From Thermodesulfobium narugense DSM 14796 (GTDB lineage Bacteria > Thermodesulfobiota > Thermodesulfobiia > Thermodesulfobiales > Thermodesulfobiaceae), in assembly GCF_000212395.1 (NCBI RefSeq), contig NC_015499.1, positions 1,561,421 through 1,625,420 on the forward strand: DNA of 64,000 nt, read 5' to 3'. The notes beneath the pieces are model-generated. The model made no database searches. It was not told the DNA's origin and saw only the letters and a list, made by a program, of their open reading frames with translations. The position numbers and the translations under genes were made by a program. This document shows positions 1-64,000 of this stretch, piece after piece (within the stretch, counting starts at the first letter, position 1; the number at the start of each line of letters is the position of its first letter).

Positions 1-804
1 CATATTTCGTCCTGCAAATCACCTCAGCAAATGTTTGGACCCATCGCGAAAACTTATTATGCTGAAAAAAAAGGAATTAATCCCGAGGATATCTTCGTTG
101 TTTCAATAATGCCCTGTACAGCAAAGAAATACGAAGCTGCTCGCCCAGAAATGAATGCGGCAGCTACTTACTGGAACAATCCAAATATCACAAGAGATGT
201 TGATGTTGTCTTGACGTCACGAGAGCTTATAAGAATGATTCGCGAGGCTGGAATTGATTTTGCCAACCTTCCTGATGAACCATACGATCCTCTCATGGGA
301 GAAGGCACAGGTGCTGCACAAATATTTGGTGCAACAGGTGGAGTTATGGAAGCAGCTCTGAGGACAGCATATGAAGTTATCACTGGAAAAACGCTGCCAA
401 AACTTGATTTTGAAGATGTAAGAGGAATGAAAGAAATTAAAGAAGCATCAGTAAATATGAACGGACTTACAGTAAAAGTACTTGTTGCACATTCTCTCGG
501 AGCAGCTAGACAACTCTTGGATAAAGTCAGAGCGGGAGAACTTAAAGATTATCACTTTATAGAAATTATGGCATGTCCAGGAGGATGTATTGGTGGAGGT
601 GGACAGCCAATTCCAACTACAGTTGAGGAAAGAGAAAATCGTATCAAAGGGATATACGAAAGAGATAAAAAACTTAAAATCAGGAAAAGCCATGAAAATC
701 CTGAAATTCAAGCAATTTATAAAGAATTTCTCAAAGAACCTCTTGGACACAAATCACATCAACTTCTTCATACCCACTACACGCCAAGAGGTAAAAGTAA
801 TTAA
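1..804 (+). CDS. hydA: [FeFe] hydrogenase catalytic subunit, C-terminal part
   Basis: This is the C-terminal part of an iron-only hydrogenase that reversibly converts protons and electrons to H2 at the H-cluster. The reading frame is open from base 1, so the start lies outside the window. Visible motifs are MPCTAKKYE and the last H-cluster motif, MACPGGC followed by GGGGQP, which carries the two C-terminal cysteine ligands. The last ~60 residues match the iron hydrogenase small-subunit domain (HPLGHK-type HQLLHT ending), here fused to the large subunit as in cytoplasmic monomeric or electron-bifurcating enzymes. It precedes an aspartase-like gene, hydF and hydE on the same strand, so it is a likely client of those maturases. 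The first 30 bases encode in-frame residues consistent with the family. Confidence 0.95.
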   Translation, partial: HISSCKSPQQMFGPIAKTYYAEKKGINPEDIFVVSIMPCTAKKYEAARPEMNAAATYWNNPNITRDVDVVLTSRELIRMIREAGIDFANLPDEPYDPLMGEGTGAAQIFGATGGVMEAALRTAYEVITGKTLPKLDFEDVRGMKEIKEASVNMNGLTVKVLVAHSLGAARQLLDKVRAGELKDYHFIEIMACPGGCIGGGGQPIPTTVEERENRIKGIYERDKKLKIRKSHENPEIQAIYKEFLKEPLGHKSHQLLHTHYTPRGKSN

Positions 805-927
805 AAAATAGAAAAAGTTTGCTAAACATTAAGAAAACAAAATTATAAATAGATGTTGATTTGAAAATTAATAAATTAGGAGGCAGAGCTCTTAAAAAAG
901 AAGATTGAAATTGTTTCTGTCTATAAT

Positions 928-955
928 CCTACAGGATCTCTAATGATCCTGTAGG
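928..955 (+). terminator. Perfect 11-bp stem-loop after hydA
   Basis: CCTACAGGATC and GATCCTGTAGG form a perfect 11-bp stem with a 6-base loop in the 222-bp gap between hydA and the aspartase-like gene. Only a weak T-rich tail follows (TCTCATTT), so it may be an attenuator or an RNA-processing hairpin rather than a strong terminator. An isolated AGGAGG lies upstream near 879-884 with no convincing ORF behind it. The rest of the gap shows nothing else I can name. Confidence 0.5.
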
Positions 956-1026
956 TCTCATTTCAGTACATAAAGTACAATGAAGAACTCTTTATCATTT
1001 TAGCGAAGTGAGGTTATTGTAAGCTA

Positions 1027-2403
1027 ATGTTTACTTATCGTCATGAAGAAGATTTAATTGGTTGTATGAATATCCCTACTAATATTTATTGGGGTATTCA
1101 TACCGAAAGAGCTAAAAGAAATTTTGATTTTGGTTTTGCCAAAGTAAATATGGCCATTATTTTTGCTCTTGCTATGGTCAAAAAGGCATGCACCATAACC
1201 AACTATGAATTAGGGTTCTTAGAAGAAAAAAAGGCTAAAGCTATTATTACAGCATGTGATGAAATTATGGAAGGAAAGTTTAGTGATCAGTTTCCACTAG
1301 ATGCTCTTCAAGGGGGCGCTGGTACTTCTATTAACATGAATTTAAACGAGGTTATTGCCAATAGAGCCATTGAAACTCTTGGTGGCTTAAAGGGTAATTA
1401 TAACTTAGTTCATCCCTTACATGATGTCAATCTTCATCAATCTACAAACGATGTTTTCCCTACTGCTATCAAAATAGCAGCAATATTTAAACTAAGAGAA
1501 CTTAGCGAAGCCATTGCTAGACTTCAGGGTGCCTTCCAAAAAAAAGAAAAAGAATTTGCTGGTATTGTAAAGATTGGACGCACTGAACTTCAAGAAGCTG
1601 TACCCTTAACCTTGGGAACTGAATTTGCAGCTTTTGCTGAAGCTATTGCCAGAGATAGATGGCGAACATTTAAATGCGAAGAAAGATTAAGAGTAGTTAA
1701 TCTTGGTGGTACTGCAATAGGGACTGGGCTAACAGCACCAAAGGAATATATTTTTTTAGTCATTGAGAAATTGAGAGAAATTACAGGGCTTGGACTTTGC
1801 CGCGGTGAAAATGTCCCAGGAGAAACAGCCAACGCCGATCCTTTTGTAGAGGTTTCTGGCATACTTAAAGCTCATGCCTCTAATTTAGTAAAAATTAATA
1901 ATGACTTAAGACTTTTAAACCTTTTTGGAGAAATTATGCTTCCTGCCCTACAATCAGGCTCTTCTATTATGCCAGGTAAAATCAATCCAGTACTCTGCGA
2001 AGCTGCCATTCAAATCGGGCTTAAAGTTATGGCCAATGATTTTTTGATTACTGAAGCCACCAGTCGTAGCACGCTTCAAATTTGTGAATTCTTGCCTATT
2101 CTAGCCCATGCCTTACTAGAATCACTGGACTTATTGATTATACTTAATCAAAAAGTAGTTGCTTATATTAACAATATCAATGCCAATGAAGAAAAATGTC
2201 AGGAATACTTTAATAAAAGTCTTACTCTGATTACTGCCTTTTTACCATTAATTGGCTATAAACAGGCTGAAGCTTTAGTTAAGGAATTTTTAAACCTTAA
2301 GGGTGTCGACTTAAAAGAATTCTTATCTCAACGACTGGGAGAAAATGTAGTTAAAGATATACTTTCTCCTTACAAACTTACAGCCTTAGGATATCGACAA
2401 TGA
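1027..2403 (+). CDS. Aspartase/fumarase-family lyase in a hydrogenase-maturation cluster
   Basis: This 458-residue protein belongs to the aspartate ammonia-lyase/class II fumarase superfamily. It has the signature GSSIMPGKINPV and a preceding GRTELQEAVPLTLG segment. The family typically converts aspartate to fumarate and ammonia. Aspartase-like genes sit beside hydE/hydF/hydG in other bacteria (for example hydX of Shewanella), where released ammonia may supply the bridgehead amine of the H-cluster dithiolate. That link is inference here. Its last 4 bases overlap the hydF start, so the two are probably translationally coupled. The start ATG is preceded by GAGGT at a long spacing. It could also be an ordinary catabolic aspartase. 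Confidence 0.85.
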   Translation: MFTYRHEEDLIGCMNIPTNIYWGIHTERAKRNFDFGFAKVNMAIIFALAMVKKACTITNYELGFLEEKKAKAIITACDEIMEGKFSDQFPLDALQGGAGTSINMNLNEVIANRAIETLGGLKGNYNLVHPLHDVNLHQSTNDVFPTAIKIAAIFKLRELSEAIARLQGAFQKKEKEFAGIVKIGRTELQEAVPLTLGTEFAAFAEAIARDRWRTFKCEERLRVVNLGGTAIGTGLTAPKEYIFLVIEKLREITGLGLCRGENVPGETANADPFVEVSGILKAHASNLVKINNDLRLLNLFGEIMLPALQSGSSIMPGKINPVLCEAAIQIGLKVMANDFLITEATSRSTLQICEFLPILAHALLESLDLLIILNQKVVAYINNINANEEKCQEYFNKSLTLITAFLPLIGYKQAEALVKEFLNLKGVDLKEFLSQRLGENVVKDILSPYKLTALGYRQ

Positions 2404-3656
2404 ATAAGACACCACGAGGAAACAGGCTCCATATTGCACTGCTTGGCAGAACTAATGTAGGCAAATCTTCATTTTTAAATATGATCACAGGACAAGATGT
2501 TTCTATTATCTCATCAATACCTGGTACCACAACCGACGTCGTAGAAAAGGCTATGGAACTTCTACCTATTGGCCCTGTATTATTTTTGGACACTGCTGGT
2601 TTTGACGACAAGTCAACATTAGCAAACTTAAGGCTTAAAAAAACCTATAATGTTTTCAATAGAGCTGATGTTGCTGTTTTACTATTAGAACCTGAAGTTT
2701 GGACTGATTATGAAGAGGAAATATTAAAAGAGACTCAAAAAAGAGAGATCCCTCTAATCGCCATTATTAATAAAATTGACCTTAAAGAACCTTCAAACAA
2801 CTTTATCAATCAATTAAGATCACGTATAGGACAGGTAGTTATTATTTCAGCCTTGGACAAGAAAAATCGGGACAACTACGTTAATGCCTTTAAAACACAA
2901 CTTTTAAAGATTTGCCCGCCAGATTTTCTACAACCACCGCCTTTAATAGGTGATTTGCTGCCGCCAAGTGGATTAGCAGTTTTGGTTGTACCTATTGATT
3001 TAGAAGCTCCTAAGGGAAGGCTTATTTTACCTCAAGTACAAACCATAAGAGATACTCTCGATAATGACGCTGCTGCTCTTGTGGTTAAAGAAAGAGAGCT
3101 AGCACATATTTTAAATATTTTGAAAATAAAGCCTAACATTGTAGTTTGTGACTCCCAGGTAGTCTTAAAGATGTGTGCAGATACCCCTAAGGGTATTCCA
3201 GCAACGACTTTTTCCATACTTTTTTCTCGATACAAAGGTGACTTGATAGAACAGGCCAAGGGAGCGGCTCATATTGAGGCTTTAAAAACTGGAGACAAAG
3301 TACTTATAGCTGAAGGTTGCACCCACCACCCTATTGAAGATGATATTGGTCGAGTTAAGATTCCTCGCTGGTTAAGACAATTTGTAGGCAGCGATCTCCA
3401 AATTGATTTCTATGCTGGTAGAGATTATCCTGATAATTTAGGTGAATACAAACTGGTTATTCATTGCGGTGCCTGCACCCTCAATCGGCGTGAAATGCTT
3501 GAACGCATTCAAATGGCAAAGGAAGTGGGCGTACCAATTACTAATTACGGTATTAGTATTTCTTTATTGCAGGGAGTTTTAAAACGTACTTTAAGCCCTT
3601 TCCCTGCAGCATTAATAGCATTTGAGAAAGAATTGGAGAAGATAAAATGCCATTAG
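2400..3656 (+). CDS. hydF: [FeFe] hydrogenase maturation GTPase HydF
   Basis: HydF is the scaffold on which the 2Fe subcluster of the H-cluster is completed before transfer to apo-hydrogenase. The 418-residue length is normal. The N-terminal GTPase domain shows GRTNVGKSS (about 16-24), the PGTTTD switch, DTAG and NKID. The C-terminal [4Fe-4S]-binding domain has C-T-H at 307-309 and H-C-G-A-C at 355-359, the full CxH...HCxxC set of the family. It overlaps the aspartase-like gene by 4 bases and hydE by 10 bases, which indicates one operon. All expected ligands are present, so it looks functional, unlike its altered HydE neighbour. Confidence 0.95.
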   Translation: MNKTPRGNRLHIALLGRTNVGKSSFLNMITGQDVSIISSIPGTTTDVVEKAMELLPIGPVLFLDTAGFDDKSTLANLRLKKTYNVFNRADVAVLLLEPEVWTDYEEEILKETQKREIPLIAIINKIDLKEPSNNFINQLRSRIGQVVIISALDKKNRDNYVNAFKTQLLKICPPDFLQPPPLIGDLLPPSGLAVLVVPIDLEAPKGRLILPQVQTIRDTLDNDAAALVVKERELAHILNILKIKPNIVVCDSQVVLKMCADTPKGIPATTFSILFSRYKGDLIEQAKGAAHIEALKTGDKVLIAEGCTHHPIEDDIGRVKIPRWLRQFVGSDLQIDFYAGRDYPDNLGEYKLVIHCGACTLNRREMLERIQMAKEVGVPITNYGISISLLQGVLKRTLSPFPAALIAFEKELEKIKCH

Positions 3657-4651
3657 TAAAAAAAGAGATAATACATTATTTAACTGATAAAACTGCCGAA
3701 GACGAACTTTTTTCTAAAGCTGATGACACAAGAAAACAATATTGTGGTGATACAGCTAATTTAAGAGGAGTAATTCACTTTTCTAATTACTGCCGTTGCG
3801 ATGATCTTTATTGTGGTCTTAGGAAAAGCAATAAAGAAATGAAAAGGTTTCGCATGGATACTGAAACAATTATTTCTTTAGCTGATGAAATCGCTAAAAA
3901 TTCAATTAAGACTATTGTCTTACAATCTGGCGAAGATGTTTTTTATAGTTGTAAAATGCTCTGTCAAATTATAAAAGAAATTAAAAGGCTACATGATGTT
4001 GCCATCACATTAAGTCTTGGCGAAAGAAGTTGTGATGATTATAAACGCCTTTATGAAGCAGGCGCTGACAGATATTTGATGAAACATGAAACCATGAATG
4101 AAGAATTATATGAAAAAATGCGCCCTGGCCGCAAGTTAAAAGACCGCTTAAAAGCATTGGAATATTTGAGAGAAATTGGCTTCCAAGTAGGAACCGGCAA
4201 TATTGTAGGGCTTCCAGGGCAGACAATTGAAGATCTGGCCAAAGATATACTCTTTTTCCAAGACTTCCAGCCAGATATGATAAACATTGGTCCATTTATA
4301 CCCCACAAACAAACGCCACTAAAGGATTATCCTCCAGGAGACTTCGATCTTATGCTTAAGGTTTTTGCTCTAACTCGCATTGTAACATTAAATACCCATA
4401 TAGCTGCCGCTAATACTGTAGCTACCTTAAGACCCATAGAAGGGCAATATTTGTGCTTCGTTAAAGGTGGATGCAATGTCTTGATGCCCAATTGCAATCC
4501 CTTTGCTGAAAGCAAAGAAAAAAAGGTTGAGTTTGAATTTCAGTGTGCTCCTAAGAAACGATATGTTAGTGTTGATGAAGCTAAAGAAATTCTAAAAATG
4601 GCAGGTAGAAAGATCGCTCAAGATAAGGGACACTCGCTAAAAAGGAGGTAA
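3647..4651 (+). CDS. hydE: HydE-family radical SAM protein with altered cysteine motif
   Basis: The 334-residue protein aligns along its length with HydE, the radical SAM enzyme acting on the organometallic Fe-cysteine intermediate in H-cluster assembly. Recognisable blocks include [48 protein letters not shown] and IGPFIPH. In normal HydE the SAM cluster is held by CxxxCxxC. Here the cysteines are C49, C51 and C56, with Asp at 53, where the middle cysteine should be. The spacing is therefore CxCxxxxC. It overlaps hydF by 10 bases and is followed 2 bases later by the NifH-like gene. It may be a HydE with altered cluster chemistry, a neofunctionalised paralog serving the nitrogenase-like genes, or a damaged copy. 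Confidence 0.88.
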
Positions 4652-4653
4652 AA

Positions 4654-5409
4654 ATGTTAAAAATCGCTGTTTACGGTAAAGGGGGTATTGGCAAATCAAC
4701 GATAACATCTCATCTTTCAGCTTCCTTTGCCACTTTAGGCAAAAGGGTAATGCAAATTGGCTGTGACCCCAAAACTGATTCCACAATGAATTTACTTGGA
4801 GGCAAATCACCTAAACCTATTTTAAGGTATATTGAAGAATACGGACAACCTGAAGATATAGAAGAAATTGTTAAAATTGGCTTTAAAAAAGTCATCTGTC
4901 TTGAAGTAGGCGGCCCCACTCCAGGAATTGGTTGTGCCGGGAGAGGTATTATTACGGCCTTTGAACTCTTAGATGACTTAGGAGTTTACCAAAGATATAG
5001 ACCTGATGTCGTGCTTTATGACGTCTTGGGAGATGTGGTTTGCGGCGGTTTTGCAGTACCTATGCGAGAAGGGTATGCTGATAAAGTGCTTGTTATAACT
5101 TCTGGGGAAAAATTAGCACTTTATGCAGCAGAAAATATTATTCAAGCAATTAAAAACTTTTCCGATCGAAATTATGCCCGTCTTAGCGGCCTGATTCTGA
5201 ATAGAAGAAATATCCCTGAGGAAATAGAAAAGGTAGGAAACTTTGCCAAAAAAATGCATACCAAAATCTTAGGTATTATTCCCAAAGATGAATACATAAA
5301 TAGGGCTGAACTTGAGGGAAAGACCACAGTTGAGCTTGACGAAAGCCTTCCAATAAGTCAAACATTTATTAGCTTGGCTGGAGTTTTACTGGAGGAAAAT
5401 CAATGCTAA
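4654..5409 (+). CDS. NifH-like ATP-dependent reductase component
   Basis: This 251-residue homodimeric iron-protein type ATPase passes electrons to a NifDK-like partner during ATP hydrolysis. It has the P-loop GKGGIGKST (about 9-17), the DPKTDST segment, and the two cysteines that hold the intersubunit [4Fe-4S] cluster, in GCAGRG and [11 protein letters not shown]. The length matches nitrogenase-like (NflH, BchL, CfbC) reductases rather than long NifH. AAAAGGAGGTAAAA precedes the ATG. It overlaps the NifD-like gene by 7 bases. No nifB, nifE, nifN or molybdate genes are nearby, so diazotrophy is not implied. The substrate is unknown. Confidence 0.93.
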
Positions 5410-6695
5410 TAGAAAAGTCCAGAATAAAAATAACCGATTTTAAAAGTAAAAGGGATTTTCCCTTTGCTCCCTTAGAAGCAGTAGGTCCTAATCTTTCTGG
5501 CTGGGGAGTGGTGGAAACCAGTTTACTTCTACCAAACAGCGTTTGTCTGATGGTAGGGCCACTTGCCTGTTTAAGACATTCGGCTTTTATGGCACAGGCT
5601 CGTAGTTTTTATAAACGCTTTTATATGCTGCCTTTAGAAGAAGTAGAAATTGTTATGGGCAAACATTTTTCTAAAGTAAAAGAATCCTTAAAGGAAATTG
5701 CTTTGAAGGACTCGCCTCAAATTTTGATTTTAGCAGGCACTTGTTGTGATCATATTTTAGGTACTGATTATAAAGAAATAATGCAGGAACTAAAAAAAGA
5801 ATTAGGGATCGAAGTCATTTATCTGGTGATGGCTCCTTTAACCATTGGCCTTAAGCCTTCACCATTCGAGATTGCTTACACTGCCCTTTACGAATTTTTA
5901 AAAGACAAAAGGAAGGAAGAGAAGGAACAAAAGGCTATCAATATTTTAGGTACCTTTTTACCATTATCAGAAAAAAGTGAGTTTTATAGTCTGTTAAAAG
6001 AGGCTGGCTATAAAAGCATCTATCAAATTCCTACCTGCAAAGACATTAATGAGCTAAAGCAAATGGCTAATGTTTGCTTAAATATCGTAATACATCCTCT
6101 CGGTAATATCCTGGCAAAAAAGATGGAAACAGGAATGGGTATTCCTTATGTCTTTTGCCCTCAAAGCTACGGAACAAAAGAAATTGAACAACAATATCAA
6201 AAATTAGAAGAAAGATTAGGACAAAAACTAAATTATACCTTTTACAAAAAAAACATTGAAAAGCTCCCATTGGATATCTTAAAAAATAAAAGAGTAGCTA
6301 TTGGTTGTAGTATTAACGGAAGTCCATTAGAACTAGCTTGTGCCTTAAAGCAATTTGGCGCTGAACCCAAAGCTATTTTCCTTAGAAATACCCCTAAACC
6401 ATACGAATGGGAATACGTTGAGTGGCTTTCAGATAATAGCGCTGAAACCTATATATATAATGTTGCACACCCTTATCTAAACGAATCAATAAATATATTT
6501 GATGACATAGAACTTGTGTTTGGAGTAGATGCCGGTATTTATTGTTCTAAAGCTATCAACATTCCGCTTTCACGTTATCAAAATCAAACATATGGTTTTG
6601 AAACTCTTTTATGGCTTTTTGAAGAAGTCACAAAAAATATCACTAAACCTATAAGCAACTATGACTGGATTTACAATTATAATCTTCTAATTTAG
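5403..6695 (+). CDS. NifD-like nitrogenase component 1 alpha-type protein
   Basis: A 430-residue oxidoreductase of the nitrogenase component-1 superfamily. [11 protein letters not shown] holds a cysteine (C56) equivalent to the P-cluster GPxxC cysteine, C48 lies just before it, and [12 protein letters not shown] carries C114/C115 near the third P-cluster cysteine position. I do not see the cofactor-binding Cys/His pair of true NifD, so a simple [4Fe-4S] or P-cluster-like centre is more likely than FeMo-co. The segment around residues 170-180 is rich in Lys/Glu. Overlap with the reductase gene and an 8-base gap to the NifK-like gene show one operon. It does not match BchN or CfbD by any motif I recognise. 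Confidence 0.88.
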
Positions 6696-6703
6696 GAGGA
6701 AAC

Positions 6704-7867
6704 ATGAACCTTTTTTATAATCTTTTACCACTTCCGTCTGGATATTTTGGCGCTAGCAGTGCTCTTTATGATTTGGATGGGCTTATCGTTGTTTATGGCC
6801 CAGCTGGTGGTGCTTGGCACATAAATATTGAAGATGAACCCAGATGGTATCGTGGAAAAACAACTGTAATCGGAGCTGGACTTTTAGAAATGGATGTTAT
6901 CTTAGGAAAGGATTCAGAATTTGTGGAAAGAATTGTCAGTGTAGCCCGTGACTTAAATAGAAACTTTGTGGCTCTGTGTGGAACGCCAGTTTCTGCCATT
7001 ATCGGTGCAGATTTAAAAGGTCTAACCCAAGCCATTCAAAAAAGGATTTACACGCCTACACTTTGCATTGAAACTTCTGGAACAGAAAACTATCTTGAAG
7101 GAGCTAAAAAATCATCTATTAAAATAGCACAAACTTTTTTAAAACAACTTCCCAAAATACCAAATTCTATCAATATCTTAGGAGCCATCCACTTAGATAC
7201 AGGACATCCCAAACACCTTAAGCCTTTAATTTCTTTTTTAGAAAATTCCGAAGTTAAGATAACAAGCATATGGGGGCACTCTCCTTTAGAAGATATTAAA
7301 AGGTCAAGTTCAGCCAGTTTAAATATAGTAATAGGTCTAAGCGGATTAAGTTTAGCTCAATACATGTATGAAACATTCGGCATTCCTTATATTATTGGCT
7401 TCCCCATCGGCAAAAAAATGCAGGAATATTTCTTCAACATCCTAAAAGATAAGCCATACCATTTACCAACTGCTTCTTACTATTTTAAAAAGGCTCTTGT
7501 TATTGGAGAACCAGTTAGAGCCTTTAGCCTTAAACTTTTTTTAGAAAGAGAGCTTTGCATTAAGACTAAGGTTATTTCAATTCTGCCATTTAAAGAACTC
7601 TTATTACCACAAAAAGGTCTTAAAAACACTATTATTATGCCTTCAGAAGAAGATATACCAATCAATTCTGAATCAACAATTGCTGATTTGATGAGCAAAT
7701 CTGATGTCGATTACATCATTGCTGATCCCTTCTACGAAAGATTGTTACATCAAAAAAGGCAGTTTATTCCCTTACCCCACACTGCTATAAGTGCCCGTTT
7801 TTACTGGGACGCTGATTATGAATATATAGGAGAAATCGGAGCTAAATATTTAAAAGATAGACTTTAA
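6704..7867 (+). CDS. NifK-like nitrogenase component 1 beta-type protein
   Basis: This 387-residue partner of the NifD-like protein has typical component-1 blocks: YGPAGGAWH near 31-39 and CGTPVSAIIGADL near 92-104. The GPxGC cysteine is replaced by Gly (G35/G36), leaving C92 as the only likely cluster ligand. A D/K interface with several cysteines on one subunit and one on the other recalls the asymmetric [4Fe-4S] site of DPOR (BchN/BchB). AGGAGG precedes the ATG. It is the last gene of the run, and no terminator is evident after it. The substrate is unknown. The association with hydE and hydF is the main clue. Confidence 0.87.
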   Translation: MNLFYNLLPLPSGYFGASSALYDLDGLIVVYGPAGGAWHINIEDEPRWYRGKTTVIGAGLLEMDVILGKDSEFVERIVSVARDLNRNFVALCGTPVSAIIGADLKGLTQAIQKRIYTPTLCIETSGTENYLEGAKKSSIKIAQTFLKQLPKIPNSINILGAIHLDTGHPKHLKPLISFLENSEVKITSIWGHSPLEDIKRSSSASLNIVIGLSGLSLAQYMYETFGIPYIIGFPIGKKMQEYFFNILKDKPYHLPTASYYFKKALVIGEPVRAFSLKLFLERELCIKTKVISILPFKELLLPQKGLKNTIIMPSEEDIPINSESTIADLMSKSDVDYIIADPFYERLLHQKRQFIPLPHTAISARFYWDADYEYIGEIGAKYLKDRL

Positions 7868-8352
7868 ACAAAATATATTTGAGAACATATCGTTGTATCA
7901 AGGTATTGGTTTCCGATCTGATGACAGCAGCAATATTGCCATATCCTCGTTTTCAAATGGAAGTTTGTGGCACTTATATAGCGCAACAATTTCGCGCTGG
8001 CGTAATACCCTTTCCCCTTGATAAATTACTCTTAGCTAATGTTATAAGTTGCCCAATGTTATATTAATTTTTTTAAAATCTTATAAAATTTAACTAAAAA
8101 AACAATTACATGTCTCCCCTTTTTATCCTTAAAGTTTTGATAATTTTTTCAAAATCTTTAAAAAATACTTTTTTTACTAACATAATGTTAAATTGCTATC
8201 AAAGGGGAGACTTATTCATAAAATAACAAATCTCACTTACAAAAACTAAAAATTTACAATTATATCAAGTTTTCTTTCAAATTAAAGTCTCTCATAATCA
8301 TCAAAATTATTAGTTTATAGAAATAAAAAGAACCGTTTAACTTAAATAAATA
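7868..8352. other. Convergent intergenic region with an inverted repeat
   Basis: This gap lies between the convergent NifK-like and cytochrome b genes. A 62-codon ORF from a TTG at 7879 shows no family I recognise and no ribosome-binding site, so I do not call it. An 11-bp inverted repeat, GTCTCCCCTTT at 8112-8122 and AAAGGGGAGAC at 8201-8211, bounds a 100-bp very AT-rich block. This could be a small MITE-like remnant or a regulatory structure. No clear intrinsic terminator is visible. Confidence 0.4.
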
Positions 8353-9027
8353 TTATTCGTTTTTTATATGTCCAATCTCAATCAAATCTTCCTTTACCCA
8401 TTTAGGTGAGTGATGCTTGGCAACTTGATAAGGCATATAACCGCTCCCTAATCGCCACATAGCCTTGAAGTCGTCAAAGTTAATTAATGAAAGGGGTAGA
8501 TGAATCACGGTTACAAGAATAGTAGTGATTATGCTGCCCCACACGTGAAAATAAAATAGAAAACTAACCACTTCTTTACCAAGTCCTTGTCTCATAAGAT
8601 AAAGAGCCCAACCCGATACAATTAGTCCAAATATCATAAAGATAAACAAAAGATATGCCAGCTGTTGGCCTGTATTATATTTACCTTGAGGAGCAGTTTC
8701 TTCAGGACCAAAAGGAATTCCAAATTTTCTAGGATAACCACCTAAATTTTTAAACCAAGCCAAAGAATCCTTATCCCACTTTAAAAGATTTCTAAGTAAA
8801 ATATAGAACCTATCAGGACTAATCAAAATGAAAGAAATCAAATTTAGCGTAAAGATTATTGCTGTCCAAATGTGAACTTGCATCAAAAATCCTGCTATAT
8901 CTTCAGGAACTAATTTGAAAAAAACAAGTATTCCAGTAATGGCTAAAATATACCACGTAATAGCATTTACATTGTGAAATACTTTTTCAGAAACAGGAAA
9001 CCTTAATACTTTTTCGTTATTATCCAT
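8353..9027 (-). CDS. Cytochrome b membrane anchor of periplasmic hydrogenase
   Basis: A 224-residue four-helix di-haem cytochrome b of the formate-dehydrogenase-gamma/cytochrome b561 type. It probably moves electrons from the periplasmic [FeFe] hydrogenase to the quinone pool. Hydrophobic helices lie near 22-38, 51-70, 122-146 and 158-178. Histidines occur in the first helix region (FHNVNAITWYI), the second (MQVHIWTAII) and the fourth (FYFHVWGSII and VIHLPLS), suitable as haem ligands. Its start overlaps the hydB stop by 1 base. Gene order hydA-hydB-cytochrome b on this strand indicates a membrane-bound H2:quinone oxidoreductase. The C-terminus is soluble and charged. Confidence 0.88.
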   Translation of the reverse strand: MDNNEKVLRFPVSEKVFHNVNAITWYILAITGILVFFKLVPEDIAGFLMQVHIWTAIIFTLNLISFILISPDRFYILLRNLLKWDKDSLAWFKNLGGYPRKFGIPFGPEETAPQGKYNTGQQLAYLLFIFMIFGLIVSGWALYLMRQGLGKEVVSFLFYFHVWGSIITTILVTVIHLPLSLINFDDFKAMWRLGSGYMPYQVAKHHSPKWVKEDLIEIGHIKNE

Positions 9028-9386
9028 TATAATTTCCCTCCTTGCATTATTAAATCAGATCTCACAACATATCCTTTTGTATGAAGTAGCTGTTCTGAAA
9101 TTTTGCTAAGAGGATGTCCTGCAAATTCTTTATAAAATCTTTGTACTGTGGGATTTTCAAATGAAGCTGCCAAACCTGCTCCCTGCAATCTTTGATCGTC
9201 TTTGTAGAGACCTGCCTGTCTCATTGTTATATATTTATTTCTCTTTTTTATAACATCTGTTGCAGCAAATCCACCTATTGCTAAAACAGATACTAAAACC
9301 CCTGTAATTTTTAAAAAGGTTCTTCTACTTAGCAAAGCTGAAGACGGTTTTTCTTCATACTTGAAAGGAACTCTTATATCTTCCAT
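9027..9386 (-). CDS. hydB: [FeFe] hydrogenase small subunit with Tat signal
   Basis: This 119-residue small subunit of a periplasmic iron-only hydrogenase begins with a twin-arginine signal: SRRTFLKITG near 20-29, then a hydrophobic stretch ending in FAATD. The mature part is the small-subunit domain (FYKEFAGHPLSKISEQLLHT), matching the C-terminal domain that is fused to the large subunit in the hydrogenase at the left edge. HydA lacks its own signal, so HydB probably carries the folded HydAB complex through the Tat system, as in Desulfovibrio. It is preceded by GGAGGGAAATAG and lies 28 bases downstream of hydA. Confidence 0.93.
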   Translation of the reverse strand: MEDIRVPFKYEEKPSSALLSRRTFLKITGVLVSVLAIGGFAATDVIKKRNKYITMRQAGLYKDDQRLQGAGLAASFENPTVQRFYKEFAGHPLSKISEQLLHTKGYVVRSDLIMQGGKL

Positions 9387-9414
9387 CTATTTCCCTCCTT
9401 AAATCCAAATTTGC

Positions 9415-10764
9415 TTAAGCTTTTAATCCCAAAGGAAGTAACGGGTCTATCCAAGACGTCCCCATTGGATTAACCGGTTGTCCCCCACCATTTATACATC
9501 CTCCTGGACAGTTCATCACCTCTATGAAGTGATATTTAGAAGTTCCTTGTATCACATCACCAATAACCTCATCCAAGTGGTTTTTTATTCCGTTAACTAC
9601 TGCAACCTTTACATCTATTGAATTGCCCGATTTAAGAGGAATTCGGATTTCAGTTTCTTTCAAACCCGTTGTATGTCCTCTAACAGCATAGATATCCCAG
9701 CTTGGAGGATCATTTCCTGAAAGAACGTAATAAGCAGTTCTAAGAGCTGCCTCCATAACCCCACCGCTATTGCCAAATATTGTTGCAGCACCAGTATAAA
9801 TATCTAAAGGATCATTTTCCCCTTCTTCCGGCATCTCTAAAGGATTGATCCCCTTCATTTTAAGAAGTGTTGCTAAATCTCTTGTTGTAAGTACAGCATC
9901 AATGTCAGGGAAAGGAGAAGTATCTTTTGGAATCGAACCATTATTTTTTAAAAATTCATATGCTGATTTAAATTCTGGTCTACTAGCCTCAAATATTTTA
10001 GCAGTACAAGGCATTATTCCAACTGTATAAACCTTTCTTGGATCTACTTTCCATATATTTAAAGCAGCCCAGGTCTTCGCAGATGGGCCTGCCATTTGCA
10101 TGGGCGATTTTGCTCCTGATATATGAGGGAGAAGTTGAGGATGATATATTTCTGCATATCTAATCCATGCAGGACAACAACTTGTAAAGTGTGGCAGCGG
10201 ATGGTCTGCCATCTCCTTTAGCTCCTCGCTTCTTTCTCCAAGAAGCCAGTATCTTACTTTAGCTATAAATTCAAATCCCTCTTCCATTATTGTTTGATCG
10301 GCAGCTAAATTGTTTTCATACATTTTAAAACCTGCTTTTCTTAGCGCATTGTGAAGGCGTTTGACTGTCAGCGTTCCTGGCGGGGATCCAAATTCTTCTG
10401 CTATTGCTACACGAACAGCAGGAGCTGTTATTGCTACAACAGTTGTTTGAGGATCTTCAAGTTTTTTTGCAACCTCCTCAACAAAACTCATTTGCTCAAT
10501 TGCACCAAAGGGACAATTAATCAAACACTGTCCACAGGTAATACACTTCATTATGTCTATAGAATGAGCAACTCCTAATTCTCCCCTTATTGCATTTGCT
10601 GGACACTGCTCTCTACAAGTATCACATCCTACACATTTATTCTGATTAATTTTTATTATTCCTTTTAACTCCCCTGGTCTATAAGTACCTTCAGGCAATG
10701 GTCCCTTTACCCGTGAGTCCGGGCCTGGCAAAAAGGTAGTTACAGGCTGTGTAGTACTACTCAT
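9415..10764 (-). CDS. hydA: Periplasmic [FeFe] hydrogenase large subunit
   Basis: This catalytic subunit for H2 oxidation or production uses an H-cluster. Starting at the ATG at 10764, with AAAGGAGGG in front, it has 449 residues. The longer open frame reaching 10914 has no ribosome-binding site. Two ferredoxin-like [4Fe-4S] motifs lie near 34-45 (CVGCDTCREQCP) and 64-75 (CITCGQCLINCP). H-cluster motifs TSCCPAW, MPCTAKIFE and MNCPGGCINGGGQP are complete. It has no export signal, and HydB provides one. It is the first gene of the hydA-hydB-cytochrome b operon. Its 5' region has several strong hairpins and an upstream insertion sequence. Confidence 0.95.
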   Translation of the reverse strand: MSSTTQPVTTFLPGPDSRVKGPLPEGTYRPGELKGIIKINQNKCVGCDTCREQCPANAIRGELGVAHSIDIMKCITCGQCLINCPFGAIEQMSFVEEVAKKLEDPQTTVVAITAPAVRVAIAEEFGSPPGTLTVKRLHNALRKAGFKMYENNLAADQTIMEEGFEFIAKVRYWLLGERSEELKEMADHPLPHFTSCCPAWIRYAEIYHPQLLPHISGAKSPMQMAGPSAKTWAALNIWKVDPRKVYTVGIMPCTAKIFEASRPEFKSAYEFLKNNGSIPKDTSPFPDIDAVLTTRDLATLLKMKGINPLEMPEEGENDPLDIYTGAATIFGNSGGVMEAALRTAYYVLSGNDPPSWDIYAVRGHTTGLKETEIRIPLKSGNSIDVKVAVVNGIKNHLDEVIGDVIQGTSKYHFIEVMNCPGGCINGGGQPVNPMGTSWIDPLLPLGLKA

Positions 10765-11112
10765 AAAAATCCCTCCTTTGGCATACTTTTTTTTGGCATT
10801 TTTAATTTTGGGGGGGATCCTTCTTCCCCCCCAAACAACCGCAATCCCTGGCCACAACTCCAATTGCATTCGATTCCTAATCGAATTAGGCGTAAAAACA
10901 TTAAAATAAAACAAATATGACTAACTCATTATCCATAACCTCCTTTCAAAAGAAAAAGCCACGAAAGCTAAACGTAATAACCATTACGCCTTCGCCTTCA
11001 TGGCTTTTTGATAACAACCTTATTAATTTAAAAACCCTAATTCATTTAGGGCAATCTTAGCTATGCTAAGTTGCATAGATGATATCAAAAAACAATTTAA
11101 GTGTCAACCTTA
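10765..11112 (-). promoter_or_regulatory. Structured leader region of the hydA operon
   Basis: Reading on the minus strand, three hairpins precede hydA. The first pairs 11009-10994 with 10968-10953 (16 bp with two G-U pairs, AAAAAGCC...GGCTTTTT) around an inner CGTAAT/ATTACG hairpin at 10988-10973. The second is a CCTAAT/ATTAGG palindrome at 10876-10890. The third is a 10-bp TTTGGGGGGG/CCCCCCCAAA stem at 10835-10807, remarkable in such AT-rich DNA. Between the first and second, a strong AAAGGAGG precedes an 11-codon ORF (10936-10901) that could be a leader peptide. Attenuation or mRNA stabilisation is inferred. No known riboswitch is recognised. Confidence 0.5.
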
Positions 11113-11113
11113 C

Positions 11114-11175
11114 GAATTGCTTCATCAAAAATCTAAACGAAATACAATCGTTGCCTCAAATAAAAAATCTAAATG
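11114..11175 (+). repeat. Left doubled end of the insertion sequence
   Basis: Two tandem copies of a transposase-binding-like motif, core TTGCYTCA-N-AAAATCTAAA, start at 11118 and 11150. The inner copy best matches the inverted complement of the right outer end (GTTGCCTCATTTAAAAACC). Confidence 0.6.
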
Positions 11176-11226
11176 AAAATAATAAGCCTCTTAGAATAGT
11201 AGTTACTATAACTCTGGAGGCTAGAA

Positions 11227-12480
11227 ATGGGGTTAACGATGAAGGAAAGAAAATCAGTGGTGAGTGAAATTGCAAAAAGATATAAAAAAGCAAGCAAGAA
11301 ACAAAAAGGCATAATTTTAGATGAGTTAATAGCTTTGACTGGATACAATCGTAGTTATGCATCTTTTCTTTTAAGCAGTCATGAGAAGATAGTAAGGATG
11401 AATAACAGAGTTTTAAAAGTAGATTTAACGATGAAGAAAAAGAAAAAGAAAAGCAAATATTATGATGATGATGTAAAAAAGGCGTTAATTAAGGTATGGG
11501 ACGTTTTAGATTGTCCATGTGGCAAAAGGTTAAAACCTGTTCTTCCTGAAATAATATATAAACTTAAAGAGTTTAAAGAAATACAAATTGAAAGGGATGT
11601 AGAAGAAAAACTCTTTAAGATAAGCGCATCTACTATAGACAGAATACTTTCAGAATACAAAAGAATGAATAAACCAAAGGGAAAGACATATACAAAACCA
11701 GGCAGCCTTCTTAAAAGCCAGATCCCTATAAGGACATTTTCAGAATGGGACGAAAGTATACCTGGATATTTAGAAATAGACCTTGTAGGTCATGAAGGAG
11801 GAGATCTAAGAGGAGAATTTATCCAAACTCTAACTGCAGTTGACATTTGCACCGGTTGGATAGAAATAGATGCTTTAAGAAATAAAGCTCAAAGGTGGGT
11901 TTTTGAATCAATAGATGAAATAAAGAAACGCTTGCCTTTTAAACTCTTTGGAATTGATTCTGATAATGGAGCAGAGTTTATAAATCATCAACTTCATCGC
12001 TATTGTGTTGAAAATAATATAACGTTCACAAGGTCAAGAAAATATAGAAAAAACGATAATTGCTATGTTGAACAGAAAAACTACTCTGTAGTAAGAAAAT
12101 ATGTTGGTTATTTTAGATATGATAGAGAAGTTGAGCTAATAACTTTAAAAAGGCTTTATGAAAGCCTAAGGCTATATATAAACTTTTTTCAGCCTGTAAT
12201 GAAACAAATCTCAAAAGAAAGAATTGGAAGTAAAGTTACAAAAAAATACGATAAAGCAAGAACTCCTTATCAAAGAATATTAGAAAATCCTGGTGTAGAA
12301 AAAATAGATAAAGAAAAGCTAATAGAACAGTATACAAAATTAAATCCAGCTGAACTTCAAAGAGAAATAGTAAAACTTCAAAAAAAATTACTAGAAGATA
12401 TATCCATAAAGGAAGAAGTAAGAAACTCTATTAAAAAAATTAGCAAAAACAAAGATAAAATATGTTATGGTTATGTTTAG
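11227..12480 (+). CDS. DDE integrase-core transposase
   Basis: This 417-residue transposase has an N-terminal helix-turn-helix region (TGYNRSYASFLL near 38-50), basic linkers, and an rve/integrase catalytic core. The acidic triad is visible: EIDLVGHEGG, then GIDSDNGAEF, then a Glu exactly 35 residues after the second Asp (CYVEQKN), giving the D-35-E spacing of IS481/ISNCY-type elements. CTGGAGG precedes the ATG. The frame is intact, so the element may still be active. A coiled-coil-like Lys/Glu-rich tail closes the protein. I cannot assign the IS subgroup without a search. Confidence 0.92.
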   Translation: MGLTMKERKSVVSEIAKRYKKASKKQKGIILDELIALTGYNRSYASFLLSSHEKIVRMNNRVLKVDLTMKKKKKKSKYYDDDVKKALIKVWDVLDCPCGKRLKPVLPEIIYKLKEFKEIQIERDVEEKLFKISASTIDRILSEYKRMNKPKGKTYTKPGSLLKSQIPIRTFSEWDESIPGYLEIDLVGHEGGDLRGEFIQTLTAVDICTGWIEIDALRNKAQRWVFESIDEIKKRLPFKLFGIDSDNGAEFINHQLHRYCVENNITFTRSRKYRKNDNCYVEQKNYSVVRKYVGYFRYDREVELITLKRLYESLRLYINFFQPVMKQISKERIGSKVTKKYDKARTPYQRILENPGVEKIDKEKLIEQYTKLNPAELQREIVKLQKKLLEDISIKEEVRNSIKKISKNKDKICYGYV

Positions 12481-12537
12481 AATTTTAAGTGAGGCAACGA
12501 ATACAACTTCCTTTAGGTTTTTAAATGAGGCAACACG
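12481..12537 (+). repeat. Right doubled end of the insertion sequence
   Basis: Two copies of (A)AGTGAGGCAACG / AAATGAGGCAACACG, spaced about 35 bases apart directly after the transposase stop, mirror the doubled left end. Confidence 0.6.
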
Positions 12538-12696
12538 CCTTAAGGGTGTTAACTGTTAACGGACAGTGATTTCACTCCTTAAGAAGACGCTAATTTTGTC
12601 ACTATGATGGCAAAGTTTTTTGAGTTTTAAAGAATCACGCAAAGTTTTTGTAATTGAACAAACAATTTAAGGCAATATCAAAAAAATAAAAAACTC

Positions 12697-12725
12697 TTGC
12701 AAACAATTTTTAAATGTGATAATAT
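12697..12725 (+). promoter_or_regulatory. Promoter of tRNA-Asp
   Basis: TTGCAA (12697-12702), a 17-base spacer and TAATAT (12720-12725) form a good housekeeping-type promoter ending 14 bases before the tRNA. The 150 bases between the insertion sequence and this promoter show no other feature. Confidence 0.6.
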
Positions 12726-12739
12726 ACTTTTCATTCAAA

Positions 12740-12816
12740 GGGGTGGTGGTGTAGAGGCCTAACACACCTGCCTGTCACGCAGGAGATCGCGAGTTCGAAT
12801 CTCGTCCACCCCGCCA
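12740..12816 (+). tRNA. tRNA-Asp (GTC)
   Basis: The 77-base sequence folds as a cloverleaf. GGGGTGG pairs with CCACCCC in the acceptor stem. The anticodon loop CTGTCAC, with stem CCTGC/GCAGG, carries GTC, and the T-loop is GTTCGAATC. The CCA end is encoded after discriminator G (12813). Confidence 0.96.
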
Positions 12817-12934
12817 CTAAAACCGCCATCTTTCTTTTAAAATTTTAAATAAGAGAAAGCTCTAGTCTATTTTTAATTCTCTTCTAATTTTTAGGTTTAT
12901 AATGGATTAACTAACACATTTAAAAGAGGTTGTG

Positions 12935-13636
12935 TTGAAGAGAAAAATACTAATTTTAATATTGTTCTTTTTTATAAGCATAACTTTCAGTAGTTGTTCC
13001 TTTGCTATTACTCTTAAGCCGGGGGACATATCAGATGACGTCCAAAATATAAAAGAAAAACTTTATGACTTAGGCTATAACGTCACAGTTAACAAAGTTT
13101 ACGATGAAAAGACCGAAAGAGCTGTAAAACTTTATCAAAAGGAAGCAAAACTGCCAATCACTGGTATAGTTGATGATATAACATATCAGTGTCTCACAAT
13201 GGGAAGAATGACTGTAATAGAAAAGTATAAGACTTTTGATCTTGCGTCATTGGCTAGACAAATGGACTTTAATTCAAATCCTATAATAAGAACTGCAATA
13301 AGGTTTATGGGTATCTCATACAGATGGGGAGGAGAGCTTCCATCTACAGGATTTGATTGTTCTGGATTCGTTCAATATGTCTTTAGGCTAAACGGCATAT
13401 ATCTTCCCAGAACAGCTGATCTACAATATGATGCAGGGAGGCCAATTTCAATATCAGAGCTTAGACCAGGAGATTTGGTATTCTTTACTACATATCTTCC
13501 TGGAGCATCTCATGATGGTATATATATTGGAAACGGCAAGTTTATAGCAGCAAATACTAGCACAGGAGTGAGCATCTGTTCTCTGGATGATCCATACTGG
13601 AAAAGTAGATATTATGGAGCTGTTAGAATTCAATAA
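12935..13636 (+). CDS. Secreted NlpC/P60 peptidoglycan endopeptidase
   Basis: This exported cell-wall hydrolase cleaves peptide stems of peptidoglycan. An N-terminal signal peptide (hydrophobic to about residue 24, cleavage near SFA) precedes a peptidoglycan-binding-1 domain (PGDISDDVQNIKEKLYDLGY...GIVDD) and a C40 catalytic domain. The nucleophile is in DCSGFV (C142) and the histidine in SHDGIYIG (H193). I choose TTG at 12935 because AGAGGT then sits at a workable spacing. A GTG one codon earlier is too close. It is a single gene convergent with ispE, overlapping its end by 14 bases. Confidence 0.9.
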   Translation: MKRKILILILFFFISITFSSCSFAITLKPGDISDDVQNIKEKLYDLGYNVTVNKVYDEKTERAVKLYQKEAKLPITGIVDDITYQCLTMGRMTVIEKYKTFDLASLARQMDFNSNPIIRTAIRFMGISYRWGGELPSTGFDCSGFVQYVFRLNGIYLPRTADLQYDAGRPISISELRPGDLVFFTTYLPGASHDGIYIGNGKFIAANTSTGVSICSLDDPYWKSRYYGAVRIQ

Positions 13637-14453
13637 GTCTCAACTCGAAAGGCTTTATGCGTGAATTAACTATTCTCCCCATTTCAGATAATTTTTTTTC
13701 TATCTGCTTTGGTTTATTTGTTTTAGCAAAAAAAACTGAACCAGAACCGCTCATCAAATTCCATTCACACTCTTCATTTAGGATTTCTTTAATTTTTTTC
13801 AATTCAACATCTGAGGACAAAACTAAGTCTTCAAAAACATTGCCAGGTCTAATAATATCTTTCTTTTTCGCATCAAAAAACTGTTTTGTATAATTACTAA
13901 CTTGAGGATTTTTATCAAACAAGTCATAGGCAAAGGAAGTTGATATTCCTTTATTTGGAATTACTAATATTATTTCTTCGTTCAAATAGTCATCCAATTT
14001 AAAAACCCTTTCCCCCCTACCTTCCACCAGGCACATTCCGCCATAAAAAAAATAGGCTATATCGGATCCAAAATTCATTGATATAGCAACTAATTCTTCT
14101 CTAGATAATCCTAAAGAAAAAATCAAATTAATAGCATATAAAAAAGCTGCAGCATCACTAGATCCCCCTCCCAAACCACCCTTTAGAGGAATGTTTTTAC
14201 CTAAATATAAATATAGACCACTTTTAATATCAAAATTCAAAGACATATAATCCCACACTTTATGGATAATGTTATCCTTTATTTCAGCATTAGAATCAAT
14301 TACTAATCTTTTCTCCTTTACAAGTTCTAAGCGTAATAAATCAAAAAGTTCAATACTATGAAACACCGATCTTATTTCATGATAACCATCCGGATATTTG
14401 CCTATTATGTCAAGACTCAAGTTAACTTTAGCAAATGCATTAATTTCAAAAAT
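13623..14453 (-). CDS. ispE: 4-diphosphocytidyl-2-C-methyl-D-erythritol kinase, ATT start
   Basis: A GHMP-family kinase of the MEP isoprenoid pathway, phosphorylating CDP-methylerythritol. The conserved N-terminus FAKVNLSLDIIGKYPDGYHEI and the ATP loop PLKGGLGGGSSDAAA are present. The first standard start codon in frame, TTG at 14420, would cut into the conserved substrate-binding strand. Extending back gives MFEINAFAKVNLS from an ATT at 14453-14451, with TAGGAGAG 9 bases upstream. The TAG in that motif is an in-frame stop, so no ATG, GTG or TTG can begin the full protein. From ATT the protein has 276 residues, a normal length. Confidence 0.93.
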   Translation of the reverse strand: MFEINAFAKVNLSLDIIGKYPDGYHEIRSVFHSIELFDLLRLELVKEKRLVIDSNAEIKDNIIHKVWDYMSLNFDIKSGLYLYLGKNIPLKGGLGGGSSDAAAFLYAINLIFSLGLSREELVAISMNFGSDIAYFFYGGMCLVEGRGERVFKLDDYLNEEIILVIPNKGISTSFAYDLFDKNPQVSNYTKQFFDAKKKDIIRPGNVFEDLVLSSDVELKKIKEILNEECEWNLMSGSGSVFFAKTNKPKQIEKKLSEMGRIVNSRIKPFELRLIEF

Positions 14454-14559
14454 GTCTTTTCTCTCCTAACTTTAGAAAATTTAGCTCAATTTAATTAAAA
14501 AATAACTTATATCAGACTATAATTGATATAATATTTTAAACTATAAAAGGAGTAAAACT

Positions 14560-15225
14560 TTGGAACAACTTTCTAATTTAGTAAACGTAATCTACACCAA
14601 TGTTATAAATTTGAACATAAGTATATGGACCTTTTATTTTATTGCTTTTGTTTGGCTTTCTTTAGACTCAATGGGATTGCCGCTACCCTATGAGGGGATG
14701 TTGCTAATTACTGGTGCTCTAGTAGGAGCAGGCTTTATAAATCCACTAGAATCAGTTATTTTAACTATCTTTTCTACAGTTTTCGGAGCCTGTTTGTCCT
14801 TTTTGATAGGGACAAGATTAAAGTTCTTTACGTCTAAACTTAGTGCAAAATACAAAAATATATTAGATCGTATTTTATACCTTATCGAGGGAGAAAAAGG
14901 TTTTATTATACTAATAATTGTACGTTTTTTGCCTGGAATTAGACATTTTTCTTCTTACATTGCAGGTATTTCAAGAGTTGACTTAAAGAATTTCCTTCTT
15001 CCCACCACAATAGGCAGTTCTGTCTGGAGCATTTTTGTGTTAATAGTAGGATTTTCTGGAATAGAAAGCATAAAGATGTTCAAAGAAAATTCACTCTTAG
15101 CATCCTTAATTCTCGTAATTACAATTACCCTATTCGGATATATTTATTTTTCTCTCCACAAGCATAGCAAAAGAATTCTTAAGGTTAAAAAAGGAGAAGT
15201 TTATGAAAAAGAGACTATTAATTGA
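14560..15225 (+). CDS. DedA-family membrane protein
   Basis: This 221-residue integral membrane protein belongs to the DedA/SNARE-associated (VTT domain) family, implicated in lipid carrier (undecaprenyl phosphate or phospholipid) transport and envelope homeostasis. Typical features are the LPLPYEGMLL region near 47-55 (family LPxPxE), and VRFLPGIRHFSSYIAG near 121-136 matching the conserved F/Y-x-R-x2-P-x-R-x3 motif. TAAAAGGAG precedes a TTG start, and a TATAAT box lies upstream near 14519-14533. Its end overlaps the next gene by 23 bases. Confidence 0.85.
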   Translation: MEQLSNLVNVIYTNVINLNISIWTFYFIAFVWLSLDSMGLPLPYEGMLLITGALVGAGFINPLESVILTIFSTVFGACLSFLIGTRLKFFTSKLSAKYKNILDRILYLIEGEKGFIILIIVRFLPGIRHFSSYIAGISRVDLKNFLLPTTIGSSVWSIFVLIVGFSGIESIKMFKENSLLASLILVITITLFGYIYFSLHKHSKRILKVKKGEVYEKETIN

Positions 15226-15568
15226 AATGGGTATGGGAGTTGACCAACATGGCCAATCTCCTACTAAAGCAGCAATAAAGGCTATTAAAAACGCAATTCA
15301 AAACGTATATATAACTGGTTTAATAGAGATATTCAACGTTAAAAATTTAAGCGAGATTGAAATCGTTGCTGAATTAGCACTTCCTCATCCTGCAGAAGTG
15401 AACATTGAAGAAGTGAAAAAAGCTTTCCCAATTCAAGGCAATATAGAAGTAATAGTTAAAGAGGGAGGAATGTCAATAAGGGCTCTTAAAATAGAAGAAC
15501 TAAAGGATATTAGCAACGAAATAATTATTTGTTGTGCAGCTGTAAGCGTATTCGTAAACGTAAACTAA
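15203..15568 (+). CDS. Lin0512-family conserved protein
   Basis: A 121-residue protein matching the small conserved Lin0512 family, usually annotated as hypothetical. It starts with KRLLIEMGMGVDQHGQ and has the tandem-like alpha/beta pattern typical of the family. Function is unknown. AAAAGGAGAAG precedes the ATG inside the end of the DedA gene, so it is translationally coupled. It converges with the nicotinate phosphoribosyltransferase gene, overlapping by 4 bases. Confidence 0.8.
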   Translation: MKKRLLIEMGMGVDQHGQSPTKAAIKAIKNAIQNVYITGLIEIFNVKNLSEIEIVAELALPHPAEVNIEEVKKAFPIQGNIEVIVKEGGMSIRALKIEELKDISNEIIICCAAVSVFVNVN

Positions 15569-16716
15569 AAAACACTATCTATTTTTGAAATGTTTTCGAG
15601 AGTTCTTTTTCTTATTGTTGCATCATCTGGGTAGGGCTCTTCAATAGGGACAAGAAGAGATGTTGCTTTTGACTTACAAGCTGGACAAATAAATTCAGGA
15701 TTTTTCTCTTTAAAAACAACAAATCTCTTATCACATACAGGACAATATATTAAGTCTTTTTGTCCTGATTTTTTACCCCTTTTTGCAATTGGCTCTTCTT
15801 CAATCTCTACAATATCCATTGAAAAATTTATTATAGGTGCATTTGTTAAAGCGGTACCTACACCAAAAATATCTACCACATCACACAGATCTTTAGCTAT
15901 ATATTCGTCTATACCCCCAGAAAGCACAATTTTAACTTTCTCAAAACCTCTTATATCAAGTTCCCATCTTACCTCTTCTACAATTTTCCTCACATTTCCT
16001 CTTCTGGATGAAGGAGTATCAAGCCTAACAGCATACAACCTTTCGCCCAAAAGCCTGGCAGCTTCAATGGCTTCAAATTTCTCATCACAAAAAGTATCAA
16101 TTAGAGCAATTCTGGGAATATCCTTTTCGATTACATCATCAAAAGCTTTAAGCGCTTCTTTTAAAGAACCTATAAGAAGTATAAGAGAATGAGGCATTGT
16201 ACCTCTTGGAGTTTGATTTATTACTTTAGCTCCAATAATACTTGAGACGCCATCACATCCTCCAATATAAGCATTTCTTTCAAGGTGAGCAGTAATTGAA
16301 GGATGTGCACGTCTGGAACCAAAAGAAATAAGCTCTTTAGATCCTATAATCTTTTTAATTCTAGCTGCCTTTGTAGCTACTGCAGATGCCTGGCAAAGAA
16401 TGCCCAGCAAGGCAGTTTCAAAAATAGCAAAATCCAAATAGTTTCCCTTTATTGTTAAAACAGGTTCATCAGGATAAAAAATGCTGCCTTCTTTAAGGGA
16501 TAAAACTTCTATGTCTTTTAACTCATTGAGAATTAATCTGGCTTCATTAATGCCTGCAAAAATAGCCCAATTATAACCGGGCGGAAAAGAAGAGGCTTTA
16601 ATTTCAGCTACAACTTTTTTATTAACACCTTTTTCCTTAAGGATTCTAAAGGTTCTTAAAAAGTAAGAATCAGCAGTAAGGCCGTCTATTATGTCATCAA
16701 AATTTGAAATAAGCAC
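15565..16716 (-). CDS. pncB: Nicotinate phosphoribosyltransferase
   Basis: A 383-residue enzyme of NAD salvage that joins nicotinate and PRPP. The N-terminus (LTADSYFLRTF) and blocks such as FGSRRAHPS, RGTMPHS, ALIDTF, VRLDTPS and LSGGIDEY are typical. The C-terminus adds a Zn-ribbon-like segment with YCPVCDK and FICPACK cysteine pairs, seen in archaeal and clostridial members. The start is a GTG just after the thyX stop. It lies in a run with thyX and rpmE, which share only housekeeping roles. Regulation is not visible. Confidence 0.9.
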   Translation of the reverse strand: MLISNFDDIIDGLTADSYFLRTFRILKEKGVNKKVVAEIKASSFPPGYNWAIFAGINEARLILNELKDIEVLSLKEGSIFYPDEPVLTIKGNYLDFAIFETALLGILCQASAVATKAARIKKIIGSKELISFGSRRAHPSITAHLERNAYIGGCDGVSSIIGAKVINQTPRGTMPHSLILLIGSLKEALKAFDDVIEKDIPRIALIDTFCDEKFEAIEAARLLGERLYAVRLDTPSSRRGNVRKIVEEVRWELDIRGFEKVKIVLSGGIDEYIAKDLCDVVDIFGVGTALTNAPIINFSMDIVEIEEEPIAKRGKKSGQKDLIYCPVCDKRFVVFKEKNPEFICPACKSKATSLLVPIEEPYPDDATIRKRTLENISKIDSVF

Positions 16717-16721
16717 TTCTT

Positions 16722-17435
16722 TCAGGACTCTTTTTTTGGTTTTCTACCACAAGATTTCTCCTCATTGCAGTATCCTATGATTTCGCACTTTGGACACAAG
16801 AATTCTGATAGAAAAGGAGAAACCTCAAAAACCCTCTTTTTAATCTCTTCAAAAACTGATCGAATCTCCCACTGAGCTCTTTGACAAAGTCTGAGACTTG
16901 AAGCGTGCATAAGTTCTCTGAAATTCATTGTCATAACAAGAGAGGTGTGTGTACTATTTGGCAAAATATATCTTGCATCCTCAGCAGGAACTCCTTTAGA
17001 CAAAAGATCCTCATAGAGCCTTCTGCCCAATTCCAAATAATCCCTATATTTAGTCAAAATCGAGGAATGTTTTTGAAAAGATGGAGGAAAAACGTATAAA
17101 TCCTCAATTTCAACTCTTTTGTCAGAACCTGAAGCTAAGGCTTTTGCACCAAACCTTGTATATCGTTGGCTTTTCTGGGTAAACGAAGCAATTCTGTGTC
17201 TTACAAGCTGGTGAGAACAGGATCTAGAAATGTTTTCAATACCAAACGTAAAAGAAGCGTGCTCAAAGGGAGTATGATGCCCCATTTTATATAACCTTTT
17301 CACAAGATCTTGAGCTTCATCTTCTTTGAGTTCAGAATAAACATCAAAAATAGATTTATTTGTAATAGACACCCTTGCCCCTAGGGCAATAGCCCTGACA
17401 GGGTCTGGAGTATTGTAAATTAGAGAAACTTTAAT
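16722..17435 (-). CDS. thyX: Flavin-dependent thymidylate synthase, ATT start
   Basis: ThyX makes dTMP from dUMP with FAD and methylenetetrahydrofolate. The signature [17 protein letters not shown] is complete, as are HTPFEHASF and the C-terminal [10 protein letters not shown]. The only ordinary start codon, GTG at 17372, falls inside the conserved N-terminal strand. The frame continues upstream as [22 protein letters not shown], typical of ThyX, back to an ATT at 17435-17433 that overlaps the rpmE stop (ATTAA) and follows GGGAG at 9-10 bases. From ATT the protein is 237 residues, with an extra Cys-rich C-terminus ([16 protein letters not shown]). Confidence 0.92.
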
Positions 17436-17655
17436 TTTCGCTTTCTCCCTTATTTTTCTTGCTATATTTCTTGTTGAACTTTTCTATTCTACCTTCAGTA
17501 TCAACAAGCTTTTGGGTCCCTGTAAAAAATGGATGACATTTTGAACATATTTCTACTTTTATTGACTTCTTGGTTGATCCTGTAGTAAAAGTGTTGCCAC
17601 AGGCACATGTAACCACACAGTCCTCGTAAAATCGAGGATGAATTCCTTCTTTCAA
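17431..17655 (-). CDS. rpmE: 50S ribosomal protein L31
   Basis: This 74-residue ribosomal protein is the zinc-type L31, with cysteines in TCACGN and [11 protein letters not shown] start it at TTG 17655 (MKEGIHPRF), which has GGAGGTG at an ideal spacing. A TTG five codons earlier would overlap that ribosome-binding site. Its TAA stop shares bases with the proposed thyX ATT start. The tail is lysine-rich. Confidence 0.94.
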
Positions 17656-17749
17656 TTGATACACCTCCAATTCAAGTTAAGATATTTTAACATAAATTAA
17701 AATAGAATGTATAATTATCAAGATTATAGAAAATAGTTAAGGAGGTAAC

Positions 17750-18112
17750 ATGTCTGAAAAACTTGTCGTAACAGTAACAGCGGGTCCTGATGATCCAGAA
17801 AAAGCCACATTTGCATTTATTATGGCTAATACAGCCTTGATAATGGAAATGGACGTAACAATGATATTTCAGTCAAATGGCATTTACAATGTAACAAAAG
17901 GCACATATGAACACATAAAAGCAGTTGATCATGAGAGTATCAAAGAGCACGTCGAAAACTTTATCGAAAACGGCGGAAAACTTCTTGCATGTATTCCAGC
18001 CTGCATCTCAAAAGAGATACCTAAAGATCAACTCATAGATGGTGTTCAAATGATAAAGGCTGGAAGAGCACTCAAAGAAATGATGGAAGCAGATCTTGTT
18101 CTGAATTATTAA
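17750..18112 (+). CDS. DsrE-family sulfur-relay-like protein
   Basis: A 120-residue cytoplasmic DsrE/DsrF/TusD-fold protein, a family including sulfur carriers and uncharacterised relatives. It has the N-terminal beta-strand VVTVTAGPDDPEKA and two cysteines, C81 and C85, in LLACIPACISK, where sulfur-binding cysteines occur in the family. AAGGAGG precedes the ATG. It stands alone before a terminator. Sulfur trafficking is plausible in this context but not proven. Confidence 0.85.
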   Translation: MSEKLVVTVTAGPDDPEKATFAFIMANTALIMEMDVTMIFQSNGIYNVTKGTYEHIKAVDHESIKEHVENFIENGGKLLACIPACISKEIPKDQLIDGVQMIKAGRALKEMMEADLVLNY

Positions 18113-18167
18113 AGTTTATTACTTAATGTTTAACTAGCAACAATATCTTCAATTATTTTAAAATCTT

Positions 18168-18216
18168 AACAAGGTGTCTGAACTATTTTTATCAGTTCAA
18201 ACACCTTGTTGTTTTT
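18168..18216. terminator. Bidirectional terminator between dsrE-like and cydB
   Basis: AACAAGGTGT at 18168-18177 pairs with ACACCTTGTT at 18201-18210. Inner CTGAACT/AGTTCA extends the stem, and T-runs or A-rich flanks occur on both sides. The convergent genes make dual use likely. Confidence 0.8.
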
Positions 18217-18228
18217 ACTTAATAATTT

Positions 18229-19239
18229 TTAATAACCTTCTCCTTCACCCTCTTTTATCTTGTAACTAAACGTTTTATATGTCCAAAACTTATAAAATAG
18301 TACTATCGGTACAAATATTATTACAACGATCGTCATAACAGCAAGAGTGTACTGACTTGAAGAAGAATTAAAAGCGCTCAAACTAAAAGCATTATTAATA
18401 CTAGATGGGATAAGGTTTGGATACAGACCTCCTACACCAGTAAACGTTAAGAAAATTATACATATAGCTGACGACAAGAAAGCCAGAATTTCTGAAGAGT
18501 TAATAAAAATTCCTGCTCCCAAAAGCCCAAGCACGCAAAGAATGGGTACTACAAGAAGAATGGGTATAGAAAAGTAATTAGAGTAAAGATTTGTCACAAA
18601 GTAAGCGCTTACAAGGAACAAAACTGCAAAAAATAGTGTTATAAACCATAGTTTTTTAGCAAGTGATTTAGCTCTAACGTTTATATCTCCTTCAGTTCTA
18701 AAAGAAAGCCAAAGAGAACCGTGTAATAAAAATGCTACCACAAACAAAATTCCAGTGATCAAACCAAATGGATTAAGAAGGGTCAGCAAATTTCCATGAT
18801 AACCATTTTGATCTATTGGAAGCCCCTGGAATATATTCCCGAAAGCAACCCCTAAAAGAAGTGCCGGCAATAAGCTTCCAAGGAAAAATCCAATCTCCAG
18901 CAAAGAAATTATAGTCGGATTATTTACTTTGTACCTAAATTCAAGACAAACCGCTCTTATTATCAAACCATATAAAATGAGCATTAGTGGAAGGTATAGA
19001 AAACTAAACATATAAGCGTAAGTAGTGGGAAACGCTGCAAAAGTTGCGCCACCCGCAGTTATAAGCCATACCTCATTAGCGTCCCAAACAGGTCCAATAC
19101 TTTCAAGCATTGTCTTTTTGTCCTGATCTGTTTTAGCAAAAAAAGGAAAGAGTATTCCTATGCCTAAATCAAAACCGTCAAGCGCAAAATACATAGCCCA
19201 AAGAAGTCCCCAAATAATAAACCACAGAATGTTTAACAC
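18229..19239 (-). CDS. cydB: Cytochrome bd oxidase subunit II
   Basis: A 336-residue integral membrane partner of CydA in the bd-type quinol oxidase. This enzyme reduces O2 to water at high affinity and protects anaerobes from oxygen and sulfide or NO stress. Typical blocks are the N-terminal WFIIWGLLWAMYFALDGFDLGIG and GPVWDANEVWLITAGGATFAAFP, followed by eight or more hydrophobic helices. It starts 11 bases after cydA ends. No cydX, cydC or cydD is nearby. The terminator at 18168 ends the operon. Confidence 0.96.
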   Translation of the reverse strand: MLNILWFIIWGLLWAMYFALDGFDLGIGILFPFFAKTDQDKKTMLESIGPVWDANEVWLITAGGATFAAFPTTYAYMFSFLYLPLMLILYGLIIRAVCLEFRYKVNNPTIISLLEIGFFLGSLLPALLLGVAFGNIFQGLPIDQNGYHGNLLTLLNPFGLITGILFVVAFLLHGSLWLSFRTEGDINVRAKSLAKKLWFITLFFAVLFLVSAYFVTNLYSNYFSIPILLVVPILCVLGLLGAGIFINSSEILAFLSSAICIIFLTFTGVGGLYPNLIPSSINNAFSLSAFNSSSSQYTLAVMTIVVIIFVPIVLFYKFWTYKTFSYKIKEGEGEGY

Positions 19240-19250
19240 AATTTCACCCC

Positions 19251-20567
19251 CTAATCCGTTTCTAATGGACCCTTACGGGCATAGTAGATTAAAAGTGCAA
19301 AATCAAGAACTGCAAGTGCAGTATATAAAACAATAAAAACTCCAAAGGTTAATAACACGTCTCCAACAGTTAAATTTTTGCTAACAGCGTCATCTGTTCT
19401 TAATAGTCCATACACAATCCATGGTTGTCTGCCTACTTCTGCAACAATCCAACCAACCTGAGTAGCAACATATGGGAGAGGAAGTGAGTAAAGCATTATT
19501 CTCAAAAAATTTCTATGTTCAAGTAATTTGTCTTTCCTTGCATACCACCAGGCCAAAACTGTAAGTATTATAAAAAGAGTCCCTAATCCTACCATGATCC
19601 TGAAACTCAAAAAAACAGGGGTTACAGGAGGAATATCATTACTAGGGAAGCTATTTAATCCTCTTACTGTGGCGTTGGGATCGTGATATGCAAGCAAGCT
19701 TAGAAGAGATGGTATTGGAAATGCTTCGACCATATTGGTTCTCTTCGATTCATCAGGTACTAAAATCAAATATATCGGTGCAGCTTTTTCAGTATTCCAA
19801 AGAGATTCCATTGCAGCTAACTTTGTAGGTTGAACGTGAGCTACCTCAGCAGCATGAAAATCTCCAATCAAGAAAACCAATATACTAGCAATTAAACCAA
19901 AAGTAGCCCCAATGTAAAAAGACTTTTTAAAAAGTTCTACATTTTGCTTCTTCAAAAGATGATAAGCCGAAATTCCCATTACAAAAAATGAGCCTACCAC
20001 AAACCCTGCTGTAATAGTGTGGGTAAATTTCAGCCATGCATAAGGACTAAACACTACAGCAAAAAAGTTTGTCATCTCTGCCCTGTTGTTCCTTAAGACA
20101 AAACCAACAGGATCTTGCATCCAGGCGTTGGCAATGAGTATCCATAAAGCAGAAAGATTTGATGAGAATGCTACAAGCCAGATACTAATTAAGTGCATCT
20201 TAGGAGATATTCTCTTCCAACCAAAAAGCCATACTCCCAAGAATGTAGATTCAAGAAAGAAAGCAAGCGTAGCCTCTATTGCAAGAGGCGCACCAAAAAT
20301 ATCTCCTACATAAATAGAGTACTGAGCCCAGTTGGTCCCAAATTGAAACTCAAGTGTAATACCAGTGACAATGCCTAAAACAAAATTAATTAGAAATAGT
20401 CTTCCCCAAAACTTCGTCATCTTCAGATACACTTCGTTCTTTGTTTTGTAATGAAGGGTTTCCATTATAGCAACAAGAACACCAAGACCCAAAGTTAATG
20501 GGACAAAAATAAAGTGATACATCGCGGTTGCACCAAATTGCAACCTCGATAACATTACAGCATCCAT
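19251..20567 (-). CDS. cydA: Cytochrome bd oxidase subunit I
   Basis: This 438-residue haem-bearing catalytic subunit oxidises quinol. The N-terminal LSRLQFGATAMYHFIFVPLTLGLG contains the haem-ligand histidine region, and GWIVAEVGRQPWIVYGLLRT is the conserved GRQPW segment. The length indicates the short Q-loop class found in Firmicutes and related bacteria. GGGGGAAGATT precedes the ATG. The upstream 85 bases are AT-rich with no operator I recognise. In this strict-anaerobe context its role is probably O2 scavenging. Confidence 0.96.
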   Translation of the reverse strand: MDAVMLSRLQFGATAMYHFIFVPLTLGLGVLVAIMETLHYKTKNEVYLKMTKFWGRLFLINFVLGIVTGITLEFQFGTNWAQYSIYVGDIFGAPLAIEATLAFFLESTFLGVWLFGWKRISPKMHLISIWLVAFSSNLSALWILIANAWMQDPVGFVLRNNRAEMTNFFAVVFSPYAWLKFTHTITAGFVVGSFFVMGISAYHLLKKQNVELFKKSFYIGATFGLIASILVFLIGDFHAAEVAHVQPTKLAAMESLWNTEKAAPIYLILVPDESKRTNMVEAFPIPSLLSLLAYHDPNATVRGLNSFPSNDIPPVTPVFLSFRIMVGLGTLFIILTVLAWWYARKDKLLEHRNFLRIMLYSLPLPYVATQVGWIVAEVGRQPWIVYGLLRTDDAVSKNLTVGDVLLTFGVFIVLYTALAVLDFALLIYYARKGPLETD

Positions 20568-20661
20568 AATCTTCCCCCTTTCTTTTTTTATTATAATAAA
20601 TTATAGTTATTAATACCTAAAAGTCAATAGAAATAAGAATTATTTTTAAGAGGTGATAATT

Positions 20662-21846
20662 TTGAAAGTTAATAAAGATTCAAGGATATCAATGTCAATA
20701 GACTTAATATGGGAAGAGGACAATGTCAAACACGTTGAAAATTATTTTATCAGACCGCATATGTGGCTTGATGCTGATACTCTGCCAAGAAATTTATACG
20801 AGTGGCTAGAAGGAAAAGAGGTAGGAGACATATTTGAATCTACCTACAGCGCAGGAGAGTTATTTGAACCATATTCGTCAAAAAATATACTTCCAATAAA
20901 GTGGATTTCAGAAGAAGAAAAAAAATTTTTTAAAGTCGGCAGATTTTATCCTCTTGAAACATTAAAGGGCAGAGAGGGAAAAAATTCAATAGAAAAGCCT
21001 TTTTTCAGGTGCATAGAAAAAAGAGATGACCTGTTCTTTGCCGATTTTAATCATCCTTTATCAGAGAAAAAATGTACTCTTAGAGCCAAGATAATAAAGG
21101 TAGTAGAGCAATCAGATGTAAAGTGTGGCACAGGGGGAATTTGCTATGATTGGTTGTCAGAATTTGGCTTTGGCATTGGAATGCAGGCAAAATTTAAACA
21201 AATTGAAACAGATTTTTATTCTGAAAATTCTTTTACTGTTGAAGACCCAGATGAGAGTGGAATATTTTATGAAAGCAACTCTTCTATAATAAATATTGAT
21301 TTAGTTTTAAAGAATAAAATAGGTGAAGTTTTAGAAAATATTATCGGTGATAATTCAAAAATACTTGACATTATGGGTAGAACTACACCTTATTTAAGAA
21401 ATAATCCAGATATAACAATTATTGGATTAAATAAAGAAGTATCCACACTAAACAAAAAAATTTCATCAATTAATAATAAAAATATCTTTAAGGATTTTCG
21501 TCTCCCTTATTATGACAATCAATTCGATATCGTAATATGTAGTTTTTGTTTCGAATACATACCTCACCCACACGAATTTGTGAGTGAGGTAAAGAGGGTT
21601 CTAAAAACTGATGGCTCTTTTGTAACAATATTTACAAATAGATACTTCAAGCCAAAATCAATTTTACTTTGGTCCGAATTAAACGATTTTGAAAGGCTTG
21701 GATATTTGCAAGATATTTACAAAAAAACCAACTTCAAAGAGGTTAACACCTACACATCGCGTGGGTATCTGCGAGCCCTTTCAGATCCAGAAGCCGTAAT
21801 AGACAGGCACAGCGCTCCTCTTTTTCTTATAAAAGGCTACAAATAG
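20662..21846 (+). CDS. FKBP-like domain fused to a methyltransferase-like domain
   Basis: A 394-residue two-part protein. Residues ~1-155 look like an FKBP/SlyD-type peptidyl-prolyl isomerase: DTLPRNLYEWLEGKEVGD near the start, then FADFNHPLSEKKCTLRAKIIKVVE, matching the SlyD core N-HPLAGK. Residues ~230-394 form a class I methyltransferase-like fold (KILDIMGRTTPYL, then FDIVICSFCFEYIPHPHEFVSEVKRVLKTDGSFV), with the SAM-binding glycine motif weakened. A conserved-looking VKCGTGGICYDW motif links them. TTG at 20662 is chosen because AAGAGGT is correctly spaced. It is a single gene divergent from cydA. The substrate is unknown. Confidence 0.75.
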   Translation: MKVNKDSRISMSIDLIWEEDNVKHVENYFIRPHMWLDADTLPRNLYEWLEGKEVGDIFESTYSAGELFEPYSSKNILPIKWISEEEKKFFKVGRFYPLETLKGREGKNSIEKPFFRCIEKRDDLFFADFNHPLSEKKCTLRAKIIKVVEQSDVKCGTGGICYDWLSEFGFGIGMQAKFKQIETDFYSENSFTVEDPDESGIFYESNSSIINIDLVLKNKIGEVLENIIGDNSKILDIMGRTTPYLRNNPDITIIGLNKEVSTLNKKISSINNKNIFKDFRLPYYDNQFDIVICSFCFEYIPHPHEFVSEVKRVLKTDGSFVTIFTNRYFKPKSILLWSELNDFERLGYLQDIYKKTNFKEVNTYTSRGYLRALSDPEAVIDRHSAPLFLIKGYK

Positions 21847-22170
21847 TTATTTAGTGCTTTCTTCGTTAGAATCTTTATTAATAAATTCGTAGTTGCCATC
21901 GGTTTTAATTTTCAAAACTTTACCATTTACTAGGAAATCGGCCAATTTTTTACCTGCAATATCTACAGTCCTACCTACGGTTTGCCTGGATACACCAAGT
22001 TTTTTTGCTGCTTTGTCCTGATCCAACCCTTCACCAAAAACCAATCTTAAGGTTTCTACCTCATCAAGATCCATTAAGATCTCTTCTTTAGTTTTTCCTA
22101 CACCTTTTGGAGCATATACGCTGTACTTTGGCTCCATTTGAATAAACCTCTTTAACTTTGGCCTTGGCAC
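21847..22170 (-). CDS. DUF134/UPF0251 helix-turn-helix protein
   Basis: A 107-residue small DNA-binding-like protein of UPF0251. It begins MPRPKLKRF from a GTG at 22170 with AAGGAG nine bases upstream. An ATG three codons earlier touches that site. A C-terminal helix-turn-helix (DQDKAAKKLGVSRQTVGRTVDIAGKKL) is clear. Members often lie next to redox or dinitrogenase-cofactor genes, but the target is unknown. It is divergent from the Spy-like gene and might regulate it (inference). Confidence 0.85.
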   Translation of the reverse strand: MPRPKLKRFIQMEPKYSVYAPKGVGKTKEEILMDLDEVETLRLVFGEGLDQDKAAKKLGVSRQTVGRTVDIAGKKLADFLVNGKVLKIKTDGNYEFINKDSNEESTK

Positions 22171-22327
22171 TACAATCATCTCCTTATACGAAAAGATTAT
22201 CTTTAAGAACAAATACATTGTAGCATATTGCAATAATTAAAGATTAAAAAATTTTGTTACTTTCTAATGAAAGCATCCGTATATAAAGTATCTAAAAATT
22301 TGAATTAAACACTTAAGGAGGTTAAAA

Positions 22328-22795
22328 ATGAAAAAGTTTTTTGTAGGGTTTATGCTCTTAGCTTTACTTGCTTCTGTATGGTTTATGGGAAATTCTTTTG
22401 CATTCTCTCCAGGGGCTTTTGGACCAGGTTCGGGTCATGGTTATGCGTTTGATCAATTTCACAACGGACAAGGCTTTAATTATGAACGAAGAGAAAATTT
22501 CCAATTAGAAAGGATGAAAGAGAAACTCAATCTTACAGACGATCAAGTCAACCAAATCAAATCACTTTTAAACGACAAATATGCAAAACTTAAAGTCTTA
22601 AGAACAAAACTCTGGAATTTAAACAACGACTACAGAAATCTCGTTGTTAACAAGGCAGACACATCTCAACTTGAGTCAAAGATTAAAGAAATAAACAACA
22701 CAAGAGTCGAAATAATGAATCTAAACACTAATTATAGAATTAAGATTTTAGAAATTCTGACTCCTGAACAAAGAATTTTAATGTCTATGAGATAG
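22328..22795 (+). CDS. Periplasmic Spy/CpxP/ZraP-like protein
   Basis: A 155-residue exported protein with a signal peptide (to about residue 25, SFAFS) and an all-helical LTxxQ-type body (LNLTDDQVNQIKSLL and ILTPEQRI). The family includes periplasmic chaperones and zinc-resistance sensors. The linker is Gly/His rich (GSGHGYAFDQFHNGQ), which could bind metal. It is a lone gene behind TAAGGAGG and ends at a strong terminator. Confidence 0.82.
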   Translation: MKKFFVGFMLLALLASVWFMGNSFAFSPGAFGPGSGHGYAFDQFHNGQGFNYERRENFQLERMKEKLNLTDDQVNQIKSLLNDKYAKLKVLRTKLWNLNNDYRNLVVNKADTSQLESKIKEINNTRVEIMNLNTNYRIKILEILTPEQRILMSMR

Positions 22796-22820
22796 ATAAC
22801 TAAATCCAATCTTTCAAACG

Positions 22821-22860
22821 CCTCTCACAGTTTTTAAAAACTGTGAGAGGCTTTCTGTTT
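22821..22860 (+). terminator. Intrinsic terminator after the Spy-like gene
   Basis: CCTCTCACAGTTTTT and AAAAACTGTGAGAGG form a perfect 15-bp inverted repeat, followed by CTTTCTGTTTT. Confidence 0.93.
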
Positions 22861-22909
22861 TAAAAGTGTATAATTATAATTAAAAAATACAACTTCAAGG
22901 GGGACAAAA

Positions 22910-23569
22910 ATGGAATTTGAAAAAAATGGCGCAATCTTACAAAGAGACAAAGAGACATATGCTGTGGTTGCAAGAATTCCTTGTGGCATTCTTTCTCTTG
23001 AAACAATGGAAACTATTTCTTCAGTAGTAAAAAAATATTCTATACCCATAATAAAAATATCTTCAGGACAAAGAATTGTCCTAGTAGGCATCAAACCTGA
23101 TGAAATAGATTCTGTGTGGTCAGATTTAAAAACTGGCATAGGAAGAGCTCTTGAACCATGCCTACATTACGTTCAAGCGTGCCCTGGAACAAGCGTTTGT
23201 AGGTTTGGACAAAGAAATTCCCTCGAAATGGGTATGAAATTGGAAAATATCCTATATGGCTTGCCAACAGCTGCAAAATTAAAAATTGGCGTATCAGGAT
23301 GTCCATTTAATTGTGGTGAAGCCTTTACTAGAGACATTGGCCTGATCGGCACTGTCAAGGGTTGGAAATTAGTTTTTGGCGGAAATTCTGGTAGAGTACC
23401 AAGAATCGGAGACGTAATAAAAGAAGAATTATCTGACGAAGAAGCTATAGATTTGATAAAAAAAGCTATAAAGGTCTATACTGACAAAGCCAATCCAAAG
23501 GACAGAACCGCAAGATTTATAGAAAAGTTTGGTATAGAAAATTTTAAAAACGAAATCTTTAGCTCTTAA
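22910..23569 (+). CDS. Small assimilatory-type siroheme sulfite/nitrite reductase
   Basis: A 219-residue single-domain siroheme-[4Fe-4S] reductase. The cluster/siroheme cysteines are in ACPGTSVC and GCPFNC, the C-x5-C...C-x3-C pattern. The length matches the low-molecular-weight assimilatory-type sulfite reductase of Desulfovibrio (about 218 residues), half the usual enzyme. It probably reduces sulfite to sulfide or nitrite to ammonia. The physiological role of this small form is unclear. AAGGGGGAC precedes the ATG. It is monocistronic. Confidence 0.88.
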   Translation: MEFEKNGAILQRDKETYAVVARIPCGILSLETMETISSVVKKYSIPIIKISSGQRIVLVGIKPDEIDSVWSDLKTGIGRALEPCLHYVQACPGTSVCRFGQRNSLEMGMKLENILYGLPTAAKLKIGVSGCPFNCGEAFTRDIGLIGTVKGWKLVFGGNSGRVPRIGDVIKEELSDEEAIDLIKKAIKVYTDKANPKDRTARFIEKFGIENFKNEIFSS

Positions 23570-23661
23570 ATTTGCAAAATTTGTTGTGATATATTTTGTG
23601 ATATAATAAAAAACTCTCAATTATTTATAGAACTAAAAAATATTTCTAAAAGAGGCATATT

Positions 23662-24876
23662 GTGAGTTCTTTTATTGCAAGACAACCGATATTAAATAAC
23701 GATAAAAAAACTTATGGATATGAAGTTTTATATAGAGGTTCAAGTAAAAGCGAATTCCCAAAAGAAATCCCAGAAGAAGCATCTTTAAAGGTTTTAGTAG
23801 ATCTATTTACCAACTACGGTATTACTTATATAGGGAAAGGTTTACCTGTATTTATAAATACGCCACTGTATACCTTAAAAAAATCACTTCCACCTTTTCC
23901 AAAAGAATCAATATTTTTTGAAATAAATCAAAACGAAATAAGCAGCAACTTTGACGTGCCATTTATAAGAGAGCTCTACTATTCTGGTTTTAATTTATCA
24001 CATCAGGGATCAGATTTGCCTCACCAATCAGTTTTAAGCTTCTTCAAAGCAATAAAAATCGACTTTTCCATCACTCCAAAGGATAGAAGATCTCTTTTGC
24101 CAAAACACATACCTCAAAACAAAATATTAATTGCTCACAAGATAGAAGATAATCACTTATATGAGGAAGCTTTAGAAGAAGGATATAAACTTTTTCAAGG
24201 TTTTTATTTTTCAAAACCAGAAACCTTAACAAAAAAGGATTTTACAGCATCACAAATTGAAATCTTAAATATCTTAAAAATGCTCTTGGCTGAAGATTTA
24301 AGATGGGATAGGATTGAAAAAGAGATAAAAAAGAACGCATATTTGACAATTAAAATTTTAAAGCTCGTAAATTCTTCATTTTTCGGTTTTAGATGTGAAG
24401 TAAAATCAGTTTTACAAGCAATAGTTCTGCTGGGAAGAAAACAGATGATAAAGTGGCTTATCATGATACTTCTTACTGAAAAAACTAGTGCTCCTTTAGA
24501 ACTTCTAAAAATTACTCTTACGAGAGCAAGATTAATGCAACTTTTGGCTCAGGAAACTTCAAAAAAGTTTAAAGAGGATGAATATTACTTAATTGGTTTG
24601 CTCTCTCTTTTTGATGTAATAACTGGTTTTTCTAAAGAAAATCTTTTGGTTCATCTTCCGCTGAGCGAGGCTATTTCAAACGCTATAAAGGGCATAGACA
24701 CTCCCCAAACAAGAGGATATATACAAGCTCTAAAGCTTGTAGAACTCTATGAAAAAGGAGACTGGGAAAAAGTTATATCAATGTGCTATGAACTTAGAAT
24801 CAGGCACGAAAGGATGGGGAACCTCTATGTGGAAGCGATCAATTGGGCTGAAAGTACCCTTGAATCAATAGCTTAA
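23662..24876 (+). CDS. EAL-HDOD signalling protein (YuxH/CdgJ-like)
   Basis: A 404-residue cytoplasmic protein with an N-terminal degenerate EAL-like domain (FIARQPILNNDKKTYGYEVLYR) and a C-terminal HDOD domain (ILKLVNSSFFGFRCEVKSVLQAIVLLGRKQM). The EAL catalytic residues are not evident, so c-di-GMP hydrolysis is unlikely. Relatives affect motility or surface behaviour. The start is a GTG after AGAGG. Upstream, TTGTGATATA occurs twice in direct repeat, the second copy merging with a TATAAT-like box (23585-23607). Confidence 0.85.
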   Translation: MSSFIARQPILNNDKKTYGYEVLYRGSSKSEFPKEIPEEASLKVLVDLFTNYGITYIGKGLPVFINTPLYTLKKSLPPFPKESIFFEINQNEISSNFDVPFIRELYYSGFNLSHQGSDLPHQSVLSFFKAIKIDFSITPKDRRSLLPKHIPQNKILIAHKIEDNHLYEEALEEGYKLFQGFYFSKPETLTKKDFTASQIEILNILKMLLAEDLRWDRIEKEIKKNAYLTIKILKLVNSSFFGFRCEVKSVLQAIVLLGRKQMIKWLIMILLTEKTSAPLELLKITLTRARLMQLLAQETSKKFKEDEYYLIGLLSLFDVITGFSKENLLVHLPLSEAISNAIKGIDTPQTRGYIQALKLVELYEKGDWEKVISMCYELRIRHERMGNLYVEAINWAESTLESIA

Positions 24877-25361
24877 CTAAGTTTATATCCTATTTTTCTT
24901 AAAAAGGTTTTTCTCTTATTCTTGTCATCTAAGTTTTCAACGCCTTTGGGTTTAAGCCCATCAATAACACCCAATATTCCTCCATTTCCTTCATCATCAT
25001 AAGACACTACGACCTTAACATCGTTTGCAGTAGCACAAAAAATTGACACAACTTCTTGACAACCCTTTAAGGAATTAAGTATGTTTATAGGAAACGCATT
25101 TTTCAAAACAATAATAAAGCTATGCCCACAAGAGAGAGACATCAAATTTTGTACAGCAATATTTACAAGTTCTTCATCATTGCCTTCTGTTCGAATCAGA
25201 CAATCTCCTGAGGCTTCAGAAAATGCAATGCCAAATTTAGCAGTTGGATTAGAAGATACAATAATTTCATAAATATCTTCAATTGTTTTGATAAAATGAG
25301 CTTGTCCCAATATTATATTGGCATCGCCTGGAAAATTTATCTTTTTCAACTCTATGTTCAT
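24873..25361 (-). CDS. Adenosine-specific kinase family protein
   Basis: A 162-residue protein of the small adenosine-specific kinase family (formerly DUF355), structurally characterised in archaea. Conserved segments include ILGQAHFIKTIEDIYE, KFGIAFSEASG, GHSFIIVLKNAFPINILN, IFCATAND and GVIDGLKP. Biochemical function in bacteria is not settled. It is convergent with the EAL-HDOD gene, with 4 bases of overlap. AGGTTAAAG precedes the ATG. Confidence 0.85.
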   Translation of the reverse strand: MNIELKKINFPGDANIILGQAHFIKTIEDIYEIIVSSNPTAKFGIAFSEASGDCLIRTEGNDEELVNIAVQNLMSLSCGHSFIIVLKNAFPINILNSLKGCQEVVSIFCATANDVKVVVSYDDEGNGGILGVIDGLKPKGVENLDDKNKRKTFLRKIGYKLS

Positions 25362-25440
25362 CTTTAACCTCCATTCTACCTTTATAGATTTAATGATACA
25401 ATTTTAGCAATAAAAAGAAAAAGAAAAAAGGAGAATCAAA

Positions 25441-27036
25441 TTGTCAAAAAGTGCTTATTTTGGAGAAATTGAATTAAGCAAGGATACAGTTTTAGCTCTT
25501 AAAGAGATGGGTTTCGAAGAACCATCCGAAATTCAAAAACAAACAATACCAATTGTAATGCAAGGATTTGATGTAATAGGCCAGGCGCAAACTGGGACAG
25601 GTAAAACTGCAGCATTTGGAATCCCAATAGTTGAAAAAACTACCAAAGATAGGGTTCCTCAATCACTAGTACTTACACCTACAAGGGAGCTTGCAATACA
25701 GGTCGCTGAAGAAATATCTAAAATATCAAAATACAGAGGGCTTAGAGTAGTTCCAATTTACGGCGGTCAATCTATTGAAAGGCAGATAAAAGCTCTAAAA
25801 AATGGAGCCCAGGTAATAATCGGTACACCTGGAAGGTTGATTGATCACATTAAAAGAGGAACATTATTTTTGTCCAAAATTTCAATACTTGTACTTGACG
25901 AAGCTGATGAAATGCTTGATATGGGATTTATTGAAGATATAGAAACAATTATGAAATCAATTAAAAACGAAAATATACAAACTCTGCTATTTTCAGCAAC
26001 CATGCCAGATCCAATCATGGCACTCACCAAAAAATACATGAAAAATCCAAAAGTAGTCTCAATAAGCAAAGAGCAACTTACAGTACCTTTGACAGATCAG
26101 TTTTACTGTGAGGCCAAAGATAAACTTGAAGCCCTATGCCGTATATTAGAAACAGAAGATATGGACAAAACAATTATATTCTGCAGAACAAAAAAAGGCG
26201 TAGATGAACTGGTTGCGTCATTAAACACAAGGGGGTATAGCGCCGAAGGCTTGCACGGAGATCTAACACAAGCCCAAAGAGATAAGGTAATGAAATCATT
26301 TAGGGAAAGAAATTTAGAGGTCCTTGTAGCAACAGACGTAGCAGCAAGAGGACTCGATATTTCTGATGTTAGTCACGTAATTAATTTCGATATACCTCAA
26401 GATCCAGAATCATATGTTCACAGAATAGGAAGAACCGGGAGAGCAGGCAAATCAGGTATAGCTATAACTTTTATAACTCCCAGAGAATTTAGACAACTAA
26501 GATTGATTGAAAAAGTTATTAGAACAACTATTAAGAGAAAGGAAGTTCCAAGTATTTCAGATCTTTTAGAAAAACAAAAAGATGAATTAAAGAATTTAAT
26601 TTCTAAAATAATTAGACAAGAAAACATATCTCATTATCTTTCAATAGTCGAAGAGATGACTGAAGAATTTGAACCAGAAAAAATTGCTGCTGCCGCAATC
26701 AGATTATATCAGGAAGGAGAACCAGAAGAAAAACTTGAAGTTGACAAAGAAAAGTTCAAAAAAACAGGGGCAAAAGAGGGCATGACAAGGCTTTTTATAA
26801 ATATTGGCAAAGAGAAAAACATTTCAAAAGACGATATTGTAAACTATATCTGTGAAGAAGGAGATATGAAGAAAAAGGATATAAAAAATATAAGAATATT
26901 AGATAAATTTACCTTCCTCGAAGTGCCAGAAGAAGCATCAGAAAGAATAATTGCAGTATTGCACAAATCGGTTATAAAGGGGCACAAAATCCACGCAGAG
27001 CCTGCAAGACCTATTAGAAAAAATGAAAATTTTTAG
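25441..27036 (+). CDS. deaD: DEAD-box RNA helicase with RNA-binding tail
   Basis: A 531-residue ATP-dependent RNA helicase. All core motifs are present: AQTGTGKT, PTRELAIQ, DEAD (VLDEADEMLDMGF), SAT, the ARGLD region and HRIGRTGRAG. A C-terminal DbpA/CsdA-type RNA-binding domain (RLFINIGKEKNISKDDIVNYI) suggests ribosome-assembly or mRNA-decay roles, as in CsdA/CshA. The start TTG follows AAAAAGGAG. Its last 14 bases overlap the next, exported protein gene. Confidence 0.94.
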   Translation: MSKSAYFGEIELSKDTVLALKEMGFEEPSEIQKQTIPIVMQGFDVIGQAQTGTGKTAAFGIPIVEKTTKDRVPQSLVLTPTRELAIQVAEEISKISKYRGLRVVPIYGGQSIERQIKALKNGAQVIIGTPGRLIDHIKRGTLFLSKISILVLDEADEMLDMGFIEDIETIMKSIKNENIQTLLFSATMPDPIMALTKKYMKNPKVVSISKEQLTVPLTDQFYCEAKDKLEALCRILETEDMDKTIIFCRTKKGVDELVASLNTRGYSAEGLHGDLTQAQRDKVMKSFRERNLEVLVATDVAARGLDISDVSHVINFDIPQDPESYVHRIGRTGRAGKSGIAITFITPREFRQLRLIEKVIRTTIKRKEVPSISDLLEKQKDELKNLISKIIRQENISHYLSIVEEMTEEFEPEKIAAAAIRLYQEGEPEEKLEVDKEKFKKTGAKEGMTRLFINIGKEKNISKDDIVNYICEEGDMKKKDIKNIRILDKFTFLEVPEEASERIIAVLHKSVIKGHKIHAEPARPIRKNENF

Positions 27037-27532
27037 TTGTAAATTTATAAGTTTTTGCTTGCTATTTGTATTCACTACTCTATTTTTATTCTCCAGTAGC
27101 CATTTAAACTCTGATGAAATATCTTCAGAATTTAAATCTGGTTATGATCTAGCAAAAGGATGCTTTGAAACTTCTACAAATAAATTTGAAAACAACAAAG
27201 ATAAATATGATTATGAAAGCTGTATACTATCAAAAGAAAAGAATTTTACAAAGGAAGATAAAAAGAACAATCTATTTCTTCTTGGTTTCAATTATTCTGC
27301 TTTTAATTATGAAGAACTCAGGCTAATTTTGCAATCATTAAACGGGCCATTTGACACAGAAATGGTAAAGTTTGCTTTAAATCACTACACTACTACAAGA
27401 GATTTACAAAAAAAACTTAGAATTGATAATACAACTTTGGCATCCTGGCTTTCTATTAGCAAACAAAAGCTCGAAGATCAGTTTGATAAATGGGATAACA
27501 TAAAAGCAAAATATTCAAAACCTAATTTTTAG
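27023..27532 (+). CDS. Exported or membrane-anchored hypothetical protein
   Basis: This 169-residue protein is not recognised. It has a hydrophobic N-terminal segment (about 8-25) ending near SSSHLNSDE, suggesting a signal peptide or anchor. The body is Lys/Glu/Asn-rich and probably helical. The segment RDLQKKLRIDNTTLASWLSISKQKLEDQ resembles a short helix-turn-helix-like or helical hairpin but is not convincing. The ATG lies inside the end of the helicase gene, so translation is likely coupled. Confidence 0.65.
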   Translation: MKIFSCKFISFCLLFVFTTLFLFSSSHLNSDEISSEFKSGYDLAKGCFETSTNKFENNKDKYDYESCILSKEKNFTKEDKKNNLFLLGFNYSAFNYEELRLILQSLNGPFDTEMVKFALNHYTTTRDLQKKLRIDNTTLASWLSISKQKLEDQFDKWDNIKAKYSKPNF

Positions 27533-28001
27533 TTTTTCCTGGCAAAATTGCATTTAAAAGATAAAACATATAATACGAATTTAAAACAACAATAAAAGCC
27601 AAAATCACAAAAAATCCCCACTGAAACTGAGTAGCTATATGTTGTGTTTTTGCTACAATACCAATAGTAAAGGAGAATACAAAATAAGCTGCAAGCAGCA
27701 CAAAACTCAAAGTACCACAAACCAATTTGGTTAAATTTTTTGCAGGTCTAACCAACCAAAAAAGAGTTCCAAAAGCAGTAGAAAAGTATATAAGCTCTGA
27801 TATAAAACCAAGGTTAGTATTTTGTATTTTTATCATAGAAGCTATAGTAGGATTATTAGTTATATCGTTAAACGTGACGCTTTGAGTCAAAAGATCTTGT
27901 GATGTCAAAAACTTACAAAATGGGAGAGAGCCTAAAAGAATGCCAATAAAAGAAAATAAAATTGCGGGTAGGTACAAAATTAATGAATCTTTAAATTTCA
28001 T
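27522..28001 (-). CDS. Four-helix membrane protein of unknown function
   Basis: A 159-residue membrane protein starting at ATG 28001 behind AGGAGGCAAG. The longer frame from 28043 lacks a site. Four hydrophobic stretches lie near 10-28, 56-75, 86-111 and 122-150. No family motif is visible. It is divergent from the ThrE-type exporter, with about 45 bases between starts, and convergent with the preceding gene. Confidence 0.65.
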   Translation of the reverse strand: MKFKDSLILYLPAILFSFIGILLGSLPFCKFLTSQDLLTQSVTFNDITNNPTIASMIKIQNTNLGFISELIYFSTAFGTLFWLVRPAKNLTKLVCGTLSFVLLAAYFVFSFTIGIVAKTQHIATQFQWGFFVILAFIVVLNSYYMFYLLNAILPGKTKN

Positions 28002-28046
28002 CTTGCCTCCTAATTTTTTTGTTTTAAACATTAAATATATCAAATT

Positions 28047-29297
28047 ATGCTTGAAATGAACAGTAAAAAAGTTTTATTTCCCGGTAAAAATAGTCCTGAA
28101 GTTAAATTTATTGTTGAACTTGGTAAAGCCTTCCACAAGTGCGGCTTTTCTTCATATGCCCTCGAAGAAAGACTTATGGAAGTAGCCTCTAAATTTAATA
28201 TAGCTTTGCAAGTCTATTCTTCTCCAACAGGGATTTTTCTATCTTTTGAAGACCAAGATGCTTTTACAACAACTATATTAAGAGTAGAACCAGGAATTCT
28301 TGATCTCGAAAAAATTGCATTAACCAACGAGATTTCAAATAGAGTTCTGGAAAATAAAATAACAGCGAAAGAGGGTGTTGACCTTCTAAAAAGGGTGATG
28401 TCAAAAGACAATCGATTTTCTTTCTGGATCATTGTATTTTCATATGCTGCAGTTTCTGCAATGGTTTCCATCATTATGGGTGGTGGGCTAAAAGAACTTT
28501 TTGTATCCAGTTTTCTTGGACTTATAACTGGAATTATTTTTATAATTACCAATAAATTAAACCTCACAAGATTATTAGAATTTATCTGTGCAGCATCAGT
28601 TGGGGCACTGTCAAATATTCTGTACACAACAATTGGTCCATATGATCAATCTGTATCAATTATCTCTGGATTAATAGTACTCTTTCCTGGACTTACTTTA
28701 ATATCAGGAATCGATGAAATCGCAAATAGAAATCTTGTATCGGGCACAACAAGACTTAGTTCTGCAATCTTTATACTAATGTTTATAGTGTTTGGAGTTG
28801 CATTAGGAACAGATTTATTCTTTCCTCACGAAAATTCATACATACTTAATATAAAAAATTTAACTTTCCCATTGCCCTTTAAATATATTGCAACCCTTTT
28901 GGCACCATTAACTTTTATTGCTATTCTTAACGCAAGAACAAAGGATGCACCGGTAATGCTTGTTTCTTCTCTTCTTGCTCAAATTGGACTTTATTTTGGA
29001 AATAGAATTATAAGCGATCAGATTGGTATTTTTTTCGCATCTTTAGTACTTGGGAGTTTCTCCAACTCCTGGGCAAGATTTAGCAAGGGCTCACAATATA
29101 TTCCGCTAATATCTGGTTTGATATTACTTGTACCTGGCGTAGTCGGCTATCAAAGTCTCTCTTCCTTTTTATCAAAGGATATTAATGAGGGCATTATGGC
29201 AGCTTTTAATATGAGTTTGAGGGCTATTGCATTAGTTACAGGACTTCTTTGCTCAAATTTTATGATTTCAGCTTACAAGCCTAAAAAACAAGATTAG
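28047..29297 (+). CDS. ThrE-family threonine/serine exporter
   Basis: A 416-residue protein with the N-terminal cytoplasmic ThrE/PRM10 domain (ELGKAFHKCGFSSYALEERLMEVA, VYSSPTGIFLSF) and about ten transmembrane helices comprising both ThrE halves. The segment LIVLFPGLTLISGIDEIANRNLVSG and its C-terminal repeat LILLVPGVVGYQSL are typical. It likely exports small neutral amino acids or related compounds. The start is uncertain within its first codons (M1 or M4) because no strong ribosome-binding site is visible. It is convergent with the beta-lactamase-like gene. Confidence 0.85.
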   Translation: MLEMNSKKVLFPGKNSPEVKFIVELGKAFHKCGFSSYALEERLMEVASKFNIALQVYSSPTGIFLSFEDQDAFTTTILRVEPGILDLEKIALTNEISNRVLENKITAKEGVDLLKRVMSKDNRFSFWIIVFSYAAVSAMVSIIMGGGLKELFVSSFLGLITGIIFIITNKLNLTRLLEFICAASVGALSNILYTTIGPYDQSVSIISGLIVLFPGLTLISGIDEIANRNLVSGTTRLSSAIFILMFIVFGVALGTDLFFPHENSYILNIKNLTFPLPFKYIATLLAPLTFIAILNARTKDAPVMLVSSLLAQIGLYFGNRIISDQIGIFFASLVLGSFSNSWARFSKGSQYIPLISGLILLVPGVVGYQSLSSFLSKDINEGIMAAFNMSLRAIALVTGLLCSNFMISAYKPKKQD

Positions 29298-30880
29298 TTT
29301 CCTTTTATAAATTTATCTCCCAAAAAATTAAAACTCATATTCTGATCGTTTGAATCAAAATTTATCACCAGATCGCTAAAATCAATTAATTTCGCGCTAT
29401 TATCAGAAACTGGCACCAAAACGAGACTCATTCTTTCACCCACCGAATCAGTATAATCAAGCATATAAAAGCCTCTAAATCTTTCAATTTCAACATCCTT
29501 TATCAAACTATTTTTGCTAACGCTAATCCATTTACCTGATCTTTCTTTCCAGATATCACTATATCTTGGTTCTTCAATTTCTCTTGCAAAAAGTATATTT
29601 TGTCCAAAATTCAACAAATCAAGATACCTAATCCCATTGATATATGTAAATCTAAACCTTAGTTCTTTAATGTAATCATTGTTGTCCTCTACTGGAATAA
29701 GACTAAAACTTGAATCGATATAAAATCTAACAAAATAAAACTTTTTATTCATGTTGCACATCAAATCTTTATCCACAACATGAAATTCAGTAATTCCTTT
29801 CCTATTTTCAAAAAAACCTTTGTAAAAATCCAGAAGATCACTTTTATCTTCAACTTTTTTTAAAGATAAGTTAGCTCTATAATCAAAGATATCCATGTTG
29901 AGAAAATCCTTTAAGGATACTTTTAATAGCTCCTTTGACAAATAGTCCTTTTTATCAAAGCTAATTGGAAAGTTAGATAGAAAAACAATAGCAAATTTTT
30001 TCTGAGGGATTACAAAAACAAAAGAACTTGTTGAATCGTCATATTGATAATATAAATTGTATTTATTATAAACGTTGTTTTCATCTATCAGGGTAATATC
30101 TTGAGAAATAAAGGAAGGGGTAAAATATAAGTCTTGATCGTAAGAAGTTCTTGCGAATCTCTCAAATATTTTTTCAGAAATTTTCTTATTTGACATAATG
30201 GCTGATAAAAATTTACTCATGTTTTCAGGAGAACTATAAAATCTATTTGAAAGGGGAAATTGTTCGCTCTTTTGATTATTGTAAAAGTCAGTATTATTAA
30301 GATTAAATTTTTTAAATAGGTCAACAAAGGAATTTTTAAAACTATTTTTTTCAATTTTTTCAATAATCAAAAGCAAGATATCGTTCGAAATTTGAGATCT
30401 ATTATATGATTCATTATATTTTAGGATATTTTCATTTTTTATTAAAAAGTTCCAAAAATCTTCTGCAGAATCTATTTTGTAAGGATAGCTGTAAGGAAGA
30501 TAAGTATGATCTTCTAATAAATCAGATATCCTGATATTGCTTTGGTATTTATTCCTTAGTTCAGATAAATATTTTGAAATTGAATCGTTAAAATTTATTC
30601 TTCCAGTCTCGTTAAACTCTACTGCTATTACTCCAATAAATATTCTTGAAAGACCACCAATATTATATTTTTCACTAAAATTCTCAGAACTTTTGCCAAA
30701 ATCTTTTAAAAAATATTTATCACCATAAACTACACAAATTGAAGCTCTCTTGTCACCTTCCAAATTAATTACGTTTTCTACAATTTTATTTAAATCTTTG
30801 CTAATTTCATTAGAATCTTTTGAAAAGGCTAAATTTTGGAAGATCAAGAGAAAAATTATAGTCAAGATTATTGATTTCAT
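29294..30880 (-). CDS. Beta-lactamase-fold protein lacking catalytic residues
   Basis: A 528-residue exported protein with a signal peptide (cleavage near LAFSKDS) and a serine beta-lactamase/class C-like N-terminal ~340 residues, then a C-terminal beta-rich domain. At the place of the SxxK motif the sequence reads YNIGGLSRIFIGV, where family members have IGSVSKxFT, so the nucleophile Ser is Gly and Lys is Arg. The YxN position reads ISN. It is therefore likely a pseudoenzyme that binds rather than cleaves, perhaps at the cell wall. GGAGGGAAAAAG precedes the ATG. The alignment is by eye. Confidence 0.65.
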   Translation of the reverse strand: MKSIILTIIFLLIFQNLAFSKDSNEISKDLNKIVENVINLEGDKRASICVVYGDKYFLKDFGKSSENFSEKYNIGGLSRIFIGVIAVEFNETGRINFNDSISKYLSELRNKYQSNIRISDLLEDHTYLPYSYPYKIDSAEDFWNFLIKNENILKYNESYNRSQISNDILLLIIEKIEKNSFKNSFVDLFKKFNLNNTDFYNNQKSEQFPLSNRFYSSPENMSKFLSAIMSNKKISEKIFERFARTSYDQDLYFTPSFISQDITLIDENNVYNKYNLYYQYDDSTSSFVFVIPQKKFAIVFLSNFPISFDKKDYLSKELLKVSLKDFLNMDIFDYRANLSLKKVEDKSDLLDFYKGFFENRKGITEFHVVDKDLMCNMNKKFYFVRFYIDSSFSLIPVEDNNDYIKELRFRFTYINGIRYLDLLNFGQNILFAREIEEPRYSDIWKERSGKWISVSKNSLIKDVEIERFRGFYMLDYTDSVGERMSLVLVPVSDNSAKLIDFSDLVINFDSNDQNMSFNFLGDKFIKGN

Positions 30881-30991
30881 CTTTTTCCCTCCTTAAAAGT
30901 TAGAAAAATAATATATAATTAATTAGTAGTCATTTTATCATAGCAATCATATGCTATTTTTAGATTTTTAATATTTAAGGAGGATTAAACT

Positions 30992-32197
30992 TTGGAAGAT
31001 TTCAAATTTGCAAGTGTAGAAGAAGCTCTTGATGACATAAAGAATTCTAAAATGATAATCATTACAGACGATGAAGATAGAGAGAATGAAGGAGATCTAT
31101 TCATCCCTGCAGAAAAGGTAACGCCAGAACACATTAACTTTATGGCAACTTATGGAAAGGGACTTATATGTCTTCCACTTACCGAAGAAAGGCTCAAACA
31201 GCTTGATATAGAAGTGCTTGAAAGCAATAGCCCTGATCCATTTTATACAGCTTTCGCAATGCCAATTGATGCAAAAAACAATACAACCACTGGAATAAGT
31301 GCTTTTGACAGAGCACAGACCATCAGAAAGGCAATAGATCCAAATGCAAAACCTGAAGACTTTGTAAAACCTGGTCACGTTTTCCCGCTTAAGGCTAGAA
31401 AGGGAGGAGTGGTCATTAGAGCAGGACATACAGAAGCAGCAGTTGATCTTGCTAGTATGGCAGGTTTGTTCCCGGCAGGGGTAATATGTGAGATTATGAA
31501 AGAAGACGGAACAATGGCAAGAATGCCAGATCTAATTGAATTTTCCAAAAAGCACAATATAAAAATCCTAACCATTGCAGATCTTATAAAACATAGATTG
31601 CAAAGTGAAATATGGGTAAAGAGAATGGCTGAAGCAGATTTACCAACTAAATATGGTAATTTCAAAATATACGCTTATAGATATCTAATGGATAAAAGCG
31701 AACACGTCGCTCTTGTAAAGGGCGACGTCAGAAACAAGCAAAACGTTCTTGTAAGAGTCCATTCGGAGTGTCTTACAGGAGATGTTTTCGGATCTTTAAG
31801 ATGTGATTGTGGTGACCAATTACACACAGCTATGAAGATGATAAACGATGAAGGTTTAGGAGTGATTCTTTATCTAAGACAAGAGGGCAGAGGCATTGGT
31901 CTTGCCAACAAAATTAAAGCTTATCACCTTCAAGATACCTGTCATTTAGATACTGTTGAAGCAAACATAAAGCTTGGGTTTCCCCCAGATTTAAGAGAAT
32001 ATGGAATGGGAGCAATGATGTTGAAAGATTTAGGCCTCTCAACCATAAGAATTCTCACTAATAACCCAAAAAAATTGCTTGGCATAAAGGGCTTCGGACT
32101 TCAGATAACTGAAAGAGTACCCATAAAAATCGATCCTAATCCTTATAACAAAGACTATCTAAAGTGCAAGGTTGAAAAAATGGGACATATGTTTTAA
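30992..32197 (+). CDS. ribBA: Bifunctional DHBP synthase / GTP cyclohydrolase II
   Basis: A 401-residue enzyme making two riboflavin precursors. Residues 1-200 are the 3,4-dihydroxy-2-butanone-4-phosphate synthase ([22 protein letters not shown]). Residues ~205-401 are GTP cyclohydrolase II, with zinc cysteines in [20 protein letters not shown] and the [10 protein letters not shown] motif. TAAGGAGG precedes the TTG start. ribH follows 38 bases on. ribD and ribE are not in the window. The 111-base upstream gap is too short and shows no FMN riboswitch. Confidence 0.96.
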
Positions 32198-32235
32198 ATA
32201 TGTTCTTTTAAAAAATTTATTTTAGGAGGATATTA

Positions 32236-32706
32236 ATGCAAATATTTGAAGGAAAGCTTAGTGCTAAAGATCTTAAAATAGGCATTGTTGTGAGTAGGTT
32301 TAACAGCATAGTTACTTCCAGACTTTTAGATGGTGCGCTGGATTGTTTAAATAGACATGAGTGTCAAGATAAAAATATAAGCATATACTATGTACCTGGT
32401 GCATGGGAGATTCCTCTTACTTTAAAAAAATTGTCCAAATTAGGAAAATTTGATGGCATTATAGCTCTTGGTGCTGTAATCAGAGGAGAAACTCCTCATT
32501 TCGATTATGTAGCCGCAGAAACGTCAAAAGGAGTTGCATTGGTTTCTCTTGAACAAGAAATTCCCATATCATTTGGCATACTAACCACAGACACTATGGA
32601 TCAAGCTTTTGACAGAGCTGGTGGAAAAGCTGGCAACAAAGGTTTTGATTGTGCACTATCTCTAATTGAAACAATACAACTATTAAAGATTGCAACTGTG
32701 AAATAG
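32236..32706 (+). CDS. ribH: Lumazine synthase
   Basis: A 156-residue 6,7-dimethyl-8-ribityllumazine synthase, the penultimate step to riboflavin. Conserved motifs are [39 protein letters not shown] and the C-terminal [17 protein letters not shown] precedes the ATG. It is co-transcribed with ribBA and followed closely by recG. Confidence 0.96.
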
Positions 32707-32726
32707 TAATTAGACTTTAATATCTT

Positions 32727-34730
32727 ATGGCTTTGAAGTCTATTAAGTTGCCAGATCTCTTAAGAGATCTCTTTTTAGACTCAATAGATGACATCATTTA
32801 TTGTTTCCCAAAAAGATATAGAGAGGTTACAGTCGTTAGATCCCATAAAGACGTGGTACCAGGAAAAAGCCTTGCTTTCAAAGCACAAATAGGAATGCCT
32901 GTTTATTACCCTGAAAGAAAAAGACTAGTAAAAGTTGAACTAAATATTGAAGGGAAAAAAGCAAGCGCTTGTTGGTTTAACCAGCCATACAAAAAGAATC
33001 AAATTTTAAAATTAAGACCAAATGCATATTTCGCCGGAGAAGCTGTTCTTAATAACAGAGAACTTGTTTTCTATCATCCCATTATAAGCAAAGATCCCAT
33101 TTACTCAGACTCTGGAATATATCCTGAATATTGCTTAGAAATTAACGATAGTGAAATTAGAAAAACTATAAAAGACATATTTGACGAAAAGAAAGAAATA
33201 AAAGAAACTCTGCCAGAATCTTTAATAAATAGATTAAAGTTAATGAAGCTTAAGGATGCTCTATATAACCTACACTTTCCAAAAGATTTAAGAAGTCTTG
33301 AGAGTGCAAGAAAAAGAATTGCATTTGATGAACTTTTACAATGGAAGCTAACAATACTAACCGAAAAACAAAAGTTTAGCTCAAAAAGTGCCCCAATATT
33401 AAACCCAGAATCAGATCTGGTAAAAAAATTCTTATCTTCTTTACCATTTACACTAACAGAAGACCAAAAAAAGGTTATTGATGAGATCTTTTCCGACGTA
33501 AGTAAAAACAAACCAATGCAAAGGCTTCTTCAAGGAGATGTAGGTTCAGGAAAAACTGTAATTGCAGTTAGTGCCCTATTGTGTGCTGTATCTTCTGGTT
33601 TTCAGGCCGCATTTATGGTCCCATCAGAAATACTATCAAAGCAACACTATGAAAAACTACGCGAATGGCTTAAGCCTATGGGAGTAAAAATTTATCTTCT
33701 AACGGGTTCAACTAAAAAATCTGAAAGAAACTTAATAATAGAAGAAATAAATAAAGGCGTACCATTAATCCTTACTGGAACTCATGCACTTATCACTGAA
33801 GGTCTTGAACTAAAAAATCTTGGACTAGTGGTCATAGACGAACAACACAGGTTTGGAGTAAGGCAAAGATTAAGCCTTATAGAAAAAGGCATATGTCCGC
33901 ATACCCTGGTGATGACAGCAACTCCAATACCGCGAACCCTAGCATCAATTTTTTATGCTGACTTAGATTATTCTGAGATAAGAACTATGCCAGAAGGGCG
34001 AAAAGAAATAGTTACAAAAATAATCAACAAAAGCGATATCAAGAAACTTTACTCAATAATACGTGAAAATCTAAAACAGTATGACTCAAGAGTCTTCTAT
34101 GTTTGTCCACTAATCGAAGACTCTAATTCTCTAAAACTAGAATCCGTGAAAAAGAGGCACAAAGAACTAGTGAATATCTTCCCAGAATTTGAAGTAGGCC
34201 TCATACACGGAAGACTCAGTCAAAGCGAACAAGACAAAATTATGCAAGACTTTAAGACAGGAAAGATCAAAATACTTGTTTCTACAACAGTAATCGAAGT
34301 AGGTATCGATATTCCTCAAGCAAATATTATGGTAATAGAAAATCCAGAAAGATTTGGCTTAGCACAACTGCATCAACTTCGCGGAAGAATAGGAAGAGGC
34401 AATCTAAGTTCAACTTGCTACTTGCTAGCAGACGAAGAATCATATTCTTCCAGAAGAGTACAAATTTTCGAGAAAGTAAACAATGGGTTTGAACTTGCCG
34501 AAAGGGATTTAGAACTAAGAGGTCAGGGCGAGATAATTGGATCTAAGCAAAGCGGTTTAGATCAAACATTAAAAGTTGCAAATCCCCTAAAAGATACGGA
34601 CATAATGAGAATAGCCCAAAAGGTTGCAGAGTTAATTATATCAAAAGATCCTGATCTAACATATTTTAAAGAGTTAAAATTAAAGATGGAAAAAACTTTT
34701 AAAGATAGAGAGGTAATAAAGGCGATTTGA
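32727..34730 (+). CDS. recG: ATP-dependent DNA helicase RecG
   Basis: A 667-residue helicase that remodels stalled forks and Holliday junctions. The N-terminal wedge region (LLRDLFLDSIDDIIYCFPKRYRE) is shorter than in long RecG forms. Walker A is GDVGSGKT, motif II is DEQHRFG, followed by TATPIPRTLA, VIEVGIDIPQAN and QLRGRIGRG. The RecG C-terminus with ERDLELRGQGEI is complete. The start ATG has no strong ribosome-binding site and lies 20 bases after ribH. The end overlaps rsmD by 4 bases. Confidence 0.95.
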   Translation: MALKSIKLPDLLRDLFLDSIDDIIYCFPKRYREVTVVRSHKDVVPGKSLAFKAQIGMPVYYPERKRLVKVELNIEGKKASACWFNQPYKKNQILKLRPNAYFAGEAVLNNRELVFYHPIISKDPIYSDSGIYPEYCLEINDSEIRKTIKDIFDEKKEIKETLPESLINRLKLMKLKDALYNLHFPKDLRSLESARKRIAFDELLQWKLTILTEKQKFSSKSAPILNPESDLVKKFLSSLPFTLTEDQKKVIDEIFSDVSKNKPMQRLLQGDVGSGKTVIAVSALLCAVSSGFQAAFMVPSEILSKQHYEKLREWLKPMGVKIYLLTGSTKKSERNLIIEEINKGVPLILTGTHALITEGLELKNLGLVVIDEQHRFGVRQRLSLIEKGICPHTLVMTATPIPRTLASIFYADLDYSEIRTMPEGRKEIVTKIINKSDIKKLYSIIRENLKQYDSRVFYVCPLIEDSNSLKLESVKKRHKELVNIFPEFEVGLIHGRLSQSEQDKIMQDFKTGKIKILVSTTVIEVGIDIPQANIMVIENPERFGLAQLHQLRGRIGRGNLSSTCYLLADEESYSSRRVQIFEKVNNGFELAERDLELRGQGEIIGSKQSGLDQTLKVANPLKDTDIMRIAQKVAELIISKDPDLTYFKELKLKMEKTFKDREVIKAI

Positions 34731-35290
34731 AAACTTCAATCGTGGGCGGAGAATTTAAAAATAGATCTTTAGTTAGTCCAAAAACTAATGAGGTAAGGCC
34801 TCTTAGCTCAAGAGTTAGAAAATCTCTAATGGATATCGTTGGAAGTAGAGTAATTGAGTGCACGCTTTTAGATCTTTTTGCAGGAATTGGCTCGGTTTCC
34901 ATAGAATTTCTCTCTCGAGGTGCCAAAAGTGTAATTAGCGTTGAAAAAAACCCAAAAATTGCAAGCTTTCTTAAGAAGAACCTAGAAAATTTTAACTTGC
35001 TCAATAGATGCACAATACTAAATTATTCTGTAGAAAAATTTTTGCTTAATTGTCATGATATAAAATTTGATATAATCTATATGGATCCACCTTTTTCTTA
35101 TGATTTAGAAAAGCTCTTACAAATTTTTTCTAATTTTGAAGGTTATCACAAAAAATCAATGTTTATTTTGCATCACTTTTTTAAATATAAACCGAAGGAG
35201 AAGCTAGGTTATTGGAAAATGTTAGATTCAAGAACCTATTCAAGCAATTCAATTACTTTTTATGCACCAGAAGATTCTATAGATGATTAA
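34727..35290 (+). CDS. rsmD: 16S rRNA (guanine-N2)-methyltransferase RsmD
   Basis: A 187-residue SAM-dependent enzyme that methylates G966 of 16S rRNA. Motifs: GGEFKNRSL near the start, RPLSSRVRKSL, the SAM-binding DLFAGIGSVSIEFLSRGA, and catalytic DPPF at about 122. The TTG start overlaps the recG stop (TTGA). It overlaps coaD by 8 bases, the frequent rsmD-coaD pairing. Confidence 0.93.
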   Translation: MKTSIVGGEFKNRSLVSPKTNEVRPLSSRVRKSLMDIVGSRVIECTLLDLFAGIGSVSIEFLSRGAKSVISVEKNPKIASFLKKNLENFNLLNRCTILNYSVEKFLLNCHDIKFDIIYMDPPFSYDLEKLLQIFSNFEGYHKKSMFILHHFFKYKPKEKLGYWKMLDSRTYSSNSITFYAPEDSIDD

Positions 35291-35789
35291 AAGAGCTTTA
35301 TATCCAGGCAGTTTTGACCCTATAACATTAGGTCATTTAGACATTGCAAGAAGAGCTTCTCACCTTTTTGATGAAGTAATCATTGCAGTTGCATATAATG
35401 AAAAGAAAAAGGCTTTGTTTAACATAGAAGAAAGAGTAAATCTTATAAAAGAGTCTCTCAAAGAAAGAAATATGCCAAAAAACGTTCACGTAACTAGTTA
35501 CACCTGCTTAACAATTGAATTTGCAAAATCATTAAATGTTAGCTCAATAATAAGAGGTTTGAGAGTAATTTCTGATTTTGAGTTTGAATTCCAGATGGCT
35601 CTTACCAATAGGAGAATGGATCCAAGGATAGAAACGGTTTTTTTAATGACGCATGAAGATTATTCATATATTAGTTCTACAATAATAAAAGAAATTGCTT
35701 CTCTAAATGGGAACGTAACTCCCTGGGTAACAGACGTTGTAAAAAATGCACTAAATGAAAAACTATTAGGAAGAGAGGGGAAAAAATGA
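35283..35789 (+). CDS. coaD: Phosphopantetheine adenylyltransferase
   Basis: A 168-residue enzyme of coenzyme A synthesis transferring AMP to 4'-phosphopantetheine. It has YPGSFDPITLGHLDI (nucleotidyltransferase HxGH-type motif TLGH), the RGLRVISDFEFEFQMA block, and YSYISSTIIKEIA. ATG lies inside the end of rsmD, and its end overlaps the next gene by 4 bases, so translation is coupled. Confidence 0.96.
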   Translation: MIKRALYPGSFDPITLGHLDIARRASHLFDEVIIAVAYNEKKKALFNIEERVNLIKESLKERNMPKNVHVTSYTCLTIEFAKSLNVSSIIRGLRVISDFEFEFQMALTNRRMDPRIETVFLMTHEDYSYISSTIIKEIASLNGNVTPWVTDVVKNALNEKLLGREGKK

Positions 35790-36238
35790 GTCAAACTTTT
35801 TTAAAATTCATAGAAGACCTTGAACTTTTAGTAATGAGCTCTCCAAAGATTCCGCTTACAAATATGGTATTTGTCAATGAACAAGAGATATTTAGAATTA
35901 TAGATTCAATCAGAATGAACATACCTCAGGAAATAGTTGATGCTCAAAGATTCTTGCAAGAAAAAGAGAATATAATTAACGAAGCCCAAAAAAAGGCTGA
36001 TGAAATAATCCTAAATGCAGATCTTAAAGCCAAGCAAAAATTGGATGAGAACGACTTAATTATAAGGGCAAGAGAAGAATCAGAAAAAATTAAAAATGAA
36101 GCAAGAGTTGAAGCAAATAAACTTATGAAAGAAGCAAGAGACTACTCAGAAAATGTTTTGCAAAAACTTGAGATAGAAATAGACAAGCTTTTAACCTCAA
36201 TTAGAAAGGGTAAGGAAATATTAAGATCTAAAGATTAG
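35786..36238 (+). CDS. Coiled-coil protein of unknown function
   Basis: A 150-residue soluble protein. The first ~60 residues (LLVMSSPKIPLTNMVFVNEQEIFRIIDSIRMNIPQEI) resemble the short hypothetical downstream of coaD in many Firmicutes. The rest is a long Glu/Lys/Ala coiled coil similar to ATP-synthase b subunits or DivIVA-like proteins. No catalytic motif. AGGAAGAGAGGGG precedes the ATG. Function unknown. Confidence 0.7.
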   Translation: MSQTFLKFIEDLELLVMSSPKIPLTNMVFVNEQEIFRIIDSIRMNIPQEIVDAQRFLQEKENIINEAQKKADEIILNADLKAKQKLDENDLIIRAREESEKIKNEARVEANKLMKEARDYSENVLQKLEIEIDKLLTSIRKGKEILRSKD

Positions 36239-36251
36239 TTTATTTGTCTTA

Positions 36252-36689
36252 TTACTTTTCAATCTCCAATAAATTCATCGGAACAATTATTGCAGGAATA
36301 CCAGCTCTGAAAAACATATTTTGTGAAAATTCTCTTATAAATGGCCAAACAGCCTTTATGGAAGCCTCAATAACCATGTTATCTTTTTCCTTTGTTTTTT
36401 TAGTTTCAGTTATTACCAAAAAATAAGTGGCTGAAAACTCAAGCCAAGGCTTTTTTCTCCTACTACTACTTCCCTCTTCCATATTCTCATCTAGTTCAGT
36501 CCCCCTGATGTTTGTAACAATTTCCACCTCATGCGTCCTGTCAATTGTATTCTTTATAGATGGCTTTATGTCCACAGATATTGAACTCTCTGGCGAATGA
36601 AGCGGCTTCATTTTAAAAGTGCAATTTATAAGCGATAAAGCTTCTAATTTATATTCATTGTTTATAATTTTACTCTCTCTTTTTTTCAT
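36252..36689 (-). CDS. SecB-like chaperone
   Basis: A 145-residue protein resembling SecB, the export chaperone that keeps preproteins unfolded. The C-terminal VWPFIREFSQNMFFRAGIPAIIVPMNL matches the SecB signature (LxPYAREx3Sx2Tx2GFPx2). The N-terminal LINCTFKMKP and central beta strands also fit. An acidic/Ser/Arg/Lys linker (DENMEEGSSSRRKK) is unusual. SecB outside Proteobacteria often pairs with toxin-antitoxin loci. None is visible here. AGGAGGAAATT precedes the ATG. Confidence 0.7.
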   Translation of the reverse strand: MKKRESKIINNEYKLEALSLINCTFKMKPLHSPESSISVDIKPSIKNTIDRTHEVEIVTNIRGTELDENMEEGSSSRRKKPWLEFSATYFLVITETKKTKEKDNMVIEASIKAVWPFIREFSQNMFFRAGIPAIIVPMNLLEIEK

Positions 36690-36743
36690 AATTTCCTCCT
36701 AAATAACTCAGTAAATATATTATAACAGTTTTAGAAGATAAAA

Positions 36744-38141
36744 TTAATCTTTCCTCATTATGTCAATTAATTCCTGCCTATTTGACACATTGCACTTCCT
36801 GAATATATTCCTCATATGAGTCTTAAAAGTATTTTCAGAGATATGCATAATTTCAGCAATATATCTACCATTCCTACCCATTAAGATATACTTAACAATC
36901 TCTTTTTCTCTTGGGGTTAAGCCAAAAGAATTAAATTTCTTTTCGAAAATAGTTTCAAATTTAGAATCCTCCACTGTAACTACATGCTTTTCCTTTCTAA
37001 AGAAAAGAAAGGGCTCATAATAATCAGCTTTTATCAAAGCAAACAAAAGAATCAGAATAATACCTGCAGTATAAGACAACAAACTAACTAGTTCGAAATT
37101 TTGCGGAATTTGACGAATGAAAAAGTATAATAAATCACCGAAAAAAATAGAGCTAGTAATTATAAAATATCCAAAGGGCAAAACTCTTATATCATATCTT
37201 TTTTGGATAGAAAAGGATAAAATTAAAGCTAAAGAATAAAAATCAAAGATCGCAAATCCAATCTGGAAAAGAGAAAAAATTATAAGCGAAAATGGATTTT
37301 CAAAATAAAGTGGAAACCAAAAAAATGCAACAATCAAAATGGCCAACGATGGTCTATAAAGACTAGAAATTTCGAGTTTCTTGAAATAAATAAAAATAGG
37401 TAAAACCAGAGCGCTAATACAATAAGCTATATTTGATAGAAAATAATCGTTGTTAGTTGAAAAATTTAAAAGAAAATTATAAACTGCTCCTCCACAACAA
37501 TAAAACCCCAGAAAAACAAAAATAATTTTTTTAGGAAAAACTCCAAAATCAAATTTGCTAAAATTTTTTCGAAAATATGAATCAAAATTAATTTTAGACA
37601 AAACAAACATTAATAAAGGAAACGAAGAAAAAGACAAGTATGAAAAGTTATTGAATATTTTGTTTAACAAAAACATTACAATGGTAGCAAAAAGAGTCGA
37701 AATAGCAAAAATAACAGACCAGAAAACAAAATTTTCTTTAAAAAACATTAAAAGTGTTAAAACAAATAAGAAAGTAAAAAAAATAGAACAAAGGGCAATT
37801 AAAAAGATAGGAATAAAAATATTATCAAAAATATAACTTCCAAAAAATAGTCCCAATAGGAAAACTGAAAAAAGAATTGAAACTATTTTAATAGTTGGAT
37901 TAATTATTTTAATAAAATTTTTATTTTCAAAGAGCTTTACGATGACAAAAAAAGTTAAAGCTTGAACAAACAAAAAAGCTCTAAACAAGATAGCACAAGA
38001 AGTATGCCACCGTTCAGCCACCACATACAAAAAGGGGCCATCAAGAAAAAATAGCCATAGAAAAACAAATAACAATCCTAAAGAAAAAGAAAGTAAAAAT
38101 CTCTCTCTAGTTAAATAAGACAAATAATACCTGAAGAACAA
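36744..38141 (-). CDS. Membrane-embedded LuxR-family regulator
   Basis: A 465-residue protein with about 12 hydrophobic segments (residues ~10-370) followed by a cytoplasmic LuxR/NarL helix-turn-helix (GLTPREKEIVKYILMGRNGRYIAEIMHISENTFKTHMRNIFRKC at ~400-450). The architecture recalls transporter-like LuxR regulators of Actinobacteria, in which a membrane domain probably senses a ligand. Start TTG at 38141 follows AAAAGGGGT. Targets are unknown. It is divergent from a small ORF and the exporter operon at 38457, so it may control them (inference). Confidence 0.8.
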   Translation of the reverse strand: MFFRYYLSYLTRERFLLSFSLGLLFVFLWLFFLDGPFLYVVAERWHTSCAILFRAFLFVQALTFFVIVKLFENKNFIKIINPTIKIVSILFSVFLLGLFFGSYIFDNIFIPIFLIALCSIFFTFLFVLTLLMFFKENFVFWSVIFAISTLFATIVMFLLNKIFNNFSYLSFSSFPLLMFVLSKINFDSYFRKNFSKFDFGVFPKKIIFVFLGFYCCGGAVYNFLLNFSTNNDYFLSNIAYCISALVLPIFIYFKKLEISSLYRPSLAILIVAFFWFPLYFENPFSLIIFSLFQIGFAIFDFYSLALILSFSIQKRYDIRVLPFGYFIITSSIFFGDLLYFFIRQIPQNFELVSLLSYTAGIILILLFALIKADYYEPFLFFRKEKHVVTVEDSKFETIFEKKFNSFGLTPREKEIVKYILMGRNGRYIAEIMHISENTFKTHMRNIFRKCNVSNRQELIDIMRKD

Positions 38142-38226
38142 CTGAATAACCCCTTTTGAGTGATATACAAAAGATTTTTTACATTATAACATCATAAATC
38201 AAAATAAAATTTTAGAGGGGACAAAA

Positions 38227-38427
38227 ATGAAAAAGTTAGCTAAGAAACAATGTAAAATAAGGTGGTCAAATGTTGTTGGTATTCCAAAGTGCTTTACTAT
38301 TCCAGAAACAGGCAGTTTTAGTTACAAAACAAAAAAGGGATTAAAAGTTGAGTTCATAATCTCATTAGAAGATTTAGAAATACACAATGTCCTGGCCATA
38401 GGAAAGAATGCACTAAAAATGGTATAA
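38227..38427 (+). CDS. Small hypothetical protein
   Basis: A 66-residue basic protein, not recognised. AGAGGGGACAAAA gives a good ribosome-binding site for the ATG. The predicted pattern is beta-rich, with no signal peptide. It precedes the exporter operon by 29 bases and may belong to it. Confidence 0.55.
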   Translation: MKKLAKKQCKIRWSNVVGIPKCFTIPETGSFSYKTKKGLKVEFIISLEDLEIHNVLAIGKNALKMV

Positions 38428-38456
38428 TATAAAAAATCAAAATTTAAGAGGTATTT

Positions 38457-39446
38457 TTGAAGAACAAAAAAGCAATTGTTATTTTTTTGCTAATATTAAT
38501 AGCAGCAATATTGGTATACTGGTTTTTAATAAGAAAAGAACCACCAAATAATGTCATTGAAGTTTCTGGAAATATAGAAGCAGATCAATACAACGTTTCT
38601 TTCCAAATTTATGGAACTTTATCCTCTTTGAAGGTACAAGAAGGAGATAAAGTAAAAAAGGGTGAACTACTTGCTACCCTTTCAAGAAAAGATCTTGAAG
38701 ATTCCTTGCAGGCTGCTATACACAATATGAATAAGGCAAAAGCTTTATATGATCAATATCTTTCGGGATATAGAACTCAAGACATAAAGATGGCTGAAGC
38801 TGATAGAGACGCTAAGCTTGCTCAGTTTGAAAAGGCACAGAGCGACTACATTAGATATGAAAAGTTATACAAGGAGGATGCAATTCCAGCCTCTAGCTTC
38901 GACGATATCAAAAGTATTTATCTTTCATCTAAAGAGGCATTAAAAGCAAGCGAGCAAAAGCTTAAAGAATTGCAATCAGGCTACAGGCAAGAGGAAGTTG
39001 AATCTGCCAAAGAAGCATATAAAGAAAGCATCGCTCAGGTAGAGCAGGCAAAAACAATTTTAGGATATACTAAAATTTACTCGCCTATTGACGGCGTTGT
39101 ATTTTCAAAAGATTCAGAAGTAGGAGAATTTGTCTCTTCTGGCACTCCTGTATTAACTCTTTACGATTTGAATAGTACGTACGTAAAAGTGTATGTCAGC
39201 GAAAAGGATATTGGCTTTGTTAAATTAAATGCTCCCTGCACTATAAAGGTTGATTCCTTTCCAGATAAAAATTTTAGTGGCTATGTAGAAGCAATATCAG
39301 ACAAAGCAGAATATACCCCTAAATTTATTCAAACCAAAGATGAAAGAGTTAAATATATGTTTTGGGTTAAGGTAAAAATCAGTAACCCTGAAGGAATTTT
39401 AAAACCCGGCATGCCAGCAGATGTCTATATAGAAAAAGCTCAATGA
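38457..39446 (+). CDS. HlyD-type periplasmic adaptor of an ABC exporter
   Basis: A 329-residue membrane-fusion protein of the HlyD/YbhG type. An N-terminal anchor (about 5-25) precedes the biotinyl-lipoyl barrel halves (GTLSSLKVQEGDKVKKGELLATLS and KIYSPIDGVVFSKDSEVGEFV) and a long alpha-helical hairpin between them. The start is TTG after AAGAGGT. It overlaps the first ATPase gene by 4 bases. It is likely part of a drug or solute efflux system. Confidence 0.9.
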   Translation: MKNKKAIVIFLLILIAAILVYWFLIRKEPPNNVIEVSGNIEADQYNVSFQIYGTLSSLKVQEGDKVKKGELLATLSRKDLEDSLQAAIHNMNKAKALYDQYLSGYRTQDIKMAEADRDAKLAQFEKAQSDYIRYEKLYKEDAIPASSFDDIKSIYLSSKEALKASEQKLKELQSGYRQEEVESAKEAYKESIAQVEQAKTILGYTKIYSPIDGVVFSKDSEVGEFVSSGTPVLTLYDLNSTYVKVYVSEKDIGFVKLNAPCTIKVDSFPDKNFSGYVEAISDKAEYTPKFIQTKDERVKYMFWVKVKISNPEGILKPGMPADVYIEKAQ

Positions 39447-40339
39447 TTTCAATTGTTAACATAACTAAGAGCTTTGGTAAAAAGAAAGTATTAGATAATA
39501 TAAATCTTGAGCTGGACAAGGGAAAGATTTTAACTATCTTAGGACCAGACGGATCAGGAAAAACTACTCTTATAAAGATTATTATTGGACTACTTCGTCC
39601 AGACTCAGGCGAAATATTCATAAATAATATAAACATTACAAAGAATATCTCATCAACAAGAGAGCTTATAGGATACAAGGCACAAGAGTTTTCATTATAT
39701 CAAGATCTTACTATCAGTGAAAATATTAGATTTTTCGGAAATCTTTATTCGCTATCCGGAAAAGAACTCGATGAAAGAGAAGATTTTATACTTGAGTTTA
39801 TAGGTTTGAAAAGTTTTAAGCACAGGTTTGCTGAAGCTCTTTCTGGAGGAATGAAAACTAGACTTGCTATTGGCTGTGCTTTAATACACAATCCCCCAGT
39901 ACTTTTATTAGATGAGCCAAACGTCGGCGTAGATCCTGCCTCAAGAAAAAGTGTTTGGAAACTTTTAAGGGAGCTCACCAATTCAGGTAAAACAATTATA
40001 GTAACTACACCATATTTCTTGGAAGGAGAGCTATCAGACAAAGTTGTGTTTATTAAAGAGGGCAAAACAGTTTTATCTGGGAAACCCAAAGAACTTCTTG
40101 AAAATATTGATTTTATAGTATATAAGATAGAAGGAGAAAATTTACAGAACTTTTATTTCGATTTAAAGAAAAAGGAATTTGAATTTAAATACTGGTTAAA
40201 AAATGAACATATCAGAATATTATTATCCAAAAATGAAGAATTCAGTAAAATTTCTGAAAAAATTCTTGTTAATAATAATAAAACAGTAAAAATAGACAAA
40301 CCTGACCTGGAAGATATATATCTATGGCATTCGACATAG
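39443..40339 (+). CDS. ABC exporter ATPase, first half of a split YbhF
   Basis: A 298-residue nucleotide-binding protein with Walker A GPDGSGKTT, signature LSGGMKTRLAIG and Walker B VLLLDEPNVGVDP. In YbhFSR-type exporters the two ATPase domains are often fused. Here they are separate genes overlapping by 16 bases. The H-loop residue appears replaced (IIVTTPYFLEGE). Its C-terminus is a long charged extension. Confidence 0.9.
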   Translation: MISIVNITKSFGKKKVLDNINLELDKGKILTILGPDGSGKTTLIKIIIGLLRPDSGEIFINNINITKNISSTRELIGYKAQEFSLYQDLTISENIRFFGNLYSLSGKELDEREDFILEFIGLKSFKHRFAEALSGGMKTRLAIGCALIHNPPVLLLDEPNVGVDPASRKSVWKLLRELTNSGKTIIVTTPYFLEGELSDKVVFIKEGKTVLSGKPKELLENIDFIVYKIEGENLQNFYFDLKKKEFEFKYWLKNEHIRILLSKNEEFSKISEKILVNNNKTVKIDKPDLEDIYLWHST

Positions 40340-41061
40340 AAAATGTAATTGAGGTCGAAAATTTAACAAAAAGATTTGGTAATTTCACAGCAGTTGATAA
40401 TATCAGCTTTTCAATAAAAAGAGGCACGGTATTTGGCTTTTTAGGCCCAAATGGAGCTGGGAAGACCACAACTATAAAGCTAATTCTTGGATTAATAAAC
40501 AAGACAAGCGGCAAAATAAAAATTTTTGGAGAAGATATAGAAAAATTTTCAAAAGAGAAATTGGGTTACATGTCTCAAAAATTCTCTTTATATTATGACC
40601 TAAAAGTTTTTGAAAATATGATTTTTTATGGTTCTATTTATGGTTATTCACGAAAAGACTTAGAGAAAAGAATAGATTTTTTGTTAGAACAATATCACCT
40701 TAAAGAAGTAAAAAATATTTTGGTAAGAGATATCGGTGGACTAAGACAAAGGGTTGCATTTTGCACAGCAATCCTTCATAATCCCGATATCTTAGTTCTT
40801 GACGAACCAACAAGCGGCGTGGATCCCGATGCCAGAATAAACTTTTGGGACGCTATCTATAGTTATGCAAGAGAAGGAAAAACTGTACTGGTTACAACAC
40901 ACTATATGGATGAAGCAGAATTTTGCAATCAAATAGGTTTTATTATCTCAGGAAAATTAAAATTTGTTGGAACTCCAAACTCTGCAAAAAAGATTTATTT
41001 CGAAAACTCAAATAAAATTGGAAATCTTGAGGATGCCTTTTTGTGGTTTATGGAAAATTAG
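40324..41061 (+). CDS. ABC exporter ATPase, second half of a split YbhF
   Basis: A 245-residue ATPase with Walker A GPNGAGKTTT, Walker B ILVLDEPTSGVDP and switch histidine (VTTHYMDEAEF). The ABC signature is degenerate, reading IGGLRQR in place of LSGGxxQR, so the heterodimer may have one weak site. It begins within the end of the first ATPase gene. The matching permease lies beyond selD. Confidence 0.9.
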   Translation: MAFDIENVIEVENLTKRFGNFTAVDNISFSIKRGTVFGFLGPNGAGKTTTIKLILGLINKTSGKIKIFGEDIEKFSKEKLGYMSQKFSLYYDLKVFENMIFYGSIYGYSRKDLEKRIDFLLEQYHLKEVKNILVRDIGGLRQRVAFCTAILHNPDILVLDEPTSGVDPDARINFWDAIYSYAREGKTVLVTTHYMDEAEFCNQIGFIISGKLKFVGTPNSAKKIYFENSNKIGNLEDAFLWFMEN

Positions 41062-41128
41062 CTAAGCAAAAAAAATACCTTATGAAGTATCTGATTTAAA
41101 ATAATTAAGTAAGAGAAGTTAAACATAT

Positions 41129-41153
41129 TTTTGCACTGCAAAAGGGATATAAT
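41129..41153 (+). promoter_or_regulatory. Palindromic operator and -10 element upstream of selD
   Basis: TTTTGCA-C-TGCAAAA is a perfect palindrome (41129-41143), immediately followed by GGGA and TATAAT (41148-41153). Its position in the -35 to -10 interval suggests a repressor or activator site in the 208-base gap before selD. The rest of the gap is AT-rich with no other clear signal. Confidence 0.45.
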
Positions 41154-41269
41154 ATAAATTTATAACATTAATTGCATATTAAAGTAATATCTATAGTTAA
41201 TTTTACAATTATACTGTCATATACTAAGTTTAATTAACTGAAAAGAACACTTATCAAGGAGGTGAAAAA

Positions 41270-42331
41270 GTGGGCAACTTCCCAAAGCTTACTTCTTTAG
41301 TTCGTTGTGCTGGCTGAGCTGCTAAATTAAATCCAAAGGACCTAGGTGAGGTTCTAAAAGATTTACCAAAATTTGAACATCCAGGCCTTATTTTCAATTC
41401 TGACGGCCTTGATGATGCTGGAGCTTTTGTTATAAAAGACGACATAGCCATTGTCCAATCTGTCGACTTTTTCCCTCCTGTGGTAAATAGCCCTGACCTA
41501 TACGGTAAAATTGCAGCAGCTAATTCTCTTTCCGACCTATATGCAGTTGGTGCAAAACCTATTACAGCTTTAAATATTTTAGGATTTCCAAGATATGATA
41601 TTGAACTAAACGTTATAAATGAAATACTTAGAGGCTCTCACGAAAAGATAAAAGAAGCTGGCGCACTGATACTTGGTGGCCACAGCATGGACGATATAGA
41701 ACTTAAATATGGACTTAGCGTTACGGGAATTGCAAAAAAAGACGAGTTAATAACTCACAGTAACGCACAACCTGGAGACATAATAGTTCTCACAAAACCT
41801 CTTGGTACCGGGATACTAACTTCCGCTCTAAAAATTGAGCTTATTGACGAAATAGATATGCAAGATGCTCTCAACTCTATGCAAGAGTTAAATTATTTTG
41901 CAGGTGAAGCACAAAAAAGGTTTAAAGCGAGTTCTGGCACAGACATTACAGGTTTTGGATTAATCGGTCATGCAGTTAACATAGCAAAATCTAGTAATGT
42001 TATATTTGAAATATTTGCAAATTCTTTGCCTGTTTTTGAAAAAGTACTAGAACTCGCAGATGATGGAGTATTACCTGCAGGAATATTTGCAAATATTGAC
42101 TTCTACAAAGACAACGTAGTTGAAATAGGAAAGATCCCAGAAAGTTACAGGTATGTTGTCTACGATCCACAAACTTCTGGAGGCCTACTTTCCACTTATA
42201 AACCAAGTGTTGTAGACGATGTTTTAAGATTTCTAATCAATAACAAAGTGAGCGCGCACATTATAGGTGTTGTCAAAAAGGGTTCAGTTTTTAATCCTGG
42301 CACAATTGTTATTAAAGAAGGGTCTATTTGA
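41270..42331 (+). CDS. selD: Selenide, water dikinase with selenocysteine at position 16
   Basis: SelD makes selenophosphate from selenide and ATP, the selenium donor for Sec-tRNA. The gene starts at GTG 41270 behind AAGGAGGTG. Codon 16 is an in-frame TGA (41315-41317) in RCAG-U-AAK, aligning with the catalytic Cys17 of E. coli SelD before the conserved Lys. Many Sec-using bacteria encode Sec here. Downstream motifs include NSDGLDDAGAF, VDFFPP, GGHSM and the DPQTSGG segment. A shorter reading from 41480 would lose the catalytic loop. The protein has 353 residues. Its end overlaps the ABC permease start by 4 bases. Confidence 0.95.
41338..41354 (+). promoter_or_regulatory. SECIS-like hairpin of selD
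   Basis: GGACCT and AGGTTC form a 6-bp stem (one G-U) with loop AGGTG, starting 20 bases after the TGA. The loop contains the GGU seen in bacterial SECIS apical loops bound by SelB. Assignment is by position and shape. Confidence 0.6.
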
Positions 42332-43467
42332 TGAGAGCTTCTCTTCAAAGGATATGGGCTGTATTTATCAAGGAATTTATCCAATTTTTCAGAGATAAAG
42401 TTACTTTTGTCACTGCTATTTCAATTCCTTTAATACAGCTTATTTTGTATGGCTACGCTATAAATACTGACGTGAAGCATCAATCTACAGTTGTATACGA
42501 TCAATCAAGATCTGTAATGTCAAGAGATATATTATATAAATTTCAAAGTTCCCAATATTTTGATATAAAGAAATTTGTAAACAGCTCTGACGCAGTTGGA
42601 AGGGCAATAGACAATGGCCAAGCAAAAGTAGGCATTATCATTCCCCCAAAGCTAGAATCTAACATACTGGGCAACAAATCAAGTCAAATTTTAGTAATAA
42701 TCGATGCATCTGATCCTATGTCATCCAGTTCTGCCCTTTCCGCATCTCAAATGATAGGTTTGATGGAAAATCAAGAAATACTAACAAAAAAACTACAGCA
42801 AAATGGTATAATATTGCCCAACAAAAACCCTTTCGAAGTTGACGTCAGAGCCTGGTATAACCCCGATCTTTTATCAACTTATTTTCTGGTACCTGGTTTA
42901 ATTGCAGTTTTAATTAGTTTATCAACACTAGTCCTAACAGCTATGGCAATTGTAAGAGAAAAAGAAAGAGGAACATATGAACAATTAATAATTACCCCAC
43001 TTAGACCAATTGAGTTAACTATTGGAAAAGTAACTCCATATGCCATTATAGGATATGCACAAATGACTCTTGTAATAATAGCTGCTATAGTACTTTTCAA
43101 TCTTAACATAAAGGGGAATTTGCTTTTGTTGTATATCTTTGCTCTGCCTTTTATATTAGCCAACTTAAGCCTTGGGTATATAATATCTACTCTTGCAAAA
43201 AACCAGCAGCAAGCACTTCAAATGTCTTTTTTCCTTATGGTGCCCATCTTCTTACTGAGCGGCTTCATGTTCCCAAGAGAGGCAATGCCAGGAATAATAT
43301 ATTACCTAAGTTATATTGCTCCAGCCACATTCTTTTTAGTAATAGTAAGAGGCATTATCTTAAAAGGATTAGGTTTCTCCGAGCTATGGCAATGGGAACT
43401 CGGCTTGATAATATATATTATAATCGCTTTGAACATATCAAGATTTTTACTTAAGAGAAAGTCGTAA
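42328..43467 (+). CDS. ABC-2 type exporter permease
   Basis: A 379-residue permease of the YbhR/YhhJ type. TM1 (IPLIQLILYGYAI) is followed by a large extracytoplasmic domain (about 45-175) and five C-terminal helices, with the family block EKERGTYEQLIITPL near 215. It pairs with the HlyD and split ATPase genes upstream, from which selD separates it. Only one permease gene is present, where many relatives have two, so a homodimer is likely. It overlaps selD by 4 bases. Confidence 0.9.
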   Translation: MMRASLQRIWAVFIKEFIQFFRDKVTFVTAISIPLIQLILYGYAINTDVKHQSTVVYDQSRSVMSRDILYKFQSSQYFDIKKFVNSSDAVGRAIDNGQAKVGIIIPPKLESNILGNKSSQILVIIDASDPMSSSSALSASQMIGLMENQEILTKKLQQNGIILPNKNPFEVDVRAWYNPDLLSTYFLVPGLIAVLISLSTLVLTAMAIVREKERGTYEQLIITPLRPIELTIGKVTPYAIIGYAQMTLVIIAAIVLFNLNIKGNLLLLYIFALPFILANLSLGYIISTLAKNQQQALQMSFFLMVPIFLLSGFMFPREAMPGIIYYLSYIAPATFFLVIVRGIILKGLGFSELWQWELGLIIYIIIALNISRFLLKRKS

Positions 43468-43878
43468 CTAAACTATTAATATGGGCATTTTTGCTTTTTC
43501 AATTAAAAACTTAGCTATTGAATGGTGCATAATTGAGGCCTCAAAACCAGATTTTCTCCCTATTATTATTAAATCAGCATTAAATCTTTTCGCAACATTA
43601 TAAATTTCCATTGAAGGATTTTCTCCCTCTTGAAGTACAACTTCTTCAATAATATCTTTATCCTTTATTTCATTCTTAAGTTCTTCTAATAGCTCTTTGG
43701 CCTTTTCGAACCTCAATTCTTCTGCTTCCGGATTCAGATCAGCAACCTGTGTAGGCATTTCAATAACATGTAAGAGTATGATTTTAGAATTACTTAACTT
43801 TGCAACTTCATAACCCATTTTTAATACATCGTATCTTTTTGATGTCGAATCAACTGCTAATAATATTTTTCTAAACAT
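43468..43878 (-). CDS. Universal stress protein
   Basis: A 136-residue UspA-domain protein starting at ATG 43878 with TAGGAGGAGT in front. The longer frame runs into the TauE gene. It has KILLAVDSTS at the start, a central VLQEGENPSMEIYNVAKRFNADLIIIGRKSG, and a C-terminal glycine-poor nucleotide loop, so ATP binding is uncertain. It is the third gene of the module partner-TauE-Usp on this strand. Confidence 0.88.
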   Translation of the reverse strand: MFRKILLAVDSTSKRYDVLKMGYEVAKLSNSKIILLHVIEMPTQVADLNPEAEELRFEKAKELLEELKNEIKDKDIIEEVVLQEGENPSMEIYNVAKRFNADLIIIGRKSGFEASIMHHSIAKFLIEKAKMPILIV

Positions 43879-43901
43879 TACTCCTCCTAAGTTATTTAAA
43901 C

Positions 43902-44870
43902 TTATATTACTGAAAAACCTTTTAAAATGCTCATCAAACCAGAAAGAGAAAGTAAAATAATTACTAGCCACCTTACAATTCTGGGCTTGGTACGAGCAAG
44001 GAGTCTCACACCAACCTGGGAACCTAGCATCATACCTACTACTGAAGGAACTGCGATAATGGGCAACACTGCTCCATTGTTTAAATATATCCATGCAGCA
44101 GATGTATCTGTAATAGACAGTAAAAAGTTACTCGAAGCTACCGAAATTTTTAATGGAGCACCTAAAACTAAGTTAAAAACGGCCACATTAGCCCAACCAG
44201 CGCCCAATCCAAACATGCCAGCAATAAAACCAACTAGAAAAAACAGTATAAAACCAATATGTGAATTTTGAATTTGCCAATTAATGTTTCTTCTTTGTGT
44301 TATTTCATAGTAAATACCATGTATACCAAGAATCTGAGCAATCTTATCACGCTTTGTTATTTCTGGAAATTCAGATCTTTTTGAGGTAAGAAGTACAAAG
44401 CAGATGGCAAGAATGACCAGTCCAAGAGCAATTCTAACAATATTTTGAGGCAAAGCCAACCCTACCATAGCACCCATAATTGAAGAAATCGACGCAATTA
44501 AAGCCATTGGCATACAAAGTCTAAGAGAAGCAAGATTTCTCATCAAAAGCCCGGGACCAGCAGAAAGAGACCCTGCTAGAGCTACCATTAAACCAGCGCC
44601 CCTTACAAAGTCCATATGAAATGGGAAAAACGTTCCAAGTATAGGGACAAAAAGAACACCTCCTCCAACACCTGCTAAAACTGCTATAATCCCTAAACCA
44701 AAACAAAAGACAAATAAAGACAAGGGCCATATCCACCATGGTATTTTTAAGGAAGTTTCTTCAGCAAGAATAATATCCTTTGCAGCAAAAGCATGAGGTG
44801 TTAAAAAAAACAAAAAAATAAATAAAATAAGAAAGAAGCCAAGCAAGATCGTTTTTTTTGAAAAAGTCAC
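43902..44870 (-). CDS. TauE/SafE-family sulfite/organosulfur exporter
   Basis: A 322-residue membrane protein with a signal-like first helix (ending HAFAAKD) and about eight more helices. Family motifs are AGVGGGVLFVPIL and FMAGMFGLGAGWANV-like LVGFIAGMFGLGAGWANVAVF, the two inverted halves. Substrates in the family are sulfite, sulfoacetate or thiosulfate. The exact anion is not known here. It lies between a three-helix partner and a universal stress protein, mirrored by a second copy at 45691-48302. Confidence 0.88.
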   Translation of the reverse strand: MTFSKKTILLGFFLILFIFLFFLTPHAFAAKDIILAEETSLKIPWWIWPLSLFVFCFGLGIIAVLAGVGGGVLFVPILGTFFPFHMDFVRGAGLMVALAGSLSAGPGLLMRNLASLRLCMPMALIASISSIMGAMVGLALPQNIVRIALGLVILAICFVLLTSKRSEFPEITKRDKIAQILGIHGIYYEITQRRNINWQIQNSHIGFILFFLVGFIAGMFGLGAGWANVAVFNLVLGAPLKISVASSNFLLSITDTSAAWIYLNNGAVLPIIAVPSVVGMMLGSQVGVRLLARTKPRIVRWLVIILLSLSGLMSILKGFSVI

Positions 44871-44880
44871 AATATTCCTC

Positions 44881-45312
44881 CTATTCTACTTTAAGTAATC
44901 CGCTAGCAGCCAAAATAAGAATAGATATTTCCATTACAACTATGAAAACCATTGCAATTTCTTTTTTCTTAATGTAAATTGGCAAAACAGATAGATAACA
45001 CAAAATTGGAACACAAGCCAAAAAAGTAAGCGCGGCTTTTGCCATCATATCTGATTTAAATATTAAACTCATCCACCCCCAGCCTGTAGCTATTCCAAAA
45101 CTTTCGTTAAGCAGCGTAGAACTCTTTACCCACAAGCGCGGCAATCTCTCAAGAGGTATTACTGGCGAAATAAGTCCAGAAATATAGATAAAAAATGTAA
45201 ACAAAATAGAAAAAAGACCAATCCTTGCAGACCATTTAAGAACTAATGCATATCTTTCTTGATCAATTGGAGTTTCAATATTTTGCCCTGAGCTACTGAT
45301 AGTTTTGTCCAT
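44881..45312 (-). CDS. Small membrane partner of TauE
   Basis: A 143-residue protein with three hydrophobic helices (near 30-50, 88-115, 120-140). The ATG at 45312 with GGAGATGTAGAG is preferred over an ATG six codons earlier. No enzymatic motif. Its constant pairing with TauE here suggests an accessory subunit. It starts the operon partner-TauE-Usp and is divergent from the second TauE operon. Confidence 0.65.
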   Translation of the reverse strand: MDKTISSSGQNIETPIDQERYALVLKWSARIGLFSILFTFFIYISGLISPVIPLERLPRLWVKSSTLLNESFGIATGWGWMSLIFKSDMMAKAALTFLACVPILCYLSVLPIYIKKKEIAMVFIVVMEISILILAASGLLKVE

Positions 45313-45690
45313 CTCTACATCTCCCTTCAATTTTATTATTCCCCCATTACAGGTAATAAATATGACTAAAATTTATATAGTGAAAACACTTACAAGACGT
45401 AGTTCTTACTTATGTCAATTATAACATATTTTTATTAAATTTATATATTTCAGTTATAACTTATCAAAAAAATATAAATTCATAATATAAGGGATTTCTC
45501 TTACTTCAATCCAATGATTTCCCTAATAAAAATTTCACCTTTCCCTAACTATTTTTTTACATAAGCAAATTTTATTATAAATTAAAATAAAATTTATAAA
45601 TAAGTCAGGGAGGTGAAAAATTTAAAAGATTTTTATTCAAAAACTCTCGTTTAGTAGAAATTATAAAAAATTTAAGGGAGGGAAACAAAG
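45313..45690. promoter_or_regulatory. Divergent control region between two TauE operons
   Basis: The 378-base AT-rich gap contains promoters for both directions, although none is clear enough to place. An imperfect inverted repeat, TTTCACCTTTCCCTAACT (45533-45550) and AGTCAGGGAGGTGAAAA (45603-45619), lies on the right side. The right arm is a strong ribosome-binding-site-like sequence not directly in front of a long ORF. The true site of the TauE gene is AAGGGAGGG at about 45675-45683. Confidence 0.4.
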
Positions 45691-46992
45691 ATGTTAAAAG
45701 GTTTTTTTGACAAGCTTTATAAGACAGGAGGATTTATTACTGAAGCGGCTAAGGCTCAAGGCAGGTGGCAGCTTGAAACCAGCAATACGATCTTGATGAA
45801 GAGAAAGAAAATTTTATTTTTGTTGTTTCTTCCAGTAATTGCAGGAGCGGCTATGCAGTGTGCATTTGCAGCAGGGCCAGCTTATATTGGAGGTGGGCAT
45901 GCCTATATGCCAGCTGTAGCTACTACTCAGATGCTTCTTGGAATACTTGTAATAGGTTTATTATCTGGATTAATTACCGGCGTTATAGGAGCTGGTGGTG
46001 GATATGTACTTACCCCTGCACTTATGACACTTGGAGTAAAGGGGATTATGGCAGTCGGAACAGATCAATTTGCAATTTTTGCAAATGCAATACTAGGTAC
46101 TACCTTACACAAAAAATTAGGAAACGTAAATCTCTGGCTTGCGGTTTGGTTTGTTGTAGGTTCCTTTGTAGGTGTAACAACAGGCGCAGCTATCAATAGA
46201 AGCATCTATGCACTAAGCCCTGCATTAAGCGACGCGTTTATTTCTACAGTATACGTAATACTGCTTGGGATACTTGGATTTTATTCAACTATGGATTATA
46301 TAAAGCTAAGAAGAGGACAAAAGGATACATCAAGAAAGGCAATTTTAGATGTTAGAACCAATTTTTCACGCTGGCTTCAAAGCATACCATTAAAGCCTAG
46401 AATAAAGTTTGACGATCACATATTCGAAGGTGGACTAAGTATATCAGTATATCCAGTTATTATATGTGGTTTTACAGTCGGTTTTGTAGCAGCAATAATG
46501 GGTGTCGGCGGCGGATTTTTGACCTTTCCTCTATTTGTATACGGTTTAGGGGTTTCAACTTTCACCACAGTAGGTACAGATATTCTTCAAATAATTTTCA
46601 CAACAGCATACTCCTCAATCTTTAATTATGCAATATATGGTTACATTTTCTACAGCATAGCCATAACAATGCTTCTTGGATCTCTCATAGGTGTTCAAAT
46701 AGGCGCCATGGTTACTACATTCGTAAAGGGTTCAACAATTAAGCTATTCTATGCCCTTACTATTCTTGCAGGTTTTGTTAACAGACTTGCAGCACTTCCG
46801 CCAAGGCTCTCAGACGCCAATATTATAGCTATTAGCAAGGAAACATCAAACGCATTAACGATGGTTGGAACAGTTGTATTCTTTGGCCTGGTAGCAGTGT
46901 TTGGATTCTTTGTGTTGTACACATTCTTTACTAACGTCATAATCTCAAAGAAGTCTGTCAGGGAAGCCATTGAATCAAAGAAGATTTCTTGA
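45691..46992 (+). CDS. TauE/SafE-family exporter, long form
   Basis: A 433-residue membrane transporter. The first ~36 residues are an amphipathic cytoplasmic extension (MLKGFFDKLYKTGGF...), followed by a hydrophobic segment resembling a signal (ending CAFAAGPAY) and eight helices in two halves with GVIGAGGGYVLTP and AAIMGVGGGFLTFPLF. A soluble loop lies at about 210-240. A similar long TauE with this N-terminus occurs in sulfate reducers (from memory). It leads the operon with a periplasmic partner and a universal stress protein. Confidence 0.88.
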   Translation: MLKGFFDKLYKTGGFITEAAKAQGRWQLETSNTILMKRKKILFLLFLPVIAGAAMQCAFAAGPAYIGGGHAYMPAVATTQMLLGILVIGLLSGLITGVIGAGGGYVLTPALMTLGVKGIMAVGTDQFAIFANAILGTTLHKKLGNVNLWLAVWFVVGSFVGVTTGAAINRSIYALSPALSDAFISTVYVILLGILGFYSTMDYIKLRRGQKDTSRKAILDVRTNFSRWLQSIPLKPRIKFDDHIFEGGLSISVYPVIICGFTVGFVAAIMGVGGGFLTFPLFVYGLGVSTFTTVGTDILQIIFTTAYSSIFNYAIYGYIFYSIAITMLLGSLIGVQIGAMVTTFVKGSTIKLFYALTILAGFVNRLAALPPRLSDANIIAISKETSNALTMVGTVVFFGLVAVFGFFVLYTFFTNVIISKKSVREAIESKKIS

Positions 46993-47015
46993 AAATTTAA
47001 TTAATTAAGAGAGGA

Positions 47016-47810
47016 GTGAAGAAAATGTTATCAAATAGAAGAAAGCTTCAATTAGGGCTTATAGGAATAATAAGTTTCATGGCAATGTTAATAGTTTGGC
47101 TTAGTCCTGTCGCACCTGGACACCTAACCGGACTTCAATGGGCAGATCAGTTCTTCAACGGACTTACAAAGGCATCAGCCTATCAATTTCCAAAAGTTTT
47201 TAAAGAGAGCGAAAGTTTTGTAGGCAAGCCATTCGTGCTTAACTATAAGGCAACCAATGAAAACGAAGCAAAGATGCTCGAAAAGTTATATACATCCTTT
47301 GGTGCGAAGGTTGACGCTCAGGGAACGTCTTTAACAATTAGTGGAGACTTAGGAAAGGTTTCGCAAGGAATACTTTCATACAGCGAAGATTTCTTTAATA
47401 ACAAAAGAAAAGAGATGACAAACGTACTTGGATTTGATAGCAAAGACGGATTATATGCAATATATTTATCACAACAAGCTCTCGAAAAATATTATTTAAG
47501 GAACAATCAGGCTACAGAATTGAAGTTTGTGAGAGAAATTTTGGAAAGGGCTATAGAACCAGCATATAACTTTGACGGAATAGTAGCTGCTGGATCTCCA
47601 AAGCCTGCCGAGGGCGAGTATGCGATTGGCGCACTTAGACACTACCCAAGCATAGAGCAAAGCCCCATCGGAGTTAGAGAAATGATAATTCTTAGTGGAC
47701 TAATAATATTCTATCTACTATACACATGCTGGTATGGCTTTTCTCTGATGTATCTACTAGAAGGTGCTGGAATATCAAAGTTAAGCAAGAAGCCCAGAGA
47801 AGAAGCGTAG
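47016..47810 (+). CDS. Membrane-anchored partner protein of TauE
   Basis: A 264-residue protein with an N-terminal helix (about 14-32), an extracytoplasmic domain of roughly 180 residues and a C-terminal helix (about 222-246). The outer domain is not recognised. It contains ALRHYPSIEQSPIGVREM just before the last helix. AGAGGAGTG precedes the ATG, 23 bases after TauE. Likely an accessory or sensing subunit. Confidence 0.7.
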   Translation: MKKMLSNRRKLQLGLIGIISFMAMLIVWLSPVAPGHLTGLQWADQFFNGLTKASAYQFPKVFKESESFVGKPFVLNYKATNENEAKMLEKLYTSFGAKVDAQGTSLTISGDLGKVSQGILSYSEDFFNNKRKEMTNVLGFDSKDGLYAIYLSQQALEKYYLRNNQATELKFVREILERAIEPAYNFDGIVAAGSPKPAEGEYAIGALRHYPSIEQSPIGVREMIILSGLIIFYLLYTCWYGFSLMYLLEGAGISKLSKKPREEA

Positions 47811-47882
47811 GCAACATTCACATAGAGGGCACATTAATTAAATATGTGCCCTCTTAAAAATCTCATAAACGAGGTGAGACAA

Positions 47883-48302
47883 GTGAATCCAATCCTAATA
47901 ATAATAAGAGATCTAAAAAATGATAAAAAAGTTTTAAAAAGTGGACTTGAAAAGGCAATCGAAGAAGGAAGGCCAGCAGTTATAGCAAAAATAATAGAAA
48001 GGCCAGAACATCTTGGGGTATACAATCCAGAAGCTGAAGAATATCTAGTTCAAAAAGCATGGCAAGAAGTTGATAAAGCAATTGAAGAAGGCGAAAGATT
48101 AGGAATTAACGTTTATGGAATGGTCAAAATAGGCTCATTAGAAGAAAAGATCAATGAAATAGCAAAAGAAATAAAAGCAAAGCTAATAGTAATTGGCCAG
48201 AAAAAAATAAGCGGCTTTAAAAAGTTAGTATTCGGACATAGCAACAAGGAAGGAAACAATTTCGAAGATACATGCCCAGTGTTACTTGTTGGGAAAAAAT
48301 AA
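47883..48302 (+). CDS. Universal stress protein
   Basis: A 139-residue UspA-like protein from GTG 47883 with CGAGGTGAG in front, matching MNPILIIIRDLKNDKK. A conserved block INEIAKEIKAKLIVIGQKKISGFKKLVFGHSN, ending in a GxSN nucleotide-binding-like loop, is present, though the N-terminus departs from the usual Usp pattern. It closes the second TauE module, mirroring the Usp at 43468. Confidence 0.82.
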   Translation: MNPILIIIRDLKNDKKVLKSGLEKAIEEGRPAVIAKIIERPEHLGVYNPEAEEYLVQKAWQEVDKAIEEGERLGINVYGMVKIGSLEEKINEIAKEIKAKLIVIGQKKISGFKKLVFGHSNKEGNNFEDTCPVLLVGKK

Positions 48303-48346
48303 AATACCCCCTTTGTGTTAAAATTATTAAAAAAAGTGGGGGTATT
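48303..48346 (+). terminator. Stem-loop after the TauE-Usp operon
   Basis: AATACCCCC (48303-48311) and GGGGGTATT (48338-48346) form a 9-bp stem. A-rich sequence before it and no T-run after it make it a weak terminator or a processing hairpin. It lies upstream of the PhnD-like gene and overlaps its possible 5' end. Confidence 0.5.
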
Positions 48347-48376
48347 ACTACCTTTAAAAAATATAAGATTTTAATT

Positions 48377-49312
48377 TTGAGATATGTAATAAAAAATCCA
48401 TATACCATATTAATAGCTAGTTTAACATTAATATCTTTAATTTTTTTGTTAATCGTTATAAAAACAGATTTTAGCCTTCAACCAACTTCATATATAAACT
48501 TTAGCGAAAAACTTTCAAATAGTTATCTAGAACAAAACAAAACCAATCTTTTAAGGGTGGTAGTTTCATCCACCCTTAATCCAAAGGAAACAATATATAT
48601 CTACCAACCATTGCTTCAATATATTTCAAAAAAAACTGGACTTCAATCAGTGTTAATTCAAAAAAGAACCAACTTTGAAATAAAAGATTTATTCAATTCT
48701 AAAGCAGTTGATATCGGGATAATAACTGCAAGTGCCTATGTGCTTGATGAGGATCAAATGGACATTTTAGCAATACCTGTAATAAATAATGACTTAACCT
48801 TTTCATCCGTTATAGTTTCAAATAAAGAAAACATAAAAACGTTTGAAGATTTGAGAGGAAAATCAATAGCATTTACTGACATTGCATCGTTTTCAGGATA
48901 TCTTATACCTCTGTATTATCTAAAAGAAAACAATCTCGATATAAACTACTTTTCAGATCACATTTTCACATTTAATAGTTCAGATTCTATTCGGGCTCTC
49001 TTGGACGATATAGTTGATGCGGCAGCTTTAAATAGCAAATTTTTTAGAACATATGTAAAAGAAAATCCTGAAAAAGCAAAAAATTTACACATTGTCTGGC
49101 AATCCCCAATAAGAATTGGCAATCCTCCAATAGTAGCTAGAAAAAACATAAATCCCATAATCGAAAAAAGAGTTAAAGATGCTCTAATAAACATGTCAAA
49201 TGATCCAGAAGGTCAAAAAATTCTTAAAACTCTCGGATATGATAGTTTTTCACAACCCCAACCAACTCTGTATTTGCCTATAAAAATAATACTCAAAAAA
49301 CTTGAACAATGA
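48377..49312 (+). CDS. PhnD-like membrane-anchored substrate-binding protein
   Basis: About 311 residues from TTG 48377 (start uncertain, as the frame is open to 48272). One N-terminal helix (TILIASLTLISLIFLLIVI) is followed by a periplasmic PhnD/phosphonate-type binding domain (VVSSTLNPKETIYIYQPLLQYISKKTG, DIGIITASAYVL, LRGKSIAFTDIASFSGYLIPLYYL). No ABC transporter genes adjoin. Instead a histidine kinase overlaps by 4 bases, so it likely serves as the ligand-binding input of the two-component system. Ligand unknown. Confidence 0.8.
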   Translation: MRYVIKNPYTILIASLTLISLIFLLIVIKTDFSLQPTSYINFSEKLSNSYLEQNKTNLLRVVVSSTLNPKETIYIYQPLLQYISKKTGLQSVLIQKRTNFEIKDLFNSKAVDIGIITASAYVLDEDQMDILAIPVINNDLTFSSVIVSNKENIKTFEDLRGKSIAFTDIASFSGYLIPLYYLKENNLDINYFSDHIFTFNSSDSIRALLDDIVDAAALNSKFFRTYVKENPEKAKNLHIVWQSPIRIGNPPIVARKNINPIIEKRVKDALINMSNDPEGQKILKTLGYDSFSQPQPTLYLPIKIILKKLEQ

Positions 49313-50706
49313 GCTTAAAAACAAAAATTTTAATCATCAACATCTTTTCAATATTTATAATAACTTTAGGAATAGCTCTTGAAATAAAGTTTGTTTTGAC
49401 TCAAAATCTCGAAGACAGATTAATATTAAGAACTAGTAATATGGCGTCAATCCTTTCAGATAGCATTATAGAACCGCTATTATCTAACAACGTTTACTTA
49501 ACCCATCAAATTCTTACCCAATACAAAGAAAACAATTCTGAAGTAGGTTATATAGACATACTAAGTAATCAAAACGAAGTACTCAGCAGCACTTTTAGTA
49601 ATGGCTTTCCAAAAGAACTTTATCTTTTACAAATCAGTAAGACAGAGTCCAATGTAGCAGTATTTTCTTCTGAAATGGGCAAATTCATCGATGTCAAATA
49701 TCCAATTGCAGACGGATCTCTAGGATATATTCACATTGGCGTTACAGAAAGGGAAGTAGGACAAAGAATACAAGAAATTATGGAAAAAATTCTTTTTCTG
49801 AGTTTCTTTATTAATTTATTAGCATCTCTTCTACTCTACAAACTTACAAACACAATAACCGCTAACTTAAAAAAATTAACATTGTATGCTAAAAACATAG
49901 CACTTGGTAATAAAGTTTTAGAACCTATTATTAAAACCAATGATGAAGTAAGAGAATTATTCATATCATTTAAACATATGCTTAAAGCATTAGAAAGATC
50001 TTCGAAAGAAGAAATACAACTAATTACAAAACTAAAGGACGAAGAGATTAAAAGAGAACTCTTGAAAAGGACTATGGAAACCCTTGAAAAGGAAAGGAAA
50101 AGACTTTCAATGGAAATTCACGATTCTGTTATGCAAAATCTCGCATCCATAAATATAATGTTAAAAATATTCCAGTCAAAGTTAGATCAAAAAGAAAAAT
50201 TGGATTTAGAAAATATACAAAAACTAATAGAAGCAACTATAGAAGAGCTTAGAAATATTGCTAATAACCTTAGACCTCCTCAATTAGAAAAATTAGGTTT
50301 AAAATCAAGCTTAGAATCATTTTTTAATGAAACTGAAAAAAGACACAACTTGAAAACTAACTTTGACTTCTCAATAAGTGAAGAAAAGTTGGACTGGACT
50401 TGGTCGATTAATATCTATAGAATAATACAGGAGGCAATATCAAATATTGTTAAACACTCAGGCGCAAATAACGCTTTCGTTTCAATAAAAGAAATAAACG
50501 ATAAAATTGAAATAGAAGTGAAAGACGATGGAGAAGGATTTGACGTGGATGAAACGCTAAGTAAAAAGTCAAACCGCTTAGGAATAGTTGATATGAAAGA
50601 GAGAACGAAGACTTACGGAGGAGAATTCTTTATAAGTTCTACAAAAGGAGGTGGTACAATTGTCAAAATCTCCCTCCCAAAGCCCAAAAACGATGATATT
50701 GGTTGA
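49309..50706 (+). CDS. NarX/DegS-type sensor histidine kinase
   Basis: A 465-residue membrane kinase: TM1 (about 7-25), a periplasmic domain (26-160), TM2 (about 161-182), HAMP, a coiled coil, HisKA_3 with the phospho-acceptor in RLSMEIHDSVMQN (~265), and HATPase_c with the NIVKHSGANNAFV N-box and DDGEGFD. It is the NarL/DegS family. It overlaps the PhnD-like gene and the regulator gene, so the three form a three-component sensor. Its signal is probably sensed through the PhnD-like protein. Confidence 0.92.
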   Translation: MSLKTKILIINIFSIFIITLGIALEIKFVLTQNLEDRLILRTSNMASILSDSIIEPLLSNNVYLTHQILTQYKENNSEVGYIDILSNQNEVLSSTFSNGFPKELYLLQISKTESNVAVFSSEMGKFIDVKYPIADGSLGYIHIGVTEREVGQRIQEIMEKILFLSFFINLLASLLLYKLTNTITANLKKLTLYAKNIALGNKVLEPIIKTNDEVRELFISFKHMLKALERSSKEEIQLITKLKDEEIKRELLKRTMETLEKERKRLSMEIHDSVMQNLASINIMLKIFQSKLDQKEKLDLENIQKLIEATIEELRNIANNLRPPQLEKLGLKSSLESFFNETEKRHNLKTNFDFSISEEKLDWTWSINIYRIIQEAISNIVKHSGANNAFVSIKEINDKIEIEVKDDGEGFDVDETLSKKSNRLGIVDMKERTKTYGGEFFISSTKGGGTIVKISLPKPKNDDIG

Positions 50707-51358
50707 CGATCACGCTATATTAAGAGCAGGTTTAAAAGCACTGATCCAAGAGCATCAGGAAGAATTTAACGTAGTAGAAGAGGCGTCAAATGGGGCTGAA
50801 GCTATTGATAAGATAAAAAAAATAAAACCAGATATTGTTCTATTAGATATCTCTTTGCCAGATATAAGTGGATTAGATTTAATAGACTCAATAAAAAAAT
50901 GGTCTTCAAATACTAAGATTCTTATATTAAGCATGTTCGAAGATGAGACATTGATTGTTAAGGCACTAAAAATGGGCGCAAATGGATTTATACCAAAAAG
51001 ATTAGCATACGAAGAACTAATTGAAGCACTCAAAACTGTATCTAAAGCAGAAGACGTATACATCCCCTCATGTCTTGCTAAGACAGTTCTTAGGGGAATG
51101 TTAAATAAAGACAAGAAAACGAAGCTTAGCACTAGAGAAAGTCAAGTCTTAAGATATACTGCATTAGGATATGGGAATAAAGAAATGGCAAAAAAACTCA
51201 ACCTTTCAGTTAAAACCATAGAAACGTACAAGCTTAGGATTTCAGAAAAGATAAACGCTCAAAAAAAATCTGACCTTGTAAAATACGCGATCAAAGAGGG
51301 CCTTTTAAAAGAAGAGGAAAAAATAGATCTCTCAAATCAAGAAGAAACAACAAGTTAA
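50660..51358 (+). CDS. NarL/LuxR-family response regulator
   Basis: A 232-residue regulator. The receiver domain has ILVDDHAI, the phospho-acceptor in DIVLLDISLPDISG, and a conserved lysine in FIPKRL. The LuxR helix-turn-helix is LSTRESQVLRYTALGYGNKEMAKKLNLSVKTIETYKLRI. TTG at 50660 is chosen because AAAGGAGG sits 7 bases upstream. It overlaps the kinase gene by 47 bases. Immediate downstream permease suggests a transporter target. Confidence 0.93.
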   Translation: MSKSPSQSPKTMILVDDHAILRAGLKALIQEHQEEFNVVEEASNGAEAIDKIKKIKPDIVLLDISLPDISGLDLIDSIKKWSSNTKILILSMFEDETLIVKALKMGANGFIPKRLAYEELIEALKTVSKAEDVYIPSCLAKTVLRGMLNKDKKTKLSTRESQVLRYTALGYGNKEMAKKLNLSVKTIETYKLRISEKINAQKKSDLVKYAIKEGLLKEEEKIDLSNQEETTS

Positions 51359-52597
51359 ATGCATTTAATAGAACAGATAATTTTATTCGAAACAAAAACT
51401 CTTATTTCTTTATTGATTCTTTTATTTTTGCTATCTGTCCTTTCAGTCGGAAAATCCCCATATTTTAGGATAAACAGAGCTTCGAGTGCAATTATTGGTT
51501 CTTGTTTTGTTATAATCTTTAGAATTTTAAATTTCGATCAAGCAGTAAATGCTGTAGATATACGAACAATAGTATTACTATTCAATATGATGATTCTATC
51601 AGGAAGCTTAAAAATAGCAGGCTTTTTTCCAATGGCTGGCTCATTTCTTATCTCAAACGCAAAAAATAGAATTGCTCTATTATACCTGACTATTTTTATT
51701 ACAGGATTTCTTTCTATGATTATAATTAACGACATTGTCTGTTTGTTGTTCACTCCTATAGTTGTAATAATATGTAACAGAACCAAAACATACCCTATAC
51801 CATTTTTGATAGGAGTAGCGCTTGCGTCCAATATAGGCAGTGCATGTTCTTTGATCGGAAATCCTCAAAATATAATGATTGCAAATCTCTCAAAAATTTC
51901 ATTCCTTCAATATTTTTCTCACACGTGCTTAATAAGTATAATTGGTCTCTTTTTAATATCAATATCACTGCACTTTCTATATAAAGACAGACTACCAAAA
52001 GAAACTTTGGAAATAAAGTATAAAAAGTTTGCTTTTCACAAATATCTAATTTACAAAAGTATTTCAATCTTGCTTTTTGTAGTATTAGGTTTCTTGTTAA
52101 ACCTCAATCAAGTTGTAATTTCTAGCCTTGGCGTTGCTTTTTTAATGTTAACCAGAAGAATAAAATCAGAAAAACTTATTAAGGAGGTAGATTACAGTCT
52201 TTTGCTTACCTTTATTGGACTCTTTATAGTAATAGGTGCTGTAGAAAAAAGCGGTGCAATAAATATAGTTATAAACAATTTAGGATTTAAAATATTTGAC
52301 AATGCCTATCTTTTTGCCTTTTTAACAGCAACTTTATCAAATATCATCGGAAACGTGCCAACAGTGATGATGCTTCATTACTTTATACCAAACGAAAACG
52401 CTAATTATGGATGGACAATTTTAGCTATTATATCCACGTTAGCAGGAAATTTAACTCTCACAGGCTCAATAGCAAATATAATAGTATCTGAAATTGCAAG
52501 AAAGAACAAAATTGAAATAAAATTTCTAGATTATCTAAAGATAGGTTTCCCCACCACACTTTTGTTAATGATTCTAAGCTTACTCGTTTTAAAATAA
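51359..52597 (+). CDS. ArsB/NhaD-superfamily anion permease
   Basis: A 412-residue membrane protein with about 11 helices of the SLC13/ArsB/NhaD (CitM-like) superfamily. Conserved segments are GVALASNIGSACSLIGNPQNIMIANLS and GNVPTVMML...AGNLTLTGSIANIIVSEIA, typical re-entrant hairpin signatures. Likely substrates are anions such as arsenite, sulfate or dicarboxylates. Its ATG directly follows the regulator stop, so the sensor system likely controls it. It is convergent with the gate-protein genes, with no intervening base. Confidence 0.85.
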   Translation: MHLIEQIILFETKTLISLLILLFLLSVLSVGKSPYFRINRASSAIIGSCFVIIFRILNFDQAVNAVDIRTIVLLFNMMILSGSLKIAGFFPMAGSFLISNAKNRIALLYLTIFITGFLSMIIINDIVCLLFTPIVVIICNRTKTYPIPFLIGVALASNIGSACSLIGNPQNIMIANLSKISFLQYFSHTCLISIIGLFLISISLHFLYKDRLPKETLEIKYKKFAFHKYLIYKSISILLFVVLGFLLNLNQVVISSLGVAFLMLTRRIKSEKLIKEVDYSLLLTFIGLFIVIGAVEKSGAINIVINNLGFKIFDNAYLFAFLTATLSNIIGNVPTVMMLHYFIPNENANYGWTILAIISTLAGNLTLTGSIANIIVSEIARKNKIEIKFLDYLKIGFPTTLLLMILSLLVLK

Positions 52598-53044
52598 TCA
52601 AGCAAGTTTTCTAAAGACGTCCAAAATTTTGCCGAACAATATAACTAACAAAATTGTAATAATTATTCTTCCAAAAAATATAATTTCAAAGTTTGCCCCA
52701 ATAGCAACAAATATAGCTGTATCTTCAATCATTGCATGAGATAGAACCAAAAAAATATTTATTAAGACTATCTCCTTTGGGCTTATAAGCCCTTTCTTTA
52801 CCTCATCCATCATAGTTCCTGCACCATATATGAGTCCAAAAATTATTCCAGCTGTCAAAGGGATTGCAGAATTTTTAGAAAAACCAAGATATTTAATAAT
52901 CTTTGAGATAATGTCACAAAAATTGTTCCAAAACGGGCTCCTCTTAAAGACTTCAATAAAAATCATAAGAGGTATAACAATCATAGCTATGGTAAAAACA
53001 GTTCCAAGCGATCCAAAAACAGCTTCTTTTAATATTCCTGTCAT
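52598..53044 (-). CDS. Nucleoside-recognition (Gate) membrane protein, C-terminal half
   Basis: A 148-residue four-helix protein of the nucleoside-recognition/Gate family (SpmB- and FeoB-like domain). The segment IPLTAGIIFGLIYGAGTMMDEVKKG is characteristic. It starts within the end of the preceding gene (4-base overlap), and the two together resemble a split SpmAB-like pair. Function is unknown in non-sporulators. Confidence 0.75.
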   Translation of the reverse strand: MTGILKEAVFGSLGTVFTIAMIVIPLMIFIEVFKRSPFWNNFCDIISKIIKYLGFSKNSAIPLTAGIIFGLIYGAGTMMDEVKKGLISPKEIVLINIFLVLSHAMIEDTAIFVAIGANFEIIFFGRIIITILLVILFGKILDVFRKLA

Positions 53045-53478
53045 CTTAGCATCACATTAAGACAAAAACCTACAATAAAAGAGGTTGAAATCCTAAAGAT
53101 AGTTATGAAAAAGGGATTAACACCTATTCTTGAACAAATAACCCCTTCAAGAATAAGACTGTGAGCAATCAAGACCATCGTTGCAAGTATAGTAATCTCT
53201 CTCGGATTAAGGTTCAAACCCATTATTACACCAACTGCAGAATATATGTTTAAAAGATAGCCTGTAATCAAAACAAGTGAAGCTTCTCCTGGAAGCCCAA
53301 AATATTTCATAAAAGGTGAGAACGAAACATCTAAATAATACATAACAGGAGTAGCCTTAAGAATTGTTACCACAAAAAAAACAGGAACAACTATTTTTGC
53401 AAGATTAAAAGTTGTAATTAGTCCTCTGTTGAAACCAACCTTTACACCTTCTAAAAGATAGCCTTTATTCATGCTCAT
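53041..53478 (-). CDS. Nucleoside-recognition (Gate) membrane protein, N-terminal half
   Basis: A 145-residue four-helix partner of the gene at 52598, starting MSMNKGYLLEGVKVGFNRGL, with a central LVLITGYLLNIYSAVGVIMGLNLNPREI. In relatives these two parts can be one protein or SpmA/SpmB-like subunits. Substrate unknown. It is divergent from queC, with 94 bases between starts. Confidence 0.75.
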   Translation of the reverse strand: MSMNKGYLLEGVKVGFNRGLITTFNLAKIVVPVFFVVTILKATPVMYYLDVSFSPFMKYFGLPGEASLVLITGYLLNIYSAVGVIMGLNLNPREITILATMVLIAHSLILEGVICSRIGVNPFFITIFRISTSFIVGFCLNVMLR

Positions 53479-53572
53479 AATTATATCAAACGAAACTCTA
53501 AATGGTTCTTTACAAATTCTTAAACATATATAATATTTTTATATACACATTAAATTAAAATTGAGGAGAAAA

Positions 53573-54223
53573 ATGAACATAGTACATATTTTTTCAGGAG
53601 GATTAGATTCCACAACTCTCTTGTATTATCTATTAAACCAAGGCCATAAAGTCAAGACAATAAGCTTTTTCTACGGCCAAAAGCATAAAAAGGAGCTTGA
53701 ATGTTCAAAAAATATTGCCAGAAAGCTAAATATAGAAAATAAATTAATTGATCTAAGCGCTCTAAAAGATATATTTGGAAAGAGTTCTCTAACTAGTGAC
53801 ATGGATATACCTGAAGGCCACTATAATGATACAAATATGAAATCTACAGTAGTTCCAAACAGAAATATGATTTTTCTATCAATCGCAATTTCTTACGCAA
53901 TATCCTCAAACTTTGATGCAGTATCAATAGGAGTCCATGCAGGAGACCATGCAATATATCCAGACTGTCGCCCTGTTTTTATAAACAAGATGAAAGATGT
54001 TGCAAAGGTTTCAGACTATAGTGAAATAGGCATACTTGCACCTTTTTTAGATCTCAAAAAATACGAAATTGTAAAAATAGGCCTGGAATTGAAAGTCCCC
54101 TATGAAATGACATGGACATGCTATAAAGGAGAGGAAAAACCCTGTCTAAAATGCGGTTCATGTACAGAAAGGCTTGAGGCATTTGAATTAAACAATGTGA
54201 AAGACCCTTTAGTCTTTATTTAA
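53573..54223 (+). CDS. queC: 7-cyano-7-deazaguanine synthase
   Basis: A 216-residue enzyme making preQ0 for queuosine, an ATP-dependent PP-loop synthase. It begins VHIFSGGLDSTT (PP-loop) and has VPNRNMIFLSIA, GVHAGDHAIYPDCRP and the zinc-binding C-x7-C-x2-C-x2-C (CYKGEEKPCLKCGSC). ATG 53573 has GAGGAGAAAA in front. It overlaps by 15 bases, tail to tail, with the selenoprotein gene on the opposite strand. No other queuosine genes are in the window. Confidence 0.96.
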   Translation: MNIVHIFSGGLDSTTLLYYLLNQGHKVKTISFFYGQKHKKELECSKNIARKLNIENKLIDLSALKDIFGKSSLTSDMDIPEGHYNDTNMKSTVVPNRNMIFLSIAISYAISSNFDAVSIGVHAGDHAIYPDCRPVFINKMKDVAKVSDYSEIGILAPFLDLKKYEIVKIGLELKVPYEMTWTCYKGEEKPCLKCGSCTERLEAFELNNVKDPLVFI

Positions 54224-54427
54224 CTCCTTTCTTGACTCCTCCACTACACGGTGGACATCAGCCAGACATCAGGTACCCTTGGGATTGTTCAAATGGCACG
54301 CACACTTACCATCTTTCTTTTTATTTACTATAAACTGTTGGATCTTGGAAGTGCCGTTGTTCTTTAACACATCTTCTTTAATCTCTTCATCAGTAAAACC
54401 AAAGCAATAACAAATAACCTGACTCAT
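54209..54427 (-). CDS. Small [2Fe-2S] BFD/CopZ-like selenoprotein (UGA = Sec53)
   Basis: This 72-residue protein is hidden by an in-frame TGA (54271-54269). Before it are CYCFGFT (C6, C8) and DGKCACHLNNPKG (C42, C44). After it the frame continues as Sec53-C54-LADVHRVVEESRKELNKD to a TAA. The family of small [2Fe-2S] proteins related to BFD and the N-terminal CopZ domain normally reads CxC...CxC...NPxGxCCLGDV, so the UGA replaces the first Cys of the CC pair. A SECIS-like hairpin follows at the usual distance, and selD in this window is itself a Sec gene. It might supply or chaperone Fe-S or metal. Start ATG 54427 has only a weak GTGGTG site. Confidence 0.82.
54234..54259 (-). promoter_or_regulatory. 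SECIS-like hairpin of the small selenoprotein
   Basis: On the minus strand TCCAC (54255-54251), loop CGUGUA and GTGGA (54244-54240) form a 5-bp stem, with GAT/GTC possibly extending it. The loop lies about 18-24 bases after the UGA and contains GU, as in the E. coli fdhF SECIS. Confidence 0.6.
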
Positions 54428-54598
54428 AATACACCACTTTTCTAAAGTATAATTATGTTTATTATAATATAAAAAATATAATTATAAATAAATAAAGGAG
54501 GTGTTGTCCATGTTAATCAGATGATTTTGAAACAAAATTTTAAACAGATACGTAGTTTACGTATCACAATACCTAAAATTAGAAAAAGGAGAAATATT
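54428..54598 (+). promoter_or_regulatory. Leader of the double-cubane protein gene with palindrome
   Basis: A strong AAAGGAGGTG at about 54495-54504 precedes a four-codon ORF (ATG 54510) that stops in ATGA. An 8-bp perfect palindrome, GATACGTA-GTT-TACGTATC (54547-54565), lies before the real site AAAAAGGAG. It may be a translational leader or operator. Confidence 0.45.
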
Positions 54599-55861
54599 AT
54601 GGACAACACCAAAATGTACAAATCGCTTGGTATAGATTTAGATGCCCACGATACCCTAATGGGGGCACTTCCAGAATTATTCAAAGAATGTTTTCTAAAT
54701 AAAGAACAGGATCTCAAAGGCCTCTCATATTTTTATTCAGTAGTTGCAGATATACACGGAGCAAGGGTAAAAGAATTAATAGAACACAAAAATAAAGGAC
54801 CAGTTATTGGTTCATTTTGTATTTACGTACCAGAAGAAATAATTTTGGCTGCATGTGGACAGCTAGTAGGCCTTTGTGCAGGAGCTGATTTTTGGGTTCC
54901 ATATGGTGAACAGATAGTACCAAAAAATCTGTGCCCATTAATAAAAGCAGGTATTGGAGCAAAATATTCAAGAACTTGCCCATACTTTCAGGTAGTAGAT
55001 TTATTAATAGGAGAAAATACCTGTGATGGTAAGAAAAAGGCATGGGAAATATTTTCCGATATGGTCGAGATGTATGTAATGGATATGCCAAACAAAAAAA
55101 GCGAGTTAGGGCTGAAACTTTGGCAGGAAGAAGTAAAAAATTTATGTAATTTTCTAGAAAAAAAATTTAGTAAATCCATCAGCTTCGATTCTCTTTTAGA
55201 TGCAATTCAGAAAGTAAATGCAAAAAGAAGTGCACTAAATAGACTTTATGAAACTAGAAAAAATTCTCCTACTCCAATATCAGGAATAGATGCCCTGTTA
55301 GTTACGCAAATAGGTTTTTATGATGACATAGAAAGATATACAAAAATGGTAAATGCCCTCGCACAAGAATGTGAAGAAAAAGTATTATCAAATTTTAAAA
55401 ATAATGGTAGAAAAAGGATCTTGGTTACAGGTTCTCCAATGGTTGTGCCCAATTGGAAGATCCATCATGTAATAGAAACAAGCGGCGCAGATGTGGTAGT
55501 TGAGGAAAATTGCACGGGCACAAGATATTTCAAGGACAATGTTTCAATAGAAAATGCATCAAGCAAGGGAGATTTACTCAAGAATATATCAGATAGATAC
55601 ATAAATAACATAAATTGTGCATGCTTTTCTCCAAATAGAGGGAGAGAGGAAGACATACTAAAACTTTGTAAAGATTATAAATGTGATGGCATTGTTTACG
55701 TATCTCTTAGCTTTTGTACTACCTATATGGTAGAAGCAGAAAGAATAAGAAAAGTAGCTAAAGAAAACAGTATACCTATGATGACAGTAGAATCAGACTA
55801 CTCATTTTCGGATCTAGGTCAACTTAGAACGAGAATAGAAGCATTTATAGAAAACCTATGA
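54599..55861 (+). CDS. Double-cubane-cluster / 2-hydroxyacyl-CoA dehydratase D-type protein
   Basis: A 420-residue protein of the HgdB/BcrC family. A single subunit plus one activator is the arrangement of the double-cubane cluster protein (DCCP) of Carboxydothermus, which uses an [8Fe-9S] centre to reduce small molecules such as acetylene at ATP cost. Dehydratases need two such subunits. Cysteines occur in IGSFCIYVP, LCAGADFW, RTCPYFQ, NCTGTR and LSFCTTY. ATG 54599 with AAAAAGGAG is preferred over the frame from 54521. It overlaps the activator by 4 bases. The substrate is unknown. Confidence 0.85.
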   Translation: MDNTKMYKSLGIDLDAHDTLMGALPELFKECFLNKEQDLKGLSYFYSVVADIHGARVKELIEHKNKGPVIGSFCIYVPEEIILAACGQLVGLCAGADFWVPYGEQIVPKNLCPLIKAGIGAKYSRTCPYFQVVDLLIGENTCDGKKKAWEIFSDMVEMYVMDMPNKKSELGLKLWQEEVKNLCNFLEKKFSKSISFDSLLDAIQKVNAKRSALNRLYETRKNSPTPISGIDALLVTQIGFYDDIERYTKMVNALAQECEEKVLSNFKNNGRKRILVTGSPMVVPNWKIHHVIETSGADVVVEENCTGTRYFKDNVSIENASSKGDLLKNISDRYINNINCACFSPNRGREEDILKLCKDYKCDGIVYVSLSFCTTYMVEAERIRKVAKENSIPMMTVESDYSFSDLGQLRTRIEAFIENL

Positions 55862-56607
55862 AAATACTTGGTTTGGATATAGGCTCAAGAAGTATAAAGT
55901 GGATACTTTATGAAGCGAGTTCTAGTTGTCTCTTAGAAAAGGGTATATTAGACAGTACTCCACACAATCTTGAAAGGATAGAGGAAATTATCCCACCCTT
56001 CGATAAAATTGGCCTTACCGGTTATGGCAGACATAATTTAAACAACGTACTAAGAGCAGAATCTCCAAAGATAGTCTCAGAAATAACCTGTCACGCTAAG
56101 GGAGCAAGATTTATAGAACCAAATTGTCATCATTTACTAGATATTGGAGGACAGGATACGAAGTTTATAATACTCGATGCATCGGGAAAAATTATAGACT
56201 TTAAACTTAATGATAGATGTTCAGCCGGAACAGGTAGATACCTTGAGAATATGGCAAAAATTTTAGATTTAGGAATTCAAGATTTTATAAACATAGCAAT
56301 TAGATCCGAAAAACCTTCTAATATAAACTCAATGTGTACCGTATTTGCAGAAAGTGAAATAATAAGTTTAATTCATTCTAGAGAAAAGATAGAAGACATT
56401 TCTGCAGGAATAATGAAGTCATTGATATTTAGAACAAAAGCCCTAATTGGAACAAATAAAATAGATGAAAAAATATTGCTCTTGGGCGGTCTTTCAGAAT
56501 TAGAAAACATAGAGATTTTGTTCGAAAGATTTGATTTAAAAGTCAAAAAAAATGAGTTATCAAGGTATACAGGTGCACTGGGGGCAGCCTTAACTTTAAC
56601 CAATTAG
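55858..56607 (+). CDS. ATP-dependent activator/reductase of the double-cubane protein
   Basis: A 249-residue BadF/HgdC-type ASKHA ATPase that injects low-potential electrons into its partner. It starts LGLDIGSRSIKW. Cluster cysteines are in NDRCSAGTGRYLE and NSMCTVFAESEII, bridging the homodimer with one [4Fe-4S], and LLGGLSE is the C-terminal nucleotide loop. Its ATG overlaps the partner stop, so the two act as one system. Analogous to NifH, it is a second ATP-driven low-potential reductase in this window. Confidence 0.92.
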   Translation: MKILGLDIGSRSIKWILYEASSSCLLEKGILDSTPHNLERIEEIIPPFDKIGLTGYGRHNLNNVLRAESPKIVSEITCHAKGARFIEPNCHHLLDIGGQDTKFIILDASGKIIDFKLNDRCSAGTGRYLENMAKILDLGIQDFINIAIRSEKPSNINSMCTVFAESEIISLIHSREKIEDISAGIMKSLIFRTKALIGTNKIDEKILLLGGLSELENIEILFERFDLKVKKNELSRYTGALGAALTLTN

Positions 56608-56611
56608 AAAG

Positions 56612-56680
56612 TTTTCACCCCTATTGACATTTTATCATAAAAAATTTATTATTATGAAAAATAAACAATAGGGGTGAAAA
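56612..56680 (+). promoter_or_regulatory. Promoter flanked by a 15-bp inverted repeat upstream of umuD-like
   Basis: TTTTCACCCCTATTG (56612-56626) and CAATAGGGGTGAAAA (56666-56680) are perfect inverted arms 39 bases apart. TTGACA (56624-56629), 17 bases and TATTAT (56647-56652) form a near-consensus promoter lying between and overlapping the left arm. The right arm includes the ribosome-binding site. It is probably a repressor operator pair, and no LexA box is seen. Confidence 0.65.
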
Positions 56681-56681
56681 A

Positions 56682-56978
56682 ATGCAAAGAACTGGATTCC
56701 CATCGCCTGCAAGAAATTACGAAAAGCTTGATCTAGATTTTAACAAACTACTAATAGATAGTCCTTCCTCAACATTCTTCTTTAAAACGAAAAGAGATTA
56801 TAAAGAATTAGGCTTAAAAAATGGAGATATCATAATAGTAGATAGATCAAAGAATCCGAAAAAATCCGTATTATCAGTTGTTTTGCTGGACGGACGTCTT
56901 ACAATAAAAGATACTTCTGATATAAAACCAGAAACAGAAATATTCGGCAAAATTACCTATGTCATTAGAAAATTGTGA
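56682..56978 (+). CDS. Truncated UmuD'-like protein without cleavage arm or nucleophile
   Basis: A 98-residue protein matching UmuD after its cleavage site. It begins with MQRTGFPSPARNY, where E. coli UmuD reads CG|FPSPAxDY at the self-cleavage point, and continues DLDFNKLLIDSPSSTFFFK and GDIIIVDRS. The catalytic serine segment, GDSM in active UmuD, reads RDYK, so Ser is Tyr. It could be a permanently active UmuD' equivalent. AGGGGTGAAAA precedes the ATG. It overlaps the polymerase gene by 20 bases. Confidence 0.75.
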   Translation: MQRTGFPSPARNYEKLDLDFNKLLIDSPSSTFFFKTKRDYKELGLKNGDIIIVDRSKNPKKSVLSVVLLDGRLTIKDTSDIKPETEIFGKITYVIRKL

Positions 56979-58215
56979 GAGCTTTTTTGCCTTAATAGAC
57001 TGTAATAACTTTTACGTATCATGTGAAAGGTTATATAATCCTGCCCTATTACACAAACCCGTAGTTGTATTATCAAATAACGATGGATGCATAATTGCAA
57101 GATCCAACGAAGCAAAAGAATTAGGAATAAAGATGGGCGTTTCGTATTTCCAAATAAGAGACTTTCTTAAAAAGAACAAGGTTGCGGTTATCTCATCAAA
57201 TTATGAAATATACGAAGATATATCAAAGAGATTTATAGATATAATAAAGTCCAAAATATGTTTTGTAGAAGCATATTCAATAGATGAAGCCTTTATAGAA
57301 TTAAAGGGAACTTTTAAAAAGAGAAGATTTGAGTTTTGTAAAGAACTAAAAGAAGAGATATATCAGTTTATAGGAATACCAGTCTCTATAGGCATAGGCA
57401 AAACAAAAACCCTGGCAAAGATTGCAAATAAAATAGCCAAAAAAAACAAAGATCTTCATGGAATATTTGACATAACAGGAAGGGAAGAGGAAATCCTCAG
57501 GACTTTTGACGTTGAAGATATCTGGGGAATCGGCAAGAGCAAAGCTAATTGTCTTAGAAATATGGGAATAACAAACGCCATGGATCTATCAAAAATGGAT
57601 AATTCACTTGCTCAAAAAACTCTTAGCATAAAGGGCTTAGCTACAGTATTTGAATTAAGAGGGGTAAAATGTATAAATTTACAAGAAGAAAAGCCCAGCC
57701 AAAAGGAAATAATAGTATCAAGGTCTTTTGGACATGATATTGATAATTATAAAGAATTAAGAGAAGGTATCTCGCATTTTTCGGCAATTGCAGCTAAAAA
57801 TATGAGAAGTCTAAATCTATACACAAAAACATTGTCCGTTTTTATAACCTCTAATCCATTTAAAAAAGAATATTATGCCAATCAGGCAGAAATTAATTTT
57901 GATTTTTATACAAGAGATACATTTCTTATATTACAAGCTGCCGAAAAATGTCTAAATAGAATATTCAAAGAAAATACAAAATATAAAAAAGCTGGCGTAA
58001 TATTAAAAGATTTAACAAGTTGCGTTTGTTTAGGGAATTTGTTTACAAATTTAGAAATTGAAAAAAAACACAATCTAATGAAAACTATAGATTTATTAAA
58101 TAAAAAAATAAAAAAAGACGCTGTATTCTTTGCCGCTGAAGGGCTAACTAAACTTTGGCAAGCAAAAAAGGAGCACGCATCAAATTATAACGCAAGCGAA
58201 ATAAGTCTTATTTAA
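56959..58215 (+). CDS. umuC: UmuC-type Y-family DNA polymerase
   Basis: A 418-residue translesion polymerase. Catalytic acidic residues are in ALIDCNNFYVSCERLYNP and the YSIDEAF motif at about 104-110. The NNDGCIIARS loop is typical of UmuC rather than DinB. A helix-hairpin-helix region (VEDIWGIGKSKANCLRNMGI) and a little-finger domain follow. ATG lies inside the end of the UmuD-like gene, an operon typical of mutagenesis cassettes. Regulation likely uses the inverted-repeat operator. Confidence 0.92.
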   Translation: MSLENCESFFALIDCNNFYVSCERLYNPALLHKPVVVLSNNDGCIIARSNEAKELGIKMGVSYFQIRDFLKKNKVAVISSNYEIYEDISKRFIDIIKSKICFVEAYSIDEAFIELKGTFKKRRFEFCKELKEEIYQFIGIPVSIGIGKTKTLAKIANKIAKKNKDLHGIFDITGREEEILRTFDVEDIWGIGKSKANCLRNMGITNAMDLSKMDNSLAQKTLSIKGLATVFELRGVKCINLQEEKPSQKEIIVSRSFGHDIDNYKELREGISHFSAIAAKNMRSLNLYTKTLSVFITSNPFKKEYYANQAEINFDFYTRDTFLILQAAEKCLNRIFKENTKYKKAGVILKDLTSCVCLGNLFTNLEIEKKHNLMKTIDLLNKKIKKDAVFFAAEGLTKLWQAKKEHASNYNASEISLI

Positions 58216-58311
58216 TTCTTACATTCGATTCAAAGATATAAATATCTTTTTTGGTATGCTACAATATACAAGCTTATGTCAAGATTCACAGATGAGAGAG
58301 GAGAGGGATGG

Positions 58312-59913
58312 ATGGACTTTTTGCTTGCTATTAGCCCAATTGTACTCATTCTTTTAGGAATGACAATTTTTTCAAGATCAGGGTTTCTAATGTCAGTATT
58401 AGCATGGATTTTTACGTTCCTTTTAGCACTTGTCTTTTTTAAAACTCCATTTGACGTTTGTTTGAGCGCAACAATATTTGGCATCTTAAAATCTCTAAGC
58501 ATTTCTTTGGCAGTATTTTTTACTATGTTATTAATTTTTATAATGAAGGCAACAAAAGCACTCGATTCAATTGCTTACAAGCTTAAGAACTTGTGCAAAA
58601 CAAAAGAAGAACAGGTGATGTTTTTAGGACTTGGCTTCGGTTCTCTTGCGACATCTTTAGGAGTTGTAACTCCTGCGCTATTTCCACCGCTTCTTCTCAC
58701 ATTGGGATTTAGCCCTGTTTCATCTATTGCTATATCGGTTCTTTGCTATGATCCCCTCACATCGTTTGCACTATTGTCGATCCCTATAACCGTGCCATCA
58801 GAGGTTGCATGGCAGGCATTCAAAATACAGCCACAAGGAATAACAAATCTTGAACACTTTATAAATACATTTACTATAGATATTTCAATTTTTTTACCAT
58901 TTATTTCTGTTGGATTCGCATATATAATGCTTTATTTTATAGATGGCATAAATTCTCTTAAGAGAGGTTTTATTAGCGCACTTTTGAGCGGCTTAGTTCT
59001 TGGATTTAGTTGCTTAACTTTTTCTATTACAAAGATATTTCCAGTACAAATAATAGGAACGCTGTCTGGCCTTTTAACCATGATTTTTGTACTTATATAC
59101 CAAAGAATAACCAATGTCCAAAATCCTATTGAGGAAAAGGGAAAGCCAAATATGTCGCTATTAAGAGCAACTTCTCCTTGGATATTGCTCTTCTTTTTTG
59201 CATTGGTAACTAACCTTCCAGGCACGAGCAAATTTTTATCAGATTTACCTGGAAAGTACGAGGTAATCACCCTTTACAAAAATCAATCCGTCGATCTTAA
59301 CATATTATCCTCTATCTGGTTTTGGATAATGATAACAACGATAATATCAATTTTCTTACTAAGACCTACCAATGAGCAGCTTTCTTCAACAATAAAATTG
59401 TGGCTAAAGAGATCGTTTTCCCCTTTTGTAGCATATTCCGTATGTTTTTCGATCGCCATGATAATGGCATGGTCTGCAATGTCAAATAGTTCTGGGGTGT
59501 TAGTACCAGGTGCTTATTACTCATCTTTCAATATGGACAGAATTATAGCCATAAAAATAGCAATGCTTTCAGGAACGGTATTTACTACATTAATACCATA
59601 TCTTGGTTTAATAGGTTCGTTCATAGGCGGTTCAGAAACTGCTTCAAACGTGTTCTTTGCAAAGATATTATATGAATCTGTAAAAAGTGTAGGTTACGAC
59701 AGCTATTTTATGATAATTTTTGGTGCACACGCGGTTGCAGGAGGAATTGCCTCAGCCATAACTCCAGCAAAAATTACTAACGCAGCTATGACAATAGGAT
59801 GTAGCGGAAAGGAAGAGTCAGAATTTATGAAAAAGGCCATCTTACCAGTTATAATTCTCACATTTCTAACAGGAATTATTTTAACTGTATTTATAAGTCT
59901 TGGTATAAAATAA
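58312..59913 (+). CDS. LldP-family lactate/glycolate permease
   Basis: A 533-residue membrane transporter with about 12-14 helices of the L-lactate permease family (GLGFGSLATSLGVVTPALFPPLL, ITVPSEVAWQAF, GSFIGGSETASNVFFAKI). It is diverged from the lldP at 59959, which has the canonical GAAGFGTPVA motif. ATG 58312 with GAGGAGAGGG is preferred over one 12 codons earlier. Convergent with the second permease, separated by a terminator. Substrate probably a 2-hydroxy acid. Confidence 0.82.
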   Translation: MDFLLAISPIVLILLGMTIFSRSGFLMSVLAWIFTFLLALVFFKTPFDVCLSATIFGILKSLSISLAVFFTMLLIFIMKATKALDSIAYKLKNLCKTKEEQVMFLGLGFGSLATSLGVVTPALFPPLLLTLGFSPVSSIAISVLCYDPLTSFALLSIPITVPSEVAWQAFKIQPQGITNLEHFINTFTIDISIFLPFISVGFAYIMLYFIDGINSLKRGFISALLSGLVLGFSCLTFSITKIFPVQIIGTLSGLLTMIFVLIYQRITNVQNPIEEKGKPNMSLLRATSPWILLFFFALVTNLPGTSKFLSDLPGKYEVITLYKNQSVDLNILSSIWFWIMITTIISIFLLRPTNEQLSSTIKLWLKRSFSPFVAYSVCFSIAMIMAWSAMSNSSGVLVPGAYYSSFNMDRIIAIKIAMLSGTVFTTLIPYLGLIGSFIGGSETASNVFFAKILYESVKSVGYDSYFMIIFGAHAVAGGIASAITPAKITNAAMTIGCSGKEESEFMKKAILPVIILTFLTGIILTVFISLGIK

Positions 59914-59917
59914 AAAC

Positions 59918-59952
59918 TTGCCACCTCCATTATATCTTAATGAAGGTGGCAT
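59918..59952. terminator. Bidirectional terminator between permease genes
   Basis: GCCACCT and AGGTGGC form a 7-bp stem with a large A/T loop between convergent stops, and AAAA/TTATC flanks serve both strands. Confidence 0.65.
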
Positions 59953-59958
59953 TATCAA

Positions 59959-61653
59959 TTACTTGCCTACAACAGGTATCAAATTAGGAAATACATAAGC
60001 ATACATCAGTCCAACCAATCCTACCAGGATTGCAAGCAAAAAGCTATGAATAAGCGCCGATCTAAAAAGTGGTGCAAAGGATTCTTCCGCAACCTTTCTG
60101 TCAGAAAACGTAGCGGCCAAAGCTACAACAATAGACTGTGGACTTATCATCTTGCCCATTACACCGCCAGCACTATTAAGAGCAGTTGACAAAATTGGAT
60201 TTATGTGTAATTGCTCTGCAGTAATCTTTTGAAGGTTGCCAAAGAGTGCGTTTGAAGAGGTGTCCGAACCCGTCAAGAACACTCCTAAGTATCCTAACAT
60301 AGACGAGAAAAACGGAAAAGCTGAGCCTGTAGAGGCAAAAGCCAACGCAAGCTGAACGTCCATACCTGCATACTTGTAAAGAAATGCTATCCCAACAATT
60401 GATGGCACAACTATAAATGGAGCCTTCATCCTATTAAAGGTGGTGTTAAAAGCGCTACCCCACTGTGATCCAGATAGCCTCAGCCACAAACCTGAAAGAA
60501 TAGCTGCAATCAAAATACCCGTTCCTGTAGCACTAAGTAAAGGTAGTACAAATACCGCATCCTTTAAGACTGTAGGCTTTGGTACTACAGGAGGCATCTT
60601 TGTAACTAAACCGTTTAAACCTTCCATCGGGAATTTGAAAACTAGCACTGAACCAAGTGCCTTTGATATTGAAGGAGTACCCCACATGATTATGATAACA
60701 ACCAAAATTAGCCATGGTACCCATGCATAAAACGTTTCTCCAGCAGAATACTCTTTACTAGCCTCTTTAGCCCAATCAGCAACCCAGACGTTCTTTGGAG
60801 ACCAAAAGCGAAGGAATATTGCAAGACATACAATAGATACTATACCTGCAAGGATGTCTATTAATTGAGGCCCAAGGTGCTGAGCCAAAAAGAATTGAGT
60901 AAGAGCAAAGGATATTCCCGAGACGAATGTTGCAGGGAAAACTTCAAAAAGCTCCGACATGCTCTTCTTTTCAAGCAAAATTACATAGGTAAACATAATC
61001 CAAAACGGAACCAAAAAAGAGAAAAATGGCAAAATTCTTCCTACCATTGCTGTAATATCATTTACAGGAAGTCCTGTTACTTGGCCCATCATAATCATAG
61101 GAATGCCTACACCGCCAAATGCGACTGGAGCGGTATCACCCAATAGACACAAGAGAGCCGCTTCAAGAGGTGCAATTCCCATTCCTACCAATATCGCTGC
61201 ACATACTGCAACAGGAGTTCCAAAACCTGCAGCCCCTTCAAGAAAAGCTCCAAAACCAAACGCAACTATTAAGACCTGTACCCTCTTGTCCTGAGTAATC
61301 TTCATAATACTATGGCGCATAACTTCAAAAGAGCCAGAAATTACAGTCATTTCATAAAGAAATAGAACTGTAATTACTATCCAGCAAATTGGATATAATC
61401 CAATTAAAGCCCCCAAAAACCATGCAAGAAATGCCTGAGTAGCTGGCATTTTATAAATGCCTATCGCAATTAAAAGAGCAACTATTGCAGCAGTCACAGT
61501 AGCAAAACGCGCATCAACTCCAAGTTTCTTTCTTCCTTGAGAATCTTTTCCCGGATGCAGTGCCAACAAATAAAGCAAAATTATCAAAGGCAATGCAGCA
61601 CAAAAAACAGATAATGCAAAATTGTTTAACGGATCATAATTTTGTACAAACAT
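59959..61653 (-). CDS. lldP: L-lactate permease
   Basis: A 564-residue LldP-type proton symporter for lactate or glycolate with ~12 helices. Signatures are AFGFGAFLEGAAGFGTPVAVCAAILVG, LLGDTAPVAFGGVGIPMI, VFLTGSDTSSNALFGNLQ and AGGVMGKMISPQSIVVALAA. AAGGGGGTAATTT precedes the ATG. It is the canonical paralog of the gene at 58312. No lactate dehydrogenase gene adjoins. Confidence 0.95.
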   Translation of the reverse strand: MFVQNYDPLNNFALSVFCAALPLIILLYLLALHPGKDSQGRKKLGVDARFATVTAAIVALLIAIGIYKMPATQAFLAWFLGALIGLYPICWIVITVLFLYEMTVISGSFEVMRHSIMKITQDKRVQVLIVAFGFGAFLEGAAGFGTPVAVCAAILVGMGIAPLEAALLCLLGDTAPVAFGGVGIPMIMMGQVTGLPVNDITAMVGRILPFFSFLVPFWIMFTYVILLEKKSMSELFEVFPATFVSGISFALTQFFLAQHLGPQLIDILAGIVSIVCLAIFLRFWSPKNVWVADWAKEASKEYSAGETFYAWVPWLILVVIIIMWGTPSISKALGSVLVFKFPMEGLNGLVTKMPPVVPKPTVLKDAVFVLPLLSATGTGILIAAILSGLWLRLSGSQWGSAFNTTFNRMKAPFIVVPSIVGIAFLYKYAGMDVQLALAFASTGSAFPFFSSMLGYLGVFLTGSDTSSNALFGNLQKITAEQLHINPILSTALNSAGGVMGKMISPQSIVVALAATFSDRKVAEESFAPLFRSALIHSFLLAILVGLVGLMYAYVFPNLIPVVGK

Positions 61654-61751
61654 AAATTACCCCCTTATATTTTTTATTGAAACCATAAAATTTGTTAATA
61701 CCTATCACCACCCTTTCGATATTTAAGCCATTTATTTGCCTTTGGCATTCT

Positions 61752-61780
61752 ATTATATGTGGTATACAATAGAAAATCAA
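61752..61780 (-). promoter_or_regulatory. Promoter and GTATAC operator of lldP
   Basis: On the minus strand TTGATT (61780-61775), 17 bases and TATAAT (61757-61752) form a promoter about 100 bases upstream of lldP. TTGTATACCA, containing a GTATAC palindrome, lies in the spacer, a plausible GntR-type operator position. Confidence 0.5.
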
Positions 61781-62056
61781 GAATTAATCAATATTAAGAA
61801 TTGATTGACAATTCAAATAATTAAGAAAATACAATATTACTTTAATGTTATTTTAAATTATTTATATATTTATAAAATATTATGAACCAACAGAATTTTA
61901 AATTTATAACATACCCATGATCTAAGCTTTTAGTAATGTATAATAAAGCCAAACCTTAAAATAATTACAATGTACAAACATATAAATATATGATATAGTT
62001 TCTTTCAGAAAACATATAAAAATAATAAAAATTTTAAGTTAACTTAAGGAGGATAA
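61781..62056 (+). other. AT-rich upstream region of the chemotaxis receptor gene
   Basis: This divergent intergenic stretch is very AT-rich and holds no ORF, tRNA or hairpin I can support. AAGGAGG at about 62046-62052 is the receptor's ribosome-binding site. A sigma-28-like or sigma-A promoter could not be assigned with confidence. Confidence 0.5.
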
Positions 62057-64000
62057 ATGAAAGAAAGTAATGAGAAAAAGCTTTTTAAATTCGGTTCTAG
62101 AAAGTTATGGAATACCATCGGTTCAAGATTAACGCTATCAATAATTTTGATTATTGTAATTTTAGGTGCATCCGTTATGCTCGTCTCAAATTACGTAATC
62201 AAACAAAGTGTAAAAGCTCAAACAATTGCTGCAATGCAAGAGACTACAAAAGATTCTGTAGCAGGAATAAACAACTACGTAACTAATAGAATTGAAGCTC
62301 TTCAAAATCTTGCAAAAAATCCAGCATTTCAAACTGAAAATCCAAAAGTTATAACAGACACTTTAAAATCTGTCTTTCCGATGTTTCCAGAAGCAGAACT
62401 AATTTTCTTTGTTAAAACTGATGGTAGTTACATTACTGATACAGGACCAGCCAATGCGAACTTATCAGATAGAGACTATTTCAAAGAGGTTATGTCCACA
62501 GGGAAAACCGCAGTATCATCTTTACTAATATCCAAAAGCACAGGAAAAAAGATTTTTGTAATTGCTGTACCTGTATTCAATCAGTCAGGCAAAACAATAG
62601 GTGCTGTTGCAGATGCCGTAAAGGCTGATGCTATAGATGAGATGATATCAAATATAAAATTTGGCAAGTCTGGATATGGCTTTTTACTTGATAAGAATGG
62701 TCTTTTTGTAGTTCATCCTCTTAAAGAAATGGTTATGAAGGAAAACATTACAAAAGTTAGTAAACTAATAACTCCATCCCTTGCTGAGCTTGGCAAGAGG
62801 GTAGTAAGTGAACCTACAGGATTTGGCACATATACTTTTCTTGGACAGGAAAAGATACTTGTATGGGACAGAATTCCTTCTACCGGCTGGATACTATCAA
62901 TTCCTGTTTTATTATCAGACTTTTATTCAGGACTATATAACCTTCTTACAATAATATTTATAGCCATCATAATAATTTCTATAATATCCTTCATAATATT
63001 CAAGTTCATATCAAGAAGCATTACAAAACCTCTTTCAGAGATAGTAGAAGTAAACAAGAAGCTTTCAGAAGGTGATCTTAACATAGATATTAATACCAAC
63101 TACTTTGGAGAGTTGGGCATTCTTTCAGAAAGTACCAAGAAGATGGCAGAAAATACAAAATCTGTTATACAGGGGCTAAAGAGCCTTATCTCAGACTTAC
63201 AAAGCGCATCTGAAAAAGTAAAAGAAAACGCTACCATACTATCTCGTTCATCAGGAGAAGTCTCTCAGGCAGCTTCAAATACGGCAAGAGGAGCGGAAGA
63301 GATATCAAAGATAGCTCAAACACTTTCCAATAAAGTAAATACCTTCTCAAGCACCACTCAGGCAATTGCAAAGGGGGCAGAAGAACAAGCAAACAATACA
63401 GAACAGATTGCACAGATGGTAGAACAGATAAACTCTATTATGGAAGAGACTAAAAAGAGACAACAAAGAGCTTACAGATCTTTCTATAACAATGAAGGAT
63501 AGGGCACAGGATGGAAACCTTCTTATGGCAAAAACAAATGAGAGTTCTCACAAGAGCCTTGAATCTGTGAAAAAATTAGCTGAAGTTATCCAATCTCTTA
63601 GCAAGAGATCAGAAGATATAGGTAAGATTGTAGATTTGATATCTAGCATATCAGATCAAACAAACCTCTTAGCCTTAAACGCTGCAATAGAGGCTGCAAG
63701 AGCAGGAGATGCTGGAAGAGGATTTGCTGTAGTAGCAGATGAAGTAAGAAAGCTTGCAGAAGAATCTCAAAGAGCTGCAAATGAGATAGCCTTGATAATA
63801 GGCGAAACCAACAAAGAAACAAGAAATGCGATGAACTCAATGCAAGAGACTCTAAGTGACGTAACTACAGGACTTGAGGCATCAGAAGCTACGTCAAAGA
63901 CTTTTCAGGCAATACTTGCTTCTATAGACAAAGTAAATGTGTTGTTAGAACAAAGAGAAAAGATAAGTGAGAAATTAATTAGCAACCTCTCTACTGTAAA
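62057..64000 (+). pseudogene. Methyl-accepting chemotaxis protein with a frameshift, runs off the edge
   Basis: Residues 1-460 are an intact receptor front: TM1 (about 28-50), a dCache_1 periplasmic sensor (DRDYFKEVMSTGKTAVSSLLISKSTGK), TM2 (about 292-315), HAMP and the start of the signalling helix. The frame then stops at 63502. Shifting by one base at the A5 run 63452-63456 restores a continuous frame to the window end, containing the conserved hairpin ([19 protein letters not shown]...[16 protein letters not shown]). So one extra A splits the gene. It could be a real mutation, a phase-variable run or a sequencing error. The signal is unknown. Confidence 0.85.

Follow-up and report, generated by a model that had tools for sequence, protein, structure and literature searches.

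The aspA-hydF-hydE-nflH-nflD-nflK operon of Thermodesulfobium narugense is proposed here, with a probability of roughly 60%, to encode a variant pathway that matures the H-cluster of [FeFe] hydrogenases independently of HydG, a system that is known from genomes alone and whose chemistry we infer. ORF calling places the six genes on the + strand at positions 1027-7867 of the window (the whole 64,000-nucleotide stretch of DNA that was analysed), directly behind hydA, with overlaps of 4, 10, and 7 bases and gaps of 2 and 8 bases at the junctions from aspA to nflK. The compact layout described in the sequence-only reading, six same-strand genes with overlaps or gaps of 0-10 bases, is borne out by the ORF coordinates and the family matches (Table 1). 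The window starts inside hydA, the complete 590-aa gene being located at L048:8453-10225. AspA is likely the ammonium source for the dithiomethylamine ligand; the aspA-hyd linkage and the ammonium role of AspA have been described (PMC11736057). The [4Fe-4S] ligand motif of HydF (CTHH ... HCxxC) is intact in the alignment. The neighbouring second [FeFe] hydrogenase operon is presumed to be a client of the nflHDK-type maturation unit.

Table 1. Features at and around the maturation operon (positions in the window).
Feature	Position	Strand	Basis
hydA, C-terminal part, group A6 [FeFe] hydrogenase	1..804	+	PF02906, NF040763
aspA-like aspartate ammonia-lyase	1027..2403	+	PRK12273 542.7 bits, cut-off 510
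hydF, GTPase scaffold	2400..3656	+	TIGR03918 536.8 bits, cut-off 325.6
Altered hydE (HydE*)	3647..4651	+	TIGR03956 289.7 bits, cut-off 254.6
Altered radical-SAM cluster motif codons, C49-R-C-D-D53-L-Y-C56 (canonical CX3CX2C)	3791..3814	+	Alignment to solved HydE
nflH, NifH-like ATP-dependent reductase	4654..5409	+	PF00142 (Fer4_NifH) 290.9 bits, cut-off 25
nflD, NifD/NifE-like subunit	5403..6695	+	PF00148 (Oxidored_nitro) 124.2 bits, cut-off 28.6
nflK, second nitrogenase-like subunit	6704..7867	+	PF00148 (Oxidored_nitro) 82.9 bits, cut-off 28.6
Decayed hypD remnant (MEVCGTYIAQQFRAGV...)	7870..8064	+	Similarity at 7957-8058
Second, separate [FeFe] hydrogenase operon (HydA, small subunit, cytochrome b561)	8353..10770	-	PF02906, PF02256, PF01292

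HydG is regarded as the CO and CN source of every [FeFe] hydrogenase, and the radical-SAM cluster of HydE is regarded as essential. Family searches, on which all statements of genome-wide presence or absence are based and for which T. maritima served as a positive HydG control, found no hydG in the 1,898,865-base T. narugense genome, where the operon hydE itself gives the best TIGR03955 match, at 42 bits (cut-off 312). The sequence-only reading had noted the lack of hydG at the operon; the loss extends genome-wide. Profile searches detected no intact HydG in any of the eight genomes that carry the hydE*-nflHDK unit, and no match over the cut-off either in the two complete ones, G000 and G003, or in the other six; these six are MAGs, and the absence of hydG is therefore weaker evidence in them. 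An overlooked HydG was considered and rejected, the only HydG-like matches being HydE itself, other radical-SAM relatives, one ThiH, and one 160-aa fragment. The ThiH is a 204-bit HydG match in G102 that scores 526.7 bits as ThiH (cut-off 380) and sits beside thiG-, thiF-, and thiE-like ORFs; the fragment is a 101-bit, N-terminal match in G103, with an open frame that overlaps the aspA frame. The conserved hydA cluster of G102 reads hydA-SSU-TM1266-aspA-hydF and contains neither hydG nor hydE.

The HydE of these genomes is itself altered. In an alignment with solved HydE, the canonical three cluster cysteines fall on C49, D53, and C56, and the middle one is lost in the same manner throughout: the seven HydE* sequences covering the motif all read C-x3-D-x2-C, the eighth begins at the aspartate, D53 is invariant in 8/8, and an extra cysteine occurs at position 50 or 51 in all seven that cover the region. 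The eight sequences are 61-86% alike among themselves and 38-41% alike to the canonical HydE of G103, which that genome carries besides HydE*. A sequencing error behind the change was rejected, since independent genomes share it. The retention of HydA, HydF, and AspA while intact HydG is lost and HydE is altered alike points to a second solution to H-cluster assembly.

Besides T. narugense, the eight genomes comprise one other species of its genus and six genomes recorded as Desulfofervidaceae, Thermodesulfatator, and Desulfovibrionales, with NflD 45-77% identical. Recurrent hydE/hydF linkage had been named as an observation that would support a joint system, and confinement to one strain as what would speak against it; nflHDK accompanies hydE in all eight, well beyond a single strain. 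Within the genus (four genomes), G000 and G003 each possess HydA, HydE, and the unit, whereas G001 and G002 lack all three. HydA adjoins the unit in four genomes; none was seen in G100, a Thermodesulfatator MAG in which the contig ends inside hydE. No additional member was found among 386 genomes sampled across families (next best match 69 bits, against >800), indicating that elsewhere the system is either rare or divergent. AspA, HydF, HydE, and NflH of the T. narugense operon are closer to Desulfofervidaceae than to the operon's own genus; wholesale transfer is not claimed, because NflD is equally close both ways and G000 groups with G003 in the NflK tree. The earlier proposal that the nitrogenase-like complex contributes to an H-cluster-type pathway is supported by the hydE linkage in eight genomes, in each of which HydG is absent or broken; the accompanying suggestion that it takes a cofactor from such a pathway gained no support. 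We consider it highly probable that the unit is part of H-cluster maturation, and probable, with somewhat less confidence, that it replaces HydG function.

NflH retains the P-loop GKGGIGKS and both cluster cysteines in the alignment, and Cys 56, 114, 302, and 381 of NflD are invariant, whereas NflK has no invariant cysteine and an invariant GPAGGAWHINIEDEPRWYR. The AlphaFold2 model of NflD (pLDDT 82.9) matches the folds of MoFe protein, NifEN, and methylthio-alkane reductase. Placement within a clade of known, unrelated substrate, which the sequence-only reading would have counted against a joint system, is not indicated by the curated models, the one ground on which it was judged: NflH, NflD, and NflK score far below every named nitrogenase-family cut-off (nifH, 304.5 against 394; nifD, 34 against 654; nitrogenase alpha, 43 against 486; CfbC, 288.7 against 402; CfbD, 26 against 268; BchL, 205 against 345; BchN, 23 against 420; BchB, 36 against 490). 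The combination of a NifH-like ATPase with two Oxidored_nitro subunits resembles NifEN or NifDK with NifH, and the NifE model gives NflD its best score (65.7 bits); however, the proteins are far below the nifE, nifD, and nifH cut-offs, and NflD has two likely Fe-S cysteines where NflK has no conserved one. In the whole T. narugense genome PF00148 matches nflD and nflK only, which leaves no nifDK and no nifEN. For the FeMo-cofactor ligands Cys275 and His442 of NifD, NflD is too divergent for a sure residue match. The closest solved sequence to the NflD profile is methylthio-alkane reductase (9fmg; 67.6 bits, E 8.5e-18), which has the same fold, but the alignment covers only ~250 residues and NflD is linked to hydrogenase maturation rather than sulfur genes. 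The entry 9d9u, listed with this match, is annotated "Nitrogenase". CfbCD (F430) and BchLNB/XYZ share the ATP-driven reductase logic, and NflH scores 288.7 bits with CfbC; the subunits nevertheless fall below the cut-offs and the operon contains no tetrapyrrole genes.

In four relatives, genes for [NiFe] maturation (hypC, D, E, F) lie next to the unit. L049 alone has the full set, in a same-strand array whose genes overlap or are separated by short gaps, in the order hypE-hypC-aspA-hydF-hydE-nflH-D-K-hypF-hypD, and its genome holds a second HypD away from the unit. The sets in L050, L052, and L053 are partial: hypC follows nflK in L052 and L053, succeeded by hypD in L052, and L050 has hypF; no hyp genes lie beside the unit in L051 or L054. 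The L049 genes are like those of HypCDEF Fe(CN)2CO synthesis in having HypC (Cys2, VIHAG His), HypD (TIGR00075, 439.7 bits), a HypE ending in PRIC, and HypF, and unlike them in being embedded in an [FeFe] maturation operon and in lacking HypA, HypB, and a maturation protease from hydA to hypD, the contig ending shortly past hypD. An intact HypD, in the unit or elsewhere, is found in 8/8 genomes. The T. narugense operon has no intact hyp gene, and the organism's own hyp genes, elsewhere, also serve [NiFe] enzymes. Behind nflK lies the hypD relic, which over 34 residues is 50% identical to the HypD encoded in the L049 operon and scores 76 against it, compared with a maximum of 43 in 300 shuffles and 50 against the genome's own HypD; judged by sequence similarity, it is nearer the operon type than the genome's own.

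A [NiFe]-large-subunit-like protein is part of the unit in three genomes only, encoded between hydF and hydE (L052) or before hydE (L053, L054). It matches PF00374 with 334.9 bits and keeps the C-terminal CxxC and RG / PSLWN residues; the cleavable C-terminal His is lost and the N-terminal CxxC pair is altered (CIC / CCLC). No such gene was assigned in T. narugense, because the [NiFe]-family genes of this genome are located away from the operon and the same or similar ones occur in the two unit-free congeners. This partner, the genome-wide loss of hydG, the missing middle cysteine of HydE, and the hyp linkage with its relic had all escaped the sequence-only reading.

HypC/D/E/F make Fe(CN)2CO for [NiFe] hydrogenases. 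Because the H-cluster requires more CO than this product contains, and about one CN per Fe, a ligand exchange must be postulated. From the linkage, HypC/D/E/F rather than HydG would make the Fe-CN-CO unit, which in Desulfovibrionales may be parked on the [NiFe]-large-subunit-like scaffold and elsewhere may go directly to NflDK or HydE*. NflH, spending ATP, would then drive electrons into NflDK, so that the ligands of the unit are reduced and/or remodelled, a task for which canonical HydE uses radical-SAM chemistry acting on the synthon from HydG. HydE*, with one cluster Cys changed to Asp, may be the site of binding and dimerisation. Finally, with ammonium from AspA, HydF would complete the [2Fe] unit and deliver it to HydA, as established for other organisms. 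We give about an even chance to a Hyp-derived Fe unit of the H-cluster, and similarly balanced odds to NflHDK acting on it by reduction or ligand remodelling; the complete scheme, a third Fe-CN-CO cofactor route in which [NiFe]-type Fe(CN)2CO from Hyp (passing, in some lineages, through a retired [NiFe] large subunit) is reduced and ligand-edited by a nitrogenase-like enzyme, is put forward tentatively, at slightly less than even odds. Counted against the proposed pathway are the T. narugense operon without an intact hyp gene and L051 and L054 without adjoining ones, as well as the large-subunit-like protein in three genomes only, the canonical HydE of G103, and the unseen HydA of G100. A precedent exists in HydF matured with HydE and without HydG, which gave ~1% activity, and more when CO or CN was supplied exogenously (PMC9431212).

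It is also conceivable, though unlikely, that NflHDK itself replaces HydG by making CO and/or CN (e.g., from CO2 or a C-N compound reduced at an Fe site), with Hyp neighbours present for other reasons. Nitrogenases are capable of reducing CO2 and acting on CN, the presence of NflHDK coincides exactly with a missing or broken HydG, and the units of T. narugense and L051 have no intact hyp gene; yet the repeated hyp linkage with the hypD relic, the large-subunit homologue, and the lack of the FeMo-cofactor assembly genes nifE/N from the genome all speak against this reading. Slightly less probable still is an accessory, ATP-driven activator that re-reduces HydE, HydF, or apo-HydA while an unrelated enzyme elsewhere does the job of HydG. 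The genomic evidence does not separate assembly from activation, and an ATP-driven activation complex is known for methyl-coenzyme M reductase (PMC12176620), but the linkage of the unit is to hydE* and hyp genes and not to hydA itself, and the correlated change in the HydE active site is unexpected for a pure activator. That the product is a different organometallic cofactor, with hydrogenases as mere neighbours, appears improbable: HydE, NflDK, and in some genomes the large-subunit-like protein are all altered and one MAG has no visible HydA, but canonical-type HydF and AspA lie within the unit, HydA adjoins it in four genomes and co-occurs with it completely in the genus, and T. narugense HydA would otherwise have no maturase. 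Chance hitchhiking of unrelated nitrogenase-like genes behind hydE, for which the small number of known genomes and two ORFs inserted between nflD and nflK in L051 might be cited, is very improbable given that hydE, nflH, nflD, and nflK stay in this order across phyla, down to 45% identity, while the surrounding genes vary.

Compared with canonical HydEFG (with AspA and glycine cleavage H-protein), the proposed HydG-independent system shares HydE and HydF homologues over curated cut-offs, AspA in the operon, an adjacent HydA, and, in relatives, a TM1266-family regulator. It differs in having no HydG, a HydE without the middle Cys of CX3CX2C, and nflHDK always attached to hydE, to which relatives add hyp genes and the [NiFe]-large-subunit-like protein. 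No description of a HydG-free nitrogenase-like maturation system was found in the openly accessible literature, and the sequence-only statement that this combination has no described function needs one qualification: a single sentence in Dos Santos et al. 2012 (PMC3464626) notes that, in Coprococcus catus and other Firmicutes, NifHEN-like proteins are associated with proteins of hydrogenase maturation, a possibly related linkage for which its authors suggest metallocluster assembly. As given there, that system differs in belonging to Firmicutes, in having two linked NifHEN-like copies and one conserved Cys in the K/N-like subunit, and the passage concerned mentions neither a missing HydG nor an altered HydE.

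If the proposed HydG-independent maturation is correct, a function would be assigned to a so far unassigned nitrogenase-like clade. It would also link the syntheses of the [NiFe] and [FeFe] cofactors, to our knowledge, for the first time. Under the complete scheme, with its Hyp-made Fe(CN)2CO, HydG would be dispensable and three metallocofactor systems thought to be separate would be fused.

The six genes aspA-hydF-hydE-nflH-nflD-nflK were found where the sequence-only reading had placed them, on a single strand where the junctions range from a 10-base overlap to an 8-base gap, and family-profile matches confirmed the family it had assigned to each. The operon lies between two HydA genes in a genome of one contig (1,898,865 bases; the window covers 1,561,421-1,625,420), in which nflD and nflK are the only PF00148 matches. 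NCBI taxonomy puts Thermodesulfobium in a phylum of its own, Thermodesulfobiota; four species sampled the genus, the higher ranks having no close relatives among the genomes compared. Family searches of these four genomes gave two HydA genes, HydE and the hydE-nflH-nflD-nflK unit in both T. narugense and its congener G003, and no HydA, HydE or unit in G001 and G002. Another NifD/NifE-like gene (26% identity to NflD) in G001, a genome without hyd genes, perhaps marks a true nitrogenase locus (L014, contig C17). In the second [FeFe] hydrogenase operon, the twin-arginine-like N-terminus of the small subunit and the presence of cytochrome b561 suggest a periplasmic uptake enzyme, and a 417-residue ORF beside the hydrogenase region reads by eye like an integrase-core transposase.

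Coordinates of the features discussed
Feature	Location	Strand	Description
aspA-hydF-hydE-nflHDK operon	window 1027-7867	+	
decayed hypD	window 7870-8064		after nflK; similar to operon HypD of L049
second [FeFe] hydrogenase operon	window 8353-10770	-	HydA, separate small subunit, cytochrome b561
transposase-like ORF	window 11227-12480		
hydG fragment	L116:2676-3155 (G103)		
two ORFs, Thermodesulfatator MAG	L051:2939-3744	-	between nflD and nflK

When 84,980 genomes were scanned for two short peptide patterns taken from NflD, six loci were identified outside the genus (NflD identity 45-77%), two from Desulfofervidaceae (L049, L050), one from Thermodesulfatator (L051) and three from Desulfovibrionales (L052-L054); this is a lower bound, since relatives lacking the two peptides escape the scan. 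An independent sample of 386 genomes yielded no additional member, with a score gap of >800 versus 69 bits. All six loci keep the order hydE-nflH-nflD-nflK, and L049, L050 and L052 also carry aspA-hydF upstream. HydA was found in five of the six genomes and not in the Thermodesulfatator MAG, where a contig breaks within hydE.

HydG is absent from T. narugense: the top genome-wide TIGR03955 match is the operon HydE, at 42 bits against a cut-off of 312, and the same search detected T. maritima HydG. None of the eight genomes with the unit exceeds the cut-off. The 204-bit match in G102 is ThiH (526.7 bits, ThiH cut-off 380) and adjoins thiG-, thiF- and thiE-like ORFs. The 101-bit match in G103 is an N-terminal fragment of 160 residues whose frame enters that of aspA, leaving no space for the rest of hydG. 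The fragment stands in an otherwise canonical cluster, hydA-SSU-TM1266-(hydG fragment)-aspA-canonical hydE-hydF, of a genome in which the nfl unit is present as well, and may represent a replacement under way or an assembly fault. The G102 cluster (L117, contig C115) reads hydA-SSU-TM1266-aspA-hydF, with hydG and hydE both missing from their usual places; its altered HydE is on a separate contig with nflHDK.

In the alignment, the middle cysteine of the C-x3-C-x2-C motif of solved HydE is aspartate in all eight unit proteins, and all seven covering the site have an extra cysteine 1-2 residues beyond the first motif cysteine. These altered proteins group together: they are 61-86% alike, and their identity to the canonical HydE of G103, which retains CRKQCLYC, is 38-41%. 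Ligation of their cluster by aspartate is possible. The change should matter, as cysteine mutants of the motif impair maturation of the hydrogenase from Clostridium acetobutylicum, according to a citation in PMC9431212.

Hyp genes accompany the unit. L049 reads hypE-hypC-aspA-hydF-hydE-nflH-nflD-nflK-hypF-hypD on a single strand, with another HypD elsewhere in the genome; hypF follows the unit in L050, hypC then hypD occur with it in L052, and hypC in L053. Key residues of HypC and HypE are retained in alignments. The decayed hypD of T. narugense matches the L049 operon HypD over 34 residues at 50% identity (score 76, shuffle maximum 43), compared with a score of 50 against the genome's own HypD. 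In L052-L054 a [NiFe] hydrogenase large-subunit family protein (PF00374, 273-335 bits for the two copies that are complete) is encoded before hydE. Its alignment columns retain the C-terminal CxxC, together with the Arg of RG and the Ser of PSLWN, two residues that hold the cyanides in D. gigas; the terminal His preceding maturation cleavage is missing and the N-terminal Cys pair is altered. These features would suit a carrier of an Fe-CN-CO unit, not a hydrogenase.

NflH retains the P-loop and both cluster cysteines, NflD has invariant Cys 56, 114, 302 and 381, and NflK has no invariant cysteine. Judged by position, Fe-S ligation would fall to Cys56 and Cys114. The NflD model (pLDDT 82.9) adopts the fold of nitrogenase component 1, with TM ~0.7 to chains of MoFe, NifEN and methylthio-alkane reductase; NflHDK scores far under every curated cut-off, so that no named family can be claimed.

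In the known pathway HydG delivers Fe(CN)(CO)2(Cys), HydE performs radical reduction and dimerisation, and HydF installs the bridge, drawing on ammonium and on components of glycine cleavage (PMC12752695; PMC11736057). The unit genomes lack an intact HydG and have an altered HydE, keep HydF and AspA, and add a low-potential ATP-driven reductase and hyp genes. The simplest reading is that the first two maturation steps are replaced: Hyp proteins would supply diatomic-bearing iron, which NflHDK and the altered HydE would reduce and remodel. The ligand stoichiometry is a difficulty for this reading, as Hyp gives 2 CN and 1 CO per Fe. It is possible that NflHDK makes CO and CN directly. HydG-free activation is known in vitro, at ~1% with HydE and HydF (PMC9431212). 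The literature searched held no description of a HydG-free, nfl/hyp-linked maturation system, the closest precedent being one sentence on Coprococcus catus in Dos Santos et al. 2012 (PMC3464626). The operon system is judged a variant form of H-cluster maturation, and there is a fair chance that it represents a new pathway.

Follow-up and report, generated by a model that had tools for sequence, protein, structure and literature searches.

The window, a 64,000-nucleotide stretch of the Thermodesulfobium narugense DSM 14796 genome (a single contig of 1,898,865 bases), contains a 72-codon gene whose in-frame UGA at codon 53 is almost certainly decoded as selenocysteine (Sec), and very likely within a CopZ/BFD-type domain (Table 1). 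This selenoprotein reading, put forward by the first-pass annotation, is well supported by the selenocysteine machinery of the genome, conservation of the gene in four of four genomes, a U-C pair in 64 of 65 related TGA genes and covariation in the downstream hairpin. The selenoprotein appears to have been called correctly from raw sequence, where ordinary open reading frame calling trims the gene to 52 residues. An ATG opens the frame, which runs from 54427 down to 54209 on the reverse strand; translation table 11 returns a 52-amino-acid product (54269–54427), and reading through the TGA gives 72 amino acids, bearing out the strand, coordinates and sequence originally claimed. The 3′ end of the gene overlaps by 15 bases with a convergent gene ending at 54223, here called queC after the first-pass annotation.

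Table 1. Features of the selenoprotein locus and of selD, in window positions.
Feature	Position	Strand	Basis
Predicted selenoprotein gene, 72 codons, UGA 53 as Sec, TAA at 54209–54211	54209..54427	−	Read-through translation; TGA orthologues in 4/4 phylum genomes
In-frame UGA, codon 53, GTUC motif	54269..54271	−	Column U or C in 27/27 rows
Codons 6–8, Cys-x-Cys, presumed first two [2Fe-2S] ligands	54404..54412	−	C6 and C8 invariant; aligned with Cys75 and Cys77 of 2HU9; ligand role presumed
SECIS-like hairpin core UCCAC-CGUGUA-GUGGA, loop 18 nt past UGA	54240..54255	−	Folds; covariation over 32 genes; five core pairs in 56/57 subfamily-a genes
Sigma-70-like promoter candidate TGGACA-18-TATAAT, 11/12	54481..54510	−	Consensus scan
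selD, selenophosphate supply, own in-frame TGA at 41315	41285..42208	+	TIGR00476, 323 bits; 1 TGA inside

Selenocysteine machinery and conservation of the UGA

The components sought in a genome with bacterial selenoproteins, SelA, SelB, tRNA-Sec and SelD, were all detected. SelA scored 531 bits (cut-off 268), SelB 367 bits (cut-off 242), SelD 323 bits (TIGR00476, cut-off 125) and tRNA-Sec 74.3 bits (gathering score 47), with the tRNA gene ending 36 bp before the SelB match. The absence of selB or selC had been named in advance as an argument against the selenoprotein, and selA, selB, selC and selD all stand above their cut-offs. Weak matches in these searches were common among control genomes, but the cut-off was passed by only 1 to 5 of 14. 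SelA is a poor predictor of the TGA form, since it exceeded its cut-off in five of five TGA genomes but also in 12 of 25 other matching genomes. The selD gene is, from its sequence, probably a second selenoprotein gene within the window, its TGA standing in the context CAG-U-AAK and being followed by a hairpin (−8.9 kcal/mol for 50 nt). Four selenoproteins have been counted by deep-Sep in a Thermodesulfobium genome, in a passage that does not name them (PMC12013277).

The TGA lies at the same codon, with the downstream frame retained, in all four genomes compared from the phylum (T. narugense included, all of one genus), and the other three proteins are 82–86% identical to the one in the window. 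Before the TGA, Ka is about 0.09–0.10 against a Ks that is near 1 or saturated (five divergent comparisons). Codons 54–62 show no nonsynonymous and at most two synonymous changes in six pairwise comparisons, and codons 63–70 are more variable (Ka 0.295, four comparisons between two sub-clades). Judged by these substitutions, the frame after the TGA is under purifying selection in 4/4 genomes.

Relatives outside the genus carry the same codon. Among 386 genomes searched with the NF047645 profile, 30 matched and five had TGA at the place of U53, four of them from the own genus and the fifth being G026, a genome of another phylum. We then applied a profile of 27 rows (A3) to 395 genomes of the phylum of G026, 72 of which matched at E up to 1e-8. 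The form is common there, with 65 rows having exactly one TGA and seven having none. L118 apart, whose frame was not read, every TGA gene has U followed by C at the codon-53 position (64/65). The rows without TGA have Cys-Cys in five cases (L114, L116, L123, L136 and L146) and Ser-Cys or Gly-Cys in L128 and L129. Conservation after the UGA, whose lack in relatives had also been set as a test by the first-pass annotation, was found both within the genus and in these relatives from the other phylum. Matches were found in 5/50 genomes of a further phylum, that of G144, with TGA in none of them.

The 66 TGA genes that could be anchored form two subfamilies: a, with 57 loci among which are those of the window's genus, and b, with nine loci marked by TGAC or TGVC in their latter half. 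Among the 14 most and 12 least similar of the 66, the best identity to the 62-residue core of the protein outside the genus was 0.61, and the nine loci of subfamily b ranged from 0.23 to 0.32. A search of genome contigs with another profile (A2) gave L028, 81% identical, as sole relative. Subfamily b (L119, L121, L122, L124, L125, L126, L127, L130 and L131) consists of small TGA genes of the phylum of G026 with the pattern CYCxGVTKG...TGAC...PRGRUCSREI. In a variant clade of selenoprotein relatives (L107, L108, L110, L111, L112, L115 and L117), HP replaces NP before G-x-U-C. In four Cys-form CopZ N-terminal relatives (L036, L040, L041 and L042) the frame enters, or precedes, hydrophobic sequence with a CCWLPLLLL-type stretch, which to us recalls MerT.

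The hairpin downstream of the UGA

The hairpin with a GU-containing loop that had been noticed about 18 bases downstream of the UGA is present, its loop reading CGUGUA and lying at 18 nt. Bacterial SECIS elements are described as having a loop 16–37 nt after the UGA with a G within the first two loop places, on a stem of 4–16 bp, and an energy of −7.5 kcal/mol or lower (PMC13188914). The candidate agrees with each of these rules, with a 5-bp core and an energy of −12.2 kcal/mol when 44 nt from the UGA are folded (z −1.97, 6/200 shuffles as good). The 51-nt fold from the UGA was not significant (z −0.91), and Rfam gave no match in the region of the gene. The energy of this single sequence is modest evidence for a SECIS element.

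The comparative evidence for a SECIS element is strong. The 15 bases GTC-CAC-CGT-GTA-GTG over the hairpin core are all identical across the four genomes of the genus. A wider set of 32 genes was assembled from 28 of the 65 TGA genes in the phylum of G026 and the four of the genus, in which 88.8% of 224 cells pair, against 32–55% when the register is slid. Changes on both sides were seen for four of the seven pairs, and two pairs are reversed in L087 (GC to CG and CG to GC). On each of five measures, all 500 shuffles fell short of the observed genes, in a comparison where the shuffles do not remove relatedness. All five core positions pair in 56 of the 57 anchored subfamily-a genes but in only 1/9 of subfamily b, whose hairpin register differs and which was excluded from the SECIS evidence.

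These observations bear on whether the UGA is a true stop, so that a protein of 52 residues, or a gene in decay, would end there and the remainder would be residual similarity. The 52-residue product of table 11 would fit such a stop, which is nonetheless very improbable given the purifying selection on the downstream frame, the U-C pair in the TGA genes of the phylum of G026, the covarying hairpin and the complete machinery of the genome. We rejected a stop or pseudogene on codon conservation, these TGA rows and the covariation. The favoured reading is that SelB and Sec-tRNA would insert selenocysteine at UGA 53 under the direction of the downstream hairpin, as machinery, conservation and covariation together suggest.

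Domain family and candidate cluster ligands

Two forms of a "(2Fe-2S)-binding protein (copper chaperone CopZ family)" are already listed as predicted selenoproteins (PMC13188914, PMC9312934). The 2026 table (PMC13188914) gives the motif GxUC for form 1 and CU for form 2, and credits PMC2398784, the main text of which does not contain the words copper, chaperone or 2Fe-2S. Form 1 is entered with cd10141 and WP_245779778.1, and a function or operon is named for it in neither list (PMC13188914, PMC9312934). The predicted protein of the window resembles form 1 in its CopZ-like BFD domain and in its GTUC with a single Sec, encoded by one UGA, and by the listed motif it is form 1. As the family was already listed, the words "hidden" and "unusual" in the first-pass annotation overstated the novelty of the protein; what is gained is one more phylum for a selenoprotein form that has been little described.

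The best match was NF047645 (CopZ_Nterm_CC, putative iron-sulfur cluster-binding metallochaperone; E 1.3e-16), covering residues 3–58 and hence both sides of the UGA. This match spans model positions 86–137 of 138 rather than the full length, and its 61.1 bits fall below the cut-off of 100; the family has Cys-Cys where the window has Sec-Cys, and its N-terminal half is missing from our protein. The Csac_0668 family (form 2, NF045877) shares the domain and is also a predicted selenoprotein, but its Sec is second of the pair (CU) whereas that of the window is first, and its model of 161 positions includes an N-terminal part missing here. Membership of the CU form was rejected, the score being 27.8 bits where the cut-off is 190. 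Bfd (Fer2_BFD, PF04324) resembles the window's protein in its N-terminal CxC and the helix after it but differs from the C-x8-UC of the second half, and the score of 19.1 bits is below the gathering score of 26.

The N-terminal domain of Archaeoglobus fulgidus CopZ (2HU9) has the same CxC...C...NPxGxCC pattern, but with Cys where the window has Sec, a fused copper chaperone, and an additional N-terminal part before residue 73 with a zinc site. The selenoprotein gene encodes a stand-alone domain without this N-terminal zinc domain. A profile matched residues 73–124 of 2HU9 at E 2.2e-10, a significance reached only with the profile; phmmer with the single sequence against the PDB placed beta-2-microglobulins (from E 0.18) ahead of 2HU9 (0.88). 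AlphaFold2 on the single sequence gave a poor model (pLDDT 59, pTM 0.37), which counts against the assignment, as do the Pfam and NCBIfam scores below their curated cut-offs. Counting from the alignment, Cys75, Cys77, Cys109 and Cys118-Cys119 of 2HU9 align with C6, C8, C44 and U53-C54; literature searches for the ligand numbering of this CopZ domain gave nothing usable.

In the A3 alignment (22 Cys rows and five Sec rows, numbered by the 72-residue protein) the invariant columns are C6, C8, C44, N48, P49 and position 53, the last being Cys or Sec in 27/27 rows. Cys homologues at the UGA position, which are sought as a mark of bacterial selenoproteins and whose lack was the remaining test set by the first-pass annotation, exist in 22/22 Cys rows, 20 of which have the Cys-Cys that had been claimed for relatives. 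C54 is present in 25/27 rows (lost in L051 and L054) and C42 is variable. A bound [2Fe-2S] cluster is suggested by the homology to 2HU9 together with invariant C6, C8, C44 and position 53, and would be held by Cys6, Cys8, Cys44 and one of Sec53-Cys54, with the selenol as fourth ligand or beside it.

Which of the two adjoining residues serves as ligand is a matter on which the evidence divides. The UGA may be decoded but Cys54 be the ligand, with the free selenol of Sec53 adjoining as a reactive group for redox chemistry or metal(loid) capture, an arrangement to which we give about an even chance. L128 and L129 retain Cys at 54 with Ser or Gly at 53, and the last helix, by its hydrophobic pattern, best accommodates the last ligand Cys of Bfd at 54 (compared by eye). 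Form 2, too, carries its Sec in the second place, as CU (PMC13188914). Conservation in A3 instead favours position 53, which is Cys or Sec throughout, whereas 54 is lost in two rows. Of the proposal that Sec replaces a probable cluster or redox cysteine, the Cys column bears out the replacement, but the ligand role may belong to the neighbouring residue; as far as the data go, Sec would lie at or beside the cluster. If Sec53 does ligate it, the protein would hold a native Fe–Se bond in 72 residues, small enough for direct spectroscopy.

Gene neighbourhoods and possible role

Neighbours within about 5 kb were clustered for 67 anchors of the 76 loci; nine loci had no anchor, and a spurious anchor of L128 was dropped. 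An ArsP_1 permease recurred at 25 loci, in 24 cases upstream and in 22 on the same strand; there were also an ArsR-type regulator and a small Thioredoxin_3 protein at 16 loci each, an LMW-phosphatase-type protein read as ArsC at 13 and an SBF-family protein read as ACR3 at seven, the Pfam names being those of one representative per cluster. By tblastn, with queries taken from the family loci themselves, at least one of permease, ArsC and ACR3 was found at 20/53 subfamily-a loci outside the genus and 8/9 subfamily-b loci, against 1/40 control windows. At least two of permease, ArsR, ArsC and ACR3 were found at 17/53, 7/9 and 0/40, respectively. The imperfectly matched controls came from 17 genomes of the phylum of G026, at round coordinates on long contigs.

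This frequent location in arsenic operons, in the phylum of G026, appears to be a new functional lead for the form. Literature searches and a term search of PMC13188914 turned up no published statement that ties form 1 to arsenic operons; one may be in Haft and Gwadz 2023 or Haft and Tolstoy 2025. The neighbourhood of the relatives suggests a small selenol/Fe–S centre that transfers electrons to soft metals or metalloids, or binds them and passes them on, and such a metal(loid) or redox role seems to us as probable as its opposite.

A job specific to the family in detoxifying arsenic, or organoarsenicals, with an ArsP-type permease is possible but rather doubtful. The permease cluster and the co-occurrence of arsenic genes argue for it, but permease, ArsC and ACR3 are absent within 5 kb at 33/53 subfamily-a loci and at all four loci of the window's genus, and the operons may merely have acquired a general reductase. 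Against it, too, stand the Cys homologues on plasmids (26 records), of which one lies beside a MerT-family gene, one lies inside a gene labelled merA, and several are labelled copper chaperone CopZ family. The fullest version, in which a native [2Fe-2S] cluster has a Sec ligand (Fe–Se bond) and the protein belongs to a widespread stand-alone selenoprotein family that reduces soft metal(loid)s, arsenic for one, or passes them on, working in many anaerobes with an ArsP-type permease, is unlikely.

In the genus of the window, arsenic, copper and mercury genes were not seen within 5 kb of the gene. Beyond queC, the same strand encodes two Gate-domain (nucleoside recognition) proteins. Upstream, on the opposite strand, lie a double-cubane-type reductase (NF040772, 470 bits, above the cut-off) and then an acyl-CoA dehydratase activase.

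The leader of the reductase gene (54497–54611, forward strand) has a strong Shine-Dalgarno site, a mini-ORF (ATG TTA ATC AGA TGA) and a hairpin, ATACGTA-GTT-TACGTAT, at 54548–54564. Folding of the leader RNA gave −32.2 kcal/mol (z −5.48, 0/200 shuffles as good), and its core is conserved in 4/4 genomes. A segment of it, GGTGTTGTCC (54500–54509), is complementary to the reductase start, GGACAACACC (54601–54610), and the leader may be one that masks the start codon. The promoter candidate of the selenoprotein gene is weak, the scan of the region giving eight sites against 6.2 expected, and TGTCCA in the reductase leader doubles as the −35 candidate of the selenoprotein gene.
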